Source: Marinobacterium jannaschii DSM 6295 | GTDB taxonomy: Bacteria; Pseudomonadota; Gammaproteobacteria; Pseudomonadales; Balneatricaceae | Direction: 5' to 3' | Length of the DNA: 64,000 bases | NCBI RefSeq assembly: GCF_000620085.1 | Contig: NZ_JHVJ01000006.1 | Coordinates: 124,001 to 188,000 of the forward strand | Part shown: in pieces, positions 1 through 64,000 of the stretch | How positions within the stretch are numbered: position 1 is the stretch's first letter | How the letters are laid out: every line of letters begins with the position of its first letter | Notes under the pieces: model-generated | Told to the model about the DNA's origin: nothing | The model's input: only the letters and a program-made list of their open reading frames with translations | The model's database searches: none | Translations under genes and position numbers: made by a program

Positions 1-374
1 GCAACAAACTGACCTTTGCCACCTTTGCGAATAGTTCCGACCATATTCAGATCATCCAGGGAAAAACTCTCCAGATAACCTTTCTCGCGTTGCTGATCCG
101 GCTGCAGCGTGCTGGCAACCTGCTTAGGCTGTTCTTCCAGCACCTCAGGCTGGAGCGGCGTCAGGGCTCTGAACGGCTCTCTCAGACTAACGCCGTGATA
201 GACGAAATTTTCATAGGGCTTATATTCAGGCAAGGGTTCGATACGCCCGGAAGGTTGAGAACGTGCCTGACTGACAAACTGCTTAAGATCTGCCAGATCC
301 TCCACCCAGACCACACAACCGTTGAGCAAGCCACTCAGCGATAATACGCCCACCAGGCGCAATGGGATTTTCAT
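1..374 (-). CDS. pilP: PilP, type IV pilus inner-membrane lipoprotein (3' part missing)
   Basis: PilP is the periplasmic lipoprotein that links the PilM/N/O alignment complex to the PilQ secretin. The visible part begins with a short hydrophobic signal ending in a lipobox-like LSGLLNGC, so the mature protein would start at that Cys. A Pro- and Gln-rich linker follows, then the start of the folded C-terminal domain (SFSLDDLNMVGTI). Two in-frame ATGs exist (380 and 374). The second is preferred because AAGGA lies six bases before it and directly abuts the first. It follows pilO by about 20 bases, as the last visible gene of a pilMNOP operon. The C-terminus, and probably pilQ, lie beyond the left edge. 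Confidence 0.88.
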   Translation of the reverse strand, partial: MKIPLRLVGVLSLSGLLNGCVVWVEDLADLKQFVSQARSQPSGRIEPLPEYKPYENFVYHGVSLREPFRALTPLQPEVLEEQPKQVASTLQPDQQREKGYLESFSLDDLNMVGTIRKGGKGQFV

Positions 375-393
375 AACCATTCCTTTATCACTG

Positions 394-993
394 TCAGTTG
401 GTATCGTCGTAGCGATAGGTTTTCGCACTAAGATTCATCGTCAGCTGGTCATTCCCGGCAGTCTTAATATCATAGTCATGCAGGGTCACGATGCGGGGCG
501 TTGCCGCGACACCGCTGACGAACTGTCCCATCTGATGATAACTGCCGGTCACGGTAATGTTGATCGGCAGCTCGATATAGAACGCTTCCTTACGTTCGTC
601 AGCCAATGCAATACTGGCAATATCAAGTCCGCTTTCGCGACCAATGGTAGTGATATCGTCCAGCAGTCCCGGCACTTCCTTCTGGGTCGGGAGCTGTTGC
701 AATAACACCGCAAACCGTTCCTCAACATCCGCCATCTGCTTGCGCAGTGCATCCAGACTGGCAACCTGGTAAGCCTTGGCCTGGTATTGCTGTTTAAGTT
801 CCTGCTCTTTGGCTATAGCACGATCCAGCTGGGTGATCTTCTCGCTAACATAAAAGTGCATACCAAGAAAAATAATGGCAGAGAAAACAATCAGATAAGT
901 AATGATTTTGACGCCGATAGGCCAGGTGCCCGCGGTATTAAAATCCAGATCATTGATATCGAAGCCCTTAAAGGCGTTCTTGAAACTATCCAT
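394..993 (-). CDS. pilO: PilO, type IV pilus alignment subcomplex protein
   Basis: PilO is a bitopic inner-membrane protein that pairs with PilN in the periplasm to connect the cytoplasmic PilM ring with PilP and PilQ. The 199-residue protein has a short cytoplasmic N-terminus, one membrane helix at about residues 29-48, a coiled-coil stretch at about 52-100 (many Lys, Gln and Glu) and a C-terminal ferredoxin-like periplasmic domain with the segment LPINITVTGSYHQMGQF. Length is close to the roughly 207 residues usual in Pseudomonas. It lies 8 bases after pilN and ends just before pilP, so the genes are co-transcribed. Confidence 0.93.
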   Translation of the reverse strand: MDSFKNAFKGFDINDLDFNTAGTWPIGVKIITYLIVFSAIIFLGMHFYVSEKITQLDRAIAKEQELKQQYQAKAYQVASLDALRKQMADVEERFAVLLQQLPTQKEVPGLLDDITTIGRESGLDIASIALADERKEAFYIELPINITVTGSYHQMGQFVSGVAATPRIVTLHDYDIKTAGNDQLTMNLSAKTYRYDDTN

Positions 994-1001
994 GCGCCCT
1001 G

Positions 1002-1550
1002 CTACTCCTCCGCTTCCAGTTTCTGAGCGGTGATCTGAACGCTGAGGTCAAAGCTCTTGCGCTCCTTCTCGGCCCCCACCTTTTTCAGGTTGGGCTCACC
1101 GAACCACTCCGAACGATCCAGATTACGCATCAGTTCCGAAACATCCAGGTTATCGTCGGCGACACCCTGAACCTGTACGCTGCTATCCTTACGTACCAGC
1201 TGGTTATAGTTAACGCCTTCAGGCACTACCCTTACCAGCTCATCGAAGATCCGCACGGTGACCGGCCGGTTCCCCTGCAAATCACTGATAGCGTTCAGAC
1301 GTTCCAGCAGGCGTTCACGCTTCTCACGCAGCTCCCTGATCTCCTTAATCTTCTGATCAAGTACAGATACTTCCTGCTGGAGGTAGTTGTTACGTTTCTT
1401 CTGACGGTCCTGCTGGAGGTCAATGTAGTAACCGATTCCCAGTACCGTGATCGCCGCCAACAGGGCAGCACTCCCCATATTGGTAAAAAAGCGCTTTTGC
1501 ATGACAACATTGCGCTCTTCCCGCCAGGGCCTCAGGTTGATAGTTGGCAT
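1002..1550 (-). CDS. pilN: PilN, type IV pilus alignment subcomplex protein
   Basis: PilN's cytoplasmic N-terminus docks onto PilM, and its periplasmic domain forms a heterodimer with PilO. The 182-residue protein starts with the family signature INLRPWREE (residues 4-12), the peptide known to bind PilM. A membrane helix at about 22-43, a coiled coil at about 47-90 and a compact C-terminal domain follow. It lies 10 bases after pilM in the same orientation. Length and order match the pilMNOPQ operon of pseudomonads. Confidence 0.93.
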   Translation of the reverse strand: MPTINLRPWREERNVVMQKRFFTNMGSAALLAAITVLGIGYYIDLQQDRQKKRNNYLQQEVSVLDQKIKEIRELREKRERLLERLNAISDLQGNRPVTVRIFDELVRVVPEGVNYNQLVRKDSSVQVQGVADDNLDVSELMRNLDRSEWFGEPNLKKVGAEKERKSFDLSVQITAQKLEAEE

Positions 1551-1560
1551 TCAGGTCTTC

Positions 1561-2622
1561 CTAGCTCATTGGGGTTCGCATCGCCAGCCCGCTGGCCTTA
1601 ACCAGTGAAGCAGCATCCTGTTGCAGTCGGGACGCCACCAGCTTGGGGCTGATCGCCATACCGGCAAAGGGATTGGCTTTTTCCGTTGTTATCCCCAACT
1701 CATCGGCAATATCTTCGACAAGTTGAGGCATGGCACTGCAACCACCGAGCAAAAAGAGTCGGTTAAGGCTGCTGTGGACACCCGATGAGTAGAATAACTG
1801 CAGCGCCCTGGAGATCTGCTGGGCCACTGTCTTACGGAAGGGATCTATGAATATCGCACTCAGTTCTGAGTTGAGCTCGCCGTTTTTCAGCTGATGTTCC
1901 AGGATTTCAGTTTCAGTGCCGGTATGCTGGCTTAACGCATTAATCAGTTCGGCGCTGCCAAAAGCCTGCTCACGGTGGTAGATAATCTTGCCGTGCTGGA
2001 ATACGTACAGCGTCAGGGTAGATGCACCGATATCCACCATTCCCACCAGCTGCCCCGGTTCAAGTTCTTCCGCATGCACCAGCGGATAGGCACGCTCTAT
2101 GGCGAAGACATCCACATCCACCACTTCACACTTCAGGCCAGCCGCACCGACAGCGTCTTCTCGCTGCTCAACATCATCACGACGGCAAGCCACCAGCAGC
2201 AGTTCATTGACTTCAGGCGCATCAGCCTTAGGGCCTATAATCTCGAAGTCCAGCGCCACCTCATCCAGCGGATAAGGGATAAAGTTGGATGCCTCCATCC
2301 GTACCTGGTCTTCAAGCTCAAGTTCGGTCAGGGCTGAGCTCATCTCAATCTGCTTGGTAATGACCGTAGACGAGGGCACAGCAACCGAGGCAAGGCCGGC
2401 TTTGTAACTCGCCTGACGCATCCCCTGCTCTATCGCCTCGGCAACGACAGCAACGTCCTGGACACTGCCATCAATCACCGCAGTTGGCGGCAGGGGCACG
2501 ATGGCATAGGCCTCCAGGGTGACTCTATCCTTGTCACGCGACAATGCGACCAGTTTGACTGCCGAAGAACCGATATCGGCACCAATCATGGCCTCATCCT
2601 TCTTTCCAAACAAACTAAACAC
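1561..2622 (-). CDS. pilM: PilM, actin-like cytoplasmic protein of type IV pilus assembly
   Basis: PilM is an FtsA/actin-fold ATP-binding protein that forms the cytoplasmic ring of the pilus machine and binds the PilN tail. The 353-residue protein shows the phosphate-binding GADIGSSAVKLV near residue 15, a second nucleotide motif VGMVDIGASTLTLYVF near the middle, and LFLLGGCSAMPQL in the adenosine region. The start is a GTG at 2622, with AAGGA eight bases upstream; the N-terminus MFSLFGKK fits the family. It is the first gene of the pilMNOP operon and diverges from the penicillin-binding protein gene, an arrangement also known from Pseudomonas. Confidence 0.94.
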   Translation of the reverse strand: MFSLFGKKDEAMIGADIGSSAVKLVALSRDKDRVTLEAYAIVPLPPTAVIDGSVQDVAVVAEAIEQGMRQASYKAGLASVAVPSSTVITKQIEMSSALTELELEDQVRMEASNFIPYPLDEVALDFEIIGPKADAPEVNELLLVACRRDDVEQREDAVGAAGLKCEVVDVDVFAIERAYPLVHAEELEPGQLVGMVDIGASTLTLYVFQHGKIIYHREQAFGSAELINALSQHTGTETEILEHQLKNGELNSELSAIFIDPFRKTVAQQISRALQLFYSSGVHSSLNRLFLLGGCSAMPQLVEDIADELGITTEKANPFAGMAISPKLVASRLQQDAASLVKASGLAMRTPMS

Positions 2623-2783
2623 AGAAATTTTCCTTACTTCGCTATGCGTTCATACAGCCGTTTAGACCATATTACGGTAATTGGCAGTATATTTTCATGT
2701 AAATAAATCAATTTTCCCGTTAGTTCAGAGGTCACCAACCGATATAATAGTGATCAGATACCGAAACTTAACTATAGATAATC
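2623..2783. promoter_or_regulatory. Divergent pilM / mrcA promoter region
   Basis: This is the 161-base divergent spacer. On the plus strand a perfect TATAAT at 2743-2748 lies 35 bases before the mrcA start; the -35 at the right distance (TTAGTT, 2720-2725) is poor. On the minus strand an AT-rich stretch around 2685-2710 contains TATACT, a possible -10 for pilM, but no well-spaced -35 was found. Confidence 0.5.
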
Positions 2784-5186
2784 ATGCGCATACTGCTTTC
2801 CCTGCTTAAGTTCTTCACCATTAGCGGCCTTCTTGTAGGTCTTTTGGGCGTGGGTGCTCTGGTGGCTGCCTACTATCACTACTCGCCAAAACTACCGGAT
2901 GTGGAAACGCTGCGTGAGATTAAGTTTCAGACCCCGCTGCGAATTTACTCCCGCGATGAGAAGCTGATCGCCGAGTTCGGCGAGAAGCGCCGCACACCGG
3001 TCACCTACGATCAGATCCCGCCGCGCTTTGTAGAGGCGGTGCTGGCGGCCGAGGATACCCGCTTCTTCGAACACCCGGGCATCGATATTAAGGGCCTCGC
3101 GCGTGCGGCCTATCAACTGGCCAGCAGTGGCAGAATCCAGAGTGGCGGTTCGACCATCACCATGCAGGTAGCGAAGAACTTCTTCCTCAGCCGGGAGAAG
3201 AAGTTCAGTCGTAAGTTTATGGAGATCCTGCTGGCAATCCGTATCGAGCAAGAATTGAGTAAAGAGGAGATCTTCGAGCTTTACGTCAACAAGATCTTCC
3301 TTGGCCATCGCTCCTACGGCATACAGGCCGCGGCGAACGTTTATTATGGCAACGACATCAGCGAGTTGACGACAGCACAGCTGGCGATGATTGCCGGCTT
3401 GCCGAAGGCGCCTTCCGCATACAACCCGCTGGCAAACCCTTCCCGGGCACTGGAGCGACGCAACTGGATTCTCTCGCGTATGCACAGCCTCGCCTTTATT
3501 GAGGATCAGGAGTACGAAGAAGCCCGCAATGCGCCGGTCACCGCGAAAAAACACAGCACAGAGATCGAACTGGATGCCCGCTATGTGGCCGAAATGGTGC
3601 GGGCAGAGCTCTTCGAACAGTATGGCGACGACCTCTACACCGAAGGTTTCCGGGTTATCACTAATATCGATAGCCAGAAGCAGGCGGCCGCCAACCAGGC
3701 CCTGCGCGATGGCCTGCTGGCCTATAGCGAGCGTCATGGCTATCACGGACCGGAAAAGCGCTTTGAGATCGAGGCGCTGGGGGCAGAGCAGGTACTGAGC
3801 GAACTCCAGGCGATCCCGACTTTCAGCAATATCGAACCCGCCGTAGTACTAGAGCTTAAAGGCCAGGGCCTGCGGGTTCTGCGAAAAAATGGCGAATCGA
3901 CCGAGCTGCCGTGGGACAGCATCAGCTGGGCCCGTCGCTTCAAGAGCGTTAACTCACAGGGTCCCCGACCGGCAAAGGCCGCTGACATTGTTAACGTGGG
4001 CGATGTTATCCGTATCCGCCAGGACGATAAAGCGCAGTGGCGCCTGACACAGATACCGAGGGTCCAAGGAGCATTTGTAGCGCTTGAACCGAAGGACGGT
4101 GCCATCCAGGCGCTGGTGGGTGGCTTTAACTTTGAACATAACAAGTTCAACCGCGCCACCCAGGCTCTGCGCCAGCCTGGCTCTAACTTCAAGCCATTCA
4201 TCTATACGGCAGCACTCGACAATGGCTATACCCCTGCGACCACCATCAACGATGCACCGGTGGTGTTTCACGATAAGAACCTGGAATCGAGCTGGCGCCC
4301 GGAGAACTATAGCCGCAAGTTCTACGGTCCCACCCGGTTACGCGAAGCACTGTATAAGTCTCGCAACCTGGTTTCCATCCGCATCCTGCGCTCACTGGGG
4401 ATAAACAAGACACTGGATTACATCCAGCGCTTTGGCTTCAACAAAGAGCAAATGCCACGCAACCTGACCCTGTCGCTCGGTGCGGCAGACCTGACACCGA
4501 TGCAGCTCGTCACCGGATACGCCCGCCTTGCCAACGGAGGCTTCGCCGTCGACCCATACCTGATTAAGCGCATCGAAGACCAGAACGGCGAAACGATTTT
4601 CAGTGCCGCACCGGCCACCGTGTGTGATGGCTGTCAGTATTCCGACCCGGAAAACCCACCCCAGCAGCTGGCAGAAGGGGCGCCTATTACCAACCTGCCT
4701 CTGGCAGAGCGGATTCTGGAGCCTCAGGTCGCATACCTGATCTACAACATCATGCAGGATGTCATCAAACGGGGGACCGGGCGTAAAGCCCAGCGCCTCG
4801 GCCGGGAAGACCTGGCAGGCAAGACCGGAACCACAAATGACCAGAAAGATGCCTGGTTCTCTGGCTTTAACCGGGATATTGTCGCATCCGCCTGGGTTGG
4901 CTACGACAAGCCACAGCACCTGGGCCGGCGCGAATTCGGCAGCACGGCGGCATTACCGATCTGGATAGACTTTATGCAGGTAGCACTCAAAGGCCAGCCA
5001 GCCAGCTCGCCCCTGCCACCGGAGGGTATTGTCAGCGTACGTATCGACCCGGCGACCGGCCTGCTGGCCTATCCGGGTCAGCCCGGTGCCGTATTCGAGT
5101 ACTTCCGCGAAGAGAATGTACCTCAGGCGATGGCCCAGATTCCCGGAGCCGCGAATCAGAATACGACGACTGACGATATATTCTGA
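2784..5186 (+). CDS. mrcA: Penicillin-binding protein 1A, bifunctional peptidoglycan synthase
   Basis: This class A PBP polymerises lipid II (glycosyltransferase) and cross-links stem peptides (transpeptidase) at the periplasmic face of the inner membrane. The 800 residues show a membrane anchor at about 8-32, then a GT51 domain with catalytic Glu90 in AEDTRFFEHPGID and the GGSTITMQVAKN motif. An OB-like insert at about 320-430 comes before the transpeptidase, with SNFK (Ser467), SRN (526-528) and KTGT (680-683). Length and motifs fit PBP1A (called ponA in Pseudomonas). It is followed by a strong bidirectional terminator. Confidence 0.96.
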   Translation: MRILLSLLKFFTISGLLVGLLGVGALVAAYYHYSPKLPDVETLREIKFQTPLRIYSRDEKLIAEFGEKRRTPVTYDQIPPRFVEAVLAAEDTRFFEHPGIDIKGLARAAYQLASSGRIQSGGSTITMQVAKNFFLSREKKFSRKFMEILLAIRIEQELSKEEIFELYVNKIFLGHRSYGIQAAANVYYGNDISELTTAQLAMIAGLPKAPSAYNPLANPSRALERRNWILSRMHSLAFIEDQEYEEARNAPVTAKKHSTEIELDARYVAEMVRAELFEQYGDDLYTEGFRVITNIDSQKQAAANQALRDGLLAYSERHGYHGPEKRFEIEALGAEQVLSELQAIPTFSNIEPAVVLELKGQGLRVLRKNGESTELPWDSISWARRFKSVNSQGPRPAKAADIVNVGDVIRIRQDDKAQWRLTQIPRVQGAFVALEPKDGAIQALVGGFNFEHNKFNRATQALRQPGSNFKPFIYTAALDNGYTPATTINDAPVVFHDKNLESSWRPENYSRKFYGPTRLREALYKSRNLVSIRILRSLGINKTLDYIQRFGFNKEQMPRNLTLSLGAADLTPMQLVTGYARLANGGFAVDPYLIKRIEDQNGETIFSAAPATVCDGCQYSDPENPPQQLAEGAPITNLPLAERILEPQVAYLIYNIMQDVIKRGTGRKAQRLGREDLAGKTGTTNDQKDAWFSGFNRDIVASAWVGYDKPQHLGRREFGSTAALPIWIDFMQVALKGQPASSPLPPEGIVSVRIDPATGLLAYPGQPGAVFEYFREENVPQAMAQIPGAANQNTTTDDIF

Positions 5187-5237
5187 CCTGCTTTGCTAAC
5201 CTACGCCACCCGCCATGCCGGGTGGCTGCCAGGCACA

Positions 5238-5266
5238 AAAAAACCCGGCTTTTGGCCGGGTTCTTT
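5238..5266. terminator. Bidirectional intrinsic terminator between mrcA and maeB
   Basis: A perfect stem AACCCGGC (5242-5249) / GCCGGGTT (5255-5262) has a five-base loop, an A-run on the left and a T-rich right flank. It can end the plus-strand mrcA transcript and the minus-strand malic enzyme transcript, whose stop codon is 21 bases away. Confidence 0.85.
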
Positions 5267-5286
5267 CTACCTCAGTTACTGCAACC

Positions 5287-6552
5287 TTATTTCAGGTCTG
5301 CGGCAGTCGTCAGAGGATAGTGCGCCGGCAGGCCGTGTTTTGCCACGCCGGAATCGATAGCAGCCTGCGCCACAGCGCCGGATACGGCACCCAGCAGACG
5401 GCTGTCAGTCGGCTTAGGAATGATGTACTGAGGACCGAATTCCAGAGAATCCAGGCCGTAAGCAGTCAGTACTTCCTGAGGTACGGGCTCTTTAGCCAGT
5501 TCAGCAATAGCGCGAACGGCGGCAGCTTTCATCTCTTCGTTGATCGCAGTAGCACGTACGTCCATTGCGCCACGGAAGATGAATGGGAAGCCCAGAACGT
5601 TATTTACCTGGTTCGGGAAGTCAGAACGGCCAGTTGCCATGATGACGTCATCACGGGTTTCGTGGGCCAGTTCAGGACGGATTTCCGGATCAGGGTTTGC
5701 ACAGGCGAATACAACTGGGCTGGAAGCCATTTTTGCCAGCTGCTCAGCTGACAGCAGGTTCGGGCCGGACAGGCCAACAAAAACGTCAGCGCCTTCAATT
5801 GCATCGTCCAGAGTGCGTTTCTCGGTTTCAGTTGCAAAAGCAGCTTTTTCCGGAGTCAGATCATCGCGACCAGAGTGGATCACACCCTTACGGTCTAGCA
5901 TGTAGATGTTTTCTACTTTCGCTCCCATATTTACCAACAGCTTCATACAAGCGTTGGCGGCAGCGCCAGCACCCAGGCAGACGATAGACGCTTCAGAGAG
6001 TTCTTTACCAGCAATCTCCAGCGCGTTAATCATGCCTGCAGCGGTAACGATAGCGGTACCGTGCTGGTCGTCATGGAAGACCGGAATGTTACAACGTTCG
6101 ATCAGTGCACGCTCAATTTCAAAGCACTCAGGTGCCTTGATATCTTCCAGGTTGATACCACCAAATGTTTCCGCAATGCGGGCAACGGTATCAATGAAAG
6201 CCTGTGGGCTTTCTGCGTCCACTTCGATATCGACAGAGTCCAGACCGGCAAACTTCTTGAACAGCAGTGCTTTACCTTCCATTACCGGCTTGGAAGCCAG
6301 TGGTCCCAGGTCACCCAGACCCAGAATAGCGGAACCGTTGGAAATAACCGCGACCAGATTGCCTTTAGCAGTGTAGCGGTAAGCATTTTCCGGATCCTTA
6401 GCGATTTCGCGGACCGGTTCTGCTACACCCGGGCTATAGGCCAGAGCCAGATCACGTGCGGACTCAGCGGAGGTTGTTAGTTCCACGCTGATTTTGCCCG
6501 GACGGGGATACTCATGATAATCAAGAGCGGCTTGTTTCATATCTTCAGACAT
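5287..6552 (-). CDS. maeB: Malic enzyme, short form without PTA domain
   Basis: This enzyme oxidatively decarboxylates malate to pyruvate, probably with NADP+, linking the TCA cycle to NADPH and gluconeogenesis. The 421-residue protein has the malic N-terminal domain (SVELTTSAESARDLALAYSP, with the metal-site region FHDDQHGTA) and a Rossmann NAD(P) domain (IVCLGAGAAANACMKLL). The phosphotransacetylase-like C-terminal domain of the 759-residue E. coli MaeB is absent, as in the short Pseudomonas enzyme. The ATG at 6552 was chosen over the far upstream in-frame start because the -10 at 6593-6598 would lie inside a longer reading frame. Confidence 0.92.
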   Translation of the reverse strand: MSEDMKQAALDYHEYPRPGKISVELTTSAESARDLALAYSPGVAEPVREIAKDPENAYRYTAKGNLVAVISNGSAILGLGDLGPLASKPVMEGKALLFKKFAGLDSVDIEVDAESPQAFIDTVARIAETFGGINLEDIKAPECFEIERALIERCNIPVFHDDQHGTAIVTAAGMINALEIAGKELSEASIVCLGAGAAANACMKLLVNMGAKVENIYMLDRKGVIHSGRDDLTPEKAAFATETEKRTLDDAIEGADVFVGLSGPNLLSAEQLAKMASSPVVFACANPDPEIRPELAHETRDDVIMATGRSDFPNQVNNVLGFPFIFRGAMDVRATAINEEMKAAAVRAIAELAKEPVPQEVLTAYGLDSLEFGPQYIIPKPTDSRLLGAVSGAVAQAAIDSGVAKHGLPAHYPLTTAADLK

Positions 6553-6592
6553 GGTTGCTGTTCCAAAGTAGTTAACAAAAGACGAACTTGGG

Positions 6593-6622
6593 ATCATATA
6601 GCAAAAGGTCTTACCCTCACAA
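6593..6622 (-). promoter_or_regulatory. Candidate sigma-70 promoter of maeB
   Basis: Read on the minus strand, TTGTGA (6622-6617) and TATGAT (6598-6593) are separated by 18 bases and lie 41 bases before the maeB ATG. They match the consensus at 4 of 6 and 5 of 6 positions. Confidence 0.5.
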
Positions 6623-6676
6623 CCAGCACGGAAGTATAGAGGCCTAAAAAACAATTGCGCTGTAACCCTTGCAGTA

Positions 6677-7471
6677 TCAGGGCTGCAGCTCAAGTTGAGA
6701 GGGATGGCTCAGGTTGAGAAACCAGCGTTTCCCACTGCGCGAAGAGGACGATTTTCTATGATTCCGATCAATAATCCAGCCAGATACGACAATCTTGCGA
6801 CCCCGGCTTAGCCGCTGCCGCCACTTATCTGATAACGACGAAGCCAGTTCGGGACTCAGGCGGATTGTCAGCTGACCATCCAGCACCAGAAACCAGCCTT
6901 TACTGCCTTTACTTAACCCGGAAACCTGTCCAGAAACCCGCTGATAGCCGCCCCGACGCAAAGCGGCAGCAGCCACCGGCCGGGCCAGCCGGCTATCCCA
7001 GACACCCCGAACCGCTGTTCTGGCATCTTGCTCTGCGGCCAACAAGCATGAATGCAGTCTCAGGTTAGGAGGAATAGCCACCATAAAGCCCAGACCTTCA
7101 CGTAGCAGTATTTCAACAACACTACGCCCATCCGGTCGGTACAGGTTCGCCAGCACCCGACCATAGCGGTCTTTACGGTCATAGCCATATTGCAGCAGTA
7201 CACCCTGCCGGACCAGCTGCTGCAGCCTCTGCCGGGCTTTGACGGCATAGGGCTGATCCGGCTGGCCTTGGCGCCCGACCTCCGGGGTATTGATGCCGAT
7301 CAGACGGACCCGGCGGCCGTCTTTCAATGCCACTGTATCACCATCGAAAACGTGGCTGACGGTAACCCGCTGAGTGGCCGCTGGCTCAGGACAACGTTCA
7401 GCCTGAGCCGGATGGCAGGCAATAAAAAAGGCACTCATCAGGAGTGCCTTTTTTACGATCATCAGAAGCAT
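6677..7471 (-). CDS. Secreted thermonuclease (SNase) family protein with extra C-terminal domain
   Basis: This is a staphylococcal-nuclease-fold enzyme, predicted to be exported and to cut DNA or RNA with Ca2+. The first 24 residues form a signal peptide (MIVKKALLM, then PAQA). The nuclease domain at about 36-150 keeps the catalytic set: Arg56 and Glu64 in RLIGINTPE and Arg105 in DRYGR, spaced like Arg35, Glu43 and Arg87 of the model enzyme. Residues 165-264 form a further basic region that may be an OB-like nucleic-acid-binding domain. The gene starts three bases after rpmE stops. Its signal-peptide codons contain what looks like the rpmE terminator, so expression may depend on read-through. 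Confidence 0.85.
   Translation of the reverse strand: MLLMIVKKALLMSAFFIACHPAQAERCPEPAATQRVTVSHVFDGDTVALKDGRRVRLIGINTPEVGRQGQPDQPYAVKARQRLQQLVRQGVLLQYGYDRKDRYGRVLANLYRPDGRSVVEILLREGLGFMVAIPPNLRLHSCLLAAEQDARTAVRGVWDSRLARPVAAAALRRGGYQRVSGQVSGLSKGSKGWFLVLDGQLTIRLSPELASSLSDKWRQRLSRGRKIVVSGWIIDRNHRKSSSSRSGKRWFLNLSHPSQLELQP
7424..7454 (-). terminator. Intrinsic terminator of rpmE embedded in nuclease signal-peptide codons
   Basis: A perfect stem GGCACTC (7430-7436) / GAGTGCC (7442-7448) with a five-base loop is flanked by six A on one side and six T on the other (7424-7429 and 7449-7454). Read on the minus strand it is a textbook intrinsic terminator about 20 bases after the rpmE stop. It lies wholly inside codons 6-16 of the nuclease gene. 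Confidence 0.75.
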
Positions 7472-7474
7472 TAA

Positions 7475-7687
7475 TTACTTCTTCAGAGCACGACCGCCGA
7501 AACGCTTGTTGAAGCGATCTACGCGACCACCGCTGGTAGCTTCTTTCTGCTTACCAGTGTAGAACGGGTGGCACGCGGAGCATACGTCCAGGTGCAGGTC
7601 GCCGCCGGTAGAGCGGGTTTTGATTTCATTACCGCAAGAGCAGGATGCAGTAATTTCTTTGTAATTCGGATGGATATCAGCTTTCAT
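7475..7687 (-). CDS. rpmE: 50S ribosomal protein L31, zinc-binding form
   Basis: L31 bridges the two ribosomal subunits. The 70-residue protein carries four zinc-ligand cysteines, Cys16 and Cys18 in CSCG and Cys36 and Cys39 in CSAC, so it is the zinc-dependent (C+) type rather than the zinc-independent paralogue. The C-terminus [18 protein letters not shown] is typical. It has its own good promoter at 7809-7837 and a roughly 110-base leader containing a GC-rich hairpin. It is followed at once by the nuclease gene. Confidence 0.97.
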
Positions 7688-7707
7688 GAGAAACCTCAGT
7701 TTTGTTG

Positions 7708-7740
7708 TGCCGCCACCCGGTCATCGTTGCCGGGCACCGC
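7708..7740 (-). other. GC-rich hairpin in the rpmE leader
   Basis: The rpmE leader contains CCCGG paired with CCGGG around a nine-base loop, inside a longer interrupted stem (GTGCC ... GGCGGCAC), about 20-50 bases before the start codon. Ribosomal protein leaders are often autoregulated, but the sequence shows only the stem, not the regulator. Confidence 0.35.
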
Positions 7741-7808
7741 ACTGAGTCGGTAAATTTTCTGGCAGGTGACGGAATCGGGTTCCAGCCCTGCTGCAAGTCA
7801 GGCGCGCA

Positions 7809-7837
7809 ATTATACGCAGCTCGCAGAACTGCTGCAA
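7809..7837 (-). promoter_or_regulatory. Sigma-70 promoter of rpmE
   Basis: On the minus strand TTGCAG (7837-7832), a 17-base spacer and a perfect TATAAT (7814-7809) form a well-spaced promoter. Transcription would begin near 7802 and give a leader of about 110 bases before the rpmE ATG. Confidence 0.7.
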
Positions 7838-7969
7838 TAATAGTCAGCATGAATTCAACGCCTGTTTTAACAATAGACAGGCCTCACATAACAGAACTCT
7901 TTCACCCCATCGGCAAACTGCCTAAACTGGCGCGCCAGAAAAGCGATAACCCCAGCAGCCCGGAGCACC

Positions 7970-10174
7970 ATGGAACTACTGCGCCTTGCCATCCCGAGTC
8001 CGTTACGGCGGCTGTTTGACTATTTCCCTCCCCGGGATATTGACGTCAATACACTCAGACCCGGCATTCGTGTTCGTGTTCCCTTCGGCAACCGGGAACT
8101 GATCGGCATCCTGTTCGAAGTCGTCCACGAAACGGAGCTGCCTTCCAGCCGGATCAAGGCCGCCCTTGAGATCCTCGATCAGCAACCGTTATTACCGCCA
8201 CACCTGTTCAAACTGGCCAGCTGGGCCGCGCAGTACTATCAACACCCGATCGGCGACGCCCTGCATCAGGCGATTCCGGTGTTACTGCGTAAAGGGGCGC
8301 CCTGCGAGCACGCCCACGAACACCTCTGGCGCGCCTGTGCCGAGGCTCACCCTGACTCACTGGGAAAAACAGCCCGGCGTCAGCGCGAACTGCTGCAGCT
8401 GCTGCTGGAGCATCCCAACGGAATCAGCAGCGATGCGATCCGGGCCGAGGGCGGCAACACCCAGTTACTCAAGACCCTGCAGGAAAAACAGCTGGCGGAA
8501 CAGTTTGTTAACCCGCGCCAACTTCAGCCGCTAAGCGGCGTTCAGCTATTGCGTGAGCCATCACTGCCGCTGAACGCTGAACAGAAGAACGCTCTGGATC
8601 GGATCTCGCCGGACAGCGGCTTCAACCCGATTCTGCTGGAAGGCATTACCGGCTCGGGCAAGACCGAGGTCTACCTGCAGGCGATCGAAAAAGTACTGGC
8701 AAGCGGCGCCCAGGCACTGGTACTGGTGCCCGAGATCGGGCTGACACCACAGACCGTACAGCGTTTTAAAGCCCGCTTTGCCGTCCCCGTAGTGGCGCTG
8801 AATTCCAATATGACCGATCGCCAGCGCCTGGATGCCTGGCTCAAGGCCCGGGATGGCGAAGCCTGTATTGTCATCGGTACCCGCTCGGCCATCTTCACGC
8901 CTTTTAAACAGCCGGGCATCATTATTGTCGATGAAGAGCACGATGCCTCCTTTAAGCAGCAGGACGGCTACCGCTACTCGGCACGGGACCTGGCGGTCAT
9001 TCGCGCCCAGCGCGAAAAGATTCCGGTGATCCTGGGCAGTGCCACACCATCACTGGAAACCCTGAACAATGCCATCCACGAGCGCTACCAGTGGTTACGC
9101 CTGACGCAACGGGCCGGTAATGCCAAAGCGCCCGGATTCGAGCTGCTGGATATCCGCCACGAACCGCTGCAGGACGGACTGGCACCCGGACTGATCCGGC
9201 GTATCGGAGAAACCCTGGCCTCCGGCACCCAGGTACTGGTGTTTCTGAACCGTCGCGGCTTTGCTCCCAGCCTGCACTGCCATGATTGCGGCTGGATCGC
9301 CGACTGCCAGCGCTGCGATGCCAAGATGACTCTGCACCGTTCGCCGCCACACCTGCATTGTCATCACTGCGACAGCCAGACCGCAATCCCTTACCGCTGT
9401 CCGGATTGCGGCAGTGACCAGCTGAAGCCGGTCGGAGTGGGCACCGAACGCAGTGAGGACAGCCTCAACCGCCTGTTTCCGGGTTACCCGGTGATCCGGG
9501 TCGACCGGGACAGCACCCAGCGCAAAGATGCCATGAAACATATTATGGAACAGGTGCATCATGGCGGGCCCTGTATTCTGGTCGGCACCCAGATGCTGGC
9601 CAAAGGCCACCACTTTCCCAAAGTGACCCTGGTGGTGATCCTGAACGCCGACGGCGGCCTGTTCAGCGCCGACTTCAGGGGTATGGAACGCACCGCCCAG
9701 CTGATTCTGCAGGTTGCCGGGCGCGCCGGACGGGCCGAACATCCCGGCCATGTCGTGATGCAAACCCACCACGCCGACCACCCTACCCTGCAGCACCTGA
9801 TTCATCAGGGCTACTACGCCTTTGCGCTCCAGGAACTCAGCACCCGGCGACAGGCCGCCCTGCCACCGTTTCGACATCTTGCCTTACTCAGGGCCGAAGC
9901 CACCCAGCAAGGACGGGCGGAAGCGTTCCTCGGCGCCGTCAGGCACCAGCTGGAGGAGGATATCCTGCTGCATGACGATGCCCACTGGCTCGGCCCCTTT
10001 CCATCCCCGATGGAAAAGCGCGCCGGGATGCACCGCGCCCAGTTACTGATCCAGTCCGAGCAGCGCACCTCGCTGCACCAGTTGCTGACAACCCTCTGCA
10101 CTTACCTCGAACAACAGAAAGAAGCACGCAAGGTACGCTGGTCTATAGACGTAGATCCTATTGACGTGTTTTAA
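7970..10174 (+). CDS. priA: PriA, primosomal replication restart helicase
   Basis: PriA is a 3'-5' helicase that recognises stalled forks and reloads the replicative helicase. The 734 residues show the 3' DNA-binding domain (1-100), a winged-helix region, Walker A GITGSGKTEVY near residue 224, the DEEH box near 322, and eight cysteines in four CxxC-like pairs (for example CHDC, CQRC, CHHC, CPDC) that bind two zinc ions. Helicase motifs V and VI (GTQMLAKGHHFP, QVAGRAGRA) are intact. The ATG at 7970 has GGAG six bases upstream. It diverges from rpmE, as in Pseudomonas. Confidence 0.97.
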   Translation: MELLRLAIPSPLRRLFDYFPPRDIDVNTLRPGIRVRVPFGNRELIGILFEVVHETELPSSRIKAALEILDQQPLLPPHLFKLASWAAQYYQHPIGDALHQAIPVLLRKGAPCEHAHEHLWRACAEAHPDSLGKTARRQRELLQLLLEHPNGISSDAIRAEGGNTQLLKTLQEKQLAEQFVNPRQLQPLSGVQLLREPSLPLNAEQKNALDRISPDSGFNPILLEGITGSGKTEVYLQAIEKVLASGAQALVLVPEIGLTPQTVQRFKARFAVPVVALNSNMTDRQRLDAWLKARDGEACIVIGTRSAIFTPFKQPGIIIVDEEHDASFKQQDGYRYSARDLAVIRAQREKIPVILGSATPSLETLNNAIHERYQWLRLTQRAGNAKAPGFELLDIRHEPLQDGLAPGLIRRIGETLASGTQVLVFLNRRGFAPSLHCHDCGWIADCQRCDAKMTLHRSPPHLHCHHCDSQTAIPYRCPDCGSDQLKPVGVGTERSEDSLNRLFPGYPVIRVDRDSTQRKDAMKHIMEQVHHGGPCILVGTQMLAKGHHFPKVTLVVILNADGGLFSADFRGMERTAQLILQVAGRAGRAEHPGHVVMQTHHADHPTLQHLIHQGYYAFALQELSTRRQAALPPFRHLALLRAEATQQGRAEAFLGAVRHQLEEDILLHDDAHWLGPFPSPMEKRAGMHRAQLLIQSEQRTSLHQLLTTLCTYLEQQKEARKVRWSIDVDPIDVF

Positions 10175-10300
10175 ACTCGTTGCATCGCATGATTCAAGCT
10201 AATACATTTATCTTACGCATGCTGAGGATAAGACCGTGACGGCCCGATCCCCCGACTGATGGGATCGATGACATTTTCGGAGTGGTCGCTAATGATCGAC

Positions 10301-10362
10301 AAAGCACAGCCGATACAGTGAGGGCTGAACTGTAATAGCTGTGCCGGTTAGCCGGAACCATC
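10301..10362 (+). ncRNA. Structured leader RNA of unknown class upstream of a chemoreceptor gene
   Basis: A nested stem is readable: GCACAGC (10304-10310) pairs with GCTGTGC (10338-10344), then a 3x3 internal loop, then TACAGT (10314-10319) with ACTGTA (10329-10334) around a nine-base loop. GGTT-AGCCGG-AACC follows directly. It lies about 95-150 bases before the chemoreceptor ATG. It could be a 5' UTR control element or a small RNA. It does not fit the c-di-GMP (GEMM) consensus. Confidence 0.35.
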
Positions 10363-10455
10363 ACAAATCTATCTTCAGTAAGGGAACATGCGACTCGCTC
10401 CAGCGGAGTGCGCGCCTGGCCCCCAATAAAAACAATAAGCGGAGTACAGGGAATA

Positions 10456-12435
10456 ATGAGCTTAAAAGTCACTCAGAAGATCACTCTGGGTTTCATATCC
10501 ATGGTGATTTTTATACTGGTGGTGAGTGCCGGCGGTCTCGTCGGTAACGACAGCATCAAACAACGTCTCAACCATGTTACTGACGATGCATTGCCAACCC
10601 TCGTCAGGAGCTTCAATCAGATGATCGAGCTGCAACAGGCCAATCAGGCCTTGTTCAGCGTGCTCGCCCATGATGACGAAAAAATCATCAAGACAGAACG
10701 GGCCGGATTTGAAAATCATCTGTCGACCTATAACCAGAATCTCGACGAAGTCGCAGACCAGCTGGACAGCAACTCAGAGCTGAACAGCGTCGTCACCCAG
10801 ATGCGCCAGCAGAGCAGTGAATTTGCCTCTGCGGCCCGTATCGTGATGGACCTGCACAGCGTCGAGCTGAAGCTGAAGCAGCAGGTAGTCGAAGAGGAGA
10901 TCCGCTTTCAGGGGCAGAGCGATGCCATCTCCTCCTGGGCGCAACGCTATATCAGCAACGGCCAGAACCTGAACGGCATTATCGCCGCCCGTGGCATGAC
11001 GCGCGCACTCAGCACCCACCGTTTCCAGCTGATTAACTTTAAGCGTTCCGGCGATATCGAAGGCCTTAAAGCCGACCTGGAATCGACGCGTGACGACCTT
11101 GTCAGCAAGTATAAAGCGTTCGTAAAGGAAGATAAGAAAGCCTCTCAGATCGAAACCCTGGTCAGTGCCGTCAACGATCAGTTTTTCGGTAAGGAAGGCC
11201 TGATCAGCCTCTATATCCAGCTGCACGACACGGATATCAAGCTGAAGCGTCAGATCAGCAGCACTCATCAGAAACTGGAGCAGTCACGTGCGGCGGCCAA
11301 TGCCTTTATCGACAGCGCCAAGGGGCTTGCCGAACATGCCAAGGTGGAAGCCGATGAAGCCAGCACCCTGAGCCGTACCCTGGTGCTGGCGCTGGCAGCC
11401 GGCTCAGTCATCGTTGCCCTGCTGGTTGCCGTGATTACGATCAACACCATCCGCCGCCCGCTGGCGCAGATACAGACCCTGCTGGCCCGGGTCCAGGATG
11501 GCGACCTGAAGGTTGAATTCGATCAGAGCCGCAAGGATGAATTTGGCGCTCTGGGCGCGTCACTGAATGCCGTGGTCAATAGCCTGAAAGATATCCTGCA
11601 ACAGATCTCCAGCGGATCCGGCCGCCTTTCTGAGGTCGCCGGTCAGAATGCCGAGATCAGCATGCAGACCACCCACTCCATGACCCAGCAGAGCCAGCAA
11701 CTGGAGATGACCGCGTCTGCCGCCACCGAACTGGAAAGCAGTGTCGCCGAAGTGGCCGATCACAGCGGTACCACACTGGAAGCCGTTCATGCCTGCGAAA
11801 GCCTCAGCATCGAAGTGAATCGCTATGTGGAAGAGACCCTCACCAGCATCCAGACCCAGGCGTCCGGCATAAACCAGGCCGTCGATGTCAGCAATGAGCT
11901 GGCCGGGTACAGCACCGAGATCGATGCCATCCTGGAGACCATCCACGCCATCGCCGAACAGACCAACCTGCTGGCCCTGAACGCCGCCATCGAGGCAGCC
12001 CGTGCCGGTGACCACGGTCGTGGTTTTGCGGTGGTCGCAGACGAAGTACGCGAACTGGCCAGCCGCACCCGGAACTCCACCCAGGAGATTCAGCAGATGG
12101 TCGAGAATATGCAGTCCAGCATCAAGCAGGTAGTATCTGTAATGCAGGTCAGCTATGACCAGGCGGAGCAGTGTGTCGGCCATGCCAACACCTCCCGTCA
12201 GTCGCTGCAGAGCATGAATGAAGCGATTGCCAATATCCGCGACCTGAACACCCAGATCGCCGAAGCGGCGCAGCAACAGAGCCAGGCAGTTGAGGAAGTA
12301 AGCCGCAACCTCACCACCATTAATACCGCCGCAGCCGACACCTCATCCGGTGCAGAACTGGCGGCCAACAGCAGCAATGAACTGCTTAACTTTGCTCAGG
12401 CCCAGCAGTCGCTGCTGACCCGCTTCAGCATCTGA
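10456..12435 (+). CDS. Methyl-accepting chemotaxis protein with helical periplasmic sensor
   Basis: This transmembrane receptor would signal ligand binding to CheA/CheW. The 659 residues run: membrane helix at about 12-32; a long, helix-rich periplasmic region to about 310 (probably a four-helix-bundle-type or HBM sensor; ligand unknown); second membrane helix at about 317-338; HAMP domain; and a signalling domain with the conserved hairpin [19 protein letters not shown]. The ATG at 10456 is chosen because AGGGA lies just upstream and [13 protein letters not shown] is a usual N-terminus. It occupies the place where argS lies in Pseudomonas. Confidence 0.9.
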
Positions 12436-12742
12436 TCCGCACTCCCTGTGCTCAGGCCCGCAGCCAGTACCGGCTTGCGGGCCTCCCTCCTCTCAGGGGA
12501 TAATAGCCCCCGAATCAGACCGGCCGCGCTTAATATTGTCGCCATATCAGCATGCTTAGCTGGCAAACGCTGGCCAGCGTAGCGGCACAACGGATGCCTG
12601 CGCACGCTTCGGCTATTTGGCAGGAAGCCACTGATTTCAGGAACAAATTCAGATCAGCGAGGTCGGAAAACGGCACTCAGCACCCAGCTGGTCATCTAAA
12701 ACTGAACACCACCGATTCGCTATTCCGGAGCACAGGTAAACT
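12436..12742. other. Gene-free spacer with terminator-like hairpin and a palindrome
   Basis: No gene was recognised in these 307 bases. A stem GGCCCGCA (12455-12462) / TGCGGGCC (12476-12483) follows the chemoreceptor stop but lacks a T-run. A perfect 12-base palindrome CGCTGGCCAGCG lies at 12568-12579. The one open frame on the plus strand here shows no domain. No argS remnant was seen. Confidence 0.5.
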
Positions 12743-13447
12743 ATGGCCGCCCGTAAGGATTTTGCCTCCCGACCCAAAAAATCCAATTCCGCCAGTCGCA
12801 GTGCCCCTAAAAAAGCCGCGCCGGCCAAGCGTACAGCACCGGATAAAGCCAAAGCTCCTGCCAGGAAGGCCCCGGCGAAACGCAGCAACAACGATAAAGC
12901 CGCAGCTGCCGCCCGACCGGAGCGCCGCCCGTTGCCACTGGGCAAGCTGGTGATCACCCTGGCGCTGGCTGGCGGTCTTGGCTACCTGCTCTACTCTCTG
13001 ACCCAGGTCAGCCCGACTGCGCCAAAGCCACAATCGGTGGAACTGAAGCCCAAGCCTAAGCCGCTTATGCCAGAGGTAAAAAAGCAGCCAGTGGTGGAAG
13101 CCCAGGGTGATGACAAGACCCGCTTCGAGTTCTACAAGATGCTGCCGGAAAGCGAAGTCACCACTTCAGACCCGAGCAAGTACAAGTCGACACCCAAGGC
13201 AGAAAAGACAAAGTACAAATACCTGCTGCAGACCGGCTCTTTCCGCTCTGCGGCCGATGCCGACCGGATGCGTGCCAACCTGCTGCTACAGGGTCTGCCT
13301 AACGTACATACCAGCAAGTCAGTCAGCAGCAACGGCACCACCTGGTACCGGGTACGTACCGGCCCGTTTGACTCCCGTTCGCGACTGAACAAAGCCTATG
13401 ACAAGTTGGTGCGGATGAATATCGAACCGATGCAGATCAGGCAGTAG
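12743..13447 (+). CDS. SPOR-domain membrane protein (FtsN-like)
   Basis: This is a bitopic envelope protein expected to bind denuded septal peptidoglycan. The 234 residues have a very basic Ala/Lys/Pro-rich cytoplasmic tail (1-65, with repeats such as KAPARKAPAKR), one membrane helix at about 69-90, a Pro/Lys-rich linker and a C-terminal SPOR domain at about 153-232 (YKYLLQTGSFRSAADADRM, then VRTGPFDSRSRLNKAYDKL). In Pseudomonas the homologous gene lies between argS and hslV; here it is separated from hslV by the bufferin block. It may be FtsN or a DedD-like paralogue. Confidence 0.85.
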   Translation: MAARKDFASRPKKSNSASRSAPKKAAPAKRTAPDKAKAPARKAPAKRSNNDKAAAAARPERRPLPLGKLVITLALAGGLGYLLYSLTQVSPTAPKPQSVELKPKPKPLMPEVKKQPVVEAQGDDKTRFEFYKMLPESEVTTSDPSKYKSTPKAEKTKYKYLLQTGSFRSAADADRMRANLLLQGLPNVHTSKSVSSNGTTWYRVRTGPFDSRSRLNKAYDKLVRMNIEPMQIRQ

Positions 13448-13476
13448 GCCAGGGCTCACGGCTAAGGGTAAGGCAG

Positions 13477-13508
13477 AAAAAACGGAGGCCCTGTTCAGCA
13501 GGCCTCCG
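13477..13508. terminator. Terminator between the SPOR gene and the buf operon
   Basis: A perfect eight-base stem CGGAGGCC (13483-13490) / GGCCTCCG (13501-13508) is preceded by AAAAAA (13477-13482), which becomes a U-run on the minus strand. It most clearly ends the minus-strand bufferin operon and may also serve the SPOR gene. Confidence 0.75.
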
Positions 13509-13516
13509 AAGAAGGT

Positions 13517-13966
13517 TTAATCGCGCGAGAAGCGGCGATAGAGGAGGTTATCCAGCGACAGCCGGCCGGGCCCGAAGCAGACGAAATACGCCAGCATCAC
13601 GCCCCACATAATATGCTGCTGCACACCCGCGTGACTGATATCAGGGTAGGACAGCACCGCCACCAGGTTCAGTACGAACAGTCCCGCGGCGCTGAAACGT
13701 CCGAGCAGGCCGAGCAACAGCAGTGCCGGCAGAACAAGCTCTCCGGCTGTGGCCATCACCGCCGCCACTTGCGGAGACAGCAGCGGCACGCTGTACTCAT
13801 ATTCAAACAGTGTCATGGTGGTGGACCAGCTCTTAATCTTGGTCAGTCCGGAGAGAAAAAACACCCGGAAGATCCATACCCGCAAGACCAGGCTGAATAC
13901 CTCCTGCAACGGCATCTCCAACGGGCGGAGGCGGTTAAACTGACTGATCAGTGCCTGCATATTCAT
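13517..13966 (-). CDS. DoxX-family membrane protein, last gene of bufferin-type operon
   Basis: This 149-residue DoxX-like integral membrane protein has about four hydrophobic segments (VFSLVLRVWIFRVFFLSGLT, the MATAGELVLPALLLLGLLG region, FVLNLVAVLSY and HIMWGVMLAYFVCFGPG). DoxX proteins are regularly the fourth gene of DUF2282-DUF692-DUF2063 operons; their role there is not settled, though redox or copper handling has been suggested. The ATG at 13966 was preferred over a longer reading frame because residues before it look unlike the family and would lie deep inside the upstream gene. It overlaps that gene by 32 bases, suggesting translational coupling. Confidence 0.82.
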   Translation of the reverse strand: MNMQALISQFNRLRPLEMPLQEVFSLVLRVWIFRVFFLSGLTKIKSWSTTMTLFEYEYSVPLLSPQVAAVMATAGELVLPALLLLGLLGRFSAAGLFVLNLVAVLSYPDISHAGVQQHIMWGVMLAYFVCFGPGRLSLDNLLYRRFSRD

Positions 13967-14720
13967 CGTTCTCCAGTTCAAATCCACAGATCCAGCCGTG
14001 CTCAATCGCCCTGGGCAACAGCACAGCCACATTTTCCCCGAGCAGATCACATAGCCCTTCCAGGCCGGGATCTGCCAGCAGATGTTCCAGCATCGAAAAC
14101 TCTTCGGCATCGACAGGCTCAATAAACACCTCCCGACCCGGCCGGTGGATCACCAACTGCACCGGCGCTTCAAGATCCGGCAACTGTCCGTCAGGCCACT
14201 GAGGCTGATGGCAAAGCCAGAGTTGATCGACCCGAAAGCCGGCGGCCACCAGACTCAGCTGATCACTCAGAACGAAGCGCAGCCGACCGGCCTGTTGTTC
14301 GGCCGCCACGGCGAAGGCTGCAAAATCAAATGCCTGCGAATCCGCACTGTGGAAAGCCCGGTGCCAGGCCCACTCCAGCGCCAGCAACGCGGGCAGGTGG
14401 GGCACCTGCTGCACCGGCTCGAATCCGGTGCAAAAATCACTGAAGGTCTCGCCATAATCGTCCAGCCGCGTGACCTCTGAAGGGTGTTGCTGCACATAGC
14501 GCATCGCCAGCGCATCAAAGAATCGTTCACCGACAAACTGCCGGGCCACCGGGTAGATCTCCGCCAGGGCCTTACACAGCGTCGCCTGTACGCTGTCGCT
14601 ATAGGCCATCAGGCAATGCTCGGCGCTGCGCCCCAGTGCATTCGCCTGCAGTTGAGCCGCAGAGATCGGCTTGCCGTCATAGATCGCGCGCAGAAACTGC
14701 CGTTGGAACTCAGCCAGCAC
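13935..14720 (-). CDS. bufC: BufC/HvfC-type DUF2063 partner protein of the MNIO enzyme
   Basis: This DUF2063 (putative DNA-binding domain family) protein of 261 residues acts in characterised bufferin-like systems as the recognition partner that brings the precursor to the DUF692 enzyme. The N-terminus LAEFQRQFLRAIYDG and the segment LCKALAEIYPVARQFVGERFFDALAMRYVQQHPS are characteristic. A C-terminal beta-rich domain (about 150-240) includes VQLVIHRPGREV. It begins with GTG at 14720, overlaps the stop of the DUF692 gene by 11 bases and overlaps the DoxX gene downstream, so the three are tightly coupled. Confidence 0.88.
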   Translation of the reverse strand: MLAEFQRQFLRAIYDGKPISAAQLQANALGRSAEHCLMAYSDSVQATLCKALAEIYPVARQFVGERFFDALAMRYVQQHPSEVTRLDDYGETFSDFCTGFEPVQQVPHLPALLALEWAWHRAFHSADSQAFDFAAFAVAAEQQAGRLRFVLSDQLSLVAAGFRVDQLWLCHQPQWPDGQLPDLEAPVQLVIHRPGREVFIEPVDAEEFSMLEHLLADPGLEGLCDLLGENVAVLLPRAIEHGWICGFELENDEYAGTDQSV

Positions 14721-15573
14721 AACTCACCTCCCCGGCCGTTTGGGCCGCGATGGCGCGGGCTTTCTCCGCTTCGGCTTCCAGCACTTCAAATCCGGGAATA
14801 TCGTTATCCCACTCGATCAGTGTCGGCACCGGCCCAACGCGTTCGAGCGCCTGCCGGTATAAGTCCCAGACAGCGTCATAAACCGGCCGGCTGTGGCTGT
14901 CGAGCAACAGATCGCCCTGGTCCTCAAACCCTGCCAGATGGATCTCGCGCACCCGCTTCGCCGGTACGCCGCTGATGTAGTCAGCCGCGCTAAAACCGTG
15001 GTTAGTGGCACTGACATAGACATTATTCACGTCCAGTAGCAGGTCGCAGTCCGCCAGCTGACAGATCAGGCTGACAAACTCCCACTCGCTCATCTCTGAT
15101 TCGGCGAAGGTGACATAACTGGACAGGTTCTCCACTACCAGTCGCTGGCCGAGGCAGTTCTGCACCTGATCGATCCTTTCCGCCAGGTGACGGGCACAGA
15201 GTTCGGTATAGGGCAGAGGCAGTAACTCATGACTGTTGTATTCATCACTGGCACACCAGCACAGGTGTTCAGATACCCAGGCCGGCTGATAGATATCCAC
15301 CAGTTCTTTCAGTCTATGCAGGTATTCTTTATTCAGTGGTGCCGCCGAACCCAGTGACAGGCCGACACCATGAAAGGTGACAGGATACCGCTGACGGATC
15401 TGCTCCAGATACTGGTGTGGCTGGCCGCCTGCACCCATATAGTTATCGGTCATCACCTCAAACCAGGGCACGCGGGGCTTATGACTGAGGATATGTTGAT
15501 AGTGGCAGCTTCGCAGCCCCAGCCCCACACCTTCGATCCTGTTTTGCACGCTGAGATACTCCCTGTCGAACAT
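14710..15573 (-). CDS. bufB: BufB/HvfB-type multinuclear non-heme iron oxidase (DUF692/MNIO)
   Basis: MNIO enzymes use two or three iron ions to modify cysteines of ribosomally made peptides. The 287-residue TIM-barrel-type protein shows the expected metal ligands: His68 (FHGVGLSLGS), His103 (SEHLCW), Glu149 (VENLSSY), Asp181 and Asn184 (LDVNNVYVS), His192, His212 (IHLAG), Asp225 and His227 (DSHSRPV) and Glu254 (IEWDNDIP). It lies 53 bases after the precursor gene, with a terminator/antiterminator hairpin between them, and overlaps bufC. The expected substrate is the DUF2282 precursor encoded just upstream. Confidence 0.92.
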   Translation of the reverse strand: MFDREYLSVQNRIEGVGLGLRSCHYQHILSHKPRVPWFEVMTDNYMGAGGQPHQYLEQIRQRYPVTFHGVGLSLGSAAPLNKEYLHRLKELVDIYQPAWVSEHLCWCASDEYNSHELLPLPYTELCARHLAERIDQVQNCLGQRLVVENLSSYVTFAESEMSEWEFVSLICQLADCDLLLDVNNVYVSATNHGFSAADYISGVPAKRVREIHLAGFEDQGDLLLDSHSRPVYDAVWDLYRQALERVGPVPTLIEWDNDIPGFEVLEAEAEKARAIAAQTAGEVSCAG

Positions 15574-15582
15574 TCAGGCCGG

Positions 15583-15613
15583 AAAAAGCCGGACGAGTCA
15601 CGCTCTTCCGGCC
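15583..15613 (-). terminator. Attenuator between bufA and bufB
   Basis: On the minus strand GCCGGA (15612-15607) pairs with TCCGGC (15593-15588), with an inner GAG/CTC extension and a five-base loop, followed by TTTTT (15587-15583): a good intrinsic terminator. An alternative stem pairs GGCCGGAA (15613-15606) with TTCCGGCC (15584-15577), covering the same left arm. The two folds exclude each other. Confidence 0.7.
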
Positions 15614-15626
15614 TTCTTAAGCGGTG

Positions 15627-15893
15627 TTAGCTCTTCTTGCTGACGACCGAGCCACCCACGATTTTGCTGCAGGTACCTTCAGGTACATAAACCCATTCAT
15701 CTGCGACGCCATCTTTTGCTGCCTGACCGGCGCAACCATGGCTGGCAGTCCCACAATCATTCATACCCGCTTTTACGATACCGGCGCATTTTTCCATACC
15801 CGGCTTACCCGCCATTGCGGAAGAGGCTGCAGTCATGCCAATGGCCAGAACACCTGCTACTGCTGCGGACTTAAGTGCATCACGACGTTTCAT
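15627..15893 (-). CDS. bufA: BufA-type bufferin precursor (DUF2282), secreted cysteine-containing peptide
   Basis: This 88-residue exported precursor has a signal peptide with basic start MKRRDALKS, a hydrophobic core and cleavage near SSAMA-G (about residue 28). The mature part has four cysteines, Cys36 (EKCAG), Cys47 (NDCGT), Cys54 (HGCAG) and Cys75 (EGTCSK), spaced as in DUF2282 bufferins. In studied members the MNIO enzyme converts cysteines to thiol-containing heterocycles that bind copper. The ATG at 15893 is chosen over one 15 bases upstream because GGAGA lies seven to ten bases before it and the basic signal start fits. First gene of the operon, followed by an attenuator. Confidence 0.9.
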
Positions 15894-15914
15894 ATTAAAA
15901 ATCTCCATACGGAT

Positions 15915-15934
15915 TTCGTATCTAGTTGGGTTAC
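15915..15934 (-). promoter_or_regulatory. Possible ECF-type promoter element before bufA
   Basis: On the minus strand GTAACC (15934-15929) is followed by CGAA (15918-15915), words resembling the -35 and -10 of ECF-dependent bufferin promoters as I remember them from Caulobacter SigF. The gap here is only 10 bases instead of about 16, so either the -10 is elsewhere or the match is chance. Confidence 0.25.
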
Positions 15935-16072
15935 ACCTGCCAGCAAATCACCGCTTTTATGCAGGCCTCATAAGTAAAGACCCGGTCAGGCCAAAAAACC
16001 TCGCAAAATTTTTGAATTTTTTTTTGTCCAGCACCTCTTATCCGATACCCCCGCTATAAAAAAGACAATGTC

Positions 16073-16630
16073 ATGGGAATAAAACAGCTTCTTCGCTGGC
16101 GTAGCCGCAGTCGCTTTGACGACCTGGTTGACCAGCACCACAGCGCGATTTACAGCTACGCCTGCTGGCTCACCCGATGCCCGGCGCGTGCTGAAGATCT
16201 GGTGCAGGAGGTTTACGTTCGGGCATGGAAGCATCTGGACCAGCTGGAAAAGGAGGTTTGTGGCCGTAGCTGGCTGATCACCATATTGCGCCGGGAGCAC
16301 CTGCGCTGGCTGGATAAACGCAGTAATGGTCATAACGAAATGGCGCTGGACGAAGAACTGGCACAGGATGAAAGGTTCAGTGATCCTTACTGTGCCGATA
16401 CCGAACTGCAACGCCATCAGTTACAGAAGGCGATGCTCAGGCTGGAAAGCGGCTATCTTGAGCCATTGCTAATGCAGGTACTGGGAGGCTACAGTATCGG
16501 CGAAATAGCCAAGTCGCTGGAGATAACAGAATCGGCCGTGCAATCCCGCCTCTACCGGGCGCGACTGCAGCTGAGCCAGACCCTGAACAGCGATACAGCG
16601 ATAACCGCACCGCAACGGGGAGTGATCTGA
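16073..16630 (+). CDS. ECF RNA polymerase sigma factor next to the buf operon
   Basis: This 185-residue RpoE-like alternative sigma factor has region 2 at about 15-85 (DDLVDQHHSAIYSYACWLT, then AEDLVQEVYVRAWKHLDQL) and region 4 at about 118-170, with the helix-turn-helix GGYSIGEIAKSLEITESAVQSRLYRAR. It diverges from bufA across a 179-base spacer and is followed six bases later by a membrane-anchored protein that is probably its anti-sigma factor. By analogy with bufferin loci controlled by ECF factors, it likely drives bufA in response to metal or envelope stress. No strong ribosome binding site precedes it. Confidence 0.88.
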   Translation: MGIKQLLRWRSRSRFDDLVDQHHSAIYSYACWLTRCPARAEDLVQEVYVRAWKHLDQLEKEVCGRSWLITILRREHLRWLDKRSNGHNEMALDEELAQDERFSDPYCADTELQRHQLQKAMLRLESGYLEPLLMQVLGGYSIGEIAKSLEITESAVQSRLYRARLQLSQTLNSDTAITAPQRGVI

Positions 16631-16636
16631 GCGGAT

Positions 16637-17311
16637 ATGAATGACCTGGAATTTCGCCGCCGCGTACTGAGCGGTGAAACAGCGGATCAACAGCTACTCG
16701 ATGCAGCAGCTGGCAACCCCCAGCGCCTGCGCTGGCTGGACCAGGCACGCCAGCTGGACCATAGCCTGCAACAGGCAACCCGGATAACACCACCCGGAGA
16801 CCTGGCGCAACGCCTGAAACAAGGTCCGCGCCGCCGGCCTTTCGTAAAGGCCATCGCGGGCAGCGCTATCGCCGCCGCGCTGATTCTGGCAGTAACCCTG
16901 CAGCTGTATCCGCGCCCCGCTACACCCGACCTGCCCCAGGCGCTGCTGGCACACCTGAATCACGAACTGGTCAGCCTGTATGCAGATGGCCCGGTGCAGC
17001 AGCAGTGGGTGGCCAATGCCGCCAGCCGGCTGGGATATAAGATTGATCAGCCGATTCCCGGCATCAGCTATGCCGGAGCCTGTGACGTGGCCGGGAACAA
17101 AAGCCTGCACCTGACGGTAAAAACCGCCAACAGCCGGGCCAGCCTGTTTCTGATGCCCGCGCTGGAGAAAACTGCTGTGTCCGAATTCAGGCTGCAGAAA
17201 CTGCACGGCCGCATCATCCCGTTGCAACAGGGTAGTGCTGCGATCCTCAGCCCAAGCCGCGAAGACCTCGACCAATTGCAACAACAGATTGAGCAGCAAA
17301 TCAGTTTCTGA
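16637..17311 (+). CDS. Membrane-bound anti-sigma-like protein (DUF3379 type)
   Basis: The 224-residue protein has a short cytoplasmic N-terminal part (1-75, beginning MNDLEFRRRVLSGE), one membrane helix at about 76-92 (AIAGSAIAAALILAVTL) and a periplasmic domain of about 130 residues. Position directly after the ECF sigma gene and the topology argue for an anti-sigma factor; the resemblance to DUF3379 is by eye. The Zn-binding HxxxCxxC motif of the common anti-sigma domain is absent. A single periplasmic cysteine (GACDV, about residue 148) could matter for sensing. The heat-shock promoter of hslV starts two bases after its stop codon. Confidence 0.72.
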   Translation: MNDLEFRRRVLSGETADQQLLDAAAGNPQRLRWLDQARQLDHSLQQATRITPPGDLAQRLKQGPRRRPFVKAIAGSAIAAALILAVTLQLYPRPATPDLPQALLAHLNHELVSLYADGPVQQQWVANAASRLGYKIDQPIPGISYAGACDVAGNKSLHLTVKTANSRASLFLMPALEKTAVSEFRLQKLHGRIIPLQQGSAAILSPSREDLDQLQQQIEQQISF

Positions 17312-17312
17312 A

Positions 17313-17340
17313 CTTGAAATCCTGTTGAACGCCTCCATCT
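17313..17340 (+). promoter_or_regulatory. Sigma-32 (heat-shock) promoter of hslVU
   Basis: CTTGAA (17313-17318), a 14-base spacer and CTCCATCT (17333-17340) match the RpoH consensus (CTTGAAA / CCCATnT). It lies 35 bases before hslV and just after the preceding stop codon. Confidence 0.75.
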
Positions 17341-17375
17341 TTGCTGCATAGATTCAATAAAGACTGGAGCATCTG

Positions 17376-17906
17376 ATGACAACAATCGTATCCGTTCGCC
17401 GTGGTGACCAAGTGGTTGTTGGCGGTGACGGCCAGGTTTCCCTGGGCAACACCGTTATGAAGGGAACCGCTAAAAAGGTCAATGTGCTGCCAAAACACCA
17501 GGTGATCACCGGCTTTGCAGGCTCCACCGCTGATGCGATCACCCTGCGTGATCTGTTCGAGCAACAACTGGAAAAGCATCACGGCAACATCACCAACGCC
17601 TGTATCCACCTGGCCCGTGAATGGCGCAGCGACCGCGCCCTGCGCCGCCTTGAGGCGCTGATGCTGGTTGCCAATAGCGAGAAGACCTACCTGATCTCCG
17701 GTAACGGCGACGTCATCGAACCTGAAGACGGCGTTATTGCCATCGGCTCCGGCGGCAACTTCGCCCTGGCCGCAGCCCGTGCGTTGACTGACAACACCGA
17801 ACTAGCCGCACGTGACATCGTTGAGAAGAGCCTGCATATCGCTGCCGGCATCTGTGTCTTTACCAACGACAACCTGACAATCGAAACGCTGGAAGCTGAA
17901 GCCTGA
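17376..17906 (+). CDS. hslV: HslV, proteolytic subunit of the HslUV protease
   Basis: HslV is a threonine protease related to proteasome beta subunits; it forms a dodecamer that degrades proteins unfolded by HslU. The 176-residue protein begins MTTIVSVRR, giving Thr2 as nucleophile after Met removal, followed by [20 protein letters not shown] and the [14 protein letters not shown] segment. Length is the family norm. It is preceded by a sigma-32 promoter and followed 17 bases later by hslU. Confidence 0.98.
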
Positions 17907-17923
17907 TCCGGCAGGAGAACCCC

Positions 17924-19255
17924 ATGTCCAATATGACCCCTCGTGAAATCGTCTCTGAACTGGACCGCCATATTGTTGGTCAGGCTGATGCCAAGCGCTC
18001 CGTCGCAATCGCCCTGCGTAACCGCTGGCGTCGTATGCAGCTGAACGATGAGCTGCGCGCCGAAGTAACACCGAAGAATATTCTGATGATCGGTCCGACC
18101 GGTGTCGGTAAGACCGAGATTGCGCGACGCCTGGCGAAGCTGGCAAATGCTCCTTTTATCAAGGTAGAAGCCACCAAGTTCACCGAAGTTGGCTACGTCG
18201 GCCGTGACGTTGAGACCATCGTCCGCGACTTGATGGATATGTCGATCAAGATGCTGCGCGAGCAGGAGATGGAGAAAGTCCGTTTCCGCGCCGAGGAAGC
18301 CGCCGAAGAACGCATCCTTGATGCCCTGCTGCCACCGGCCCGCGCCGGATTCGGTGAAGAGCCAAGCCGCGAAGACAGTGCCACCCGTCAGGTGTTCCGT
18401 AAGAAACTGCGCGAACACCAGCTGGATGACAAAGAGATCGATGTCGAAGTCGCGCCGCCACAGGCCAGCGTCGAGATCATGACACCGCCAGGCATGGAGG
18501 AGATGACCAGCCAGCTGCAGAACATGTTCTCCAATATGGGCGGTGGCCGTAAGCAGAGCCGTCGCCTGAAGGTCAAAGAAGCCTTCAAGCTGCTGGTCGA
18601 CGAAGAAGCCGCTGCGATGGTGAAGGAAGATGACCTGAAGCAGAAGGCGATCGATTCTGTTGAACAGAACGGCATCGTCTTCCTCGATGAGATCGATAAG
18701 GTCTGCAAGCGCACCGAAAATACCGGGGGCGGCGACGTTTCCCGCGAAGGCGTACAGCGCGACCTGCTGCCGCTGATCGAAGGCTGCACCGTCAACACTA
18801 AATACGGCATGGTCAAAACCGACCATATCCTGTTTATCGCCTCCGGCGCCTTCCATCTGGCAAAACCTTCCGACCTGATTCCGGAATTGCAGGGCCGCCT
18901 GCCGATCCGTGTTGAACTGAGCGCCCTGACGCCGGATGACTTCCGCCGCATCCTGACTGAGCCAAGCGCCTCCCTGACCGAACAGTACCGCGCCCTGCTG
19001 GCAACCGAAGGCGTCACTGTCGAGTTTGCCGAAGAAGGGATCAGTCGTCTGGCTGAGCTGGCTTTCGATGTCAATGAAAGCACCGAGAATATCGGTGCCC
19101 GTCGCCTGCACACGATGCTGGAACGGCTGCTGGAAGAATTGTCCTTCACGGCAGCAGACAAGGCCGGTCAGACGATCAATATCGATAAGGCCTATGTCGA
19201 CCAGGCCCTGGGCGAGCTGAGCCAGGACGAAGACCTGAGCCACTACATCCTGTAA
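17924..19255 (+). CDS. hslU: HslU, ATPase subunit of the HslUV protease
   Basis: HslU is an AAA+ unfoldase that feeds substrates to HslV. The 443-residue protein shows Walker A GPTGVGKT (57-64), an inserted I-domain with much charged sequence at about 110-240, Walker B VFLDEIDK near residue 250, sensor segments ([18 protein letters not shown]) and the C-terminal tail SHYIL, which docks into HslV. It is co-transcribed with hslV, and DUF971 follows 20 bases later. Confidence 0.98.
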
Positions 19256-19275
19256 CCACACCCGTCGAGGCTGCT

Positions 19276-19653
19276 ATGGCAACATCACATTTTCCGGACG
19301 ATATTAAGCTGCACAAGAAGTCACGCACGCTTGAACTGGGCTACGGTAGCGAACGCTATGAGCTGACGGCGGAGTTTCTGCGCGTACACTCGCCCTCCGC
19401 CGAGGTGCGGGGCCACGGTAAAGGGCAGGAAACCCTGCAGGTTAAGAAAAAGTTCGTGGCGATCAACGGGGTCGAGCCGGTCGGCAACTACGCCCTGAAG
19501 ATCATCTTTGATGATGGCCATGACAGCGGCCTCTACACCTGGGATTACCTCTACGACCTGTCCCATAACCATGATGCTTACTGGGACAAGTATCTCAAGG
19601 CACTGGCCGACGCCGGCGAAAGCCGTGACGGCGGCCTGATAGGCATTGGCTGA
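19276..19653 (+). CDS. DUF971 / gamma-butyrobetaine hydroxylase-like N-terminal domain protein
   Basis: This is a 125-residue stand-alone DUF971 domain (IKLHKKSRTLELGYGSERY, then VKKKFVAINGVEPVGNYALKIIFDDGHDSGLYTWDYLYDL). Such domains occur fused to Fe-S scaffold proteins and to gamma-butyrobetaine hydroxylase; the function alone is unknown. It follows hslU directly, as in Pseudomonas, where the pha cluster comes next; here a terminator and then ubiE follow. Confidence 0.85.
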   Translation: MATSHFPDDIKLHKKSRTLELGYGSERYELTAEFLRVHSPSAEVRGHGKGQETLQVKKKFVAINGVEPVGNYALKIIFDDGHDSGLYTWDYLYDLSHNHDAYWDKYLKALADAGESRDGGLIGIG

Positions 19654-19687
19654 GTCAGTTAACTGACACGGACAATGCGCTCCCCCG

Positions 19688-19717
19688 AAAGCCCGGCCAC
19701 CCAAGCCGGGCTTTTTT
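19688..19717 (+). terminator. Intrinsic terminator after the hslVU operon
   Basis: AAGCCCGGC (19689-19697) pairs with GCCGGGCTT (19705-19713) around a seven-base loop and is followed by TTTTTT. It lies 36 bases after the DUF971 stop. Confidence 0.88.
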
Positions 19718-19812
19718 ACGCCCGCACGACACCAGATCAATGGGTAGAGGCGACAAAGTTTCCGCCGCTCTGTAAAATGTAGCCATCTTGAATTTAAGCA
19801 CTCGGGTCCAGC

Positions 19813-20571
19813 ATGACTGATCAGCAGAAAGATAACACCACCCACTTTGGTTACCAGCAGGTAAACACCGAAGAGAAGGTTAAGCGTGTTGCCGATGTCT
19901 TCCACAGCGTTGCGGCGAAATACGATGTAATGAACGACCTGATGTCCGGCGGCGTTCATCGTATCTGGAAGCGGATGACCATCGAACAGAGTGGCGTACG
20001 TACCGGCGGTCGCGTGCTGGATATTGCCGGCGGAACCGGCGATCTTACCATGCGTTTCTCCCGCCTGGTCGGCCCGACCGGCAAAGTGGTACTGGCCGAT
20101 ATCAACGACTCCATGCTGAAAGTGGGCCGTGACAAGCTGCTCGATAAGGGCGTGACCGGAAATGTCGAATTCGTTCAGGCCAATGCCGAATGCCTGCCGT
20201 TTCCCGACAACTACTTTGATGTCATCACCATCGCCTTCGGCCTGCGTAACGTTACCGATAAGGACGCCGCACTGCGTTCGATGGCACGGGTACTGAAGCC
20301 GGGCGGTAAGCTGATGGTGCTGGAATTCTCCAAGACCGATAATCCGCTGCTGACCAAAGCCTACGACTTCTATTCCTTCAACCTGCTGCCGAAGATGGGA
20401 CAGATCATCGCCAATGATGCGGAAAGCTACCGCTACCTGGCAGAGTCAATCCGCATGCACCCGGATCAGGAAACCCTGAAAAGCATGATGGAACAGGCCG
20501 GCCTGAGTAACTGCCGCTACCAGAATATGACCGGCGGTATCGTTGCCCTGCACACCGGCATCAAGCCCTGA
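19813..20571 (+). CDS. ubiE: UbiE, ubiquinone/menaquinone C-methyltransferase
   Basis: UbiE methylates the benzoquinone ring during ubiquinone synthesis (and demethylmenaquinone where present) using S-adenosylmethionine. The 252-residue protein has the family start [23 protein letters not shown] motif [16 protein letters not shown] near residue 70, and [13 protein letters not shown] and [13 protein letters not shown] further on. It ends ten bases before ubiJ, a conserved partner. The usual third gene, ubiB, is not next to it here. Confidence 0.97.
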
Positions 20572-20581
20572 GGAGATCACC

Positions 20582-21223
20582 ATGCTGTCGATGCTCAATG
20601 CCACACTGCTTACCCTCGCAGAACAGGGCTGTAACCAGTTACTGCAACAGGATCAGGCCACACTGAACCAGCTGCAGTCCCTCCAGGGTAAGGTCATTGC
20701 GATTGAGATCGACAATCCGGTCTTCCACCTCTGCCTGATTCCGCATAATGAGGGCCTGCAGATCCAGCAGGATTACGCCGGCGATGCCGACGTCACCCTG
20801 AGCGGCTCGCCTGCCGATTTCCTGCGTCTGCTCAGCAGCCCCGACAAGGCGGATGCGATGTTTGGCAAAGGCATTCAGATCCGTGGCGACAGTGCGCTGG
20901 CGACCCGCTTTCAGAATATACTCAGCAGCGCCCATATCGACTGGGAAGAGAAACTGGGTGACCTGATCGGCGACCTGCCGGCCCACCAGCTGGCCGAACT
21001 GCTGCGCTGGAAAGGCAGCAGTTACAAGCAAGCGGCCAGCAGCCTGATGATGAATTTCGAAGAGTACCTGAAAGAGGAATCCGGCCTGATTCCGGCCCGT
21101 CCGGAGGTAGAGGGTTTTCTGGAACAGGTCGATCAGCTGCGCGACGGTGCCGACCGACTGGAAGCCCGCATCGGGTTACTGCAGCAAAAGCTGGATTCAC
21201 AGGCACCCGCAGCTGACGCCTGA
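20582..21223 (+). CDS. ubiJ: UbiJ, ubiquinone biosynthesis accessory factor (SCP2 domain)
   Basis: UbiJ is a lipid-binding accessory factor of the soluble ubiquinone-synthesis complex. The 213-residue protein has an SCP2-like N-terminal domain (residues 1-115, for example GDADVTLSGSPADFLRLL) and a helical, coiled-coil C-terminus (VEGFLEQVDQLRDGADRLEARIGLLQ in part). The ATG at 20582 is chosen because GAGGAG lies eight bases upstream. It converges on glpK with seven bases between stop codons. In Pseudomonas ubiB follows; here it does not. Confidence 0.93.
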   Translation: MLSMLNATLLTLAEQGCNQLLQQDQATLNQLQSLQGKVIAIEIDNPVFHLCLIPHNEGLQIQQDYAGDADVTLSGSPADFLRLLSSPDKADAMFGKGIQIRGDSALATRFQNILSSAHIDWEEKLGDLIGDLPAHQLAELLRWKGSSYKQAASSLMMNFEEYLKEESGLIPARPEVEGFLEQVDQLRDGADRLEARIGLLQQKLDSQAPAADA

Positions 21224-21230
21224 TCCGGCA

Positions 21231-22710
21231 TCAGCTGCGCACCCGTGCCACCGCGTCCAGCCAGCCCTGGTAACGCGACGTCCGCCGCTCGGCAGACCAG
21301 CCCGGCTCAAAGCAGCGTTCAAAACGCCAGCGCTCCGCCAACACCTGTAGCGACTCAAATGCCTCGGCCTGCAACGCCGCCAGTGATGCAGCCCCCCCAG
21401 GCGGTCGTCTCGATAACCTGAGGCCGCAAGACCTCGCAACCGCTCAGGTCAGCCAGCCGCTGCAATAACCAGTTATTCGCCGCCATACCGCCATCCACCT
21501 TCAGCTGTTGCGGCCTCAGACCATCTCCCTTCATCGCCTGCAGCAGATCACAGCTCTGATAGCACACGGCTTCCAGCCCGGCCGTGACCAGCTCGGCAAT
21601 ACCGGTATCCCGGGTCAGACCAAACAGCGCGCCCCGGGCGTCAGGGTCCCAGTAAGGTGCTCCCAGTCCGGTAAAAGCCGGTACCAGATAAACGCCGTGC
21701 GCCTCATCGGTCTGCTGCGCCAGCTGCTCCGACTGTGACGCACGCTCAATCAGGTGCAGGCCGTCACGTAGCCACTGAATCGCCGCCCCGGCAATAAAGA
21801 TCGATCCCTCAAGGGCGTAACACACCTCACCATTGATGCGGTACGCCACGGTGGTCAGCAGGCGATGATCCGACTGCAGCGGCTCATGCCCGCTATTCAG
21901 CATCAGGAAACAACCGGTGCCATAGGTACTCTTAGCCATCCCCGGCTCGAAGCATGCCTGCCCCACCAGCGCCGCCTGCTGGTCACCGATCAATGCCCCG
22001 ATGCGGATCTCACCGCCAAACAGCTCCGGCAGGGTGCGACCATAATCATCGGCACTGTCTTTTACCTCCGGCAACAGCTTGCGGGGGATTCGAAACAGCT
22101 GCAGCAGTTCCTCATCCCAGCACTGGCGATGGATATCGAACAGCAGAGTGCGGGAGGCGTTGCTGGCATCAGTGGCATGTATGGCGCCACCGGTCAGCCG
22201 CCACAACAGAAAACTGTCCACGGTACCGAACGCCAGTTCACCCTTTTCCGCCCGCTCACGCGCGCCAGGCACATTATCCAGCATCCACTGCAGCTTGGTG
22301 GCACAGAAATAGGGATCTGCTAACAGCCCGGTACGCTGGCTGATCAGAGTTTCATACCCCGTTGCCTGTAGCTCGCGACACTGTTCAGCGGTACGCCGGT
22401 CCTGCCAGACGATCGCCGGGCAGACCGGCTCGCCCGTGGCCCGGTCCCAGAGGACAGTGGTTTCGCGCTGATTGGTTATCCCCAGCGAGAGGATCTGATC
22501 GGCACCAAAAGAGACCTTGGTCAGTACTTCGCGCACGCAGCTGAGGCAACTCTGCCAGATCTCTTCGGCATCGTGCTCGACCCAGCCATCGGCGGGAAAG
22601 TGCTGCTTAAACGCCTGCTGAGCCAGCGCCACCACCTGTCCCTGCAGATCAAACAGGATCGCCCGTGAACTGGTGGTTCCCTGATCGATCGCCAGAATAT
22701 ATGCGCCCAT
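21231..22710 (-). pseudogene. glpK: Glycerol kinase with a single-base frameshift near the C-terminus
   Basis: Glycerol kinase phosphorylates glycerol to glycerol-3-phosphate. The frame from ATG 22710 has the family start [19 protein letters not shown], the [10 protein letters not shown] motif, [14 protein letters not shown] and the ETTAWG motif. It then runs into a premature stop at 21355 (451 residues). In the next frame the sequence continues as typical GlpK ([15 protein letters not shown], then FERCFEPGWSAERR) to TGA at 21231. Dropping one G from the run of seven G (21392-21398, read as C on the plus strand) restores a protein of about 492 residues, the normal length. It may be a real lesion, a reversible slippage site or a sequencing error. 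Confidence 0.85.
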
Positions 22711-22772
22711 GCCGCTTCCCCTGTGAAAAATCCGTTACTGAATGTGTAGCAGATATATCCGCCAGCCGGTAT

Positions 22773-22806
22773 AAAAAAGCCCGCCTGGCGTTCACCGGGC
22801 GGGCTT
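22773..22806 (-). terminator. Terminator after hemJ
   Basis: AAGCCCGCC (from 22777) pairs with GGGCGGGCTT (ending 22806), with AAAAAA on the left acting as a U-run for the minus-strand hemJ transcript, whose stop is 21 bases away. Confidence 0.75.
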
Positions 22807-22826
22807 ATCCGTACTGCACGGCCGAC

Positions 22827-23240
22827 TCAGAATGGCTTCACCACCACAAAGATCAGGATCGGGATAAAGATCAGTAGCGGCAGCTCATTGAACAGGCGGA
22901 AGTAACGACCGCTCTTATCCAGGGTACCGGCTCGCAGCTGCTTCAGGTAACTCAGGCACCAGTAGTGGTAACCGATCAGCAGCAATACGAAAAATAGTTT
23001 GGCGTGCAGCCAGCCGCCACTGAAACCGTATCCCAACCAGAGCCAGAGTCCCAACCCGAGGGTGAACAGCGCCATAATGGTCATAAAGCCAAACAGCTTG
23101 TTGGCCATAATCTCCAGCCGCGCCACATCCTGCCCCGCCTCGCGCCCTTCGACAAAATGCACAAAGATTCGTGGCAGGTAGAAAATCCCTGCCATCCAGC
23201 TGGTCATCGCCAGAATATGAAAGGTTTTTACCCACAACAT
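22827..23240 (-). CDS. hemJ: HemJ, protoporphyrinogen IX oxidase
   Basis: HemJ oxidises protoporphyrinogen IX to protoporphyrin IX in haem synthesis; it is the membrane form that replaces HemG/HemY. The 137-residue protein has four membrane helices, the N-terminal LWVKTFHILAMTSWMAGIFYLPR (in part), with the conserved His8, and the C-terminal block GRYFRLFNELPLLIFIPI. Length fits the family. It is monocistronic, with a terminator after it. Confidence 0.93.
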   Translation of the reverse strand: MLWVKTFHILAMTSWMAGIFYLPRIFVHFVEGREAGQDVARLEIMANKLFGFMTIMALFTLGLGLWLWLGYGFSGGWLHAKLFFVLLLIGYHYWCLSYLKQLRAGTLDKSGRYFRLFNELPLLIFIPILIFVVVKPF

Positions 23241-23318
23241 ACTGATATCTCCTCACTTATCAGTCCCTGTCTGTAGCGGGTATCTTACGCCGAATCAGCA
23301 CCTGCAGCTCACCTTTTG

Positions 23319-24569
23319 TCAGGCCTCCGGCTGCTCCGGCCGCGGCATCAGGGATGGCATGGCCGCTGGCGGGCTTGTAGCAAGCACGGGCGAGTACAGC
23401 GGGGCCTTTTCCGGCCCCTGCTGGAAGGTCAGGCAGGTTAGAACGATGGCCAGCAGCGACAGTATCAGCGCAAAGCTGCCGGAGGTACCAAGCCAGCGTC
23501 GCACAGTCGGACGCTTGCGCCTGACGCGCAGCCAGCTCATCCAGAGCCCGGCAGCCACCATAAAGCTCAATGCCAGCCCGCCCAGCGCCCATAATAGCTT
23601 AACGCCCAGTCCGGCAAAGTTACCGAAGTGCAGTGGGTCTGCCGTGTCGACGATCCGTGACAGCAGGCTGAGATCTGCCGCAGTCTGTACCTGCAGCACC
23701 TCGCCACTGGCGGGATGCAGGTAAACCCGGCTGGCGCGGTCCCGCACCAGCAGGTCGCCGCGCTGGCCATAGACCCTTATTGCCTGATCGCCACGGGCGG
23801 GATACTGGATCGTCGTGACATCCAATCCCGGCAGCGCCTGGCGGGCAATCGAAGCAATCGCCCCCAGCCCGGGACGCTGATCAGTCTCCAGAGCGATCAC
23901 GGCAGGTGCTGTGGGATAGTGCGCTACTGTGGCCGTTTGCAGCACTTTTTCGGCCAGATACCACAACCCGGTCAGCATGATCAGGGCGCTGAACCACCAG
24001 CCCCACACTCCGACCAGCTTATGCCAGTCCGACCAGCTTCCACGCTGCCATAGCTTCAGGCTGCGCGGTTTACGCAGGAACTGTCGCCACCACTTCTGGT
24101 AGACAGAAAAACTGGATACCAGACTGATCAGCAACAGCAGGCTCAGACCGGTAACCAGCCATTTACCGCCATTACCCAGTGAAAGATTCATATGCAGGTT
24201 ACGCAGGAAGCGACGCACCCGTCCCCAGCCACCTTCACCCAGTAACTGCCCTGTATTGGCATCGAAATAGATATACCGGAACGGCTCGTCCGTTGTCGTC
24301 AGCCAGACCTCTCCGGCGAGGTAGTCTGCCGGATGCAGGTAAACCGACTTCACCTGACTACCGGGATATTGCTGTTCCAGCGAGCGCTGCAGGGCGGCAA
24401 AATCCGTTTGCCCCTGACGCGGTGCCAGTGCCCGATGCTTCTTATCCAGCAGGTATTCGATCTCGAAGCTGAGTGTTGCCAGTGTGCCACTGAGGCACAC
24501 CAGCAACAGCAGGCTGCCGAGCACCATGCCCGCCCAGGTATGCAGGCGCAGCCATTGTTTCGGATGCAT
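23319..24569 (-). CDS. PepSY-domain membrane protein paired with a siderophore receptor
   Basis: This 416-residue protein of the PepSY-associated transmembrane family has an N-terminal helix (residues 10-33) followed by a periplasmic PepSY-type region (for example VKSVYLHPADYLAGEVWLTT). Helices at about 137-155, 183-203 and 338-360 and a last helix near 378-395 follow. Members often lie beside TonB-dependent siderophore receptors and are thought to act in periplasmic iron reduction or release. Conserved His residues in the helices (LHTWAG, RNLHMNL) could bind haem. It starts 22 bases after the receptor gene, so both probably share its Fur-controlled promoter. Confidence 0.85.
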   Translation of the reverse strand: MHPKQWLRLHTWAGMVLGSLLLLVCLSGTLATLSFEIEYLLDKKHRALAPRQGQTDFAALQRSLEQQYPGSQVKSVYLHPADYLAGEVWLTTTDEPFRYIYFDANTGQLLGEGGWGRVRRFLRNLHMNLSLGNGGKWLVTGLSLLLLISLVSSFSVYQKWWRQFLRKPRSLKLWQRGSWSDWHKLVGVWGWWFSALIMLTGLWYLAEKVLQTATVAHYPTAPAVIALETDQRPGLGAIASIARQALPGLDVTTIQYPARGDQAIRVYGQRGDLLVRDRASRVYLHPASGEVLQVQTAADLSLLSRIVDTADPLHFGNFAGLGVKLLWALGGLALSFMVAAGLWMSWLRVRRKRPTVRRWLGTSGSFALILSLLAIVLTCLTFQQGPEKAPLYSPVLATSPPAAMPSLMPRPEQPEA

Positions 24570-24591
24570 AGGTAGCGATCAGCCTGTTGAA

Positions 24592-26742
24592 TCAGAAGTT
24601 GTAGGTTGCGCTCAGGTAAACCCGGCGCGGTTCCCCCGGAAAGTGGCCGGAACGGGAGAGGAAACCACTGCTGGCGTACTCTTTGTCGAACAGGTTCTTC
24701 ACGTTCAGCTGCAACAACCAATCCTGATACTCGGTCTGCCAGCTCAGGTTATATACCGAATATGGCTTCACCCGCTGGCCACTGAGGCTGAATTGTTCAT
24801 CGACATAGTCCACTCCCATAGCGATGGAAGAATCGATTGCCGGAAAACCATAACGGGTCCATAGACCGAAGGTGTTCTGTGGCGCATTGGCAAACTTATC
24901 CGTGTCCGGTACCGAATTTCGGGTCTGCTCTGAGGACTGCTTCACCCGTGCATCGTTATAGGCGTAGCTGGCGGTTGCCACCCAGTTCGGCGTCAGGTCG
25001 CCGGTCAGTTCCAACTCGAAGCCATTACTTTCGACTTCACCAATCGACACCAGGTCATCAGTACCATCATTGTTCACATCACCAGCGGGATCAGCCTGCA
25101 GGATATTGCGGCGACGGATACGGTAGGTGGCGGCATTCAGCGCCAGGCGGTTATCCAGCAGATGGGTCCGTACACCCAGTTCGATAATATCGCTGGTCTC
25201 CGGTTCAAAAGGACCACCGGCATTTGCAGACTGACTGCTGGCCGACTGTGGCTTAAAGCCAGTGCCATATAGGGCATAGGGGAAGAAGGTATCGTTGATG
25301 TTGTAGGTGGTACCGATGCGGTAGGTCACATCGCTGTCCTTAAAACTGCTGTTAGCGATGCGATCTTCATCATCAAACTTATCGTAGCGCGCCCCCAATG
25401 TCAGGCCCCACTGCTCGGTCAGAGCAATCTGATCCTGTAAGTAAATACCGTAGCGATCGCTTCGCGTGTCCTGCAAAGTAGGCGTCAGAGTATCCAGACT
25501 GTAGTCGGCCGCAGAGGTCAGGCCATAGACCGGATTCTGCAGATCAAGCCCTGGAACGGGACCATCCTTGCTTTGCTGCTTGGCCGTTCGCAGGTTAGCT
25601 TTGTAATCGTGGCGGTACCAATCCCCGCCAAACAGCAATACATGTTCGGTATCACCTACGCTCAGCTCCTTAACCAGATTAGCGGTAATGGATATTCCCT
25701 CATTTTCACGCTTCTGATTTCGAAATTGACGATGACTGAAGTCAGCAATACCGTCGCTATTGGTATCCACCAGGCCACGCGGTTCATGGTAGTTCTGCAG
25801 CTCTTCATTCTGGAAATAGCGGGTGGTCAGATCCAGCTGAAGGCTGTCGTCAAAGGCATGCTTCAGACGCGCCTGCACCACCTGGGCATTCAGATCCTGA
25901 AAATCTCCCGCCTCGTTATGGTTCCAGTTGATATCGGTAAGGAAACTGCCGTTATCATCGACCGGTACGCCACGCAGGCGGGCACCGCCCAGAGCCTGCT
26001 TGATATCGGTGTATTGCAGTACCAGGTTGGTCTCGTCGCTGAAGTCAAAACGGTAGCCAAGGTCGACGATAGTGTTATCTTCATCGGTGTTATTACGGAA
26101 CGGCTCTTCCGAGGCGTTGTAGATACCCAGACGGTAAGCCTGCGTCTCCTGCTCGTTGGCGGCGCCGGTCATCTCCAGTGAAGTACTAAAGAAACTGTCA
26201 TTACCAATGGCAACCTCTACCTGTCGGTTCTCTTCATACTCCGGCTTTTTTGTGACGTAGTTGATCAGACCACCCGGATCAGCGCCGCCATACATCGCAC
26301 CCGCCGGCCCTTTCAGTACCACCACCTGGTCGATATTGAACAGCTGCGGTACCGCGAAGCCATTGAAAGGATCGCCTTTTACGCCGTCATAGAGAATCTC
26401 ATCCTGACGGAAGCCTCGGAAGGTCACGCCGGAGTAACTGAAGGCATTCACACCGGCGATGTTCTGGTACAGGTCGGTAATTTTGCGTGCGGCCTGGTCT
26501 TCAATCAGCTCATTGGGAATCACCTGAACCGACTGCGGGATCTTTTCCAGCTCGGTCTCAGTCCGCGTTGCCATACTGGATGCTTCGATCCGGTAGAGTG
26601 ATTGTGCGCGACCAACCACCTGTATGGCATTTTGTTCAACCGTCTCCTCCGTCCCGTCAGCCCAAACGGGCATGACGAACACGCTAGCCGTCGCAGAGGC
26701 GACCGCTATCGCCAGGCGCTTTGGCGCAACAACCTTCTTCAT
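24592..26742 (-). CDS. TonB-dependent siderophore receptor
   Basis: This outer-membrane gated barrel imports ferric siderophores with TonB energy. The 716-residue protein has a signal peptide (MKKVVAPKRLAIAVASATAS, cleaved near VWADG), a TonB-box-like stretch, a plug domain at about 50-170 (KIPQSVQVIPNELIEDQAA, GVTFRGFRQDEILYDGV, VVVLKGPAGAMYGGADPGG) and a barrel ending in the aromatic YLSATYNF. The ferrichrome/ferrioxamine/pyoverdine type is likely; the ligand cannot be named. The second of two close ATGs is preferred because AGGAA abuts the first. A Fur box lies 38 bases upstream. Confidence 0.93.
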   Translation of the reverse strand: MKKVVAPKRLAIAVASATASVFVMPVWADGTEETVEQNAIQVVGRAQSLYRIEASSMATRTETELEKIPQSVQVIPNELIEDQAARKITDLYQNIAGVNAFSYSGVTFRGFRQDEILYDGVKGDPFNGFAVPQLFNIDQVVVLKGPAGAMYGGADPGGLINYVTKKPEYEENRQVEVAIGNDSFFSTSLEMTGAANEQETQAYRLGIYNASEEPFRNNTDEDNTIVDLGYRFDFSDETNLVLQYTDIKQALGGARLRGVPVDDNGSFLTDINWNHNEAGDFQDLNAQVVQARLKHAFDDSLQLDLTTRYFQNEELQNYHEPRGLVDTNSDGIADFSHRQFRNQKRENEGISITANLVKELSVGDTEHVLLFGGDWYRHDYKANLRTAKQQSKDGPVPGLDLQNPVYGLTSAADYSLDTLTPTLQDTRSDRYGIYLQDQIALTEQWGLTLGARYDKFDDEDRIANSSFKDSDVTYRIGTTYNINDTFFPYALYGTGFKPQSASSQSANAGGPFEPETSDIIELGVRTHLLDNRLALNAATYRIRRRNILQADPAGDVNNDGTDDLVSIGEVESNGFELELTGDLTPNWVATASYAYNDARVKQSSEQTRNSVPDTDKFANAPQNTFGLWTRYGFPAIDSSIAMGVDYVDEQFSLSGQRVKPYSVYNLSWQTEYQDWLLQLNVKNLFDKEYASSGFLSRSGHFPGEPRRVYLSATYNF

Positions 26743-26779
26743 AACCATTTCCTGTACACTGGCTTAATTTTGCGCGAAT

Positions 26780-26798
26780 ACTAATGATAATGGTTTTT
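26780..26798 (-). promoter_or_regulatory. Fur box of the siderophore receptor operon
   Basis: The 19 bases at 26780-26798 match the Fur consensus at 13 of 19 positions, including an unbroken TAATGATAAT. The site is 38 bases upstream of the receptor start, as expected for iron repression. Confidence 0.7.
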
Positions 26799-26870
26799 AT
26801 TTGCAATACTTCCATTAATATTTACTGCAGTTGATTGAACTTTTTGGCCAATCGTTAACAACCAATCCCA

Positions 26871-26993
26871 GGAAGCGGAAAGCGGAAAGCGGAAAGCGGA
26901 AAGCGGAAAGCGGAAAGCGGAAAGCGGAAAGCGGAAAGCGGAAAGCGGAAAGCGGAAAGCGGAAAGCGGAAAGCGGAAAGCGGAAAGCGGAAA
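26871..26993. repeat. Perfect heptanucleotide tandem repeat, GGAAAGC x16
   Basis: Sixteen uninterrupted copies of GGAAAGC run from 26877 to 26988. A six-base degenerate copy (GGAAGC) lies on the left and a partial GGAAA on the right. The tract is intergenic, about 130 bases upstream of the siderophore receptor start and about 73 bases upstream of its Fur box. One strand is nearly all purine. Confidence 0.98.
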
Positions 26994-27127
26994 TATTGTT
27001 AACGACGATGCCAGACGGTCAATACTGACAGGCTTTTCAGCCAGAACACTGGCCGGTCATGGCCGCGCCGCCACAAAGATGCGTCCGGTGGCGGATATGA
27101 CCGCCACCGGAAACAAAGGAAAACGGC
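26994..27127. other. Gene-free spacer with a perfect 10-base-pair hairpin
   Basis: Between the repeat and the hydrolase gene lies a stem CCGGTGGCGG (27085-27094) / CCGCCACCGG (27101-27110) with a six-base loop, 18 bases after the hydrolase stop. It has no T-run, so it may protect the 3' end rather than terminate by itself. Nothing else was recognised. Confidence 0.5.
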
Positions 27128-27790
27128 TCAGACGGCGCTGGTTTCCACTTCGAGCAGATCACCCAGTCCGACCTTAAGCTGGTCACCCGCCACCACTGGG
27201 CCAACTCCGGCCGGGGTACCGGTCAGCACTACATCACCCGGCTGCAGCGAGAAGAAATCACTGATATAGCTGATCAGTGGCAGTACTTTATTCAGCATAT
27301 GGCTGCTGTTGCCATCCTGACGCACTTCCCCGTTTACCCGCAGGCGAATCTGCAGATTCTGCAGGTCAGCTACCGCACCGGCCGCGACAAAAGCCGACAG
27401 CGGGCAGGCGCCATCGAATGCCTTAGCTTTCTCCCAGGGGTGCCCCTTCTCTTTCAGCTTGCCCTGCAGGTCACGCAGGGTCAGGTCCAGCGCCAGTCCG
27501 ACCCCGGCGATCGCCGCTGCAGCCTCGGCTTCTGTGGCATGACTCAGCGGCTGGCCGATCAGGATCGCCATCTCGGTCTCGAAATGCACACTGCCATGCC
27601 CGGTCGGCAGCCTGAAGGGCTGAGCCATCGGCACCACGCTGCTGGCAGGCTTGATAAACAGCATCGGCTCGGTGGGGATCGGGTTGTTCAGCTCGGCGGC
27701 ATGGTCGGCGTAGTTGCGTCCCACACAGACCACTTTACCCAACGGCAGACCGACGGCGGTTCCATCCTGATACTGGTGCTGATAGCTCAT
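27128..27790 (-). CDS. Fumarylacetoacetate hydrolase family protein
   Basis: This 220-residue FAH-fold enzyme probably hydrolyses or decarboxylates a 2-oxo-dicarboxylate, for example as an acylpyruvase or oxaloacetate decarboxylase; the substrate is not certain. Motifs seen are KVVCVGRNYADHAAELN at the N-terminus, metal ligands in HFETEMAILIG, LDLTLRDLQGKLKEKGHPWEKAKAFDGACPLS (in parts) and the C-terminal GDVVLTGTPAGVGPV. Length and motifs resemble E. coli YcgM. It stands alone, with the MFS gene ending 50 bases upstream in the same orientation. Confidence 0.88.
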   Translation of the reverse strand: MSYQHQYQDGTAVGLPLGKVVCVGRNYADHAAELNNPIPTEPMLFIKPASSVVPMAQPFRLPTGHGSVHFETEMAILIGQPLSHATEAEAAAAIAGVGLALDLTLRDLQGKLKEKGHPWEKAKAFDGACPLSAFVAAGAVADLQNLQIRLRVNGEVRQDGNSSHMLNKVLPLISYISDFFSLQPGDVVLTGTPAGVGPVVAGDQLKVGLGDLLEVETSAV

Positions 27791-27840
27791 CTTTTCTCTC
27801 CCTAAACCACAAAAAGGACACTCTGTTATGACCGGCTATG

Positions 27841-29040
27841 TTAGCCCTGTGCCGGTCGCAAGGCTATCTGCGTCTGGCGGTAGAGCCACAGGGCCAGCCC
27901 AGCGGTGAAGCAGAGCACCAGCAGCGACCCGGCGATCACGCCCTGCCAGCCCGCCGCATCCCAGAACGGCTGCAGGTAGAAACCACCGCAGCTGGCGCCC
28001 AGATAGTAGAACAGCAGATAGAGCGATGAGGCACTGGCCCGGGCGTGCTTCGCATGCTGGCTGACCCAGCTGCTGGCACAGGAATGGGCGATAAAGAAGC
28101 CCAGCGCGTTAATCAGGAACCCGGCGATAATGGCATTGATATCCGCGATTAAAGTGACCAGAGAGCCCGCAATCAACAACATAATTCCCAGCACCATCAC
28201 CAGCGGCTGAGGGATAAAGTGGCAGATTCGGCCTGACAACATAGAGCCCAGGGTGCCACTGAGGTAGGTCAGGAACAGCATCCCCAGAAACCCCGCTGAC
28301 AGGTTATAAGGCGCATCCGACAACAGAAAGGTGGCGTAGCTGTATTGGTTGATAAAGATAAAGAAGTTAAAGCCACCGATCAGATAGGCCACCAGCAGCA
28401 GCGGATTCTTCAGGTGCGTCAACATATCGGCCGCCATCTTGCGCGGCTGCAGCGGACTCGGCTTAAAGTGGGCAGAGTCCGGCAGTAAGCCGTAAAACAC
28501 CACCAGGCAGATCAGGCTGACCACTGCCATCACCTCAAAGGCGGCCGCCCAGCCCAGCCAGTCGCCGACAAAGCCGCCGATAAGACGGCCACCGATACCG
28601 CCCAGCGAGTTCCCGGCGATATAGAGTCCCACCGCGACAGACAAGGCCCGCTTGCTGAATTCATCGCCCATATAAGCGATCGCCACCGCTGGCAGCCCCC
28701 CGAGGCAGATCCCCTGTAGCGCCCGTAACAACAGCAACATGCTGTAGTCATCCACCTGGGAGATCAGGGCTGTACAGAGCGTTGCGCCCGCCATGCTGAA
28801 CAGCATGATCCACTTGCGACCAAGCGCATCCGACAGCGGACCATAGAGCAACAGTGAGACGCCCAGCATCAGCGTGGTGATGGTGAAGCTCCAGCCCGAC
28901 TGCAGGGCGGACACCCCGAACGCCTCGGCCAGCATCGGCAGTAGCGGCTGGGTGATATAAACATTGGCAAAGATCATAAAAGAGCCGAGGCAGAGCGCCA
29001 GGGTTGCGCGCCAGAATGCAGGGGTGCCGGAGTGGATCAT
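27841..29040 (-). CDS. MFS transporter, YnfM type
   Basis: This 399-residue major facilitator protein has twelve predicted membrane helices. Helix 1 is followed by YITQPLLPMLAEAFGVS, and the loop 2-3 motif is GPLSDALGRKWIM, as in the YnfM group of drug/metabolite exporters. The substrate is unknown. The ATG at 29040 is preferred over a longer frame because the extra residues are not membrane-like and would overlap the divergent promoter. It is transcribed away from a LysR gene, the same layout as ynfL/ynfM in E. coli, so that regulator probably controls it. Confidence 0.85.
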   Translation of the reverse strand: MIHSGTPAFWRATLALCLGSFMIFANVYITQPLLPMLAEAFGVSALQSGWSFTITTLMLGVSLLLYGPLSDALGRKWIMLFSMAGATLCTALISQVDDYSMLLLLRALQGICLGGLPAVAIAYMGDEFSKRALSVAVGLYIAGNSLGGIGGRLIGGFVGDWLGWAAAFEVMAVVSLICLVVFYGLLPDSAHFKPSPLQPRKMAADMLTHLKNPLLLVAYLIGGFNFFIFINQYSYATFLLSDAPYNLSAGFLGMLFLTYLSGTLGSMLSGRICHFIPQPLVMVLGIMLLIAGSLVTLIADINAIIAGFLINALGFFIAHSCASSWVSQHAKHARASASSLYLLFYYLGASCGGFYLQPFWDAAGWQGVIAGSLLVLCFTAGLALWLYRQTQIALRPAQG

Positions 29041-29153
29041 ATCAGCCTCGGAGTCAGCAGCAGGAATCAGTAGCGTCACTCTAGCAACCGGAGGATAATC
29101 AGAAAAATATATACAAATTATCAGACCTATAAGCACTAGTTATAGCAATCACT

Positions 29154-30032
29154 ATGGACCTGAAACAGCTGCGCTACTTCTATACCGTCGCTAACCTCGG
29201 CAGCTTTACCAAAGCCGCCGAGCAACTGCATCTTGCCCAGCCTGCCGTCAGTATGTCGATCCGCAAACTGGAACAGTCCCTCGACCTTACCCTGTTGCAC
29301 CGGCAGGATCGCGCGGTCACACTCACGGATGAGGGCGAACGCCTCTACCGACACGCCCATCGTATTCTGCAGGCCGCTGATGATGCCCTGCTGGAGATGC
29401 AGGAGCTGAAAGGGCTGACCCGGGGCGAGGTACGGGTCGGTATTCCCAGCATGCTGGGTTCTTACTATTTCCCGCCGATTCTGATGGCTTTTCGTCACCG
29501 CTACCCGGAGCTGAATCTGTCGGTCGTCGAGGGCGGCACCCGCTATATCAAGCAGTTACTGGAACAGGGCGAGCTGGACCTGGGCATAGTGGATGGCCGC
29601 CGGCACGAGCGCCTGGAAAGCCAGGTATTCCTGCGCGAGCAGATGAAGGTGGTATGTAACCGGGATCACCCGTTTTCGGTACAGCAGCAGGTCAGCCTGG
29701 ATCAGTTCTTTGCCGAAGAACTGGTGATGCTGAAAGAAGGCTATTTCCACCGCAAGGTCGTCGATGAGCTGGCGCACAATGCCCGTATCAGCCCTAATAT
29801 TGGCTTCGAAACCAACCTGATCCCGCTGATAAAATCGATCGTCAAACAGGGTTTCGGTATCTCCACCCTGCTGGGAATGGTAACCGACGATGAGCCGGAA
29901 CTACTGGCCATTCCCTTCTCCGAACCGGTCTGGCTCGACCTCAGTATCGCCTGGCGTAAGGAGGGCTATCTCTCCCGCGCCAACCGCGCCTTTGTCGATT
30001 TCCTGATGGAACATGCCGAGCTGAAGCAATAA
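29154..30032 (+). CDS. LysR-type regulator divergent from the MFS gene
   Basis: This 292-residue LysR regulator has an N-terminal winged helix (MDLKQLRYFYTVANLGSFTK, then AAEQLHLAQPAVSMSIRKLEQSL in part) and a C-terminal substrate-binding domain beginning near residue 92 (EVRVGIPSMLGSYYFPPIL). The 113-base spacer to the MFS gene should hold the shared operator. The inducer is unknown. Confidence 0.9.
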   Translation: MDLKQLRYFYTVANLGSFTKAAEQLHLAQPAVSMSIRKLEQSLDLTLLHRQDRAVTLTDEGERLYRHAHRILQAADDALLEMQELKGLTRGEVRVGIPSMLGSYYFPPILMAFRHRYPELNLSVVEGGTRYIKQLLEQGELDLGIVDGRRHERLESQVFLREQMKVVCNRDHPFSVQQQVSLDQFFAEELVMLKEGYFHRKVVDELAHNARISPNIGFETNLIPLIKSIVKQGFGISTLLGMVTDDEPELLAIPFSEPVWLDLSIAWRKEGYLSRANRAFVDFLMEHAELKQ

Positions 30033-30095
30033 GGGTGCTTGCCGCTGGCCCCGAAATAGCTCTATGATGCGGGCACTTTTTGAGAGGATAGCAAC

Positions 30096-30377
30096 ATGTT
30101 GAATGTAAATGAGTACTTTGATGGCGCTGTAAAATCAATCGGCTTTGAAAACACTGAAGGCCGCGTCACGGCAGGTGTTATGAACCCAGGTGAGTATGAG
30201 TTCGGTACCAGCGAAGATGAGCTGATGAAAGTGGTCTCCGGCGAACTGATCGTCAAACTGCCCGGCAGCGACAACTTTGAATCCTTCAAGAGCGGCAGCG
30301 AATTCCGTGTTGCCGCCAACCAGAAGTTCCAGGTCAAAGTAGAACAGACCACCGCATACCTCTGCTTCTACGGCTAA
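30096..30377 (+). CDS. ppnP: PpnP, pyrimidine/purine nucleoside phosphorylase
   Basis: PpnP is a small cupin (formerly DUF1255) that splits a broad range of nucleosides with phosphate. The 93-residue protein matches throughout: [68 protein letters not shown] good Shine-Dalgarno GAGAGGA lies 6-12 bases before the ATG. Confidence 0.95.
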
Positions 30378-30445
30378 ACCCGATATTGGCGCTGTAGCCC
30401 GAATCTCCGCTCAGGTATTCAGGCGCGCAACTACGGTGCCGGCCA

Positions 30446-30462
30446 GGGGGCTCAAAGCCCCC
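30446..30462 (+). terminator. GC hairpin after ppnP
   Basis: GGGGGCT...AGCCCCC forms a tight stem with a three-base loop about 70 bases after the ppnP stop. It lacks a T-run, so it may be a weak or factor-dependent terminator. Confidence 0.4.
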
Positions 30463-30576
30463 TGATGCTGGAAACAGCTTCAACTTAACTTGAGTATTTT
30501 TCCGACAATCCCAAATCCCCCCGCGTACCTTTCATACAGCTCTGTGTTAATATGTCCGCCTTTACCAAGGCCGATT

Positions 30577-30606
30577 GACCGGTGGTCCCCAGCCACCACA
30601 TAACTA
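30577..30606 (+). promoter_or_regulatory. Possible serA promoter / leader hairpin
   Basis: TTGACC near 30577 is followed after 18 bases by CATAAC, a fair sigma-70 pair close to serA. The same spacer can form GGTGG-TCCCCAG-CCACC. The start codon would be very near the transcription start, so an upstream promoter remains possible. Confidence 0.3.
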
Positions 30607-30622
30607 TTAGAGCTTCTAAAAA

Positions 30623-31855
30623 ATGAGCAAAACCACTTCCCTGGAAAAAAGCAAAATCAAAATTTTGCTGTTGGAAGGCGTACACCAGTCTGCAATTGAT
30701 ACGCTGAATAACCAAGGCTATACCAACATCGAATATCTGACCGGCTCCATCCCGGAAGCTGAGCTGATCGAGAAGATCAAAGATGTTCATTTTATCGGTA
30801 TCCGTTCCCGCACCCAGCTGACCGAGAAAGTTTTCAGTGCCGCTGAGAAGCTGGTTGCTGTCGGCTGTTTCTGCATCGGAACCAACCAGGTTAACCTGCA
30901 GGCCGCCACCGAACGCGGTGTCGCGGTATTTAACGCTCCGTACTCCAACACCCGCTCGGTTGCCGAACTGGTGCTGGCGGAAGCGATCATCCTGCTGCGC
31001 GGCGTTGCCGAGAAAAATGCCAAGGCCCATCGCGGCGAATGGCAGAAATCGGCCAAGAACTCCTACGAGATCCGCGGTAAGAAGCTGGGAATCGTCGGTT
31101 ACGGCAGCATCGGTTCACAGCTGAGCGTTCTGGCCGAATCCCTGGGTATGGTGGTGTACTTCTATGACGTTGTGACCAAGCTGCCGCTGGGTAATGCCAC
31201 TCAGATTGCCTCACTGGAAGAGCTGCTGGGCATGTGTGACGTGATCTCCCTGCATGTCCCTGAAACAGCCGCCACCAAAGACATCATGAACGCCCGACGC
31301 TTCGCTCAGATGAAAGACGGCTCCGTATTCCTCAATGCGGCACGCGGCACAGTGGTAGAGATTGACGCCCTGTGTGAAGTGCTGGCCTCCGGCAAACTGC
31401 TGGGTGCCGCTGTAGACGTGTTCCCGGTCGAGCCGCGTACCAATAAGGACGAGTTCATCTCGCCACTGCGTGAGTTCGACAATGTGATCCTGACCCCGCA
31501 TGTGGGTGGTTCCACCATGGAAGCCCAGGAAAACATCGGCTACGAAGTGGCAGAAAAGCTGGCTAAATACAGCGACAACGGCACCTCCATCACCTCGGTG
31601 AACTTCCCGGAAGTCGCCCTGCCGGAGCACCCGAATGTGCACCGCCTGCTGCATATCCACAACAACGTACCGGGCGTGCTGACAGCGATCAACACGGTGT
31701 TCTCCGAACACAATATCAACATCTCCGGTCAGTACCTGCAAACCAACGACAAAGTCGGTTATGTAGTGATTGATGTGGATGCTGACTACTCTGAAGTGGC
31801 GCTGGAAAAAGTACGTCACGTCGAAGGCACGATTCGCGTCCGCCGTCTGTTCTGA
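30623..31855 (+). CDS. serA: SerA, D-3-phosphoglycerate dehydrogenase
   Basis: SerA catalyses the first step of serine synthesis, oxidising 3-phosphoglycerate with NAD+. The 410-residue protein (E. coli SerA also has 410) shows the NAD-binding GIVGYGSIGSQLSVLAESLG, the catalytic Arg region NAARGTVVEIDAL, the acid/base His in LTPHVGGSTMEAQENIG and a C-terminal ACT domain at about 340-410 (NVPGVLTAINTVFSEHNINI), which binds serine for feedback inhibition. It converges on the hydrolase gene with 15 bases between stop codons. Confidence 0.97.
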   Translation: MSKTTSLEKSKIKILLLEGVHQSAIDTLNNQGYTNIEYLTGSIPEAELIEKIKDVHFIGIRSRTQLTEKVFSAAEKLVAVGCFCIGTNQVNLQAATERGVAVFNAPYSNTRSVAELVLAEAIILLRGVAEKNAKAHRGEWQKSAKNSYEIRGKKLGIVGYGSIGSQLSVLAESLGMVVYFYDVVTKLPLGNATQIASLEELLGMCDVISLHVPETAATKDIMNARRFAQMKDGSVFLNAARGTVVEIDALCEVLASGKLLGAAVDVFPVEPRTNKDEFISPLREFDNVILTPHVGGSTMEAQENIGYEVAEKLAKYSDNGTSITSVNFPEVALPEHPNVHRLLHIHNNVPGVLTAINTVFSEHNINISGQYLQTNDKVGYVVIDVDADYSEVALEKVRHVEGTIRVRRLF

Positions 31856-31870
31856 GACCGGTACACTATC

Positions 31871-32845
31871 TCAGGGTGTGCAAACACCCTGCCCCTGCTG
31901 CTGCAGACTGTCACTGATATGCTGCAGCAGCTGCTTCCTGTAAGGCTCTGATTCATTCACCAGATGGTGACAGGCCCCCTCGATCAGCTCGACCCGGTTA
32001 TGCCGTAACAGGCGATCCAGCAGCGGCAGGTTATGCTGCCACTCCACCGTATTGTCATCGGTCCCCTGTATCACCCGGGCGGTAACCGGCAACTGCTCAC
32101 AGGCTTCGATCTGATCTATCCAGCGCAGCATGGCCCCGATCCACTGCACCGATATACGGTGATGCTGTAACGGATCCCGTTCACGCACAAACTCGCTGAA
32201 ATCCGCATCATGGGAGCTTTCGCTGTATGCCCGAGGCACCTGTTTCAGGATCCGTCCCAGCCAGCGGTACTTACGCCGGATCATCTCGTACTGGGTGGGC
32301 CTTATCAGCGGTGCCAGCAGTATATGTTGCTGTACCGGCCAGCGGGCCAGCAGTTCAAAGTGGAGACGCGCCTGCTCCAGTAGAACGGCCGCGCCGGTGC
32401 TCTGCCCCATCATCACCCAGGGCGATTGCAGCCGGGCATCATAGCGCTGCAGTAACGTACTGAGATCATTGGCATAGCGACTGAAGCTGTCGATACCATT
32501 GGGCGCGCCCGACGATAAGCCATGCCCTTCGAGGTCATGGATCAGCACCTGCCAGCCCTGAGCCAGCAACGCGTGGATCAGGTGGTGATAGAGACCGGCA
32601 TGGTCGAGATAGCCATGCAGCAAAACCACCGTCCCCCTGACGGGGCAGACCGGCCGGAAAAGCTGCACCGCCAGTGTCGCTTCCGCCAGTGCCTCCAGTC
32701 CGATCAGGTGCTGACTGCAGAAAGGCGACTGCAGGCGATAAAAGCAGCGATAAGCCTGTACCGCGGAACTTTCACAAGCGATACTGTCCGACAACTGGAA
32801 GCGCGGTAGCTGTGCCAATAATTCAGTACGATCAAATCCGGTCAT
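31871..32845 (-). CDS. Alpha/beta hydrolase (monoacylglycerol lipase / S33 type)
   Basis: This 324-residue alpha/beta hydrolase has an oxyanion-hole motif LLHGYLDHAGLYHHL (near 75-89), HDLEGHGLSSG (103-113) and the nucleophile elbow GQSTG with Ser149. An acidic residue in RVIQGTDDNTVEW and a C-terminal His in EGACHHLVNES complete the triad. The pattern is that of lysophospholipase or monoacylglycerol lipase relatives; the natural substrate is unknown. The stop overlaps a CAGGGTG/CACCCTG hairpin that may terminate both it and convergent serA. Confidence 0.87.
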   Translation of the reverse strand: MTGFDRTELLAQLPRFQLSDSIACESSAVQAYRCFYRLQSPFCSQHLIGLEALAEATLAVQLFRPVCPVRGTVVLLHGYLDHAGLYHHLIHALLAQGWQVLIHDLEGHGLSSGAPNGIDSFSRYANDLSTLLQRYDARLQSPWVMMGQSTGAAVLLEQARLHFELLARWPVQQHILLAPLIRPTQYEMIRRKYRWLGRILKQVPRAYSESSHDADFSEFVRERDPLQHHRISVQWIGAMLRWIDQIEACEQLPVTARVIQGTDDNTVEWQHNLPLLDRLLRHNRVELIEGACHHLVNESEPYRKQLLQHISDSLQQQGQGVCTP

Positions 32846-32959
32846 ACCGCCCTCCTGAGACCCGTTTTTGCTCCGCCGGACAACAGCACTCGCGGGGATT
32901 ATTTAACTGTAGTTGTAAGCAGTCCGATTGTCTGCCTGCACAGATGCCTGAAATTTCAA

Positions 32960-35900
32960 ATGGTTAGCTTTGTGAACGTGCTATTCAGAACCCTTTCTTT
33001 TCTGCTTTTCGCCTTTTTGCTTTCCTTGCCAACCGCCTATGCGGGCGTCTCGGAGGATCTGGCAGCAGCCAAGCAACAACTCTCACAACTCAATCCGGAA
33101 AGTGATGCCCTGGCACCACTGCGGGAAACCTACGAAGATGTGGTCAAGACGCTGGAGAAGGCGGAACGCTATGAGCAACGCACCACGGAACTCAGCCAGC
33201 GTATAGAGAAACTGCCCGGCCTGGTGGAAAAGCGCAAGAAAGAACTGGATCGCAATATCCAGCCCCAGCTGGGCAAACTGGAGCGGATGTCGGTCAGCCA
33301 GATGGAAAAGCTGGAAACGGCTTACCGCGCAGACCTTTTGGCCCTGGAAAAATCCCTGGGCCTGCAACAGAAAGAGCTGACCGGACAGGAAAAGAAACTC
33401 ATCAGCCTGCGTGAGCGCCTCGGCAAGTTGCGTTACGAACTGGAAAAACAGGCCGAAAGCTACCAGACCGACGGCGAGGACAGCAACCAGCAGCAGGAAG
33501 CCGAAGTGATGCTGCAGAGCGCGACCTTTGCCCGCACGTCCGCCCGCATCCAGCTCACCGAGCTGGAAATGCTCGCCCTGCCTGATGAAATCGAACTGGC
33601 GCAGATCGAGCTGCAGCTGAAACAGCGTGAACTGGATATCAAGCAGGAGCAGATGGAACAGATAGAGTCCCATCTGCAGCAGCGTCGCCGTAGCGAAGCT
33701 GAGGAAGTGCTGAGCGAGCTGGAACAGACCCGGGAGGCAGAGGACCTGCCACCGCCGCTGCGTCAGGCCATCGACAAGAATCAGGAGCTGAGCCAGTCAC
33801 TGCGCAAGGCGCTGGAGGATGCCGAACAGGCAACCCTGCTGCGACGCCAGCTGGAAGACCAGTCCACCCAGCTGGGCACCAACTACCGCAGTATCCAGCA
33901 ACAGCTGGAGCTGGATATCGGCTACATCGGCGTTGAGCTGCGCCGCCTGATCCTGCGTCTGTCTCAGCCCATTGATACTCAGAACACCCGCAGTCAGATC
34001 AATGAGCTGCGGCTGCTCAATCTGGAGCTGGATCGCAGCCAGACATCGCTCACCACCGACCTGCGCGGCCGTCTGATCAATATGCCGGAAGGGCTGACTG
34101 AGGCCCAGCAGCAGCGTTACAGCGAATTGTTAAAGGATCAGAACAGCCTCAAGGCGCGGGTACGCGAGAGTCGCCAGCAGCTGATTACCGAGCTGTCGCA
34201 ACTGCTGGCGGTAAAAGAGCAGATGAATGAGAAGATTCGCCAGGCACGTAAGCTGCTGAACCAGAACCTGCTCTGGCTGCCCAGTGTCGCCCCGATTGAC
34301 CTGGACTGGCTGAGCGACTTCGGCGATGGCCTGCTCTATCTGCTGCAACACAGTGCGACCTCCCTGGTGCAGAACCCGCTGCAGCTGGACAACGAATTTA
34401 TCGTCCTGATGATCGCAGTCCTGTTTATCAGCATGGCGGGCTGGGCATGCCGCCGCTTTGAGAACAATCACCGGGCCCAATGGCATCAGGAACTGGGGAA
34501 CGTGGTTCATGACCGCTTTGCCCGGACCTTCTGCCTGCTGGCCCTGGCGCCACTGATCAGCGCCCCGCTGCCGGCCGCCCTGCTACTGATCGGCCAATAC
34601 GGCCTTAACCCGGAACATCCCGATGCCATCGGCCTGCGCCACAGCATGCTGTTCACGGCCATCGCCACCTGGTACACCCTCACCGTTATCCGCTGGCTGC
34701 GCACCCCGGACGGCCTCTTTACCGGCCACTTCAATATCTCCGAAGTGCTGTCGCGCCGTCTGCGCAACCGCTTAATAGTGCTTTACACCTTTGCCGTACC
34801 GCTGGGTATCCTGTTGCTGCTGACCGAACAGATGGACTCGGTGGAACTGCGCTCGACCATCAACCGGGTGGCCTTTATCGGCCTGGCGCTGACAGCAGCC
34901 ATCTTCTGGAGCAGCATGTGGCCGGTGCGCGAGCACCTGAACCAGCTCAGCGAAGTCCAGCGCTGGTGGCTCAAGTCCGAGTTGTGGCTGGGCCTCTTTA
35001 CCCTGTTCAACCTGGTACTGATCGGGATGGCGCTGTGGGGCTATGTGTTCACCGCCGCGATGCTGATTGTGGTGGCACTGACCGTGGTCTGCATCAGTTT
35101 TGCCATTTTTATCTGCTTCCATCTCGGCCTACGCTGGCTGTTGCTGGAGGAACGCAAGCTCTCCTTCGATCGGGCCCGAACGCGGCGGGCCGAAATTCTC
35201 GCCGCCCGGGAGAAAAACGAAGAGGTGCCACCGGTAGAGGAGAACCTGCTGGATATGCAGACCATCTCCGAACAGTCACGGCTGCTGCTGAAGATGCTCA
35301 GCCTGGCGGCCCTGCTGACCGCCATGTGGGTGCTGCTGGGTGATTTCCTGCCCACCCTGAACGTACTGGATAAGGTCGAGCTGTGGTCCACCACCCTCAC
35401 GACCGCCGAGGGTAATATCCTCGAAGCAGTATCCCTGCAGGACCTTCTGCTGGGACTGCTGATCCTGGGACTGAGCCTGTTTGCCGCACAGAACCTGCCC
35501 GGCTTGCTGCAGCTGCTGGTGCTGCAGCATATGACACTGGCACCGGGGACAGGATTTGCCATCACCACCATGATCCGCTATCTGCTGATCTTCATCGGCA
35601 TCATCACCAGCTTCAGCCAGTTCGGCGTTGCCTGGAGCAAACTGCAGTGGCTGGTCGCCGCGCTGGGCGTAGGCCTCGGTTTCGGCCTGCAGGAGATCGT
35701 CGCCAACTTTGTTTCCGGTGTGATCATCCTGTTTGAAAAGCCGATCCGGATTGGCGATACCATCACCATCGGCGGCCTGACCGGGAACGTGACACGTATT
35801 CAGATCCGCGCCACCACTATTGTCGACTGGGACCGTAAAGAGGTCATCATCCCCAACAAGACCTTTATTACCAGCGAACTGGTGAACTGGTCGCTGAGCG

Positions 35901-36313
35901 ATGCCGTCACCCGGGTAGTGATCAAAGTCGGCGTTGCCTACGGTTCGGATACGGCGCTGGCCCGCAGCCTGCTGCTGGAGGTGGCCAAAGGCAATGACAA
36001 GATACTCAGCGACCCGCCTGCCGAAGCGTTCTTCTTCGGCTTCGGTGCCAGCACGCTGGACTTCGAGCTGCGGGTCTATGTCAGCAGCATGTCGAGCCGG
36101 AATATCGTCATCCACGAGGTGAACAGCGCCATCGACGCCGCCTTCAAGGCACACAATATCGAGATCGCATTCCCACAGCTGGATCTCCACCTGTATCGGG
36201 CTGACGCCGATACAGCACAGGCTCCGCAGCTCCAGAACTCAGCGGAAGCGGTATCGGATAACACAATATCGGCACAGCCGGATGCAGTCCAGGGGGCTTC
36301 CCAGAGTAAGTAA
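32960..36313 (+). CDS. Large mechanosensitive channel of the MscK/KefA type
   Basis: This 1117-residue channel (E. coli MscK has 1120) opens under membrane tension to release solutes. It has a signal peptide (residues 8-28, LSFLLFAFLLSLPTAYAG), a long periplasmic coiled coil at about 30-440 rich in Gln/Glu/Leu, then about eleven membrane helices between 475 and 890. The MscS core follows, with pore helix and cytoplasmic vestibule: LGFGLQEIVANFVSGVIILFEKP (in part), RIGDTITIGG, VIIPNKTFIT. A poorly conserved C-terminal tail ends it. The short thioesterase gene follows 47 bases later behind a hairpin. Confidence 0.92.
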   Translation: MVSFVNVLFRTLSFLLFAFLLSLPTAYAGVSEDLAAAKQQLSQLNPESDALAPLRETYEDVVKTLEKAERYEQRTTELSQRIEKLPGLVEKRKKELDRNIQPQLGKLERMSVSQMEKLETAYRADLLALEKSLGLQQKELTGQEKKLISLRERLGKLRYELEKQAESYQTDGEDSNQQQEAEVMLQSATFARTSARIQLTELEMLALPDEIELAQIELQLKQRELDIKQEQMEQIESHLQQRRRSEAEEVLSELEQTREAEDLPPPLRQAIDKNQELSQSLRKALEDAEQATLLRRQLEDQSTQLGTNYRSIQQQLELDIGYIGVELRRLILRLSQPIDTQNTRSQINELRLLNLELDRSQTSLTTDLRGRLINMPEGLTEAQQQRYSELLKDQNSLKARVRESRQQLITELSQLLAVKEQMNEKIRQARKLLNQNLLWLPSVAPIDLDWLSDFGDGLLYLLQHSATSLVQNPLQLDNEFIVLMIAVLFISMAGWACRRFENNHRAQWHQELGNVVHDRFARTFCLLALAPLISAPLPAALLLIGQYGLNPEHPDAIGLRHSMLFTAIATWYTLTVIRWLRTPDGLFTGHFNISEVLSRRLRNRLIVLYTFAVPLGILLLLTEQMDSVELRSTINRVAFIGLALTAAIFWSSMWPVREHLNQLSEVQRWWLKSELWLGLFTLFNLVLIGMALWGYVFTAAMLIVVALTVVCISFAIFICFHLGLRWLLLEERKLSFDRARTRRAEILAAREKNEEVPPVEENLLDMQTISEQSRLLLKMLSLAALLTAMWVLLGDFLPTLNVLDKVELWSTTLTTAEGNILEAVSLQDLLLGLLILGLSLFAAQNLPGLLQLLVLQHMTLAPGTGFAITTMIRYLLIFIGIITSFSQFGVAWSKLQWLVAALGVGLGFGLQEIVANFVSGVIILFEKPIRIGDTITIGGLTGNVTRIQIRATTIVDWDRKEVIIPNKTFITSELVNWSLSDAVTRVVIKVGVAYGSDTALARSLLLEVAKGNDKILSDPPAEAFFFGFGASTLDFELRVYVSSMSSRNIVIHEVNSAIDAAFKAHNIEIAFPQLDLHLYRADADTAQAPQLQNSAEAVSDNTISAQPDAVQGASQSK

Positions 36314-36323
36314 AAACCCGTAT

Positions 36324-36350
36324 TTTCAGATATCCGGAAACTATCTGAAA
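36324..36350 (+). other. Hairpin abutting the thioesterase ribosome binding site
   Basis: TTTCAGATA (36324-36332) and TATCTGAAA (36342-36350) form a perfect nine-pair stem with a nine-base loop. GGAG of the next gene follows at once (36351-36354). It could mark an mRNA processing point or affect ribosome access. Confidence 0.5.
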
Positions 36351-36360
36351 GGAGCCGATA

Positions 36361-36786
36361 ATGACGGCGATGGACAATACAGCGAAGCTGATCTTCAGTA
36401 CCCATATTGACGTGCGCTGGGGTGATATGGATGCCTACAGCCACGTGAATAATGCGATGTATATGCGCTATCTGGAGGAGGCCCGGGTACAGTTGCTGGC
36501 AGAGATGGGCGCCAGTATGGATGGTAACGGTATCGATCCGGTCATTATCAACGTCGGCTGCACCTTCCTGCAGCCGGTCACCTACCCCGAGCGGCTGCGT
36601 ATCGACTGCTATGTCGGCGCGCCAGGCCGCTCCAGCTTTATGAGCTGGTATCGCATCTACCCTGAATCGGCACCGGATCAGCTGGCCAGCGAGGGCTATG
36701 CAAAAGTGGTCTGGATGGACCACCGTTCCGGCCGCTCGACGCCACTTCCCGAGAAGATTCGCCGTCGCCTCCCCAGTGCCGGATAA
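36361..36786 (+). CDS. Acyl-CoA thioesterase, hotdog fold (4HBT family)
   Basis: This 141-residue single hotdog domain has the helix and active-site motif DVRWGDMDAYSHVNNAMYMRYL (in part), whose Asp in WGDMD is the usual catalytic residue, and the strand VTYPERLRIDCYVGAPGRSS. YbgC/FadM-like enzymes hydrolyse acyl-CoA; the chain specificity cannot be read. It has a good GGAG ribosome binding site and lies downstream of the mechanosensitive channel, with no obvious functional link. Confidence 0.87.
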   Translation: MTAMDNTAKLIFSTHIDVRWGDMDAYSHVNNAMYMRYLEEARVQLLAEMGASMDGNGIDPVIINVGCTFLQPVTYPERLRIDCYVGAPGRSSFMSWYRIYPESAPDQLASEGYAKVVWMDHRSGRSTPLPEKIRRRLPSAG

Positions 36787-37087
36787 AGACGCTACGAACC
36801 TATTCAGGGTTTATTTTGCCTGCAGATTGTTTACAATAAAAAGGCCAACGCAATACAACTCTGAACACAATCTATAGCACCGCAACGGTTTCAGGGTATG
36901 CACCTTGTAGCACGCGGCCTCCGCCTTTAGTCCCTACCCTCATACTTTAGACGGGAAAGGGGCGACAGCTTGTGACATTTAAGCTACTGTTGCGATGCAA
37001 AAAGTTTTCGTTCAGAAAACATACAGATCGACGGTTACCCGGTTGCCTCGCGCCGGAGCCGATACAACTACAATGAGGCATTACATT
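36787..37087. other. Spacer before malate synthase, no gene seen
   Basis: These 301 bases lack a recognisable gene. An AT-rich patch at about 36830-36880 probably holds the glcB promoter; no well-spaced -35/-10 pair was settled on. CCCTACC and GGGAAAGG around 36935-36960 could pair weakly. Confidence 0.4.
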
Positions 37088-39265
37088 ATGAGTCAAAGGG
37101 TACAGTCCGGCGGCCTGCAGGTCGCAGCGGATCTATACAATTTTATTAACGAACAGGCACTGCCTGGCACCGGTGTTGATGCCGACCAGTTCTGGTCAGG
37201 CTTTGACGCAATTGTTCACGAGCTGGCTCCCCGCAACCGTGAACTGCTGGCCAAACGCGATCAGCTGCAGTCTCAGATTGATGACTGGCACAAACAGCAC
37301 CGCGCCGAAGCGTTCGACTTCAACGCATATAAGGCGTTTCTTCAGGAGATCGGCTACCTGCTGCCTGAAGGCGAAGCGTTTCAGGCCACTACCCACAATG
37401 TAGACCCGGAAATGGCCACCATGGCCGGACCACAGCTGGTGGTACCGGTGATGAACGCCCGCTTTGCGCTGAATGCAGCCAATGCACGCTGGGGCAGCCT
37501 CTATGATGCACTCTACGGCACCGACGCGATCAGCGAAGCCGGTGGCGCAGAGAAAGGTAACGGTTATAACCCTGTCCGTGGTGGCAAGGTAATCGAATTT
37601 GCCCGCAACTTCCTCGATGAAGCCGCACCGCTGGCCAACGGCAGCCACAGGGATTCTGCCGGTTACAGCATTCAGGGCGACAGCCTGCAGGTAGTGCTGC
37701 GCGATGGTAGCGAAACCACCCTGGCGGAAGGCAATCAGCTGGTCGGCTACCGTGGCGATGCCGCCAACCCGGATGCCGTGCTGCTGAAGAACAATGGCCT
37801 GCACTTCGAGATCGTGGTCGATCGCAGCAGCCAGATCGGCAAGAGCGACGCCGCCGGTGTCGCCGATATCGTGATGGAATCGGCCCTGACCACCATCATG
37901 GACTGCGAAGACTCTGTTGCAGCCGTCGACGCTGCCGATAAGGTCGTGGTCTACAGCAACTGGCTGGGACTGATTAAGGGCGACCTGACCGAAGAGGTCA
38001 GCAAAGGTGGCAAGAGCGTCGTGCGCCGTATCAACCCGGACCGCGAATACACCGCGCTGGATGGTTCCACCCAGGCACTGAAAGGCCGCAGCCTGATGTT
38101 CGTACGTAACGTCGGTCACCTGATGACCAACGCTGCGATACTGGACAAGGATGGCAATGAAGTACCTGAAGGAATCATGGATGGCGTAATCACCAGCCTG
38201 ATCTCTGTCCACGATCTGAAGGGCAACGGCCAGTTCAGCAACACCACCACCGGATCGATCTACATCGTTAAGCCGAAGATGCACGGCCCGGAAGAAGTGG
38301 CGTTCGCCAATGAACTGTTTGGCCGGGTCGAGGATACCCTCGGGCTGCAGCGCTTTACCCTGAAAATGGGCATTATGGACGAGGAACGCCGTACCACGGT
38401 GAACCTGAAAGAGTGCATCCGTGCCGCCCGCGAGCGCGTGGTATTTATCAACACCGGTTTCCTCGACCGTACCGGTGACGAGATCCATACCTCGATGGAA
38501 GCCGGCCCGATGATCCGCAAGGGCGATATGAAACAGTCCGCCTGGATCAGCGCCTACGAGAACTGGAACGTGGATATCGGCCTGGAATGTGGCCTCAGCG
38601 GCCGCGCCCAGATCGGTAAGGGCATGTGGCCGATTCCGGATCAGATGGCCAACATGCTGGCCGCTAAGGTCGGACACCCGATGGCCGGTGCCAACACCGC
38701 CTGGGTTCCGTCACCGACCGCCGCGACCCTACATGCGCTGCACTACCACAAGGTGGACGTGTTTGCCCGTCAGGATGAGCTGCGCAGCCGCGGCCGCGCC
38801 GCGCTGGACGATATCCTTACCGTACCGGTGGCAACTAACCCGAACTGGTCGGCAGACGAGATTCAGAACGAACTGGATAACAACGCTCAGGGTATCCTGG
38901 GTTACGTGGTTCGCTGGATCGATCAGGGTGTCGGTTGCTCCAAGGTCCCGGATATTAACGATGTCGGCCTGATGGAAGACCGCGCGACCCTGCGTATCTC
39001 CAGCCAGCATATCGCCAACTGGCTGCATCACGGTGTCTGCACTCAGGAGCAGGTGATGGAAACCATGCAGCGTATGGCTGCCGTGGTGGACCGCCAGAAT
39101 GCCGCCGATGCCAGCTACCGTCCGATGGCCGCTGACTTCGACGGCAGCGTGGCCTTCCAGGCCGCCTGCGAACTGGTATTCGACGGTTGCGCCCAGCCAA
39201 GCGGTTACACCGAGCCGGTACTGCACCGTCGCCGCATCGAAGCCAAGGCTAAGTTTGGTGCCTGA
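37088..39265 (+). CDS. glcB: Malate synthase G
   Basis: This enzyme condenses glyoxylate with acetyl-CoA to malate, completing the glyoxylate shunt and glycolate use. The 725 residues match isoform G in length (E. coli 723). Blocks seen are [39 protein letters not shown] with the metal-binding Glu region, [37 protein letters not shown] and [11 protein letters not shown]. The ATG at 37088 starts [13 protein letters not shown], as in the family; a longer frame begins 31 codons earlier but has no ribosome binding site. A strong terminator follows. Confidence 0.96.
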
Positions 39266-39286
39266 GTGGCCGTAACACGCTGATAC

Positions 39287-39327
39287 AAAAAACCGGCAGA
39301 GCCCATCCCAGGCCTGCCGGTTTTTTT
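39287..39327 (+). terminator. Intrinsic terminator after glcB
   Basis: AACCGGCAG (39291-39299) pairs with CTGCCGGTT (39314-39322), with A-runs before and seven T after. It probably also ends the minus-strand signalling gene, whose stop is at 39371. Confidence 0.88.
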
Positions 39328-39370
39328 CTGCCTGGGCACCGTAGCGCCGCTCCGGAAGCAGTCTGCCGGA

Positions 39371-42300
39371 CTAGACCAGCGCCATCGACCTCTGCAGCAG
39401 CCCATGCAGTTCCCGCGCCGGTAACGGCCGACTGTACAGATAGCCCTGCCCCTGATCACAGCCGAGGTCCCGCAGAAAGCCCTGTTGCTGCGAGGTTTCG
39501 ACGCCTTCAGCAATGACGGTAAAGCCCAGGCTGTGTCCCATCACGATCACTGCGGTAGCGATCGCCGAATCATCTTCATCGTCCGGCAATTCACGCACGA
39601 ACCCCTGGTCGATCTTCAGCTTCTGTATCGGCAGTTTCTTCAGGTAAGCCAGTGAGGAGTAACCGGTACCAAAGTCATCAATCGCCAGCGTAATACCCAG
39701 TGCGCGGATTGAAGCCAGCAGTTCGATGGCCTTGCCTTCATGCCCCATCACGAAGCTTTCGGTGATTTCCAGCTCCAGGTGGCTGGCCGGGAATCCGGTT
39801 TCGCGTAATACCGACTGCAGGGTGAGCAGCAGGTTTTCCCGCTGCAGCTGCACGGTGGAGATATTCACCGCAATCAGGCCTGGATCGATCCCGGCGTCCA
39901 GCCATGCCCGGCCCTGACGGCAGGCCTCACGCAACACCCACTCCCCCAGCCGGACAATCAGGCCGGTCTCTTCGGCAATCGGGATAAACTTATCCGGCGG
40001 AATCAGACCTTTCCCCGGATGCTGCCAGCGCACCAGCGCCTCAATACCGCTCAGTTCACCGCTGTTAAGGTCAAACTGCGGCTGGTAGAACAGTACCAGC
40101 TCATCCTGCTCGATCGCCCGCCGCAACTGCCCTTCGATCACCACATGTTCAAAGGCACTGGTGGTCATCTCCTCCTGATAGAACTGATAGGTACTGCGGC
40201 CGGCCGCCTTCGCCTTGTACATAGCCGAGTCGGCATTGCGCAGCAATACGGTGCCATCCGCAGCATCGGTGGGATAGACCGAGATCCCGATACTGGCACC
40301 GATAAACAACTCAAGATCGCCCAGGCTGCAGCTGCGGTTCAGCGCCCCCAGCAGGCGATCAGCCAGGCGCGCGACCTCATCCAGATCCGGTACGTCTTCC
40401 AGTAACACCGCAAATTCATCGCCGCCCAGGCGGGCAATAGTGTCTTCACTGCGCAGTTCATGACGCAGGCGACGGGCGACCTCCTGCAGCAACTGGTCAC
40501 CCACTTCATGCCCGAGGCTGTCATTAATATGCTTAAAGTTATCCAGGTCGAGATACAGCAGCACCATCATGTTGCGCTCGCGGGCAGCCTTTTTCAGCGC
40601 ATGACTAAGCCGGTCGGAGAACAATAACCGGTTAGGCAGGGCGGTCAGCGGATCATGGTGAGCCAGGAACTCCATCTCCTGCTGAGACTCCTTAATCTGG
40701 GTAATATCAGAAAATACCCCGACATAGCTCAGCAGCTCGCCCTCTTCATCCCGCACCGCACTGATAGTCAGCCATTCCGGATAGATTTCGCCGCTTTTAC
40801 GCCGGTTCCAGATCTCGCCCTGCCAGCTGCCGCTGTCACGGATGGCACGCCACATATCGTCATAAAATGCCTGGCTGTGGTGTCCGGACTGCAGCAGCGA
40901 GGGTTCACTGCCGAGCACATCCGATTCGCTATAACCGGTGATATCGCAGAAGGCCCGGTTCACCGCGATAATCCGCCCCTTGGTACTGGTGAGAATCACG
41001 CCCTCACGGGTGCTTTCAAACACGGCGGCGGTCTGGCGCTGCCAGAGCTCGGCGCGCTGGCGGGCAGTAATATCCTGGGCCAGCGACAACACGCCCGTGG
41101 TTTCCTGCTGCGGGTCCTGCAGCTTCACCCGGGTAATCTCCAGCAGCCGGGTGCGGCCATCGGCCAGGCGGATCTCTTCCTGGGTCTGCAGCGGCTTATC
41201 CTGCTGCAGGCAGAGCCGGTCGGTCGACTGGCTGCGGCTGACAAACTGCTGATCGGTCAGCAGTTTCTGCCACGGTTGTTCGGTCGCACCACTCTGGTCG
41301 TACTGAATCAGTTCGGCAAAGGTCCGGTTCAGGTATTTCAGGCATTGCTGCTCATCGTTCCACCAGATCGACAAAGGCGCATGATCCAGTACGGTCTGGA
41401 ACTTCTGGCGTTCCAGGTCCAGGGCCTCGGTCTGTCGTTTCAGGGTATCGATATCGATAATTACCCCGGTCATCTTGGTCAGCTCGCCCTGCTCGTCACA
41501 GAGCACCGTAACCACGTCGCGGACCCAGATATAGCCATCGGCGGTCTGCATGCGGTATTCGAAGGTGTGGTTGCGCTTGCGCCGCGTCTCTTCAAGACAG
41601 AAATCGCGGGCCGTCGCACGGTCTTCCGGATGCACCAGCTCGGACCAGCTATCCAGGTCGGTCCAGTGGGACACCGGAATTCCCAGTAACTTTTCGGAAT
41701 GGGGGGATACATAGCTGAAGCACTGGGCAGTGGTATCGTATTCCCAGCCAATCGCATTGGTATTCTCGACCAGGGAGCGAAAACGCATTTCATTCAGGCG
41801 CAGCCCTTCGATAGCGCTCTTTTCACCGTCGATATCACGGGTCATGCCGATCATGCGCCGGGGCTGCCCCCCCGCATCGCGGGACACTACCCGGCCGCGG
41901 TCGATAAACCACTTATAACGGCCGTCGCAGCAGCGCATCCGGTATTCACACTCATACTGCTCGCTGTCATCCTGCAGATGCTCCTGCAGGCGATCGAGGC
42001 AGGCCGGCAGGTCATCCGGGTGCAGCCGATTCACCCACTGCGCCCGGTGTGCCGAATGTTCTCTGGCCGGAAAACCCAGTAACTGCTGCCAGCGGGCCGA
42101 GTAGAAGGCCTTATCCGATGCGATATCCCAGTCCCAGACGCCGTCGCCCGAGCCATCGACTGCAAACTGCCAGCGCTGCCGGACACCATCCAGTTCCTGA
42201 CTGGTCTCCACCAGCTGGGTAATCTCAACCACATAGCTGAGGAACTGCTGCGCCTCACCGCTGCCATCCCGCACAATCACCGTCTTATCGTAAAACCAGG

Positions 42301-43774
42301 CAACGGAACCATCATGGCGCAGAATGCGATAGGGCGACTGCTCCAGCCGCTCACACTGCGGATTGTCCAGTGCCCGCTGCAGTTTGCCGCAAACCCGGTC
42401 ACGGTCGTCAGGATGCAGGCAATCCGCAAAACAGAGCACGCCGCCATCCGGCCGCTCCGGCTCTATGCCATAAAGCTGGCGGATATTGTCGGAGACATAT
42501 TCCAGTGGCCAGCCAGCCTCATTCCTCCAACGGAACACCGCAACCGGCCCCTGACCGAAGAGACGGTGCTCCTCTTCCAGCATCTGGTAGGCCTCGACCC
42601 GCTGAGTGACATCCCGCAGCATCAGGATAAAGCCCGGCCCCGGGCTTTGCTGCGGCATTATTGAACACTCCAGGTGACGCAGCTGGCCGTCGGGGTAATG
42701 CGATACATCCTGCCTGACCACCTCACCCCGACTAACCCGTCGTTTAAGGTCTGGCTGGCGCAGCAGCGCTAATAGCGGATGGGCACTGAAGGCAAACAGG
42801 TTCTCACCCAGCAGCGCCCGTTGCGGGCTGCACCAACGCTGCATCAAACCGCTGGCATACTCGATCCGGCCATCCCTGTCCGTAATCAGTACGGCGGCAT
42901 CATCCAGTGCCGCCACAACTTTCTCCATCGCCTGGCGCTGTGCCAGCTGCTGGTCTCGCTGCTTCAGTGCCAGTTGCAGCAACTTGGTGTACTGGGCCGG
43001 CAATCCCTTGATCAGGTCGTGACGGGTGACCAGTCCGGCCACCTGATCCTGTTCCATCACGATCAGCCGGCGGATATTCAACTGCTGCATACGCTGTTCC
43101 GCTTCCAGCAACGTGGCCCGGTGATCGATCGTATGCACCGGCGAAGTCATCTCCGCCCCCGCAGTTACCTGATCCATCGATACCGCCTGCAACAACAGCC
43201 GGGCGATATCCCGTTCACTGAGGATACCGACGACCTTGCCGGCATCGGTAACGATGCAACAGCTCAGGCGATGGCGGTGCATCAGCTGTACCACGTCACT
43301 CAGCGGCTGTTGCGCGTCCACCGTCTGTAACTGGCGGCTCATCACCTCAGACAGCGCACGCGGCGCCATAAAATGCGCCGCCGGCAGGTGCTGCAGAAAA
43401 CTGCCCTCGTCGACGATCCCGATCAGATTTCCGTCATCATCCACCACCGCCAGATGACGGATGGTCTGCTCCCGCATCAGCAGATAGGCGTCCACCAGGC
43501 TTTCACTCTGATGGCAGACACAGACCGGAATGCTCATAACCTCCAGCGCCAGCAAGCTGGATGGTTCAGCCGCAGACTCCGCCAGTGCGACCAGGTCCCG
43601 CTCGGTAATCATTCCCTGCGGTACGCCATCCCGGCAGACCACGATCCCCGAGCTGTCACAACTCTGCATCAGTGCCAGCACAGAAGAGACCCGCGCAAGG
43701 GCATCAACCTGAGGGGGCCGGCAACTGATCATATCCAACAGCGAAGGGAGTGAAAGCAGGTCATTCGACGTCAT
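39371..43774 (-). CDS. Giant CBS4-PAS6-GGDEF-EAL signalling protein
   Basis: The 1467 residues make a probably soluble multi-sensor that makes and/or breaks c-di-GMP. Four CBS domains (two Bateman modules) occupy about 10-265, for example GVPQGMITERDLVALAE and GKVVGILSERDIARLLL; such modules bind adenine nucleotides or SAM. Six PAS-type repeats span about 280-1020 (the last has STKGRIIAVNRAFCDITGYS). The GGDEF domain (about 1030-1190) keeps RLGGDEF near 1117, and the EAL domain (about 1210-1460) keeps EALVRW near 1245 and DDFGTGYSSLAYL, so both halves look intact. No membrane helix is seen. It stands alone between glcB and the TRAP cluster. Confidence 0.95.
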   Translation of the reverse strand: MTSNDLLSLPSLLDMISCRPPQVDALARVSSVLALMQSCDSSGIVVCRDGVPQGMITERDLVALAESAAEPSSLLALEVMSIPVCVCHQSESLVDAYLLMREQTIRHLAVVDDDGNLIGIVDEGSFLQHLPAAHFMAPRALSEVMSRQLQTVDAQQPLSDVVQLMHRHRLSCCIVTDAGKVVGILSERDIARLLLQAVSMDQVTAGAEMTSPVHTIDHRATLLEAEQRMQQLNIRRLIVMEQDQVAGLVTRHDLIKGLPAQYTKLLQLALKQRDQQLAQRQAMEKVVAALDDAAVLITDRDGRIEYASGLMQRWCSPQRALLGENLFAFSAHPLLALLRQPDLKRRVSRGEVVRQDVSHYPDGQLRHLECSIMPQQSPGPGFILMLRDVTQRVEAYQMLEEEHRLFGQGPVAVFRWRNEAGWPLEYVSDNIRQLYGIEPERPDGGVLCFADCLHPDDRDRVCGKLQRALDNPQCERLEQSPYRILRHDGSVAWFYDKTVIVRDGSGEAQQFLSYVVEITQLVETSQELDGVRQRWQFAVDGSGDGVWDWDIASDKAFYSARWQQLLGFPAREHSAHRAQWVNRLHPDDLPACLDRLQEHLQDDSEQYECEYRMRCCDGRYKWFIDRGRVVSRDAGGQPRRMIGMTRDIDGEKSAIEGLRLNEMRFRSLVENTNAIGWEYDTTAQCFSYVSPHSEKLLGIPVSHWTDLDSWSELVHPEDRATARDFCLEETRRKRNHTFEYRMQTADGYIWVRDVVTVLCDEQGELTKMTGVIIDIDTLKRQTEALDLERQKFQTVLDHAPLSIWWNDEQQCLKYLNRTFAELIQYDQSGATEQPWQKLLTDQQFVSRSQSTDRLCLQQDKPLQTQEEIRLADGRTRLLEITRVKLQDPQQETTGVLSLAQDITARQRAELWQRQTAAVFESTREGVILTSTKGRIIAVNRAFCDITGYSESDVLGSEPSLLQSGHHSQAFYDDMWRAIRDSGSWQGEIWNRRKSGEIYPEWLTISAVRDEEGELLSYVGVFSDITQIKESQQEMEFLAHHDPLTALPNRLLFSDRLSHALKKAARERNMMVLLYLDLDNFKHINDSLGHEVGDQLLQEVARRLRHELRSEDTIARLGGDEFAVLLEDVPDLDEVARLADRLLGALNRSCSLGDLELFIGASIGISVYPTDAADGTVLLRNADSAMYKAKAAGRSTYQFYQEEMTTSAFEHVVIEGQLRRAIEQDELVLFYQPQFDLNSGELSGIEALVRWQHPGKGLIPPDKFIPIAEETGLIVRLGEWVLREACRQGRAWLDAGIDPGLIAVNISTVQLQRENLLLTLQSVLRETGFPASHLELEITESFVMGHEGKAIELLASIRALGITLAIDDFGTGYSSLAYLKKLPIQKLKIDQGFVRELPDDEDDSAIATAVIVMGHSLGFTVIAEGVETSQQQGFLRDLGCDQGQGYLYSRPLPARELHGLLQRSMALV

Positions 43775-44087
43775 GGAAGCAATCCGTAGGGTAGCGCACG
43801 CTCAGCGCGCTTTCCGAAAAAGGTCTCAAAAAGGGTACGCAATTTTTCTTAATTGATCAAAAGCGGAAGGAAGTGTGCCAGTTTGCCTTTTAAAAAGCCC
43901 GATACAGATCAACTGAGCCGACAGTTTATTTAAGGATTAATCAACAATTAGTTGTAGCAAGCTCTCCGCACAGCTGGATTGAATAAAGCCTGGGGGACTA
44001 CTCGCCCGACAAAGCACCGCAGGTTTTCCACCGGCATAAAAAAATCGGGCACAAAGGCCCGATTCAGAGTTACAACAAGGAATCTAT
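43775..44087. other. Spacer with the usp terminator, otherwise no gene seen
   Basis: These 313 bases separate two minus-strand genes. AT-rich sequence at about 43840-43960 may carry the promoter of the signalling gene. The only clear element is the terminator at 44038-44064. Confidence 0.45.
44038..44064 (-). terminator. Terminator of the TRAP/usp operon
   Basis: AATCGGGC (44043-44050) / GCCCGATT (44057-44064) with a six-base loop has an A-run on its left that serves as U-run for the minus-strand transcript, 23 bases after the usp stop. Confidence 0.82.
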
Positions 44088-44528
44088 TTACCAGATTTTC
44101 TTATCACGGATCACAAACACTGAGCATTCGGCATGTCGCAGTACCTTCTCAGCATTTGAACCCAGCAGGTAACTGGACAGTCCGGGTTTACCTGCGGCCA
44201 CCAGAATCACATCCGGCTTCAGCACTGCAGCCTCTTCCAGGATCTCATCGTAGATCACGCCATCACGGGTGTGGCAGCTGCCACGATAGGCCTCTGAAAC
44301 ATTCTGCTCAAAAACCTCAGATACCCGCTTCTTGACCTCACGGCGTATCTGTTTCACCACTTCGGTCGACAGCAGCGTAAAGCTGGAATTGTGGATTTTG
44401 GTCTGATCTACGTACAGAGCGTGAATCTTACCGCCATCACTGCCAAATAGCTGAGTAGCCACTTCAACTGCGCTGGCAAACATCTCTTCATGTTCGAGAT
44501 CCAGCGGAATCAGAATATTGTTAAACAC
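44088..44528 (-). CDS. UspA-family protein, likely TRAP transporter regulator (TeaD-like)
   Basis: This 146-residue universal stress protein has the start FNNILIPLDLEHEEMFASAV and the ATP-binding GKPGLSSYLLGSNAEKVLRH near the C-terminus (Gly-x2-Gly-x6-Gly-Ser spacing, close to the classical motif). It begins with GTG at 44528, ten bases after the TRAP permease gene. In Halomonas elongata an ATP-binding UspA protein, TeaD, sits in the same position after teaABC and tunes ectoine uptake; a similar role is inferred here. Confidence 0.85.
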   Translation of the reverse strand: MFNNILIPLDLEHEEMFASAVEVATQLFGSDGGKIHALYVDQTKIHNSSFTLLSTEVVKQIRREVKKRVSEVFEQNVSEAYRGSCHTRDGVIYDEILEEAAVLKPDVILVAAGKPGLSSYLLGSNAEKVLRHAECSVFVIRDKKIW

Positions 44529-44538
44529 GTCAGATCCT

Positions 44539-45855
44539 TTAACCCATTACTTTATTCGGCAGCCACATCACGGCTTCAGGGAACAGCATGCACAGAATCA
44601 GTACCGACAGTTTAATCAGCACGAACGGCGTCACCGATTTATAAATATCCAGCATGGTCACCCCCGGCGGGGCTATACCTTTCAGATAGAATAGTGCAAA
44701 ACCATAAGGCGGCGTCTGTACCGCGATCTCGATATTCAGAATCATCAGGATACCGAACCAGATCGGGTCATAGCCCAGCTCCACCACGATAGGCGTAAAC
44801 AGCGGGGCACACATCAGTACGATAATAAACTCGTCGATAATGAAGCCCAGCAGCAGCATGATCAGCTGCAGCACGATAATCACACCCAGCGGCGGCAGCC
44901 CCAGATCTTCAGTGAAACCGGCCACCATATCCTGCACGCCCATCAGCAGATGGAAGTTACTGAACAGGGTTGCACCCATGATGATCCACATCGCGACACT
45001 GACCAGCATCGCCGTTTCCATACCGGCAGCCCGGAACATCCCAAAACGGAAACGCTTGAAGAAGAACGCCAGCAGAACCGCACCAACGACACCAATGGCA
45101 CCGGACTCTGTCGGCGTGGCCATGCCACTGATGATGCTGCCCAGCACCGCAAAGATCAGCAGCACAGAGAACAGGCCATCACGCAGGGTCCGCATCTTCT
45201 CCTTCTGCGTCATGGTGGCTTCCTGGCCGGTACCCAGCGGGGCCCGTTCAGGGTTCAGCTTGCAGCTGACCACGATATAGGCGACCAGCATAAAAATAGT
45301 CACAACCGCCGGCACCAGCGCGGCCATAAACATCCGCCCGACCGAGTTCTGGGTAGTCGCCGCAAACATAATCATCGGTACGCTGGGCGGAATCAGTATT
45401 CCCAGGCCACCACCGGCCATAATCACACCCAGCGCCAGACGCTTGTCGTAGCCGCGCTGCAGCATCGGTTTCAGGGCGATACTGCCGGAGGTCATGATGC
45501 CGGCACCGATGATTCCGACCATGGCACCGATCATCGAGCAGACGCCCACTACGCTGATCGCCAGCGAGCCGCGCACCCGGCCGATAATCAGCTGGCTGGC
45601 GTTAAACATTGCATCACCAATACCCGAACGGGTCAGCAGCTGCCCCATATAGATATAGAGAGGGATCGCCAGCAGTACAAAACTGAACAGCGTCGATTCA
45701 AAGGTGCTCGGGACAATATTAAAGATCCCCTCACCCCAGGTAGAGTAACCCACGGCCATCGCGATGCCGCCCAGTGCCAGTCCAACCGGCGCCCCCAGGG
45801 CAAAGGAGACCAGGATGCATAACAGCAGGATGCCTGTCAGTACTTCAATTTCCAT
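44539..45855 (-). CDS. TRAP transporter large permease subunit (DctM family)
   Basis: This 438-residue membrane protein of about twelve helices is the ion-coupled transport subunit of a TRAP carrier. Family features include FVLLAIPLYIYMGQLLTRSG, GVIMAGGGLGILIPPSVPMI and the C-terminal half APLFTPIVVELGYDPIWFG. The ATG at 45855 (MEIEVLTGILLL) has GAGGAG upstream and overlaps the DctQ stop by 11 bases, which favours coupling. The substrate must be inferred from the binding protein and neighbours. Confidence 0.93.
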   Translation of the reverse strand: MEIEVLTGILLLCILVSFALGAPVGLALGGIAMAVGYSTWGEGIFNIVPSTFESTLFSFVLLAIPLYIYMGQLLTRSGIGDAMFNASQLIIGRVRGSLAISVVGVCSMIGAMVGIIGAGIMTSGSIALKPMLQRGYDKRLALGVIMAGGGLGILIPPSVPMIMFAATTQNSVGRMFMAALVPAVVTIFMLVAYIVVSCKLNPERAPLGTGQEATMTQKEKMRTLRDGLFSVLLIFAVLGSIISGMATPTESGAIGVVGAVLLAFFFKRFRFGMFRAAGMETAMLVSVAMWIIMGATLFSNFHLLMGVQDMVAGFTEDLGLPPLGVIIVLQLIMLLLGFIIDEFIIVLMCAPLFTPIVVELGYDPIWFGILMILNIEIAVQTPPYGFALFYLKGIAPPGVTMLDIYKSVTPFVLIKLSVLILCMLFPEAVMWLPNKVMG

Positions 45856-46396
45856 CTGCGTCAGTCTCCTCAGCACGTTCAATCAGATTCCGGCCCGTGA
45901 TCAAATGGTAAAGGTCTTCCAGCATGTCACTGGAAAACTGCAGGATCATCAGGCTTGCGGCCACAATTAACATCATCCAGAAGTGATGCATCGGCGGTGA
46001 CCATTCACTGAAGCGGCGGTAGTTAAACTCCACGGCCTCATTAAACTTCTCAGTGCAGATTAAAATCACCACCACCATAAAGAAGATGGCGAGAGAGCTG
46101 GACAGCAGATTAAAGACCCGCTTCGAATTGGCCGAAACGGCGATATAGAGGATATCCACATTGATATGGGCTTTTTTCTGCTGAGCGTAAGCCCCACCCA
46201 AAGCCGCAATATAACCTGCCATAAACAATGACAGGTCGTAGGCCCATACCGTTGGTTTATTCAGAAAGTATCGGGCAAAAACTTCAAATGCCACGACAAA
46301 TGCCAGCATAGGCATCACATATGACACGCTTTGGCCAATAAAAGCCACAACGTGATTTACACTGGCGCAATAGGCCTTAAGTGTAGCGGTTATCAT
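45845..46396 (-). CDS. TRAP transporter small permease subunit (DctQ family)
   Basis: This 183-residue DctQ-type subunit has four membrane helices at about 17-40, 53-70, 95-115 and 140-160, and the conserved stretch VFARYFLNKPTVWAYDLSLF followed by QQKKAHINVDILY. It pairs with the DctM subunit, whose start lies inside its 3' end. It follows the binding-protein gene by 108 bases across a terminator-like hairpin that may lower its expression relative to the binding protein. Confidence 0.92.
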   Translation of the reverse strand: MITATLKAYCASVNHVVAFIGQSVSYVMPMLAFVVAFEVFARYFLNKPTVWAYDLSLFMAGYIAALGGAYAQQKKAHINVDILYIAVSANSKRVFNLLSSSLAIFFMVVVILICTEKFNEAVEFNYRRFSEWSPPMHHFWMMLIVAASLMILQFSSDMLEDLYHLITGRNLIERAEETDADGN

Positions 46397-46418
46397 AATG
46401 CTATAGCCCTGAAATAAA

Positions 46419-46447
46419 AAAGGTAAAGGACAAGGCCCTTTACCTTT
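46419..46447 (-). terminator. Leaky terminator between TRAP binding protein and permease genes
   Basis: AAAGGTAAAGG (46419-46429) and CCTTTACCTTT (46437-46447) form an 11-pair stem with a seven-base loop. On the minus strand a U-run follows. Such hairpins commonly give more binding protein than permease. Confidence 0.75.
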
Positions 46448-46504
46448 GATATTACCGGCCCCCTGAGACGGGACCCGGCAATACCTATTATATAGTTATA
46501 GGTC

Positions 46505-47521
46505 TTACTGTTTTTTCAGGATTTCAATCAGCTGCTTGCTGTACTTATCCTGAGAAGCGTATTCGTCCCACAGAGACTCACCCGCTTTAGACCATACGGC
46601 CTTATCGGCATCGCTAGGCACCGGGCTCCACTTCATGCCTTTGGATTCCATATCCGCAATCGCTTCAGACTCCCACAGGCGGGACTTAGTCATCTGCTCA
46701 CGGGCGTGGACCGCAGTCGCAGCCTTAACGATCGCTTTCAGATCCTTAGGCAGCTTGTTCCATGCCTTCTGGTTAACGAAGACCGGCAGCACCTGAGCAC
46801 CTGCCAGCGGCAGACGGTACATGTACTTAGCGACTTCGACGTGGTTACCGTCACGGTGATCGATCAGGTTAGAGCCGATAGAACCGTCGATAACGCCAGT
46901 GGCCAGACCGGTGTAGATCTCGCTCCAGGTCAGGGAGACAGGCGAAGCGCCCAGGTTACGGACGAATTTGCCGTATGCGCCCGGTGCACGCAGTTTCAGA
47001 CCCTTGAAGTCTTCAACGGAGTTGATTGGCTTCTTGGTCAGCAGGTAAACCGGTGGCTGAATGTATGGGTCCAGCCATACCAGCCCCTGGGAGCCGTATG
47101 CGTCGGACAGTACCTTGTCAAAGCCTTTCTCGTGGAACAGAACACTCAGCTTGCCCACGTCAGCAGTACCACCTGGCAGGCCCACTTCAACGATACCCGC
47201 AGGCATTTCGCCGGCATTCATCGGCTGGAAGGTTGCACCCATCGTGATCAGGCCGGATTTCACCGCCCCCAGGATACCGCGGGTATCCACACCTTCACCG
47301 GCGTACATCATCTTCACTTTGATACGGCCACCGGACATCTCTTCGATGTTTTTCGCCAGGTTGCCATACACCTCGCCAAACGCGGTACCGCGCGTGTAGA
47401 GGTTAGCAAAACGCCAGTTGTGCTCTGCTGCAAAAGCAGATGAGATGCTACCCAGGCCCAGAGCCACGGCCAGTGAACCTGTTACCAACTGCTTCTTAAC
47501 TTTGCCAAATACGTTCAGCAT
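46505..47521 (-). CDS. TRAP transporter substrate-binding protein (DctP family)
   Basis: This 338-residue periplasmic binding protein has a signal peptide (residues 1-31, ending SSAFA-AEHNW) and the DctP fold. The conserved Arg for the substrate carboxylate lies in KGLKLRAPGAYGKFVRNLGA (about residues 174-193), followed by WSEIYTGLATGVIDGSIGSN. This points to a carboxylate-containing ligand. First gene of the operon, with a GGTGTCA inverted repeat in its leader. Neighbouring genes suggest an omega-amino acid, glutarate or a related compound, but the ligand cannot be read from sequence. Confidence 0.92.
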   Translation of the reverse strand: MLNVFGKVKKQLVTGSLAVALGLGSISSAFAAEHNWRFANLYTRGTAFGEVYGNLAKNIEEMSGGRIKVKMMYAGEGVDTRGILGAVKSGLITMGATFQPMNAGEMPAGIVEVGLPGGTADVGKLSVLFHEKGFDKVLSDAYGSQGLVWLDPYIQPPVYLLTKKPINSVEDFKGLKLRAPGAYGKFVRNLGASPVSLTWSEIYTGLATGVIDGSIGSNLIDHRDGNHVEVAKYMYRLPLAGAQVLPVFVNQKAWNKLPKDLKAIVKAATAVHAREQMTKSRLWESEAIADMESKGMKWSPVPSDADKAVWSKAGESLWDEYASQDKYSKQLIEILKKQ

Positions 47522-48054
47522 ATTGTTTTACCCTTTTTAATTCTTTTTTGATCGCTGCTGAGGTGTCACCAAAATGACACCAAGACCAAATTAACAGAGG
47601 CTTTTGGCTTGTTACATCAGCCCCGACCTATGTAAAGGTTCACCCTAATCAAACTTTCTCTCACCCCATTAAAACCATTCAGAAATATGTCTGAACCGCC
47701 CCCCGATACGCTGTTTTTCAGCCCCGAACTTAAGACCAAAGTCGAACAGAAAATCATCAGACCCAGGCTCAGGAAACAGCGGTCCGGAATCGGAAAATTA
47801 CAGATGGGTAGAAGAGCGCCTGTGAAAAAAGGCCGAAAAGTGAGGATCGGGCAAAAAAAGGCCCAGTATATAAGAAGATATATACCGGGCAAGACGGTCT
47901 AGTAACTAAACCTGAAGCAAGAAGACAATTAGCGGTGTTCCGCAACCAGTAACGCAACACCTCTGTCATCTGGCAGGGGCCATGATGGCAATGCCCTGCC
48001 GGAATCCAGCCCGTCGATAAACATAGGGAAGCAGCGGGGGCTGGAAGGTCAAAC
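47522..48054. other. Long spacer with the TRAP promoter and aminotransferase 3' end
   Basis: No convincing gene lies in these 533 bases. GGTGTCA-CCAAAA-TGACACC (47562-47581) sits just upstream of the binding-protein gene. A stem GGCAGGG (47972-47978) / CCCTGCC (47994-48000) about 55 bases after the aminotransferase stop may be its terminator. A 71-codon open frame (47687-47902, plus) has no recognisable domain and is treated as chance. Confidence 0.5.
47562..47581. promoter_or_regulatory. Inverted repeat operator candidate before the TRAP operon
   Basis: A perfect inverted repeat GGTGTCA-N6-TGACACC lies 41-60 bases before the binding-protein start. The half-site AGGTGTCA recurs at 49488-49495 upstream of the aminotransferase gene, suggesting a shared regulator. 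Confidence 0.5.
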
Positions 48055-49362
48055 TCAGAACATCTCAGCCGCGACTTCGCGAATCACACGCACCAGCTCG
48101 TCGATATGCTCTTTCTCAATCGTCAGCGGTGGGGAGAAAGCAATGATATTGCCCATGGCACGAATCATCACGCCCTTGTCGTAGCAGGCTCCCTGGAAAG
48201 CACCACCGACCGGCTTGCCGCTGTCGGCAAACTGCACAGCACCGATCAGGCCATAGTTACGCACATCCACAACCTGCTCGATATCGGCCAGCGAATGCAG
48301 CGCGTCCTGCCAGTACTCACCGATTTCACCGGCAGCACGGGTCAGCAGTCCCTCTCGCTCGTAGATATCCAGCGTCGCCAGACCTGCGGCACAGGCTACC
48401 GGGCTCGCAGAGTAGGTATAGCCGTGGTACAGCTCGACACCACCCGCAGGCGTATGCTCGAAGATAGAGTCATGGATAAAGTCAGCGACGAATACCGCCC
48501 CCAGAGGAACGATACCGTTGGTGATACCCTTGGCAGATACGATCATATCCGGCACCACATCGAACTCGACCGCAGCAAAAGCAGCTCCCAGACGGCCCCA
48601 GCCGGTGATCACCTCATCGAAGATCAGCAGGATATCGTGCGCAGTACAGATTTCGCGCAGACGTTTCAGATAACCTTCAGGCGGCAGAATCACACCACCG
48701 GCACCACTGATAGGCTCAACAATCACCGCCGCGATGCTGTCAGCACCGTGGAATTTAATCAGGTTTTCCAGCGCTTCGGCGCGATCCAGGCCGTGTTCCG
48801 GCAAACCTTTGCTGAACGCGTTGTTTTCCAGGTCGAGTGTATGCGGCAGGTGGTCTACCGGCAGCAAAGTTCCGAAGCCGGTACGGTTCGGCGTCAGGCC
48901 GCCAACGGAGATACCACCGAAGTTTACGCCGTGATAAGCCATTTCACGACCGATCAGCTTGGTCTTGGTGCCTTTGCCACGGGAGCTCTGATAAGCCAGC
49001 GCGATCTTCAGGGCGCTTTCCACCGCCTCAGAACCGGAGTTGGCGAAGAACACCTTGTTCAGCGGATCAGGCGTATGCTGTATCAGACGCTCGGCAAACT
49101 CAAAGCCGATATCGTGGCCGAAGCTGAACGGTGACGTGTAATCCAGCTCATGAGCCTGTTTACCGATCGCTTCCGCAATTTCCGGACGGGCGTGGCCCGC
49201 ATTGACACACCACAGACCTGCAGTTGCATCCAGAATTGTCTGACCCTTATCGGTATAACAGAACACACCTTCTGTTCTTTCAATAATACGAGGATTGGCC
49301 TTAAAAGCACGGTTCGGTGTAAAAGGCATCCAGAAGGCATCTAAGCTCTTATATTTTTTCAT
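48055..49362 (-). CDS. Omega-amino acid:pyruvate aminotransferase (class III)
   Basis: This 435-residue PLP-dependent class III transaminase is of the beta-alanine/omega-amino acid:pyruvate type. The start FWMPFTPNRAFKANPRI is typical of that group. Further blocks are DATAGLWCVNAGHARPEIAEA, FFANSGSEAVESALKIAL, IFDEVITGWGRLGAAFAA with the PLP Asp region, and SAKGITNGIVPLGAVF with the PLP-binding Lys. It moves an amino group from an omega-amino acid to pyruvate, making a semialdehyde and alanine. Divergent from a LysR gene and upstream of the TRAP operon, so it may act on the imported substrate. Confidence 0.9.
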   Translation of the reverse strand: MKKYKSLDAFWMPFTPNRAFKANPRIIERTEGVFCYTDKGQTILDATAGLWCVNAGHARPEIAEAIGKQAHELDYTSPFSFGHDIGFEFAERLIQHTPDPLNKVFFANSGSEAVESALKIALAYQSSRGKGTKTKLIGREMAYHGVNFGGISVGGLTPNRTGFGTLLPVDHLPHTLDLENNAFSKGLPEHGLDRAEALENLIKFHGADSIAAVIVEPISGAGGVILPPEGYLKRLREICTAHDILLIFDEVITGWGRLGAAFAAVEFDVVPDMIVSAKGITNGIVPLGAVFVADFIHDSIFEHTPAGGVELYHGYTYSASPVACAAGLATLDIYEREGLLTRAAGEIGEYWQDALHSLADIEQVVDVRNYGLIGAVQFADSGKPVGGAFQGACYDKGVMIRAMGNIIAFSPPLTIEKEHIDELVRVIREVAAEMF

Positions 49363-49768
49363 CTTTATTAACTACCGTAAGGGCGGAGATTCTTAAATAA
49401 CAAATAGCGAACGCTGCAATAACAAGATACGAAAACCAGCAAAGGCTTTTTAAATATCATTCGGAAAGCCCCTGATAATATCTTTTCAGGTGTCATATTT
49501 TTCCGAAAAAACAACCGTTCGTCTTGTAGTTATAACCCTCGAGCGCTTTAAGGAAGCCAGCGTTCGAGCAGTCATAGAATTGACGGTAAAAGTATTAGAA
49601 TCACCGCCAGCGAAAAATGCCCCGCTCTCCAACTAAACGTTTAGGGTCACCAAACAAAGTCCGTACAGAACTCTCAGCAGTCACCTCGAAAGCAGCGGCG
49701 CAGTAGCTGTTTAGGGCGCTTTGGGGGATACTAGGGCCTCTGCAGTATCCGCGGTGGTGATAGGTATT
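49363..49768. other. Divergent aminotransferase / LysR control region
   Basis: These 406 bases hold AT-rich sequence next to the aminotransferase start, an AGGTGTCA motif at 49488-49495 and no gene. The LysR operator is expected here, but no single site could be fixed. Confidence 0.45.
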
Positions 49769-50692
49769 ATGACTGTAAAAAACTACTCCCTGGGACAGGT
49801 TGGTGACTTCGAGATCAAGCAACTGAGGATCTTTAAGTCCGTGGTGGATAACGGTGGCTTTTCCGCTGCCGAGACCGAGCTGAATATCAGCCGCTCTACC
49901 ATCAGTATCCATATTTCAAACCTGGAATCGCGCCTCAACCTGACGCTCTGTCGCCGTGGCCGTGGCGGCTTTGCCCTGACAGATGAGGGCCGGGTGGTCT
50001 ATGAGATGACCAATAATCTGTTACAGACGCTGGAAGAGTTCCGCAGTGTCGTCAACGACCTCAGCAGCACCCCATCCGGCATGCTGCGCATCGCCCTCAG
50101 CGACGGCACCAGCCTGGACCCGCGAGGCCGCTTTCCGCAGATGATCAGCGATTTCTGCGCCAAAGCACCGGAGATCACCCTGCAGACCGATGTCGCCGCG
50201 ATGGCCGATATCGAGCGCATGGTACTGAACGATGAAGTGGATATCGGCTTTATCCCCTATCACCGCAAGCTGGAAGGGCTGGAGTATATCCACCTGTACA
50301 GCGATGACTGCCACTTATACTGCGGCCAGACCAACCCGCTGTTCGCCCTCAGCGAAACCGAGCTGACGGATGAGGTGGTCAATCAGTACACCGCCATCGA
50401 ACCGGGACTGAAGCCGAATGAACAGGCCACCGAGCAACTGTCACATATGAGCCTGAAAGCCACTGCCTATTTCTATGAAACCCGGCTGGCGATGATTCTC
50501 TCCGGTAAATTTATCGCCTTCCTGCCGGAAGCCCTGGCACAACCCTATGTCGAGCAGGGCGTGATCAAGGCGATCGCTAAGGACGCCCGTTTCTATCACC
50601 TCGGCGTAGCGGCGATCGTGAAAAAAACCACCCAGCCGCATAAAGCCAAAGAGCTGTTCCTGCAGTCGGTCCACAGCGTTATGGACGCCTGA
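49769..50692 (+). CDS. LysR-type regulator divergent from the aminotransferase gene
   Basis: This 307-residue LysR protein has the helix-turn-helix in IFKSVVDNGGFSAAETELNI and SRSTISIHISNLESRLNLTL, and an effector domain from about residue 100. The ATG at 49769 (MTVKNYSLGQVGDF) is preferred over a frame beginning 16 codons earlier that lacks a ribosome binding site. It probably controls the divergent aminotransferase and perhaps the TRAP operon. Confidence 0.88.
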   Translation: MTVKNYSLGQVGDFEIKQLRIFKSVVDNGGFSAAETELNISRSTISIHISNLESRLNLTLCRRGRGGFALTDEGRVVYEMTNNLLQTLEEFRSVVNDLSSTPSGMLRIALSDGTSLDPRGRFPQMISDFCAKAPEITLQTDVAAMADIERMVLNDEVDIGFIPYHRKLEGLEYIHLYSDDCHLYCGQTNPLFALSETELTDEVVNQYTAIEPGLKPNEQATEQLSHMSLKATAYFYETRLAMILSGKFIAFLPEALAQPYVEQGVIKAIAKDARFYHLGVAAIVKKTTQPHKAKELFLQSVHSVMDA

Positions 50693-50703
50693 GCGTCAGC
50701 CAT

Positions 50704-50730
50704 AAAAAAGGCTCCCGCGGGAGCCTTTTC
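50704..50730. terminator. Bidirectional terminator between lysR and lhgO
   Basis: AAAAGGCTCC (from 50706) pairs with GGAGCCTTTT around CGCG. A-runs and T-runs flank it symmetrically, serving the plus-strand lysR and the minus-strand lhgO. Confidence 0.87.
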
Positions 50731-50748
50731 TGTTACAACCATCTGCGC

Positions 50749-51984
50749 TTAAGCGGCCTGCCCGGCCGCGTTGCCGGAACCGGTCTTATCCGCCACTTTA
50801 TCGCAGATATAGTTGCCGATCGGAATGGCCGAGGTCGCAGCCGGTGATGGCGCATTGCAGACATGCAGGCTGCGCGCACTTTCAGCAAACAGGAAATCAT
50901 GCACCAGCGAGCCGTCTTTCATCACGGCCTGGGCACGGATTCCGGCCGGGTAGGCTTCCAGATCAGACAGCTTCAGTTGCGGGCAGTATTTCTGCACGGT
51001 TTTCAGGTAGCCGGGCTTCCACCAGGAGTTTTTGGTTTCGACCAGGCCAACCCTGAAGTTCGCCTTCAGCACCTTCCAGAATCCGGAGAAAGTCACCATA
51101 TCCCAGATGTCGCGCAGGCTGATATTGAGCTTACCGTAACCTTCACGCTTCCAGCCCTGCACCGCATTAGGCCCGACCGTCACCGAACCATCGATCATCC
51201 GGGTCAGGTGCACACCGAGGAACGGCAGGTCCGGATCAGGAATCGGGTAGATCAGGTGCTTCACAATATTGTTGTAGTGCGCCGGCAGGCGGTAATACTC
51301 GCCGCGGAACGGGATGATCTGAAAATCAGTTTCAATCCCCAGCATTCGCGTTGTGCGGTCGGCCATCAGGCCAGAGCAGGTGATCAGGAAGCGGGCGCGC
51401 ACAGCATCCGGCTTACCGTTGCTCATGACACTGACGGTCACATCCTCAGCGCTTTCACTCAGACCGACCACTTCGGTATTGAGACGGGTCACACCGCCCA
51501 TCTCCTCGAAGCGCATCGCCATCGCCGTGGTCACCTGCTGATAGTTGACGATACCGGTATCTTTTACCAGGATGCCGCCAACCCCGACAATATTCGGCTC
51601 CAGCTCTTTCAGCCGGGCTTCGTCGATCAGCTCGACCTCGATACCGTTCTGCTGACAACGCTCATACAGTGCCAGCATCCGCTCTTTCTCGACGCTGTTG
51701 GTCGCCACCAGCAGCTTACCGCACTGGTCGTAGGCTATATCGTTCTGCTGGCAGAACTGAATGGTTGCCGCCACACCCTCTTTGCAGAACTTTGCCTTCA
51801 GGCTGCCCGGAGCATAGTAGACACCGGCATGAATCACGCCGGAGTTATGGCCGGTCTGATGCTTGGCATAGAGGCCTTCCTTCTCAATCAGGATGACTGA
51901 TTTTTCCGGGTGGCGCTGCTTCAGCTGCCAGGCAGTAGACATACCGACAATGCCACCGCCCACAATTACGTAGTCATATACCAT
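50749..51984 (-). CDS. lhgO: LhgO, L-2-hydroxyglutarate oxidase/dehydrogenase
   Basis: LhgO oxidises L-2-hydroxyglutarate to 2-oxoglutarate and passes electrons to the quinone pool. The 411-residue FAD protein starts with the dinucleotide fold YDYVIVGGGIVGMSTAWQL, followed by KHQTGHNSGVIHAGVYYAPG, typical of the family, and a C-terminal FAD-binding block (CNAPSPAATSAIPIGNYI). It lies 162 bases after glaH in the same orientation, with an imperfect hairpin between. Together they complete glutarate to 2-oxoglutarate. Confidence 0.94.
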   Translation of the reverse strand: MVYDYVIVGGGIVGMSTAWQLKQRHPEKSVILIEKEGLYAKHQTGHNSGVIHAGVYYAPGSLKAKFCKEGVAATIQFCQQNDIAYDQCGKLLVATNSVEKERMLALYERCQQNGIEVELIDEARLKELEPNIVGVGGILVKDTGIVNYQQVTTAMAMRFEEMGGVTRLNTEVVGLSESAEDVTVSVMSNGKPDAVRARFLITCSGLMADRTTRMLGIETDFQIIPFRGEYYRLPAHYNNIVKHLIYPIPDPDLPFLGVHLTRMIDGSVTVGPNAVQGWKREGYGKLNISLRDIWDMVTFSGFWKVLKANFRVGLVETKNSWWKPGYLKTVQKYCPQLKLSDLEAYPAGIRAQAVMKDGSLVHDFLFAESARSLHVCNAPSPAATSAIPIGNYICDKVADKTGSGNAAGQAA

Positions 51985-52078
51985 CTCTGAAATCCTGCTT
52001 TTATAGCGGCTATTCCGGCGCCTAAAAGCAGGCTGCCGAATCAGATCAATTCATTCCGGTTATCGCCAGAATACAACA

Positions 52079-52110
52079 AAGCCAGACCCGTTTAGGAGTC
52101 CGGCTTTTTA
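52079..52110 (-). terminator. Imperfect terminator-like stem between glaH and lhgO
   Basis: AAGCC-A-GAC pairs with GTC-C-GGCTT around a ten-base loop, with a mismatch. On the minus strand it lies just after the glaH stop, so lhgO may be partly insulated or have its own promoter. Confidence 0.5.
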
Positions 52111-52146
52111 TCCTCCGGCCTGTCTCAAAGCGACAGGGCCAGCGTC

Positions 52147-53079
52147 TTACTTGGTGAAGTGGCCGCGCTGGCGCAGCAGCTCACGTTCCAGGCCATCATG
52201 GGCAACAAACTTGTCGCGACCGTGCAGCCAGCAATGGTTCTGAACCACCAGCATTGCGCCCACCGGCACGCGCACATTGACGCAGTTTTCATCGGATTCC
52301 AGAGACTCGCCCATGGCATGCAGATAGAGGCCCTGCGCCATATTCTGTGGCTCAGCGAACTGGTCGATAAACAGCATATGTGGTTTACCGTTCTTATCTT
52401 CCTCGAAGAAGATCGGGTGCTGGATCTTGTACTCGATATTCTTGCTTGGAGGCGCGCCCCACTGGATGTCCTGCTTCGCCAGCGGATGACGGTAGAAACG
52501 ATCCAGATCCTGCCAGTCATCGACGTGCAGCAGCAGGGAATCACCGCCTTCCATGTTTTTCTCCACCATCTTCATCATCAGCACGAAGTCGGTGCGTTCG
52601 TCGACGTAAGTACCGTCGTTGTGCAACTCCATGCGGCGGTGTGCCTTACGCAGGTAGCTGTCGCTGCTGTCCGTGTTACGCACGGTGAAGCGGGCGTAGT
52701 ACTTGCCGTACATCGCATCGAAGTTTGGAATACCGATCAGGTGGGAAACCGCAGTGGACAGCTTAACGTTGAAGTCAGTCACTTCTTCGACTGGCTGGCC
52801 TTCATACTGCAGCATGAACGCGCCGGTCGCGCGGTCCTGCATGATGTCGTTGAGGCACTTACCGAGGGTCATATTGCAGGCCCGGTCCAGAGCATCGGCG
52901 ATGGCGAAGCGCAGGAACGGTTTGTACTCCAGCGCCTGGACAGGCCACTCAGCCGACGCTTCTTCAAACGCTTTCAGCGTTTCTTCAGTCAGTGTCACAA
53001 CCTGCAGGCGTTTGGTAGCTGCAAACGGGTTGACGCTAAAGCCGGAGTAAGCCGGGGACAACTGCTCAACGGTCGACAT
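52147..53079 (-). CDS. glaH: GlaH/CsiD, glutarate 2-hydroxylase
   Basis: This Fe(II)/2-oxoglutarate-dependent hydroxylase turns glutarate into L-2-hydroxyglutarate in lysine/cadaverine degradation. The 310-residue protein is close to E. coli CsiD (about 325). The metal triad is visible as His153 and Asp155 (LHNDGTY) and His286 (HCWLHGRDKF), with the 2-oxoglutarate-binding Arg near 303 (LLRQRG). Other family blocks are LIGIPNFDAMYGKYYARFTV and FIDQFAEPQNMAQGLYLHAM. It diverges from a GntR/FCD regulator, resembling the csiD-lhgO-csiR logic of enterobacteria. Confidence 0.95.
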   Translation of the reverse strand: MSTVEQLSPAYSGFSVNPFAATKRLQVVTLTEETLKAFEEASAEWPVQALEYKPFLRFAIADALDRACNMTLGKCLNDIMQDRATGAFMLQYEGQPVEEVTDFNVKLSTAVSHLIGIPNFDAMYGKYYARFTVRNTDSSDSYLRKAHRRMELHNDGTYVDERTDFVLMMKMVEKNMEGGDSLLLHVDDWQDLDRFYRHPLAKQDIQWGAPPSKNIEYKIQHPIFFEEDKNGKPHMLFIDQFAEPQNMAQGLYLHAMGESLESDENCVNVRVPVGAMLVVQNHCWLHGRDKFVAHDGLERELLRQRGHFTK

Positions 53080-53128
53080 CTTATTTTCCTCACACTGAAT
53101 TTATTGTTCGACTTGATAGGAGCCAATA

Positions 53129-53174
53129 ATGTCGACATTTTTAACTTATGTCAACGTTTTAATTATTCAACGTC
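53129..53174. promoter_or_regulatory. Operator candidates between glaH and the GntR gene
   Basis: A perfect ten-base palindrome ATGTCGACAT (53129-53138) is followed by ATGTCAACGT (53148-53157) and an inverted AACGTCAT near 53169. Repeated, nearly palindromic GTC-GAC/AAC words are what an FCD-type GntR repressor would bind in this divergent promoter. Confidence 0.5.
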
Positions 53175-53234
53175 ATTTAACAGAAATCTCGTCTTAACGT
53201 AGAATGGGCTCATCCTGATTAGAGACACAGCGTT

Positions 53235-53924
53235 ATGCCATCCACTGCGACAGCTGCCCCTGGCAGTGACAACTCTGCCGGCCTGGTACTGGGCCAGCTT
53301 AAGGACGATATTCTGACCGGATTTTTCAGCCCCGGTGAGAAGCTGAAGATGACCACCCTGAAAGCGCGCTATCAGGTCGGAGTCAGTCCCCTGCGCGAGG
53401 CGCTGTCCCAGCTGCTGGTCGAACAGCTGGTGGTGGTTGAGAATCAGCGCGGCTTTAAGGTTCACCCGATCTCACAGGCGGAGATGCAGGATATCTATCA
53501 GACCCGTTCGCATATCGAGGCACTCTGTGTCGTCCAGGCGATAGAGAACGGCGATGACGCCTGGGAAGCCGGTATTGTGGCGGCGGCGCATCAGTTGAAA
53601 AAATCGGCCAGCCTGCTGGAACAGTCGGAAGCGGACCTGCACCGCTGGGAAGCACTGCATCAGGCCTTCCATACTGCCATCGCCCGCGGCTGCCAGTCAC
53701 CGAGCCTGCTGCATGTGCGCCGCTCGCTGTACGAGAAAGCCTCGCGCTACCGTAACCTGTGGTTGAAACAGAATATGATCGACGGGGTGGTGTTTGACGC
53801 TAACCAGAAGGATCACAACGATCTGGTGGATGCGGTACTGGCGCGGGACAGCGACACCGCCGAGCGGCTGATCAAGGAACACCTGCTGGCGCCCTACCGT
53901 GCGCTGAAGAATTTCGTCTACTGA
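53235..53924 (+). CDS. GntR/FCD-family regulator, likely glutarate repressor (CsiR/GlaR-like)
   Basis: This 229-residue regulator has an N-terminal winged helix (LKDDILTGFFSPGEKLKMTT, then VSPLREALSQLLVEQLV) and an FCD effector domain from about 95 on. Likely metal ligands are in HQAFHTAI and HNDLVDAVLARD, with His in the C-terminal helix. Placement next to glaH-lhgO argues for control of glutarate breakdown, with glutarate or 2-hydroxyglutarate as effector, by analogy with E. coli CsiR. A terminator follows. Confidence 0.9.
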   Translation: MPSTATAAPGSDNSAGLVLGQLKDDILTGFFSPGEKLKMTTLKARYQVGVSPLREALSQLLVEQLVVVENQRGFKVHPISQAEMQDIYQTRSHIEALCVVQAIENGDDAWEAGIVAAAHQLKKSASLLEQSEADLHRWEALHQAFHTAIARGCQSPSLLHVRRSLYEKASRYRNLWLKQNMIDGVVFDANQKDHNDLVDAVLARDSDTAERLIKEHLLAPYRALKNFVY

Positions 53925-53952
53925 TCAGACCGGCAGCGTTCAGCCAGACATA

Positions 53953-53983
53953 AAAAAACCGGCGCTGGATGCGCCGGTTTTTT
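53953..53983. terminator. Bidirectional terminator after the GntR gene
   Basis: AAAACCGGCGC (to 53965) pairs with GCGCCGGTTTT (from 53971) around TGGAT, with an A-run and a T-run. It serves the GntR gene and the convergent chemoreceptor. Confidence 0.9.
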
Positions 53984-53997
53984 GTTTCAGGCCTGAC

Positions 53998-56091
53998 TCA
54001 GTAACGGAAACGGTTGAGCTTATTCTCCAGCTCCTTAATCAGGTCAAACAGGCGCCCGCTTTCACGGTTGACCTCACCGGCGCCGACCGACAGTTCATCC
54101 GCAGTGTCATTGATGGTGACAATGCTGCGGGAGATATCCTCGGATACGGTGCTCTGCTCATCGGCGGCCGTAGCGATCTGGCTGGTCATATCATTGATGC
54201 GGGAGATCGCATCCACCACCGAATCCAGGTGATGGGCGGCATTCTCCGCCCGCTCGATACAGTTACTGGTGTAACTCTGGCCATTTTCCATCGCACTCTG
54301 GGCCTGGCGGGAGCGCTCCTGCAGCTGTTCGATCAGCGCCTGAATCTCGGTGGTGGAGTTCTGGGTCTGGGAGGCCAGGTTACGCACCTCATCAGCGACC
54401 ACCGAGAATCCGCGACCCTGCTCGCCGGCCCGGGCCGCTTCAATCGCCGCATTCAGTGCCAGCAGGTTGGTCTGCTCGGAGATCCCGCGGATCACCTCGA
54501 CGATCTTGCCGATATTCTCACTGTCCTGCGCCAGCTGATCCATAATGCCGCCGGCCTGGGTCATCTCCGTCGCCAGCTCACGGATGGAGTCGACCGAGTG
54601 ATAGACATTGCTGGAGCCTTGTTCCACCGCCGACTTGGCATCAGTGGCCGCGGCGGAGGTATCGGCCGCGCTCTGCGCCACCTGGGTGGCCGATGCCGAC
54701 ATCTGGTTCATCGCCGCCGCGACCATCTCGATCTCCTGCTGCTGACGCTGCACCCGGCTATGGGTCTGACTGGAGATTTCGGAAGTCCGGTTAGCGGTCT
54801 GTTCCACCGAATCCATCTCGGCGGCAATATCCTTGACGATACTGTGAGTTTTCTCGACGAAGGCATTGACCCCGTTGGCCAGATCTCCCACCTCATCACG
54901 GCGTTCCAGATTCAGACGTCGGGTCAGGTCACCGTCACTGGAAGCCAGTTCATGTACCCGGCTGGCGGTCAGGCTGATCGGCGCTGCAATACCGCGCGCC
55001 AGCCAGCCCAGCAGGACCACACCCAGCACGGCAATCACGCTGCCAATCAGGGTCTGCCGGGTCAGGGCTGCGCTGAAGTTATCGGCCAGCACAGCTTCGG
55101 TTTCGGCCACACCGGCCAGTACCACCGATTTCGGCAGGCGGATCACCACTCCCCAGGATTCGCGCACCTCCGGCAAGCGTATAGCGGCCAGGCTGATGTA
55201 GCTGGCATCCTGCTGGATAATCAGGTCCCCACCGCTTTTCAGCTGGGAAGCAAACAGCGTGAGTTCATCCGCCGCCAGCTTTTTACCGATCATTGACGGG
55301 TCTGCGGAGTGTCCGGCTACCAGCCCGTCACTACTCAACACCAGTACTTCGCCACTCCCATTGTATAGGCGGCTTGCCGCCTGGCTGGCAATCTCCTGAA
55401 TATAGGCCAGCGCCAGGTCTACCCCGGCCATACCGTAGTAACGGCCATCCACCATCAGCGGCATGGTAATAGAGGTGCCGACCATCTGCTGCCCCTGCAT
55501 CTCCCAGGTATAAGGCTCAACCAGGCAGTTGCGCTGCTCTTTCAGCGGGCAGTTATACCAGTAAGCACCGGCCGGATCGGTCGCCTCAAAGACATTCTTC
55601 AGGTTAAGCGGGCGCAGCGCCAGGGTATCCCCCGAACGGGACCAGTACGGTGCATACTGGCCGTTTTCAAACGTATGACTTTCGCCCTTATGGCTGGCAT
55701 CCTCGCGGTCGACTGCATTGGGCTCCCAGGCCACATAAGTGCCGATCACCGAACGGTTTTCCGCCAGGATACCGCGCAGGTAACGACTGAAACGCTGACG
55801 CTCCAACGCGACCAGATCGTTTTCACGGATATAGGTCTGGGCGGCCTGGCGGATACCCTTCGCCACCGCCAGAGATTCGCCCAGACGCTGACTGATGCGG
55901 CTGGCTTCAAGCCGGGCCACAGCCTGAAGTCCGAACTCGGCTTTCTGCCCCAGCTGCTCGGTCGTCAGCGCCGTGACCTCATCTTTGGTGCTGTGACTGG
56001 CAATCGTGGCATAGATCAAAGTCGCGGCAAGGGCCGCGAGCAGACAGAGCGCCGAAACGGCGGCAATTTTGTTGCGGATGCTTGTCAGCAT
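53998..56091 (-). CDS. Methyl-accepting chemotaxis protein with double-Cache sensor
   Basis: This 697-residue chemoreceptor has a membrane helix at about 8-30 and a periplasmic region at about 31-345 that looks like a dCache ligand domain ([49 protein letters not shown]). A second helix at about 350-372, HAMP, and a signalling domain with [20 protein letters not shown] follow. Two cysteines in [10 protein letters not shown] could form a disulfide in the sensor. The stimulus is unknown; dCache receptors often bind amino acids or organic acids. Confidence 0.92.
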
Positions 56092-56643
56092 TTCAGTTAT
56101 TCCCTTGTCAGACAGGCTGATACGGTCTTCACCTGCACTTATAGTTATTATGCTCGGGGCTGTAACAACTGCGTGCCTATCCCACGCACCCCGCCCCCTT
56201 TATATCAGCTGAGCGCCTGAACCCCGTACCTGAATACTAGACTTTAATCGCATAAGGTAGCAGCCCAAACCTATAAAAAAAGAATACTTTTCCCTTACAT
56301 TTTAGTGGCTTAAGCAGATATATGCTGACGCAGCCTGATATTTTTGACTTCGTCCACGGCAGGCGTTCGCTGATCCCCGTGGTTAGAGCCAGCGATCAGA
56401 AGCGGGGCTTTCGATGTTTTGTTTGGATCGCAGCGCCATCCTCCGGCGATTGGAACGTCCTTGCAGGAGGATCAGAATGAGGTGTTTAAATCACAGCAGC
56501 TGATCAAAAAAACATCAGCTCCGACTGGAATCGGTCATATTCAATAGCTACCCTTACCTCTCCATGCACCCGATTAACTATAAAAAACGAGCCGGATTCT
56601 GGGCGCTGATTGCCCCTCAGATAAAGGCGAAAGGGATAACGTT
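56092..56643. other. Long structured spacer with possible leader peptide
   Basis: These 552 bases hold the chemoreceptor promoter on the left and a series of hairpins at about 56368-56535: CCCCG/CGGGG, ATCCTCC/GGAGGAT (56438-56444 / 56466-56472), AGCTGAT/ATCAGCT (56498-56504 / 56514-56520) and CCGA/TCGG. A nine-codon frame at 56477-56503 has a strong GGAGG nearby. No known RNA class was recognised. Confidence 0.45.
56477..56503 (+). CDS. Possible eight-residue leader peptide
   Basis: ATG-AGG-TGT-TTA-AAT-CAC-AGC-AGC-TGA (read in parts, MRCLNHSS) starts six bases after GGAGG. The Shine-Dalgarno can be hidden by ATCCTCC upstream, and the stop codon lies in the next hairpin. This is the layout of a translation-linked control element, but the frame is very short and could be chance. 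Confidence 0.25.
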   Translation: MRCLNHSS

Positions 56644-56826
56644 ATGGCCAGAGTAGACCAGTGTCGACAGTGCGCGGACGTTCTGAACAGGCAACCATTT
56701 GGATCCCCCTCCGGGTTGGCTCAGACGCGACAGCATTATAACTGCACCACCTATCGCTGTTCCGGCTGTGGTAGCCGCCTGCAGCAGCGGCATGTACCGC
56801 ACGGCTGGGCGATCAGCCGACGATAA
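56644..56826 (+). CDS. Small zinc-ribbon-like hypothetical protein
   Basis: This 60-residue protein has two Cys-x2-Cys pairs, CRQC (residues 7-10) and CSGC (39-42), with a further Cys34 just before the second. The spacing suits a small zinc ribbon. The sequence around the second pair (YRCSGCGSRLQ) looks like a rubredoxin-type knuckle. AAGGGA lies about six bases before the ATG. No family was recognised. It follows a structured leader and precedes the convergent DMT exporter. A real gene is plausible but not certain. Confidence 0.5.
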   Translation: MARVDQCRQCADVLNRQPFGSPSGLAQTRQHYNCTTYRCSGCGSRLQQRHVPHGWAISRR

Positions 56827-56871
56827 CCGACCAGCAAGTCCCGGGGCCTGTCAGCGCAGTCTGGCCCTGTT

Positions 56872-57756
56872 CTATTCCGCCCGCGCCAGTCTCGAGCGCT
56901 CCGGCTTGCAGGCCAGCACCACTGCCAGCAACACCACCGCCGAACCCAGCAGCATCTGCAGTGTCATCACCTCGCCAAACCAGAGCCAGCCCAACAGCGC
57001 CGCCGCTGGCAGATAAAGGTTGAACACTCCGGCCAGCAGGGTAACCGGCAGCGTCTTGAAGGCCCGGGTCCAGCCAAAGTTAAACAGAGAGCCAAACAGC
57101 GCGGCGATAGTCAGCAATAATGCCGTATCCATCGTCACCGGCTGCCACTGCCACAGGGCCACCGGGGCAAAGCCGATCGCGGTCAATGCCGCCAGCCAGA
57201 ACATCAGGGCCCCGGAGCTCTGTTGCTGGCCGTAGTGGCGCGTCAGTACATTCATCAGCCCCCAACAGGCCGTGCCGAGCAGCGCCGCCGTAATCGCCAG
57301 CAGGTCAGGCTCGACGCCGTGACTGAAGTCCAGCATCAGCAACACACCGGCAAACCCCGCCGCCACCGCCAGGTAGCGCTGGACGCTGTTGCGTTCCCGG
57401 AACAACAGGCGGGCAAACAGGATCGAAAACAGTGGCTCCAGAAAAAAGATCGCCACCGTCAGCGACAGAGGCAGTTTCGACAGGCTGAAGATAAAGCTGC
57501 CGGTGCCGATCAGGTTCAGGATCATCCGGGTGCCATAGATGCTGTTCAGGCGAAAGCCTTCAAACCAGCGAAACTGCAGCGCCAGTGGCAGCAACAGCAA
57601 AGCCCCGAACAGCCAGCGCAGAAAGATTGTCTGCATCGGCGGCAGGTCACCCAGCGTAAACTTAAGCGTCACATCCAGCGCCACATTAGACATCACCGCC
57701 AGTGCCGCCCAGAACAATCCCTGCTGTGTATCCCTGATGCTGAGTGCTGTATTCAC
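56872..57756 (-). CDS. DMT-superfamily transporter (EamA family)
   Basis: This 294-residue protein has ten predicted membrane helices in two EamA repeats (about 10-140 and 155-285), with family-like segments such as LRWLFGALLLLPLAL, LLGTACWGLMNVLTRHYG and the C-terminal GWLWFGEVMTLQMLLGSAVV. It probably exports an amino acid or metabolite; the substrate is unknown. It begins with GTG at 57756 and diverges from a LysR gene that may regulate it. Confidence 0.88.
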   Translation of the reverse strand: MNTALSIRDTQQGLFWAALAVMSNVALDVTLKFTLGDLPPMQTIFLRWLFGALLLLPLALQFRWFEGFRLNSIYGTRMILNLIGTGSFIFSLSKLPLSLTVAIFFLEPLFSILFARLLFRERNSVQRYLAVAAGFAGVLLMLDFSHGVEPDLLAITAALLGTACWGLMNVLTRHYGQQQSSGALMFWLAALTAIGFAPVALWQWQPVTMDTALLLTIAALFGSLFNFGWTRAFKTLPVTLLAGVFNLYLPAAALLGWLWFGEVMTLQMLLGSAVVLLAVVLACKPERSRLARAE

Positions 57757-57869
57757 GCTGTTCTCTCTGACCCATAGCTCGATTAAAAAACGGCGCTATT
57801 GTTGCGATAGACAAGCCCTCGCTCAAACGATTAAATTAGCTCTCTTTGCCTCAGTTTTTCTCATACCAA

Positions 57870-58811
57870 ATGAAACAGCTGCCACCGCTAAATGCACTCA
57901 AAGCCTTTGCTATTGCCGCCGAACAACTCAGCTTTACCCGTGCCGCTGACCTGCTGAATGTCAGCCAGGGCGCCGTCAGCCGTCAGGTGCGCCTGCTGGA
58001 GGAACACCTCGGCGTGGAGCTGTTCCAGCGCCACCACCGCAGCCTCAGCCTGACCCCGGAAGGCCACCTGCTGGCCCAGGAGCTGGCACCGGCCTTCAAC
58101 CGTATCTCGGCCGTGGCCGATACCCTGCGCAGCCAGTCACGGCCGCTGCGGATAAAAGCCGCCGCCACCCTGACCAATCGCTGGCTGCTGCCACGGCTGC
58201 ATGACTTTGAATCCCGCCACGCGGGCAAGGTACAGCTGGCGACGGTACGTACGCCGGTGAATCCGATCGAGGTGGGGTTCGATGCCGCGTTGATCTACTG
58301 CCCCGGTCCGCCGCACACGCCGCTGCCGGGCAGCGAACTGCTGTTCGAGGAACTGATGATGCCGGTATGTAATCCACTGTTGCTGGATGATCCGGAAAAG
58401 CCGCTCAGCATGGAGCAGTTCCTGCGCCTGCCGATTCTCTGGAACCACGCCGAGGGACGTGACTGGCAGCAGTGGAGCGCCGCGCTGGGCATCTCAGAAC
58501 TGCCCGAACCCAGCCTGATCTTCGATACCGATACTGAAGCGATGCAGGCAGCCATCAGCGGCCATGGTGTCTGTCTGTCCAACCTGAGTTTTATCAGCCG
58601 CGAGCTGAGCGAGGGGCAGCTGGTATCGCCGATCGATACCCCGCTGGTGGCAACCGGCCACTATTACTGGGTGGTGAATCCCCAGAGCCTGAAGAAGTCT
58701 CTGCTGGAACAGTTTCACCACTGGCTCTGCGAACAGGCCGCAGCGTCGATGTGGATTACGGAAGAGGAGGAGGAAACGGTCTACCCGGCGGCGAACCACC
58801 GGGCAGACTGA
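57870..58811 (+). CDS. LysR-type regulator of the GcvA group
   Basis: This 313-residue LysR protein has the GcvA-type N-terminus LPPLNALKAFAIAAEQLSFT and RAADLLNVSQGAVSRQVRLL, and an effector domain from about residue 93 containing FDAALIYCPGPPHTPLPG. Divergence from the EamA exporter suggests control of that gene. The ATG at 57870 is preferred over a frame eight codons longer. No clear ribosome binding site is visible. Confidence 0.87.
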   Translation: MKQLPPLNALKAFAIAAEQLSFTRAADLLNVSQGAVSRQVRLLEEHLGVELFQRHHRSLSLTPEGHLLAQELAPAFNRISAVADTLRSQSRPLRIKAAATLTNRWLLPRLHDFESRHAGKVQLATVRTPVNPIEVGFDAALIYCPGPPHTPLPGSELLFEELMMPVCNPLLLDDPEKPLSMEQFLRLPILWNHAEGRDWQQWSAALGISELPEPSLIFDTDTEAMQAAISGHGVCLSNLSFISRELSEGQLVSPIDTPLVATGHYYWVVNPQSLKKSLLEQFHHWLCEQAAASMWITEEEEETVYPAANHRAD

Positions 58812-58826
58812 CGGGGCTTCAGAACA

Positions 58827-60782
58827 TCAGACCCGGAACTGGGACACCAGCTGACTCAGCTCGCTGGCCAGACGGGCCTGCTGGCCGGAGTTGTCGGCCA
58901 CCTGAGTGGAGACATTGTTGACCTCGCTGGCCGCAGCATGGATATCGCTGATATTGCGGTTAATATCCTCCGACACCTGATGCTGCTCTTCCGCGGCACT
59001 GGCAATCTGGTTGGTCATATCATTGATTGCCTGCACCGAGGCCTCAATCTCTTCGAAGGCGTGACGCGCCTGCCCCGAATAGGCCACCGCCTGCTCCGAC
59101 TGATCCAGGCTGGCGGTCATGTTATCCGCCACCTGCGAGGTCCGGCTGTTAAGCTGGTTCAGCAGGTTGTTGATCTCTTCGGTCGAAACCTGGGTGCGCT
59201 GGGCCAGGCCGCGCACCTCATCCGCCACCACCGCAAAGCCACGACCCTGATCACCGGCACGCGCCGCTTCAATGGCCGCATTCAGGGCCAGCAGGTTGGT
59301 CTGGTCGGCAATATCGCGGATCACATCGAGGATGGTGTTGATATTCTGGGTCTCACTCTCCAGCTGGCGGATAAACTCCGCCGACTGCTCGACGGTGCCG
59401 CGCAGCTGCTCAACGCTGTTTACCGTCGCCAGAATCACCTCTTTACCGTCGCTGGTCGAACGCTGGCCGGTTTCGGCAGCCGTGGCCGTTTCGACACAGT
59501 TACGCGCCACTTCGTTCGCCGCTGACGCCATCTCATTCACCGCAGCCACCACCATCTCAACCGCCTGCAGCTGCTGATCGCTGGCACCGCTCATATTTCC
59601 GGCACTGCTGCGGGCGCTTTCCGCCACCTCGGTCACCTGAATCGCACTCTGGTTGATCTGGCCGACCAGACGCTGAATCGAATCCAGGAACTGGTTAAAC
59701 CACAACGCCAGCTCTCCGGTCTCATCCCGGCTGATAATATCCAGACGGCGGGTCAGGTCACCTTCGCCCTGGGCGATCTCCTTCAGGCCGTTCTTAACCT
59801 GGTTGATCGGATTGACGATCAGCCCGGCCAGATAGAACGCCGCAAACATAAACAGCACCACCAGCAGCAGACTGGCGATTACGATCATCCAGGTCATGGT
59901 TACGGCGGAGGCGTAGATCTCCCCGCGTTCCATCAGGCCGATGAACTTCCAGCCCAGATCCGGCGAAACAAAGACGCTGGCTTCATAGGCCTTACCGTTC
60001 AGCTCGACCGAAACCCCGGCACTGTCGGTTCGTGCCAATGTCGCATAGGCAGCCCCCTCCAGTGCCGAGATCTGCTTGAAGTTGTTGTCCGGGTTAGTCG
60101 GGTCAACAATGATATTTCCATTGTCCTCCACCAGCATCAGGTAGCCGGTTTCGCCCAGCTTGATCTGCCTGACGATATCGGTCAGCTTCTTCAGCGATAC
60201 ATCCATCGACATGACGCCGACCTGACGGCCGCTGCGGTCCTGCAGCGTTTTGACCGTGGCAATATAAGCAGCATCGTCAGCCGCCCAGTAATAGGCATCG
60301 GTGGTCAGGGTCTGGCCCGGGCTGGCCATCGCCTGCTTATACCAGGGACGCTGGCGCGGGTCGTAATTGCCGAGATCGGTAATCGGCCACTGGATATAGC
60401 CACCGTCCTCGGTGCCCATATAGACGTAGGAGAGGTCTGGGTGAGCCTGACCAAACTGGTCGAAACGGCTGAAAATCTCCTGCTCCAGCCGGCTGTTTTG
60501 CAGCGGTGTCATCGGGGCCGTTGGCTTGTCGACATACTTGGCCAGCGAATCGTCGAGACGCTGCATCACTGGCATCGAAGCCAAGTATTCAACGTTCTCC
60601 GCCATGCCCTTAAAGTACATCGAAAAGGCATTATCGACCTGCCGGATCTCCCGGTTGCTGGCATCGAGAAACTCCGCATACGCCTGCTCCCGCGTCTGAT
60701 TGATCGAAAACGTCGAGACCAGTAAGACCGGCAGCAGCGTTGTCAGCATAAATGCCAGTGCCAGTTTTTTCCTGATAGTCAT
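58827..60782 (-). CDS. Methyl-accepting chemotaxis protein with Cache sensor
   Basis: This 651-residue chemoreceptor has a membrane helix at about 7-28 and a dCache periplasmic domain at about 30-285 with typical text ([54 protein letters not shown]). A second helix at about 290-315, HAMP and a signalling domain with [20 protein letters not shown] follow. The DPRQRPWY motif is common in dCache amine- or amino-acid-type sensors, but the ligand is unproven. The ATG at 60782 has GGGGTGAG upstream. Confidence 0.92.
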
Positions 60783-61002
60783 GCCACTCACCCCATCTAC
60801 AAATCGAAGCCAGAACATCTGGATTATTGTTGTAGCGCGGAGATTACTTAAAAAAACCGGGCTTGGCCGTCTAAGACCTTAGTATTGTCGCAATCAGTCA
60901 ATCGACGTGCGCAAAACGACACTTTCTGGTGGTTGGATAAGCCGCTGTTAAGCCCGCTCCGGCTGCTCTACAATGAGGCGCTCAAGTTCGAGGAGTTAGC
61001 CC

Positions 61003-61479
61003 GTGGAACGCATTACTATCTCGCTGGATGACGATCTGGCCGCCCAGTTTGACCAGTACCTCAATCAGCGCAGCTATAAGAACCGCTCAGAGGCGATGCG
61101 CGACCTGATCCGCGAGAAGCTGGAAAGCGAGCGCCTGAAACAGTCTGAACAGGGCGATTGTGTCGGCACCCTCACCTACGTCTACAATCACCACGAACGG
61201 GAACTGGCCGCGCGCCTGACCCAGGCCCAGCATCACCACCATGACCTGGCCAGTTCCACCCTGCATGTCCACCTCGACCATGACAACTGCATGGAAACCG
61301 TAGTGGTGAATGGTCCGATCGGCCGGGTACGCGAGTTCGCCGACTCGGTGATCTCCCGTCCCGGTGTACGCCACGGCCAGCTTTACGTCGTACCGGTCGA
61401 CGTCGAGGACAGCCATCACGAGCACAGCCACAGCAGTGGCAGCGCCCCGCGTCACAGCCATATCAAGCCCCAGACCTGA
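61003..61479 (+). CDS. nikR: NikR, nickel-responsive regulator with His-rich tail
   Basis: This ribbon-helix-helix repressor binds DNA when loaded with nickel. Residues 1-45 form the RHH (MERITISLDDDLAAQFDQYL). The ACT-like metal domain carries His77, His88, His90 and Cys96 (THQHHHH-like stretch and HVHLDHDNC), matching the E. coli site His76/His87/His89/Cys95 by alignment. The 158-residue protein is about 25 longer than E. coli NikR because of a tail (about 136-153) with six histidines (SHHEHSHSSG, PRHSH). It starts with GTG at 61003 after GAGGAG. It sits just before its likely target operon. Confidence 0.95.
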   Translation: MERITISLDDDLAAQFDQYLNQRSYKNRSEAMRDLIREKLESERLKQSEQGDCVGTLTYVYNHHERELAARLTQAQHHHHDLASSTLHVHLDHDNCMETVVVNGPIGRVREFADSVISRPGVRHGQLYVVPVDVEDSHHEHSHSSGSAPRHSHIKPQT

Positions 61480-61583
61480 GTGTCCGCTGCCCGGAGGAGC
61501 TCCCTCCGGGTTATGTCCGCGCCTCCCTGCCGCTAATTCACAGGCACAATAAGCACCGTCCCATTTGCCTGAATCCTGCCTTT

Positions 61584-61611
61584 GTAATACTCTGGCAGAC
61601 CAATTTCATAC
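61584..61611 (+). promoter_or_regulatory. NikR operator
   Basis: GTAATA-N16-TCATAC (61584-61611) has the 28-base architecture of the E. coli site GTATGA-N16-TCATAC, with 4 of 6 and 6 of 6 matches. A further TCATAC at 61626-61631 lies one 20-base step downstream. It is placed 22 bases before the nickel-transport genes. Confidence 0.75.
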
Positions 61612-61633
61612 AAAATATTATTTCTTCATACTT

Positions 61634-62422
61634 ATGATCAGACGGATCTGCCACGCGCTCCGCCAGTCCTTCGGCGGCCTGTTGCTTACTACCCTGCTGG
61701 CAACACCTGCCCAGGCCCACTTTCAGGAGCTGATTCCGGACAGCGATATCGTCAGCTCACCGGCCCAGCGCCAGCTGGGACTCAGCCTGACCTTCACCCA
61801 CCCGATGAGCGGCGGCCCGGCGATGGCGATGGCCAAACCGAAACGCTTCGCCGTCCTGACCGGTGGCGAACAAGTCGACCTGCTGGATAGCCTGGACAGC
61901 ACCCAGGTGGACGGCCAGGCAGCCTATCGCAGTCAGTACAGTATCCAGCGTCCCGGCGACCACACTTTCTTCGTCGAACCGGCCCCCTACTGGGAGCCTG
62001 CCGAGGGCAAGATGATCATCCACTACACCAAGGTCACGGTGGATGGTTTTGGCGGTGAGTCTAACTGGCAGCAGGATCTCAACCTGCCGGTGGAGATCAG
62101 CCCGCTGGTACGCCCCTATGGCCTCTGGAGCGGCAACCTGTTCCGCGGCATCGTCAAGCAAGATGGCAAGCCGGTGCCCTTCGCCGAGATCGAGGTAGAG
62201 TGGCGTAACGATGGCAGCCTGACCGCTCCGGCCGATCCTTATGTCACCCAGGTAATCCTGGCCAATGCCAACGGGGAGTTCAGCTACGCCATGCCACGTG
62301 CCGGCTGGTGGGGCTTTGCTGCGCTGGTCGAGGCTGAACAGCCGATGCTCAATCCGGCCGGAGAGGAAGTGCCGGTGGAGCTGGGCGGGCTGATCTGGGT
62401 TCATACCCGCGATATGAAATAG
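61634..62422 (+). CDS. DUF4198 periplasmic protein of nickel transport (NikK-like)
   Basis: This 262-residue exported protein has a signal peptide ending TPAQA-H, so the mature chain begins His-Phe-Gln. The rest has the DUF4198 pattern ([20 protein letters not shown], then [14 protein letters not shown]), beta-rich with no membrane anchor. In several ECF-type nickel systems a protein of this type (NikK) is encoded with NikM/NikL and is thought to deliver metal. The ATG at 61634 is chosen because the operator lies upstream of it; a longer frame would begin with TTG ahead of the operator. First gene of the NikR-controlled operon. Confidence 0.8.
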
Positions 62423-62479
62423 CTCCGTACTGATAGCCCCGAACTAACCCGGAACACCCCAAAAGATCAGGAGAGAGCA

Positions 62480-63100
62480 ATGGCCCATATCCCAGACGGC
62501 GTCCTCAGCGCCCCGGTACTGATCAGCGGCGCAGCCCTGACCATCGGCTTTACCGCCGTGGCCCTGAAGCGGCTGGACTACGACCGCATCCCCCAGGCGG
62601 CGATGCTGGCGGCGGCCTTGTTTATCGCCTCACTGGTGACCATCCCGGTCGGGGTCAGCAGTGTGCATCTATTACTGAACGGCCTGATGGGACTGATGCT
62701 GGGCTGGGTAGCGGTCCCGGCGATTCTGGTGGCCCTGACCCTGCAGGCGATGTTTTTCGGCTACGGCGGTCTGATCGTGCTGGGCGCCAACACCCTGAAT
62801 ATGGCGCTACCGGCGCTACTCTGTGGCGCCATCCTGCTACCCTGGCTAAAGCGTAGCGGCCATAACCGCGGCTTTATGATCGGTGCCTGTGCCGGTGCCA
62901 TCGGCGTCGTCGGTACCGCCCTGATGGTCGGTCTCTCCCTCGCCTTCAGCGGCGACGCGCTGATTCCGGCCGCCAAAGTGGTTGCCGCCACCTACCTGCC
63001 GCTGTTGCTGGTGGAAGCCGCCGTCACCGGCGCCATCGTCGGCTTCCTGCAGAAGGTTGCACCGCATATCCTCAACCAGCCGGTCCCACAGCATGCCTGA
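62480..63100 (+). CDS. cbiM: NikM/CbiM, substrate-capture component of nickel ECF transporter
   Basis: This 206-residue integral membrane protein of the CbiM family binds Ni2+ or Co2+ through its very N-terminus. It begins MAHIPDGVLSAPVL. If Met is removed before Ala, His becomes residue 2, as required for the metal site, and a second ligand is expected from the His in VSSVHLLLNGLMGLMLGW (in part). About six membrane helices are seen. It overlaps nikL by eight bases. NikR in front makes nickel the likely metal. Confidence 0.92.
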   Translation: MAHIPDGVLSAPVLISGAALTIGFTAVALKRLDYDRIPQAAMLAAALFIASLVTIPVGVSSVHLLLNGLMGLMLGWVAVPAILVALTLQAMFFGYGGLIVLGANTLNMALPALLCGAILLPWLKRSGHNRGFMIGACAGAIGVVGTALMVGLSLAFSGDALIPAAKVVAATYLPLLLVEAAVTGAIVGFLQKVAPHILNQPVPQHA

Positions 63101-63662
63101 GATCCGCCGCCTTTGCGGCGCTGCCCTGACAGCAGCGCTGCTGCTACTGAGTCCCGGCGCCCAGGCTCACCTGCTGAAGCTATTTGCCAGCGCCGAGAAC
63201 GGCCAGATCAGCGGCTACGTCTATTTCAGCGGCGGTGCCAAGGTGCAGCAGGCAGCAGTCAATATCAGCGATAGCAGCGGCGCGCTGCTCGGTGAGCTGA
63301 AAACCGATCCTCAGGGAGCCTTCAGCTACCGCAGCCAGAAGCCGGTCGATCACCTGATCAGCGCCAGCACCCTGGATGGCCATGCCGCCACCTGGACCAT
63401 CAGCGCCGCCGAACTGGGCGGCCAGGCAATATCCGCTAACCCGGCGAACAGCGCCGCAGCGGCCACTGCCAGCCGGGATAATCTCGACCAGCGTATCGAA
63501 GCCGCCGTTGCCCGTCAGGTGCGCCCCCTGCGCGAAGCGATCGAACGGCAGCAGGAGAAGGCCCGGCTGCAGGATATCTTTGGCGCCCTCGGTTATATCG
63601 CCGGCCTCGCGGGCCTGGCCCTCTGGTGGCGCAGCCGCCAGCCAGCAACCAAGCAGGACTGA
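63093..63662 (+). CDS. nikL: NikL, auxiliary subunit of nickel ECF transporter
   Basis: This 189-residue NikL-type protein has a signal peptide (residues 1-24, ending SPGAQA-HLLK) and a periplasmic carboxypeptidase-like beta domain (GQISGYVYFSGGAKVQQAAV, DPQGAFSYRSQKPVDHLI). A coiled stretch at about 128-160 and a C-terminal membrane helix (ALGYIAGLAGLALWW) follow. The start ATG lies in the last codons of nikM. The ATPase and T-component genes (nikO/nikQ) usually follow but are not next here; a regulator gene comes first. Confidence 0.88.
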   Translation: MPEIRRLCGAALTAALLLLSPGAQAHLLKLFASAENGQISGYVYFSGGAKVQQAAVNISDSSGALLGELKTDPQGAFSYRSQKPVDHLISASTLDGHAATWTISAAELGGQAISANPANSAAAATASRDNLDQRIEAAVARQVRPLREAIERQQEKARLQDIFGALGYIAGLAGLALWWRSRQPATKQD

Positions 63663-63742
63663 CAGCACCCGCCGCACAGCTGCAGCCAACGGGCGCTTAG
63701 GGCATACTGGAAGCTCCTCTACGCCAGATATGTCAGCCAACG

Positions 63743-64000
63743 ATGGACCCGTTAAAGCAGCTAATCTCCGATGACCCCAGCCACAGCCACCTGATGGAGC
63801 TGCTCGCCAGCCTCTGCCAGGGCGCTATCGCCGTCGATCAGGACGCCAATATTGTCTGGCTCAGCGATGCCTACCGCGAGCTGATGGGGCTGGATGCCAA
63901 CCAGCCGGTAGTGGGCGAACCCGTCACCTCGATACTGCCCACCAGCTATATGCCCCGGGTGGTGAAAAGCGGCAAACCCACCTTCGTCGACCTGATGCAG
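63743..64000 (+). CDS. PAS-domain regulator, N-terminal part (likely sigma-54 activator)
   Basis: Eighty-six codons are visible before the window ends. They form one PAS-like domain (LASLCQGAIAVDQDANIVWL, then DAYRELMGLDANQPVVGE, SILPTSYMPRVVKSG). The style is that of the sensor domain of sigma-54-dependent regulators such as RocR or AcoR relatives, but the ATPase domain would lie outside the window, so the class is inferred. It may be unrelated to the nickel genes. Confidence 0.65.
   Translation, partial: MDPLKQLISDDPSHSHLMELLASLCQGAIAVDQDANIVWLSDAYRELMGLDANQPVVGEPVTSILPTSYMPRVVKSGKPTFVDLMQ

Follow-up and report, generated by a model that had tools for sequence, protein, structure and literature searches.

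A Buf1-type bufferin operon divergent from genes for an ECF sigma factor and a DUF3379 predicted anti-sigma factor in Marinobacterium jannaschii

Genes of the locus

The window, the whole 64,000-nucleotide stretch of Marinobacterium jannaschii DNA analysed here, was confirmed by sequence comparison to carry a complete Buf1-type bufferin operon, divergent from the genes of an ECF sigma factor and a single-pass membrane protein. The operon lies on the reverse strand and begins at 15627–15893 with the gene of an 88-residue DUF2282 bufferin precursor (Pfam DUF2282 78.5 bits, cut-off 22.4), in which four cysteines lie downstream of a start judged by eye to resemble a signal peptide; the twin-arginine model TIGR01409 gave 13.4 bits, under its cut-off of 16.7. 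At a distance of 53 nt follows the gene of the MNIO (DUF692) enzyme BufB (14710–15573; Pfam 367.7 bits, cut-off 25), which is named 'MNIO family bufferin maturase' by NCBIfam (MNIO_BufB 384.5, cut-off 310). The next gene (13935–14720) has a GTG start and encodes the DUF2063 partner protein (PME-type 1, BufC; Pfam DUF2063 71.4 bits, cut-off 27.2), and the last (13517–13966) encodes a DoxX-family membrane protein of 149 residues (Pfam DoxX 62.3 bits, cut-off 23.6), the start of which was placed at the ATG at 13966 by its match to the family start, the open frame extending further. The NCBIfam equivalog cut-offs were reached neither by the precursor (BufA2, 23.7 versus 60) nor by the DUF2063 protein (HvfC, 31.9 versus 142) or the DoxX protein (HvfX, 56.3 versus 80). 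On the forward strand, the ECF sigma factor of 185 residues is encoded at 16073–16630 (Pfam Sigma70_r2 55.8, cut-off 24; Sigma70_r4_2 46.2, cut-off 25.7) and is followed at 16637–17311 by the DUF3379 membrane protein, a predicted anti-sigma factor (Pfam DUF3379 125.4 bits, cut-off 33.2).

Profiles thus place in one operon what characterises a Buf1 cluster, namely a four-cysteine DUF2282 precursor, an adjacent bufferin-type MNIO, a DUF2063 protein and a DoxX protein. The original prediction of a bufferin-type RiPP locus with these four components was borne out by six genes at the coordinates it gave, by Pfam scores above all cut-offs and by synteny, and its assignment of an ECF sigma/anti-sigma pair is likewise upheld, here by profiles, synteny and promoter conservation. 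The MNIO enzyme aligned with the solved homologue 3BWW (E 1.8e-46). In the motifs FHG 67, SEH 101, VENLS 147, LDVNN 180, IHLAG 211, LDSH 224 and IEWD 253, the H, E, D and N residues, which we take to be the metal ligands, are mostly kept in both proteins, SEH being SDH in 3BWW.

Distribution of the DUF3379 family

A DUF3379 match was found in 57 of the 369 genomes of the class that were searched, 50 of them over the cut-off. Forty loci fetched by DUF3379 (L037–L076) were compared, being 39 of the 60 matches outside the window's own genome and one from another search. An ECF gene adjoins the DUF3379 gene in 36 of the 40, and two of the remaining four (L050 and L073) end at contig ends. Genes of the buf type lie within 4.5 kb of DUF3379 in 11 of the 40 loci, counting L052, which rests on a weak MNIO match, and L040, which showed only bufA. 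On a tree of 119 loci the buf link required eight changes by parsimony, and the entire arrangement of the window recurs in L165–L167. Many relatives retrieved with the sigma factor as query adjoin genes of BatD/VWA, fadIJ-type or FadL-type proteins.

The DUF3379 protein

The profile match covers residues 1–222 of the membrane protein (PF11859), and DUF3379 was its sole Pfam match at both E 0.001 and E 0.01. Hydropathy gave a single transmembrane segment, and the predicted layout consists of cytoplasmic helices (about residues 1–66), the transmembrane segment (about 68–92) and a periplasmic domain (about 97–224); the AF2 model had a mean pLDDT of 89.7. An NrsF-family anti-sigma factor with several transmembrane spans was ruled out by the DUF3379-only match and the one segment. 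Its gene pairing and its relatives with a zinc-type motif suggest that the DUF3379 protein binds and inhibits the adjacent ECF factor. The term DUF3379 was not found in any paper of the literature searched. A likeness to the congeners' other anti-sigma-like protein was seen by hhalign with E 0.04 over 31 columns.

The zinc-type motif HxxxCxxC is absent from the window protein and was present by pattern in 43 of 123 DUF3379 rows. Among the 33 proteins of set A1 no match to a zinc-finger Pfam model was obtained, so that zinc binding in the relatives is proposed from the pattern. The original prediction, that the sensing mode may be new for lack of this motif, was right about the absence, and the motif is not the key: it is part of the end predicted to be cytoplasmic and to bind sigma, and a large group of relatives lack it as well. 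Sensing through loss of the motif was rejected on this location, on only two state changes along the tree and on the periplasmic residues, which are kept with and without it.

These residues, His106 (117 of 123 rows), Cys149 (120 of 123) and His158 (117 of 123), form the three most conserved columns of the periplasmic part and fall within the top six of the whole protein, and all three are present in 17 of 17 buf-linked rows. His106 and His158 are missing jointly in five rows (P 2.9e-8, by a statistic that ignores kinship), a joint loss that suits a ligand set. Rather than the absence of the zinc motif, the set His106-Cys149-His158 is the candidate for a new sensing mode, and with it the DUF3379 protein might represent a metal sensor of a new type.

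In its predicted fold the periplasmic domain may be similar to the RseB/MucB C-terminal domain. Foldseek gave E 0.044 with probability 0.98 for the whole model and at best E 0.096 for the domain alone; VIA gave Z 8.1 and 3.1 Å over 90 residues for the whole protein and Z 7.8 for the domain alone, TM1622 (1vr8) tying with these and a Z near 8 being able to reflect a common arrangement. Sequence homology with RseB was rejected as not significant in the profile comparison (hhalign E 0.07), and a profile search of the PDB with alignment A3 returned only five matches, all at E 0.6 or worse. RseA/RseB and MucA/MucB also use a membrane anti-sigma factor, whereas in the window the possibly RseB-like domain is fused to the predicted anti-sigma protein itself and has the conserved His, Cys and His, a set not shared by 13 RseB C-terminal ends (L221 and L231, for example, contain no Cys there). 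Given this possible resemblance, the location of most DUF3379 genes away from buf and the BatD/VWA, fadIJ-type and FadL-type neighbours of many sigma-query relatives, the domain might sense envelope damage like RseB/MucB, with the three residues structural or binding something else and buf as an envelope-stress output. We regard this as rather unlikely, since the three His/Cys residues lead the periplasmic conservation and two of them vanish together as expected of ligands, while the RseB profile comparison stayed below significance and the structural score is tied by TM1622.

Promoter of the buf operon

For the buf operon an ECF promoter, TTTGCGAG-N16-GGGTCTTT, is predicted at 15976–16007 on the reverse strand. 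The pattern TTTGCRAG-N16-(G/C)GGTC(T/C) is preserved upstream of bufA in L165–L167 with the same spacing and a mostly different spacer, L165 and L166 being nearly identical to each other. GGTCT occurs upstream of linked bufA in 10 of 12 distinct regions, the window included (shuffles: mean 1.8, maximum 6), compared with 122 of 944 for the remaining genes of these loci and with 0 of 7 bufA loci lacking DUF3379 (10 rows).

In a first statistic, GGTCT was found upstream of 72 of 108 sigma genes (shuffle mean 15.2, maximum 24). This was set aside as too generous for the frame bias of relatives without the zinc motif, in which GGTC is present in 72 of 78 and in most of these, 62, keeps one and the same frame with respect to the start, so that it may be coding there. 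For this reason the promoter matrix was built from relatives with the zinc motif, in which GGTCT precedes the sigma gene in 29 of 41 (shuffle mean 4.7, maximum 12) and occurs in all three frames. Twenty-eight sigma-gene promoters were used, without buf promoters and without the window's lineage, and as the sites were chosen for GGTCT only the upstream half is free. The bufA site scored 10.0 with this matrix, which is the top of the divergent gap (next 2.4) and sixth on both strands of the 64 kb, five other places in the window scoring higher. Its -35 element TGCGAG differs from the TGTAAT/G of the group. Scores were low at L106 (7.6) and L039 (8.6), and no site was found by the matrix at L053. 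The window's own sigma gene appears to lack such a promoter, no forward-strand site being among the best four of the gap, and a simple scan found no sigma-70-like site in the gap.

In the window's own genome the buf promoter pattern had a single exact match and none at one mismatch. At two to three mismatches 77 sites were found, compared with 128 in all for a reversed control pattern, and as the counts do not exceed the control no further targets of the sigma factor are claimed. That the sigma factor also regulates unlinked buf genes was mostly unsupported. Nineteen loci were fetched for unlinked bufA in DUF3379-bearing genomes; no row came from L236, which is linked, or from L249, and L245 is identical with the linked L043. 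Thirteen of the 16 rows had no upstream GGTCT, L234 had it far upstream without a -35 element, and L239 and L242 had it well placed; with 2 of 16 rows so placed, buf control is no general trait of the sigma group. Control genomes without DUF3379 had GGTCT in 1 of 19 rows (22 loci), there without a matching -35 element.

Proposed control of the operon

At the level of sequence there is support for the operon, for the pairing of the genes, for the promoter and for the conserved residues, and the Buf1-type operon is probably under a dedicated ECF sigma/DUF3379 switch that senses a periplasmic signal. The N-terminal helical domain of the DUF3379 protein would retain the ECF factor at the inner membrane until a signal acts on the C-terminal domain with His106, Cys149 and His158, most likely the binding to this domain of Cu(I) in excess or of another soft metal. 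The freed ECF factor would then transcribe buf from the promoter at 15976–16007, the MNIO and the DUF2063 protein would modify the two central cysteines of the precursor, and the modified precursor would be exported to bind metal and sequester copper. A wider reading is more tentative, possible rather than probable. DUF3379 proteins in general could be anti-sigma factors that cross the membrane once and directly bind Cu(I) or another soft metal with the His, Cys and His of an RseB-like periplasmic domain. Metal in the periplasm would in this way be coupled to an ECF factor that has a promoter class of its own, across the Gammaproteobacteria, including Vibrio, Shewanella and Pseudoalteromonas, and bufferin operons would have been recruited several times independently.

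To our knowledge, the sensing of toxic metal in the periplasm and its relay to sigma factors are understood in few cases. Should DUF3379 prove to be a metal-binding anti-sigma factor, a role would be assigned to a widespread unnamed family, and three point mutations and one promoter would suffice for a direct test of bufferin induction.

Comparison with known systems

The architecture is already in print, and the new part is the regulator, DUF3379 instead of NrsF. Published Buf1 clusters share with the window a four-cysteine DUF2282 precursor, an MNIO, a DUF2063 protein of PME-type 1, a DoxX protein and a sigma factor, whereas their anti-sigma factor is named as NrsF (PMC12452194). The same divergon has also been described in Cupriavidus metallidurans as gigPABT/rpoQ-rsqA, where the genes of the four-cysteine periplasmic peptide GigP, the metal-binding GigA, the DUF2063 protein GigB and the DoxX-related GigT diverge from those of an ECF sigma factor and a predicted membrane anti-sigma factor (PMC10304878). 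The sigma/anti-sigma pair of the original prediction stands, and its novelty is weakened. RsqA is apparently of the NrsF kind, judging from a Cupriavidus ortholog in an NrsF alignment (PMC3511200), in contrast to the DUF3379 protein of the window. Dependence on the housekeeping sigma factor is described for the rpoQ-rsqA region (PMC10304878), in agreement with the absence of an ECF-type site ahead of the sigma gene in the window.

Sigma-F/NrsF of Caulobacter is likewise an ECF factor with a membrane anti-sigma factor, in a heavy-metal responsive system in which conserved, predicted periplasm-facing cysteines of NrsF matter (PMC3511200); DUF2282 and DUF692 both occur in the text of that paper. 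NrsF has six predicted transmembrane spans, compared with one in the DUF3379 protein, and the sigma-F promoter is GTAACC-N16-CGAA (PMC3511200), unlike the TTTGCRAG-N16-(G/C)GGTC(T/C) of the window group. With up to two mismatches the sigma-F pattern had 59 matches in the window and none in the gap at 15894–16072.

The role as a copper buffer is suggested by published bufferin work (PMC12452194). The response of Caulobacter sigma-F/NrsF to chromium and cadmium (PMC3511200) leaves room for the buffering of some other metal (gold, cadmium or zinc), or of none, by a modified peptide with another role, but we hold this to be unlikely, as growth under copper stress is better with published bufferins (PMC12452194) and both copper and gold induce gig (PMC10304878). 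A merely accidental or historical proximity of the ECF pair to the buf operon, with buf transcribed by another sigma factor, is very doubtful: in Cupriavidus no RpoQ-dependent initiation at gig was shown and gig expression in metal-treated cells rose upon rpoQ deletion (PMC10304878), and few unlinked bufA rows have a well-placed site, but the linkage is recurrent among DUF3379 loci, the promoter spacing is conserved and matches the group's own sigma-gene promoters, and the gap has no sigma-70-like site in the simple scan.

A further parallel to the locus is SigAb of Acinetobacter, an ECF factor that responds to copper and whose anti-sigma proteins are encoded in the same operon (PMC12153292). 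'DUF692' is absent from the main text of that paper, and the direct regulon described there is small, consisting of SigAb itself, relA and a small RNA (PMC12153292).

Bufferin operon and its counterparts

The six genes lie where the original prediction had placed them, and their Pfam profiles exceed the curated cut-offs. By NCBIfam the MNIO is a bufferin maturase, above cut-off, and the precursor, DUF2063 and DoxX fall below their NCBIfam cut-offs. All four buf genes overlap or lie close together: the precursor and MNIO genes are spaced by 53 nt, MNIO and DUF2063 overlap by 11 nt and DUF2063 and DoxX by 32 nt, taking the ATG at 13966 as the DoxX start. The gap between the divergent genes spans 15894-16072, and 6 nt separate the ECF gene from the membrane protein gene.

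This architecture is already known, since three papers describe its counterparts. Buf1 clusters combine DUF2282, MNIO, DUF2063 and DoxX genes with those of a sigma factor and the anti-sigma factor NrsF, and the Buf1 product chelates copper, its central cysteines being modified and its outer two joined by a disulfide (PMC12452194). The same divergon is gigPABT/rpoQ-rsqA, induced by copper and gold but not proven there to be driven by RpoQ (PMC10304878), and the sigma-F/NrsF promoter is given as GTAACC-N16-CGAA (PMC3511200). The bufferin operon is ordinary. The regulator is unusual and undescribed as far as the literature was searched, and it carries a conserved candidate metal site that is testable.

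DUF3379 regulator and its ECF partner

The predicted anti-sigma factor (16637-17311, + strand) belongs to the Pfam family DUF3379, a name used in no paper found by full-text literature search. A DUF3379 match was found in 57 of 369 genomes of the class (50 above cut-off), in two of the 37 nearest genomes, namely its own and one from another family, and, by a family-wide protein search, in 4/116 genomes, these being its own and three of another genus.

Forty loci were fetched by DUF3379 itself, comprising the better-scoring 39 of the 60 class-search matches outside the own genome and one from the nearest-genome search. An ECF gene adjoins DUF3379 in 36 of them; two of the other four are truncated by contig ends (L050 and L073) and two have no detected ECF neighbour (L043 and L049), the DUF3379 gene of L043 directly adjoining a buf operon. 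The remaining loci were fetched by a sigma-factor query, so their pairing, part of a count of 114/119, is biased and is left out of the evidence. Many of the Vibrio and Alteromonadales relatives (L081-L160) have the ECF-DUF3379 pair near BatD/VWA, fadIJ-type and FadL-type genes, not buf.

In 11 of the 40 loci DUF3379 has buf genes no more than 4.5 kb away, counting one with a weak MNIO match (L052, 7e-07) and one with bufA and no MNIO (L040). Parsimony on a midpoint-rooted tree of 119 loci gives 8 changes of state for buf linkage and 2 for the zinc motif, so buf linkage was gained or lost repeatedly.

Candidate metal site and predicted fold

The usual zinc motif had been reported missing from this protein, correctly, as it starts MNDLEFRR without HxxxCxxC. 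The start MNCLEFRR...HxxxCxxC is common among relatives (43/123 aligned sequences by pattern), and the motif is mostly missing from the 80 sigma-query loci. Three other residues are nearly universal, His106 being present in 117, Cys149 in 120 and His158 in 117 of the 123 sequences, which include one fragment (L122) and a few loci entered twice. All three occur in 17/17 buf-linked sequences, and no other column is invariant when the periplasmic parts of 52 selected sequences are aligned, a set that left out L082, which lacks both histidines. His106 and His158 are lost jointly in five of the 123 sequences and His106 alone in one (P = 2.9e-8 for joint loss, ignoring kinship, two of the five being sisters on the tree); such joint loss is to be expected of partners.

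One transmembrane segment is predicted. AlphaFold gave a mean pLDDT of 89.7 and pTM of 0.61 for the whole protein, and 91.3 and 0.86 for the periplasmic domain. In the model His106 is in helix 99-109 and Cys149 and His158 are on neighbouring strands (143-151 and 154-162), from which we infer that the latter two can face the same side. The best match of both models was the RseB/MucB C-terminal domain (Foldseek E 0.044 whole, 0.096 domain; VIA Z 8.1 and 7.8). TM1622 tied with it, ahead of a next entry at Z 6.0. Profile comparison of DUF3379 with RseB was weak (E 0.07), and the possible kinship with RseB/MucB is a lead, short of proof.

Putative ECF promoter of the buf operon

The six-gene arrangement recurs in L165, L166 (cut at its end) and L167; the DUF3379 proteins of their genus are the closest (41-48% identity). 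The divergent gaps of these three loci share TTTGCRAG-N16-(G/C)GGTC(T/C) with that of the window (15976-16007, - strand), at constant spacing, with a mostly different spacer and a preceding A-rich stretch; L167 has CGGTCC and the others GGGTCT. As L165 and L166 are nearly identical, the comparison amounts to about three independent sequences. Sigma-gene promoters of zinc-motif relatives have TGTAAKAA-like letters at the same distance to GGTCT, and they do so in all three frames. From 28 of these, selected by fixing GGTCT and including no buf promoter, a matrix was built that scored the bufA site at 10.0 bits, top in the gap (next 2.4) and sixth when both strands of the window are counted. A scan of the gap for sigma-70-like sites found none. 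Of 12 other linked bufA genes that were scored, nine had a best upstream score of 13 to 23, two reached 7.6 and 8.6, and one stayed below zero.

Upstream GGTCT was found in 10/12 distinct regions of linked bufA (shuffle mean 1.8, maximum 6), compared with 122/944 other genes, 0/7 bufA loci without DUF3379 (10 rows) and 1/19 rows from genomes without a DUF3379 match. Unlinked bufA in DUF3379 genomes had a well-placed site in only 2/16 rows, which counts against general control of buf by this sigma group. In five loci (L045, L047, L057, L061 and L063) the GGTCT of the sigma-gene promoter starts 12 to 14 nt before the ECF ATG, a placement that would leave the messages with little or no leader.

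Genomic position and precursors

The island (13447-17376) is flanked by a SPOR-domain gene and hslV. In 4/4 congeners (L214-L217) tblastn matches to these flanks were separated by 135 to 393 nt, an interval in which neither ECF nor DUF3379 gave a match. L165 and L167, of another genus in the same family, have the island at the same junction, and together this suggests that it may have been gained or lost by recombination in the flanks. Three congeners (L218-L220) have another bufA-MNIO-DUF2063 cluster elsewhere, with a different, distant ECF gene after it. A membrane protein gene comes next in L218 and L219; the L220 sequence ends before that point. The L219 protein, the one of the two that was scanned, matched no Pfam family at E 0.1. 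A short Cys-containing stretch in the congeners' membrane protein is weakly like that of DUF3379.

Precursors of the window and L165-L167 begin with the twin-arginine-like M-x-RR-[DE]-A (4/4; within 15861-15893 in the window), a start found in 0/12 other linked precursor rows, among which L040 and L157 are one locus. The TIGR01409 score of the precursor start was below cut-off, and published bufferins are reported to be Sec-dependent. The own genome has five MNIO matches, and on contig C8 (L077) a second DUF2282-type gene encodes a lipoprotein-like precursor adjoining an MNIO and bearing two repeated Cys-rich stretches.
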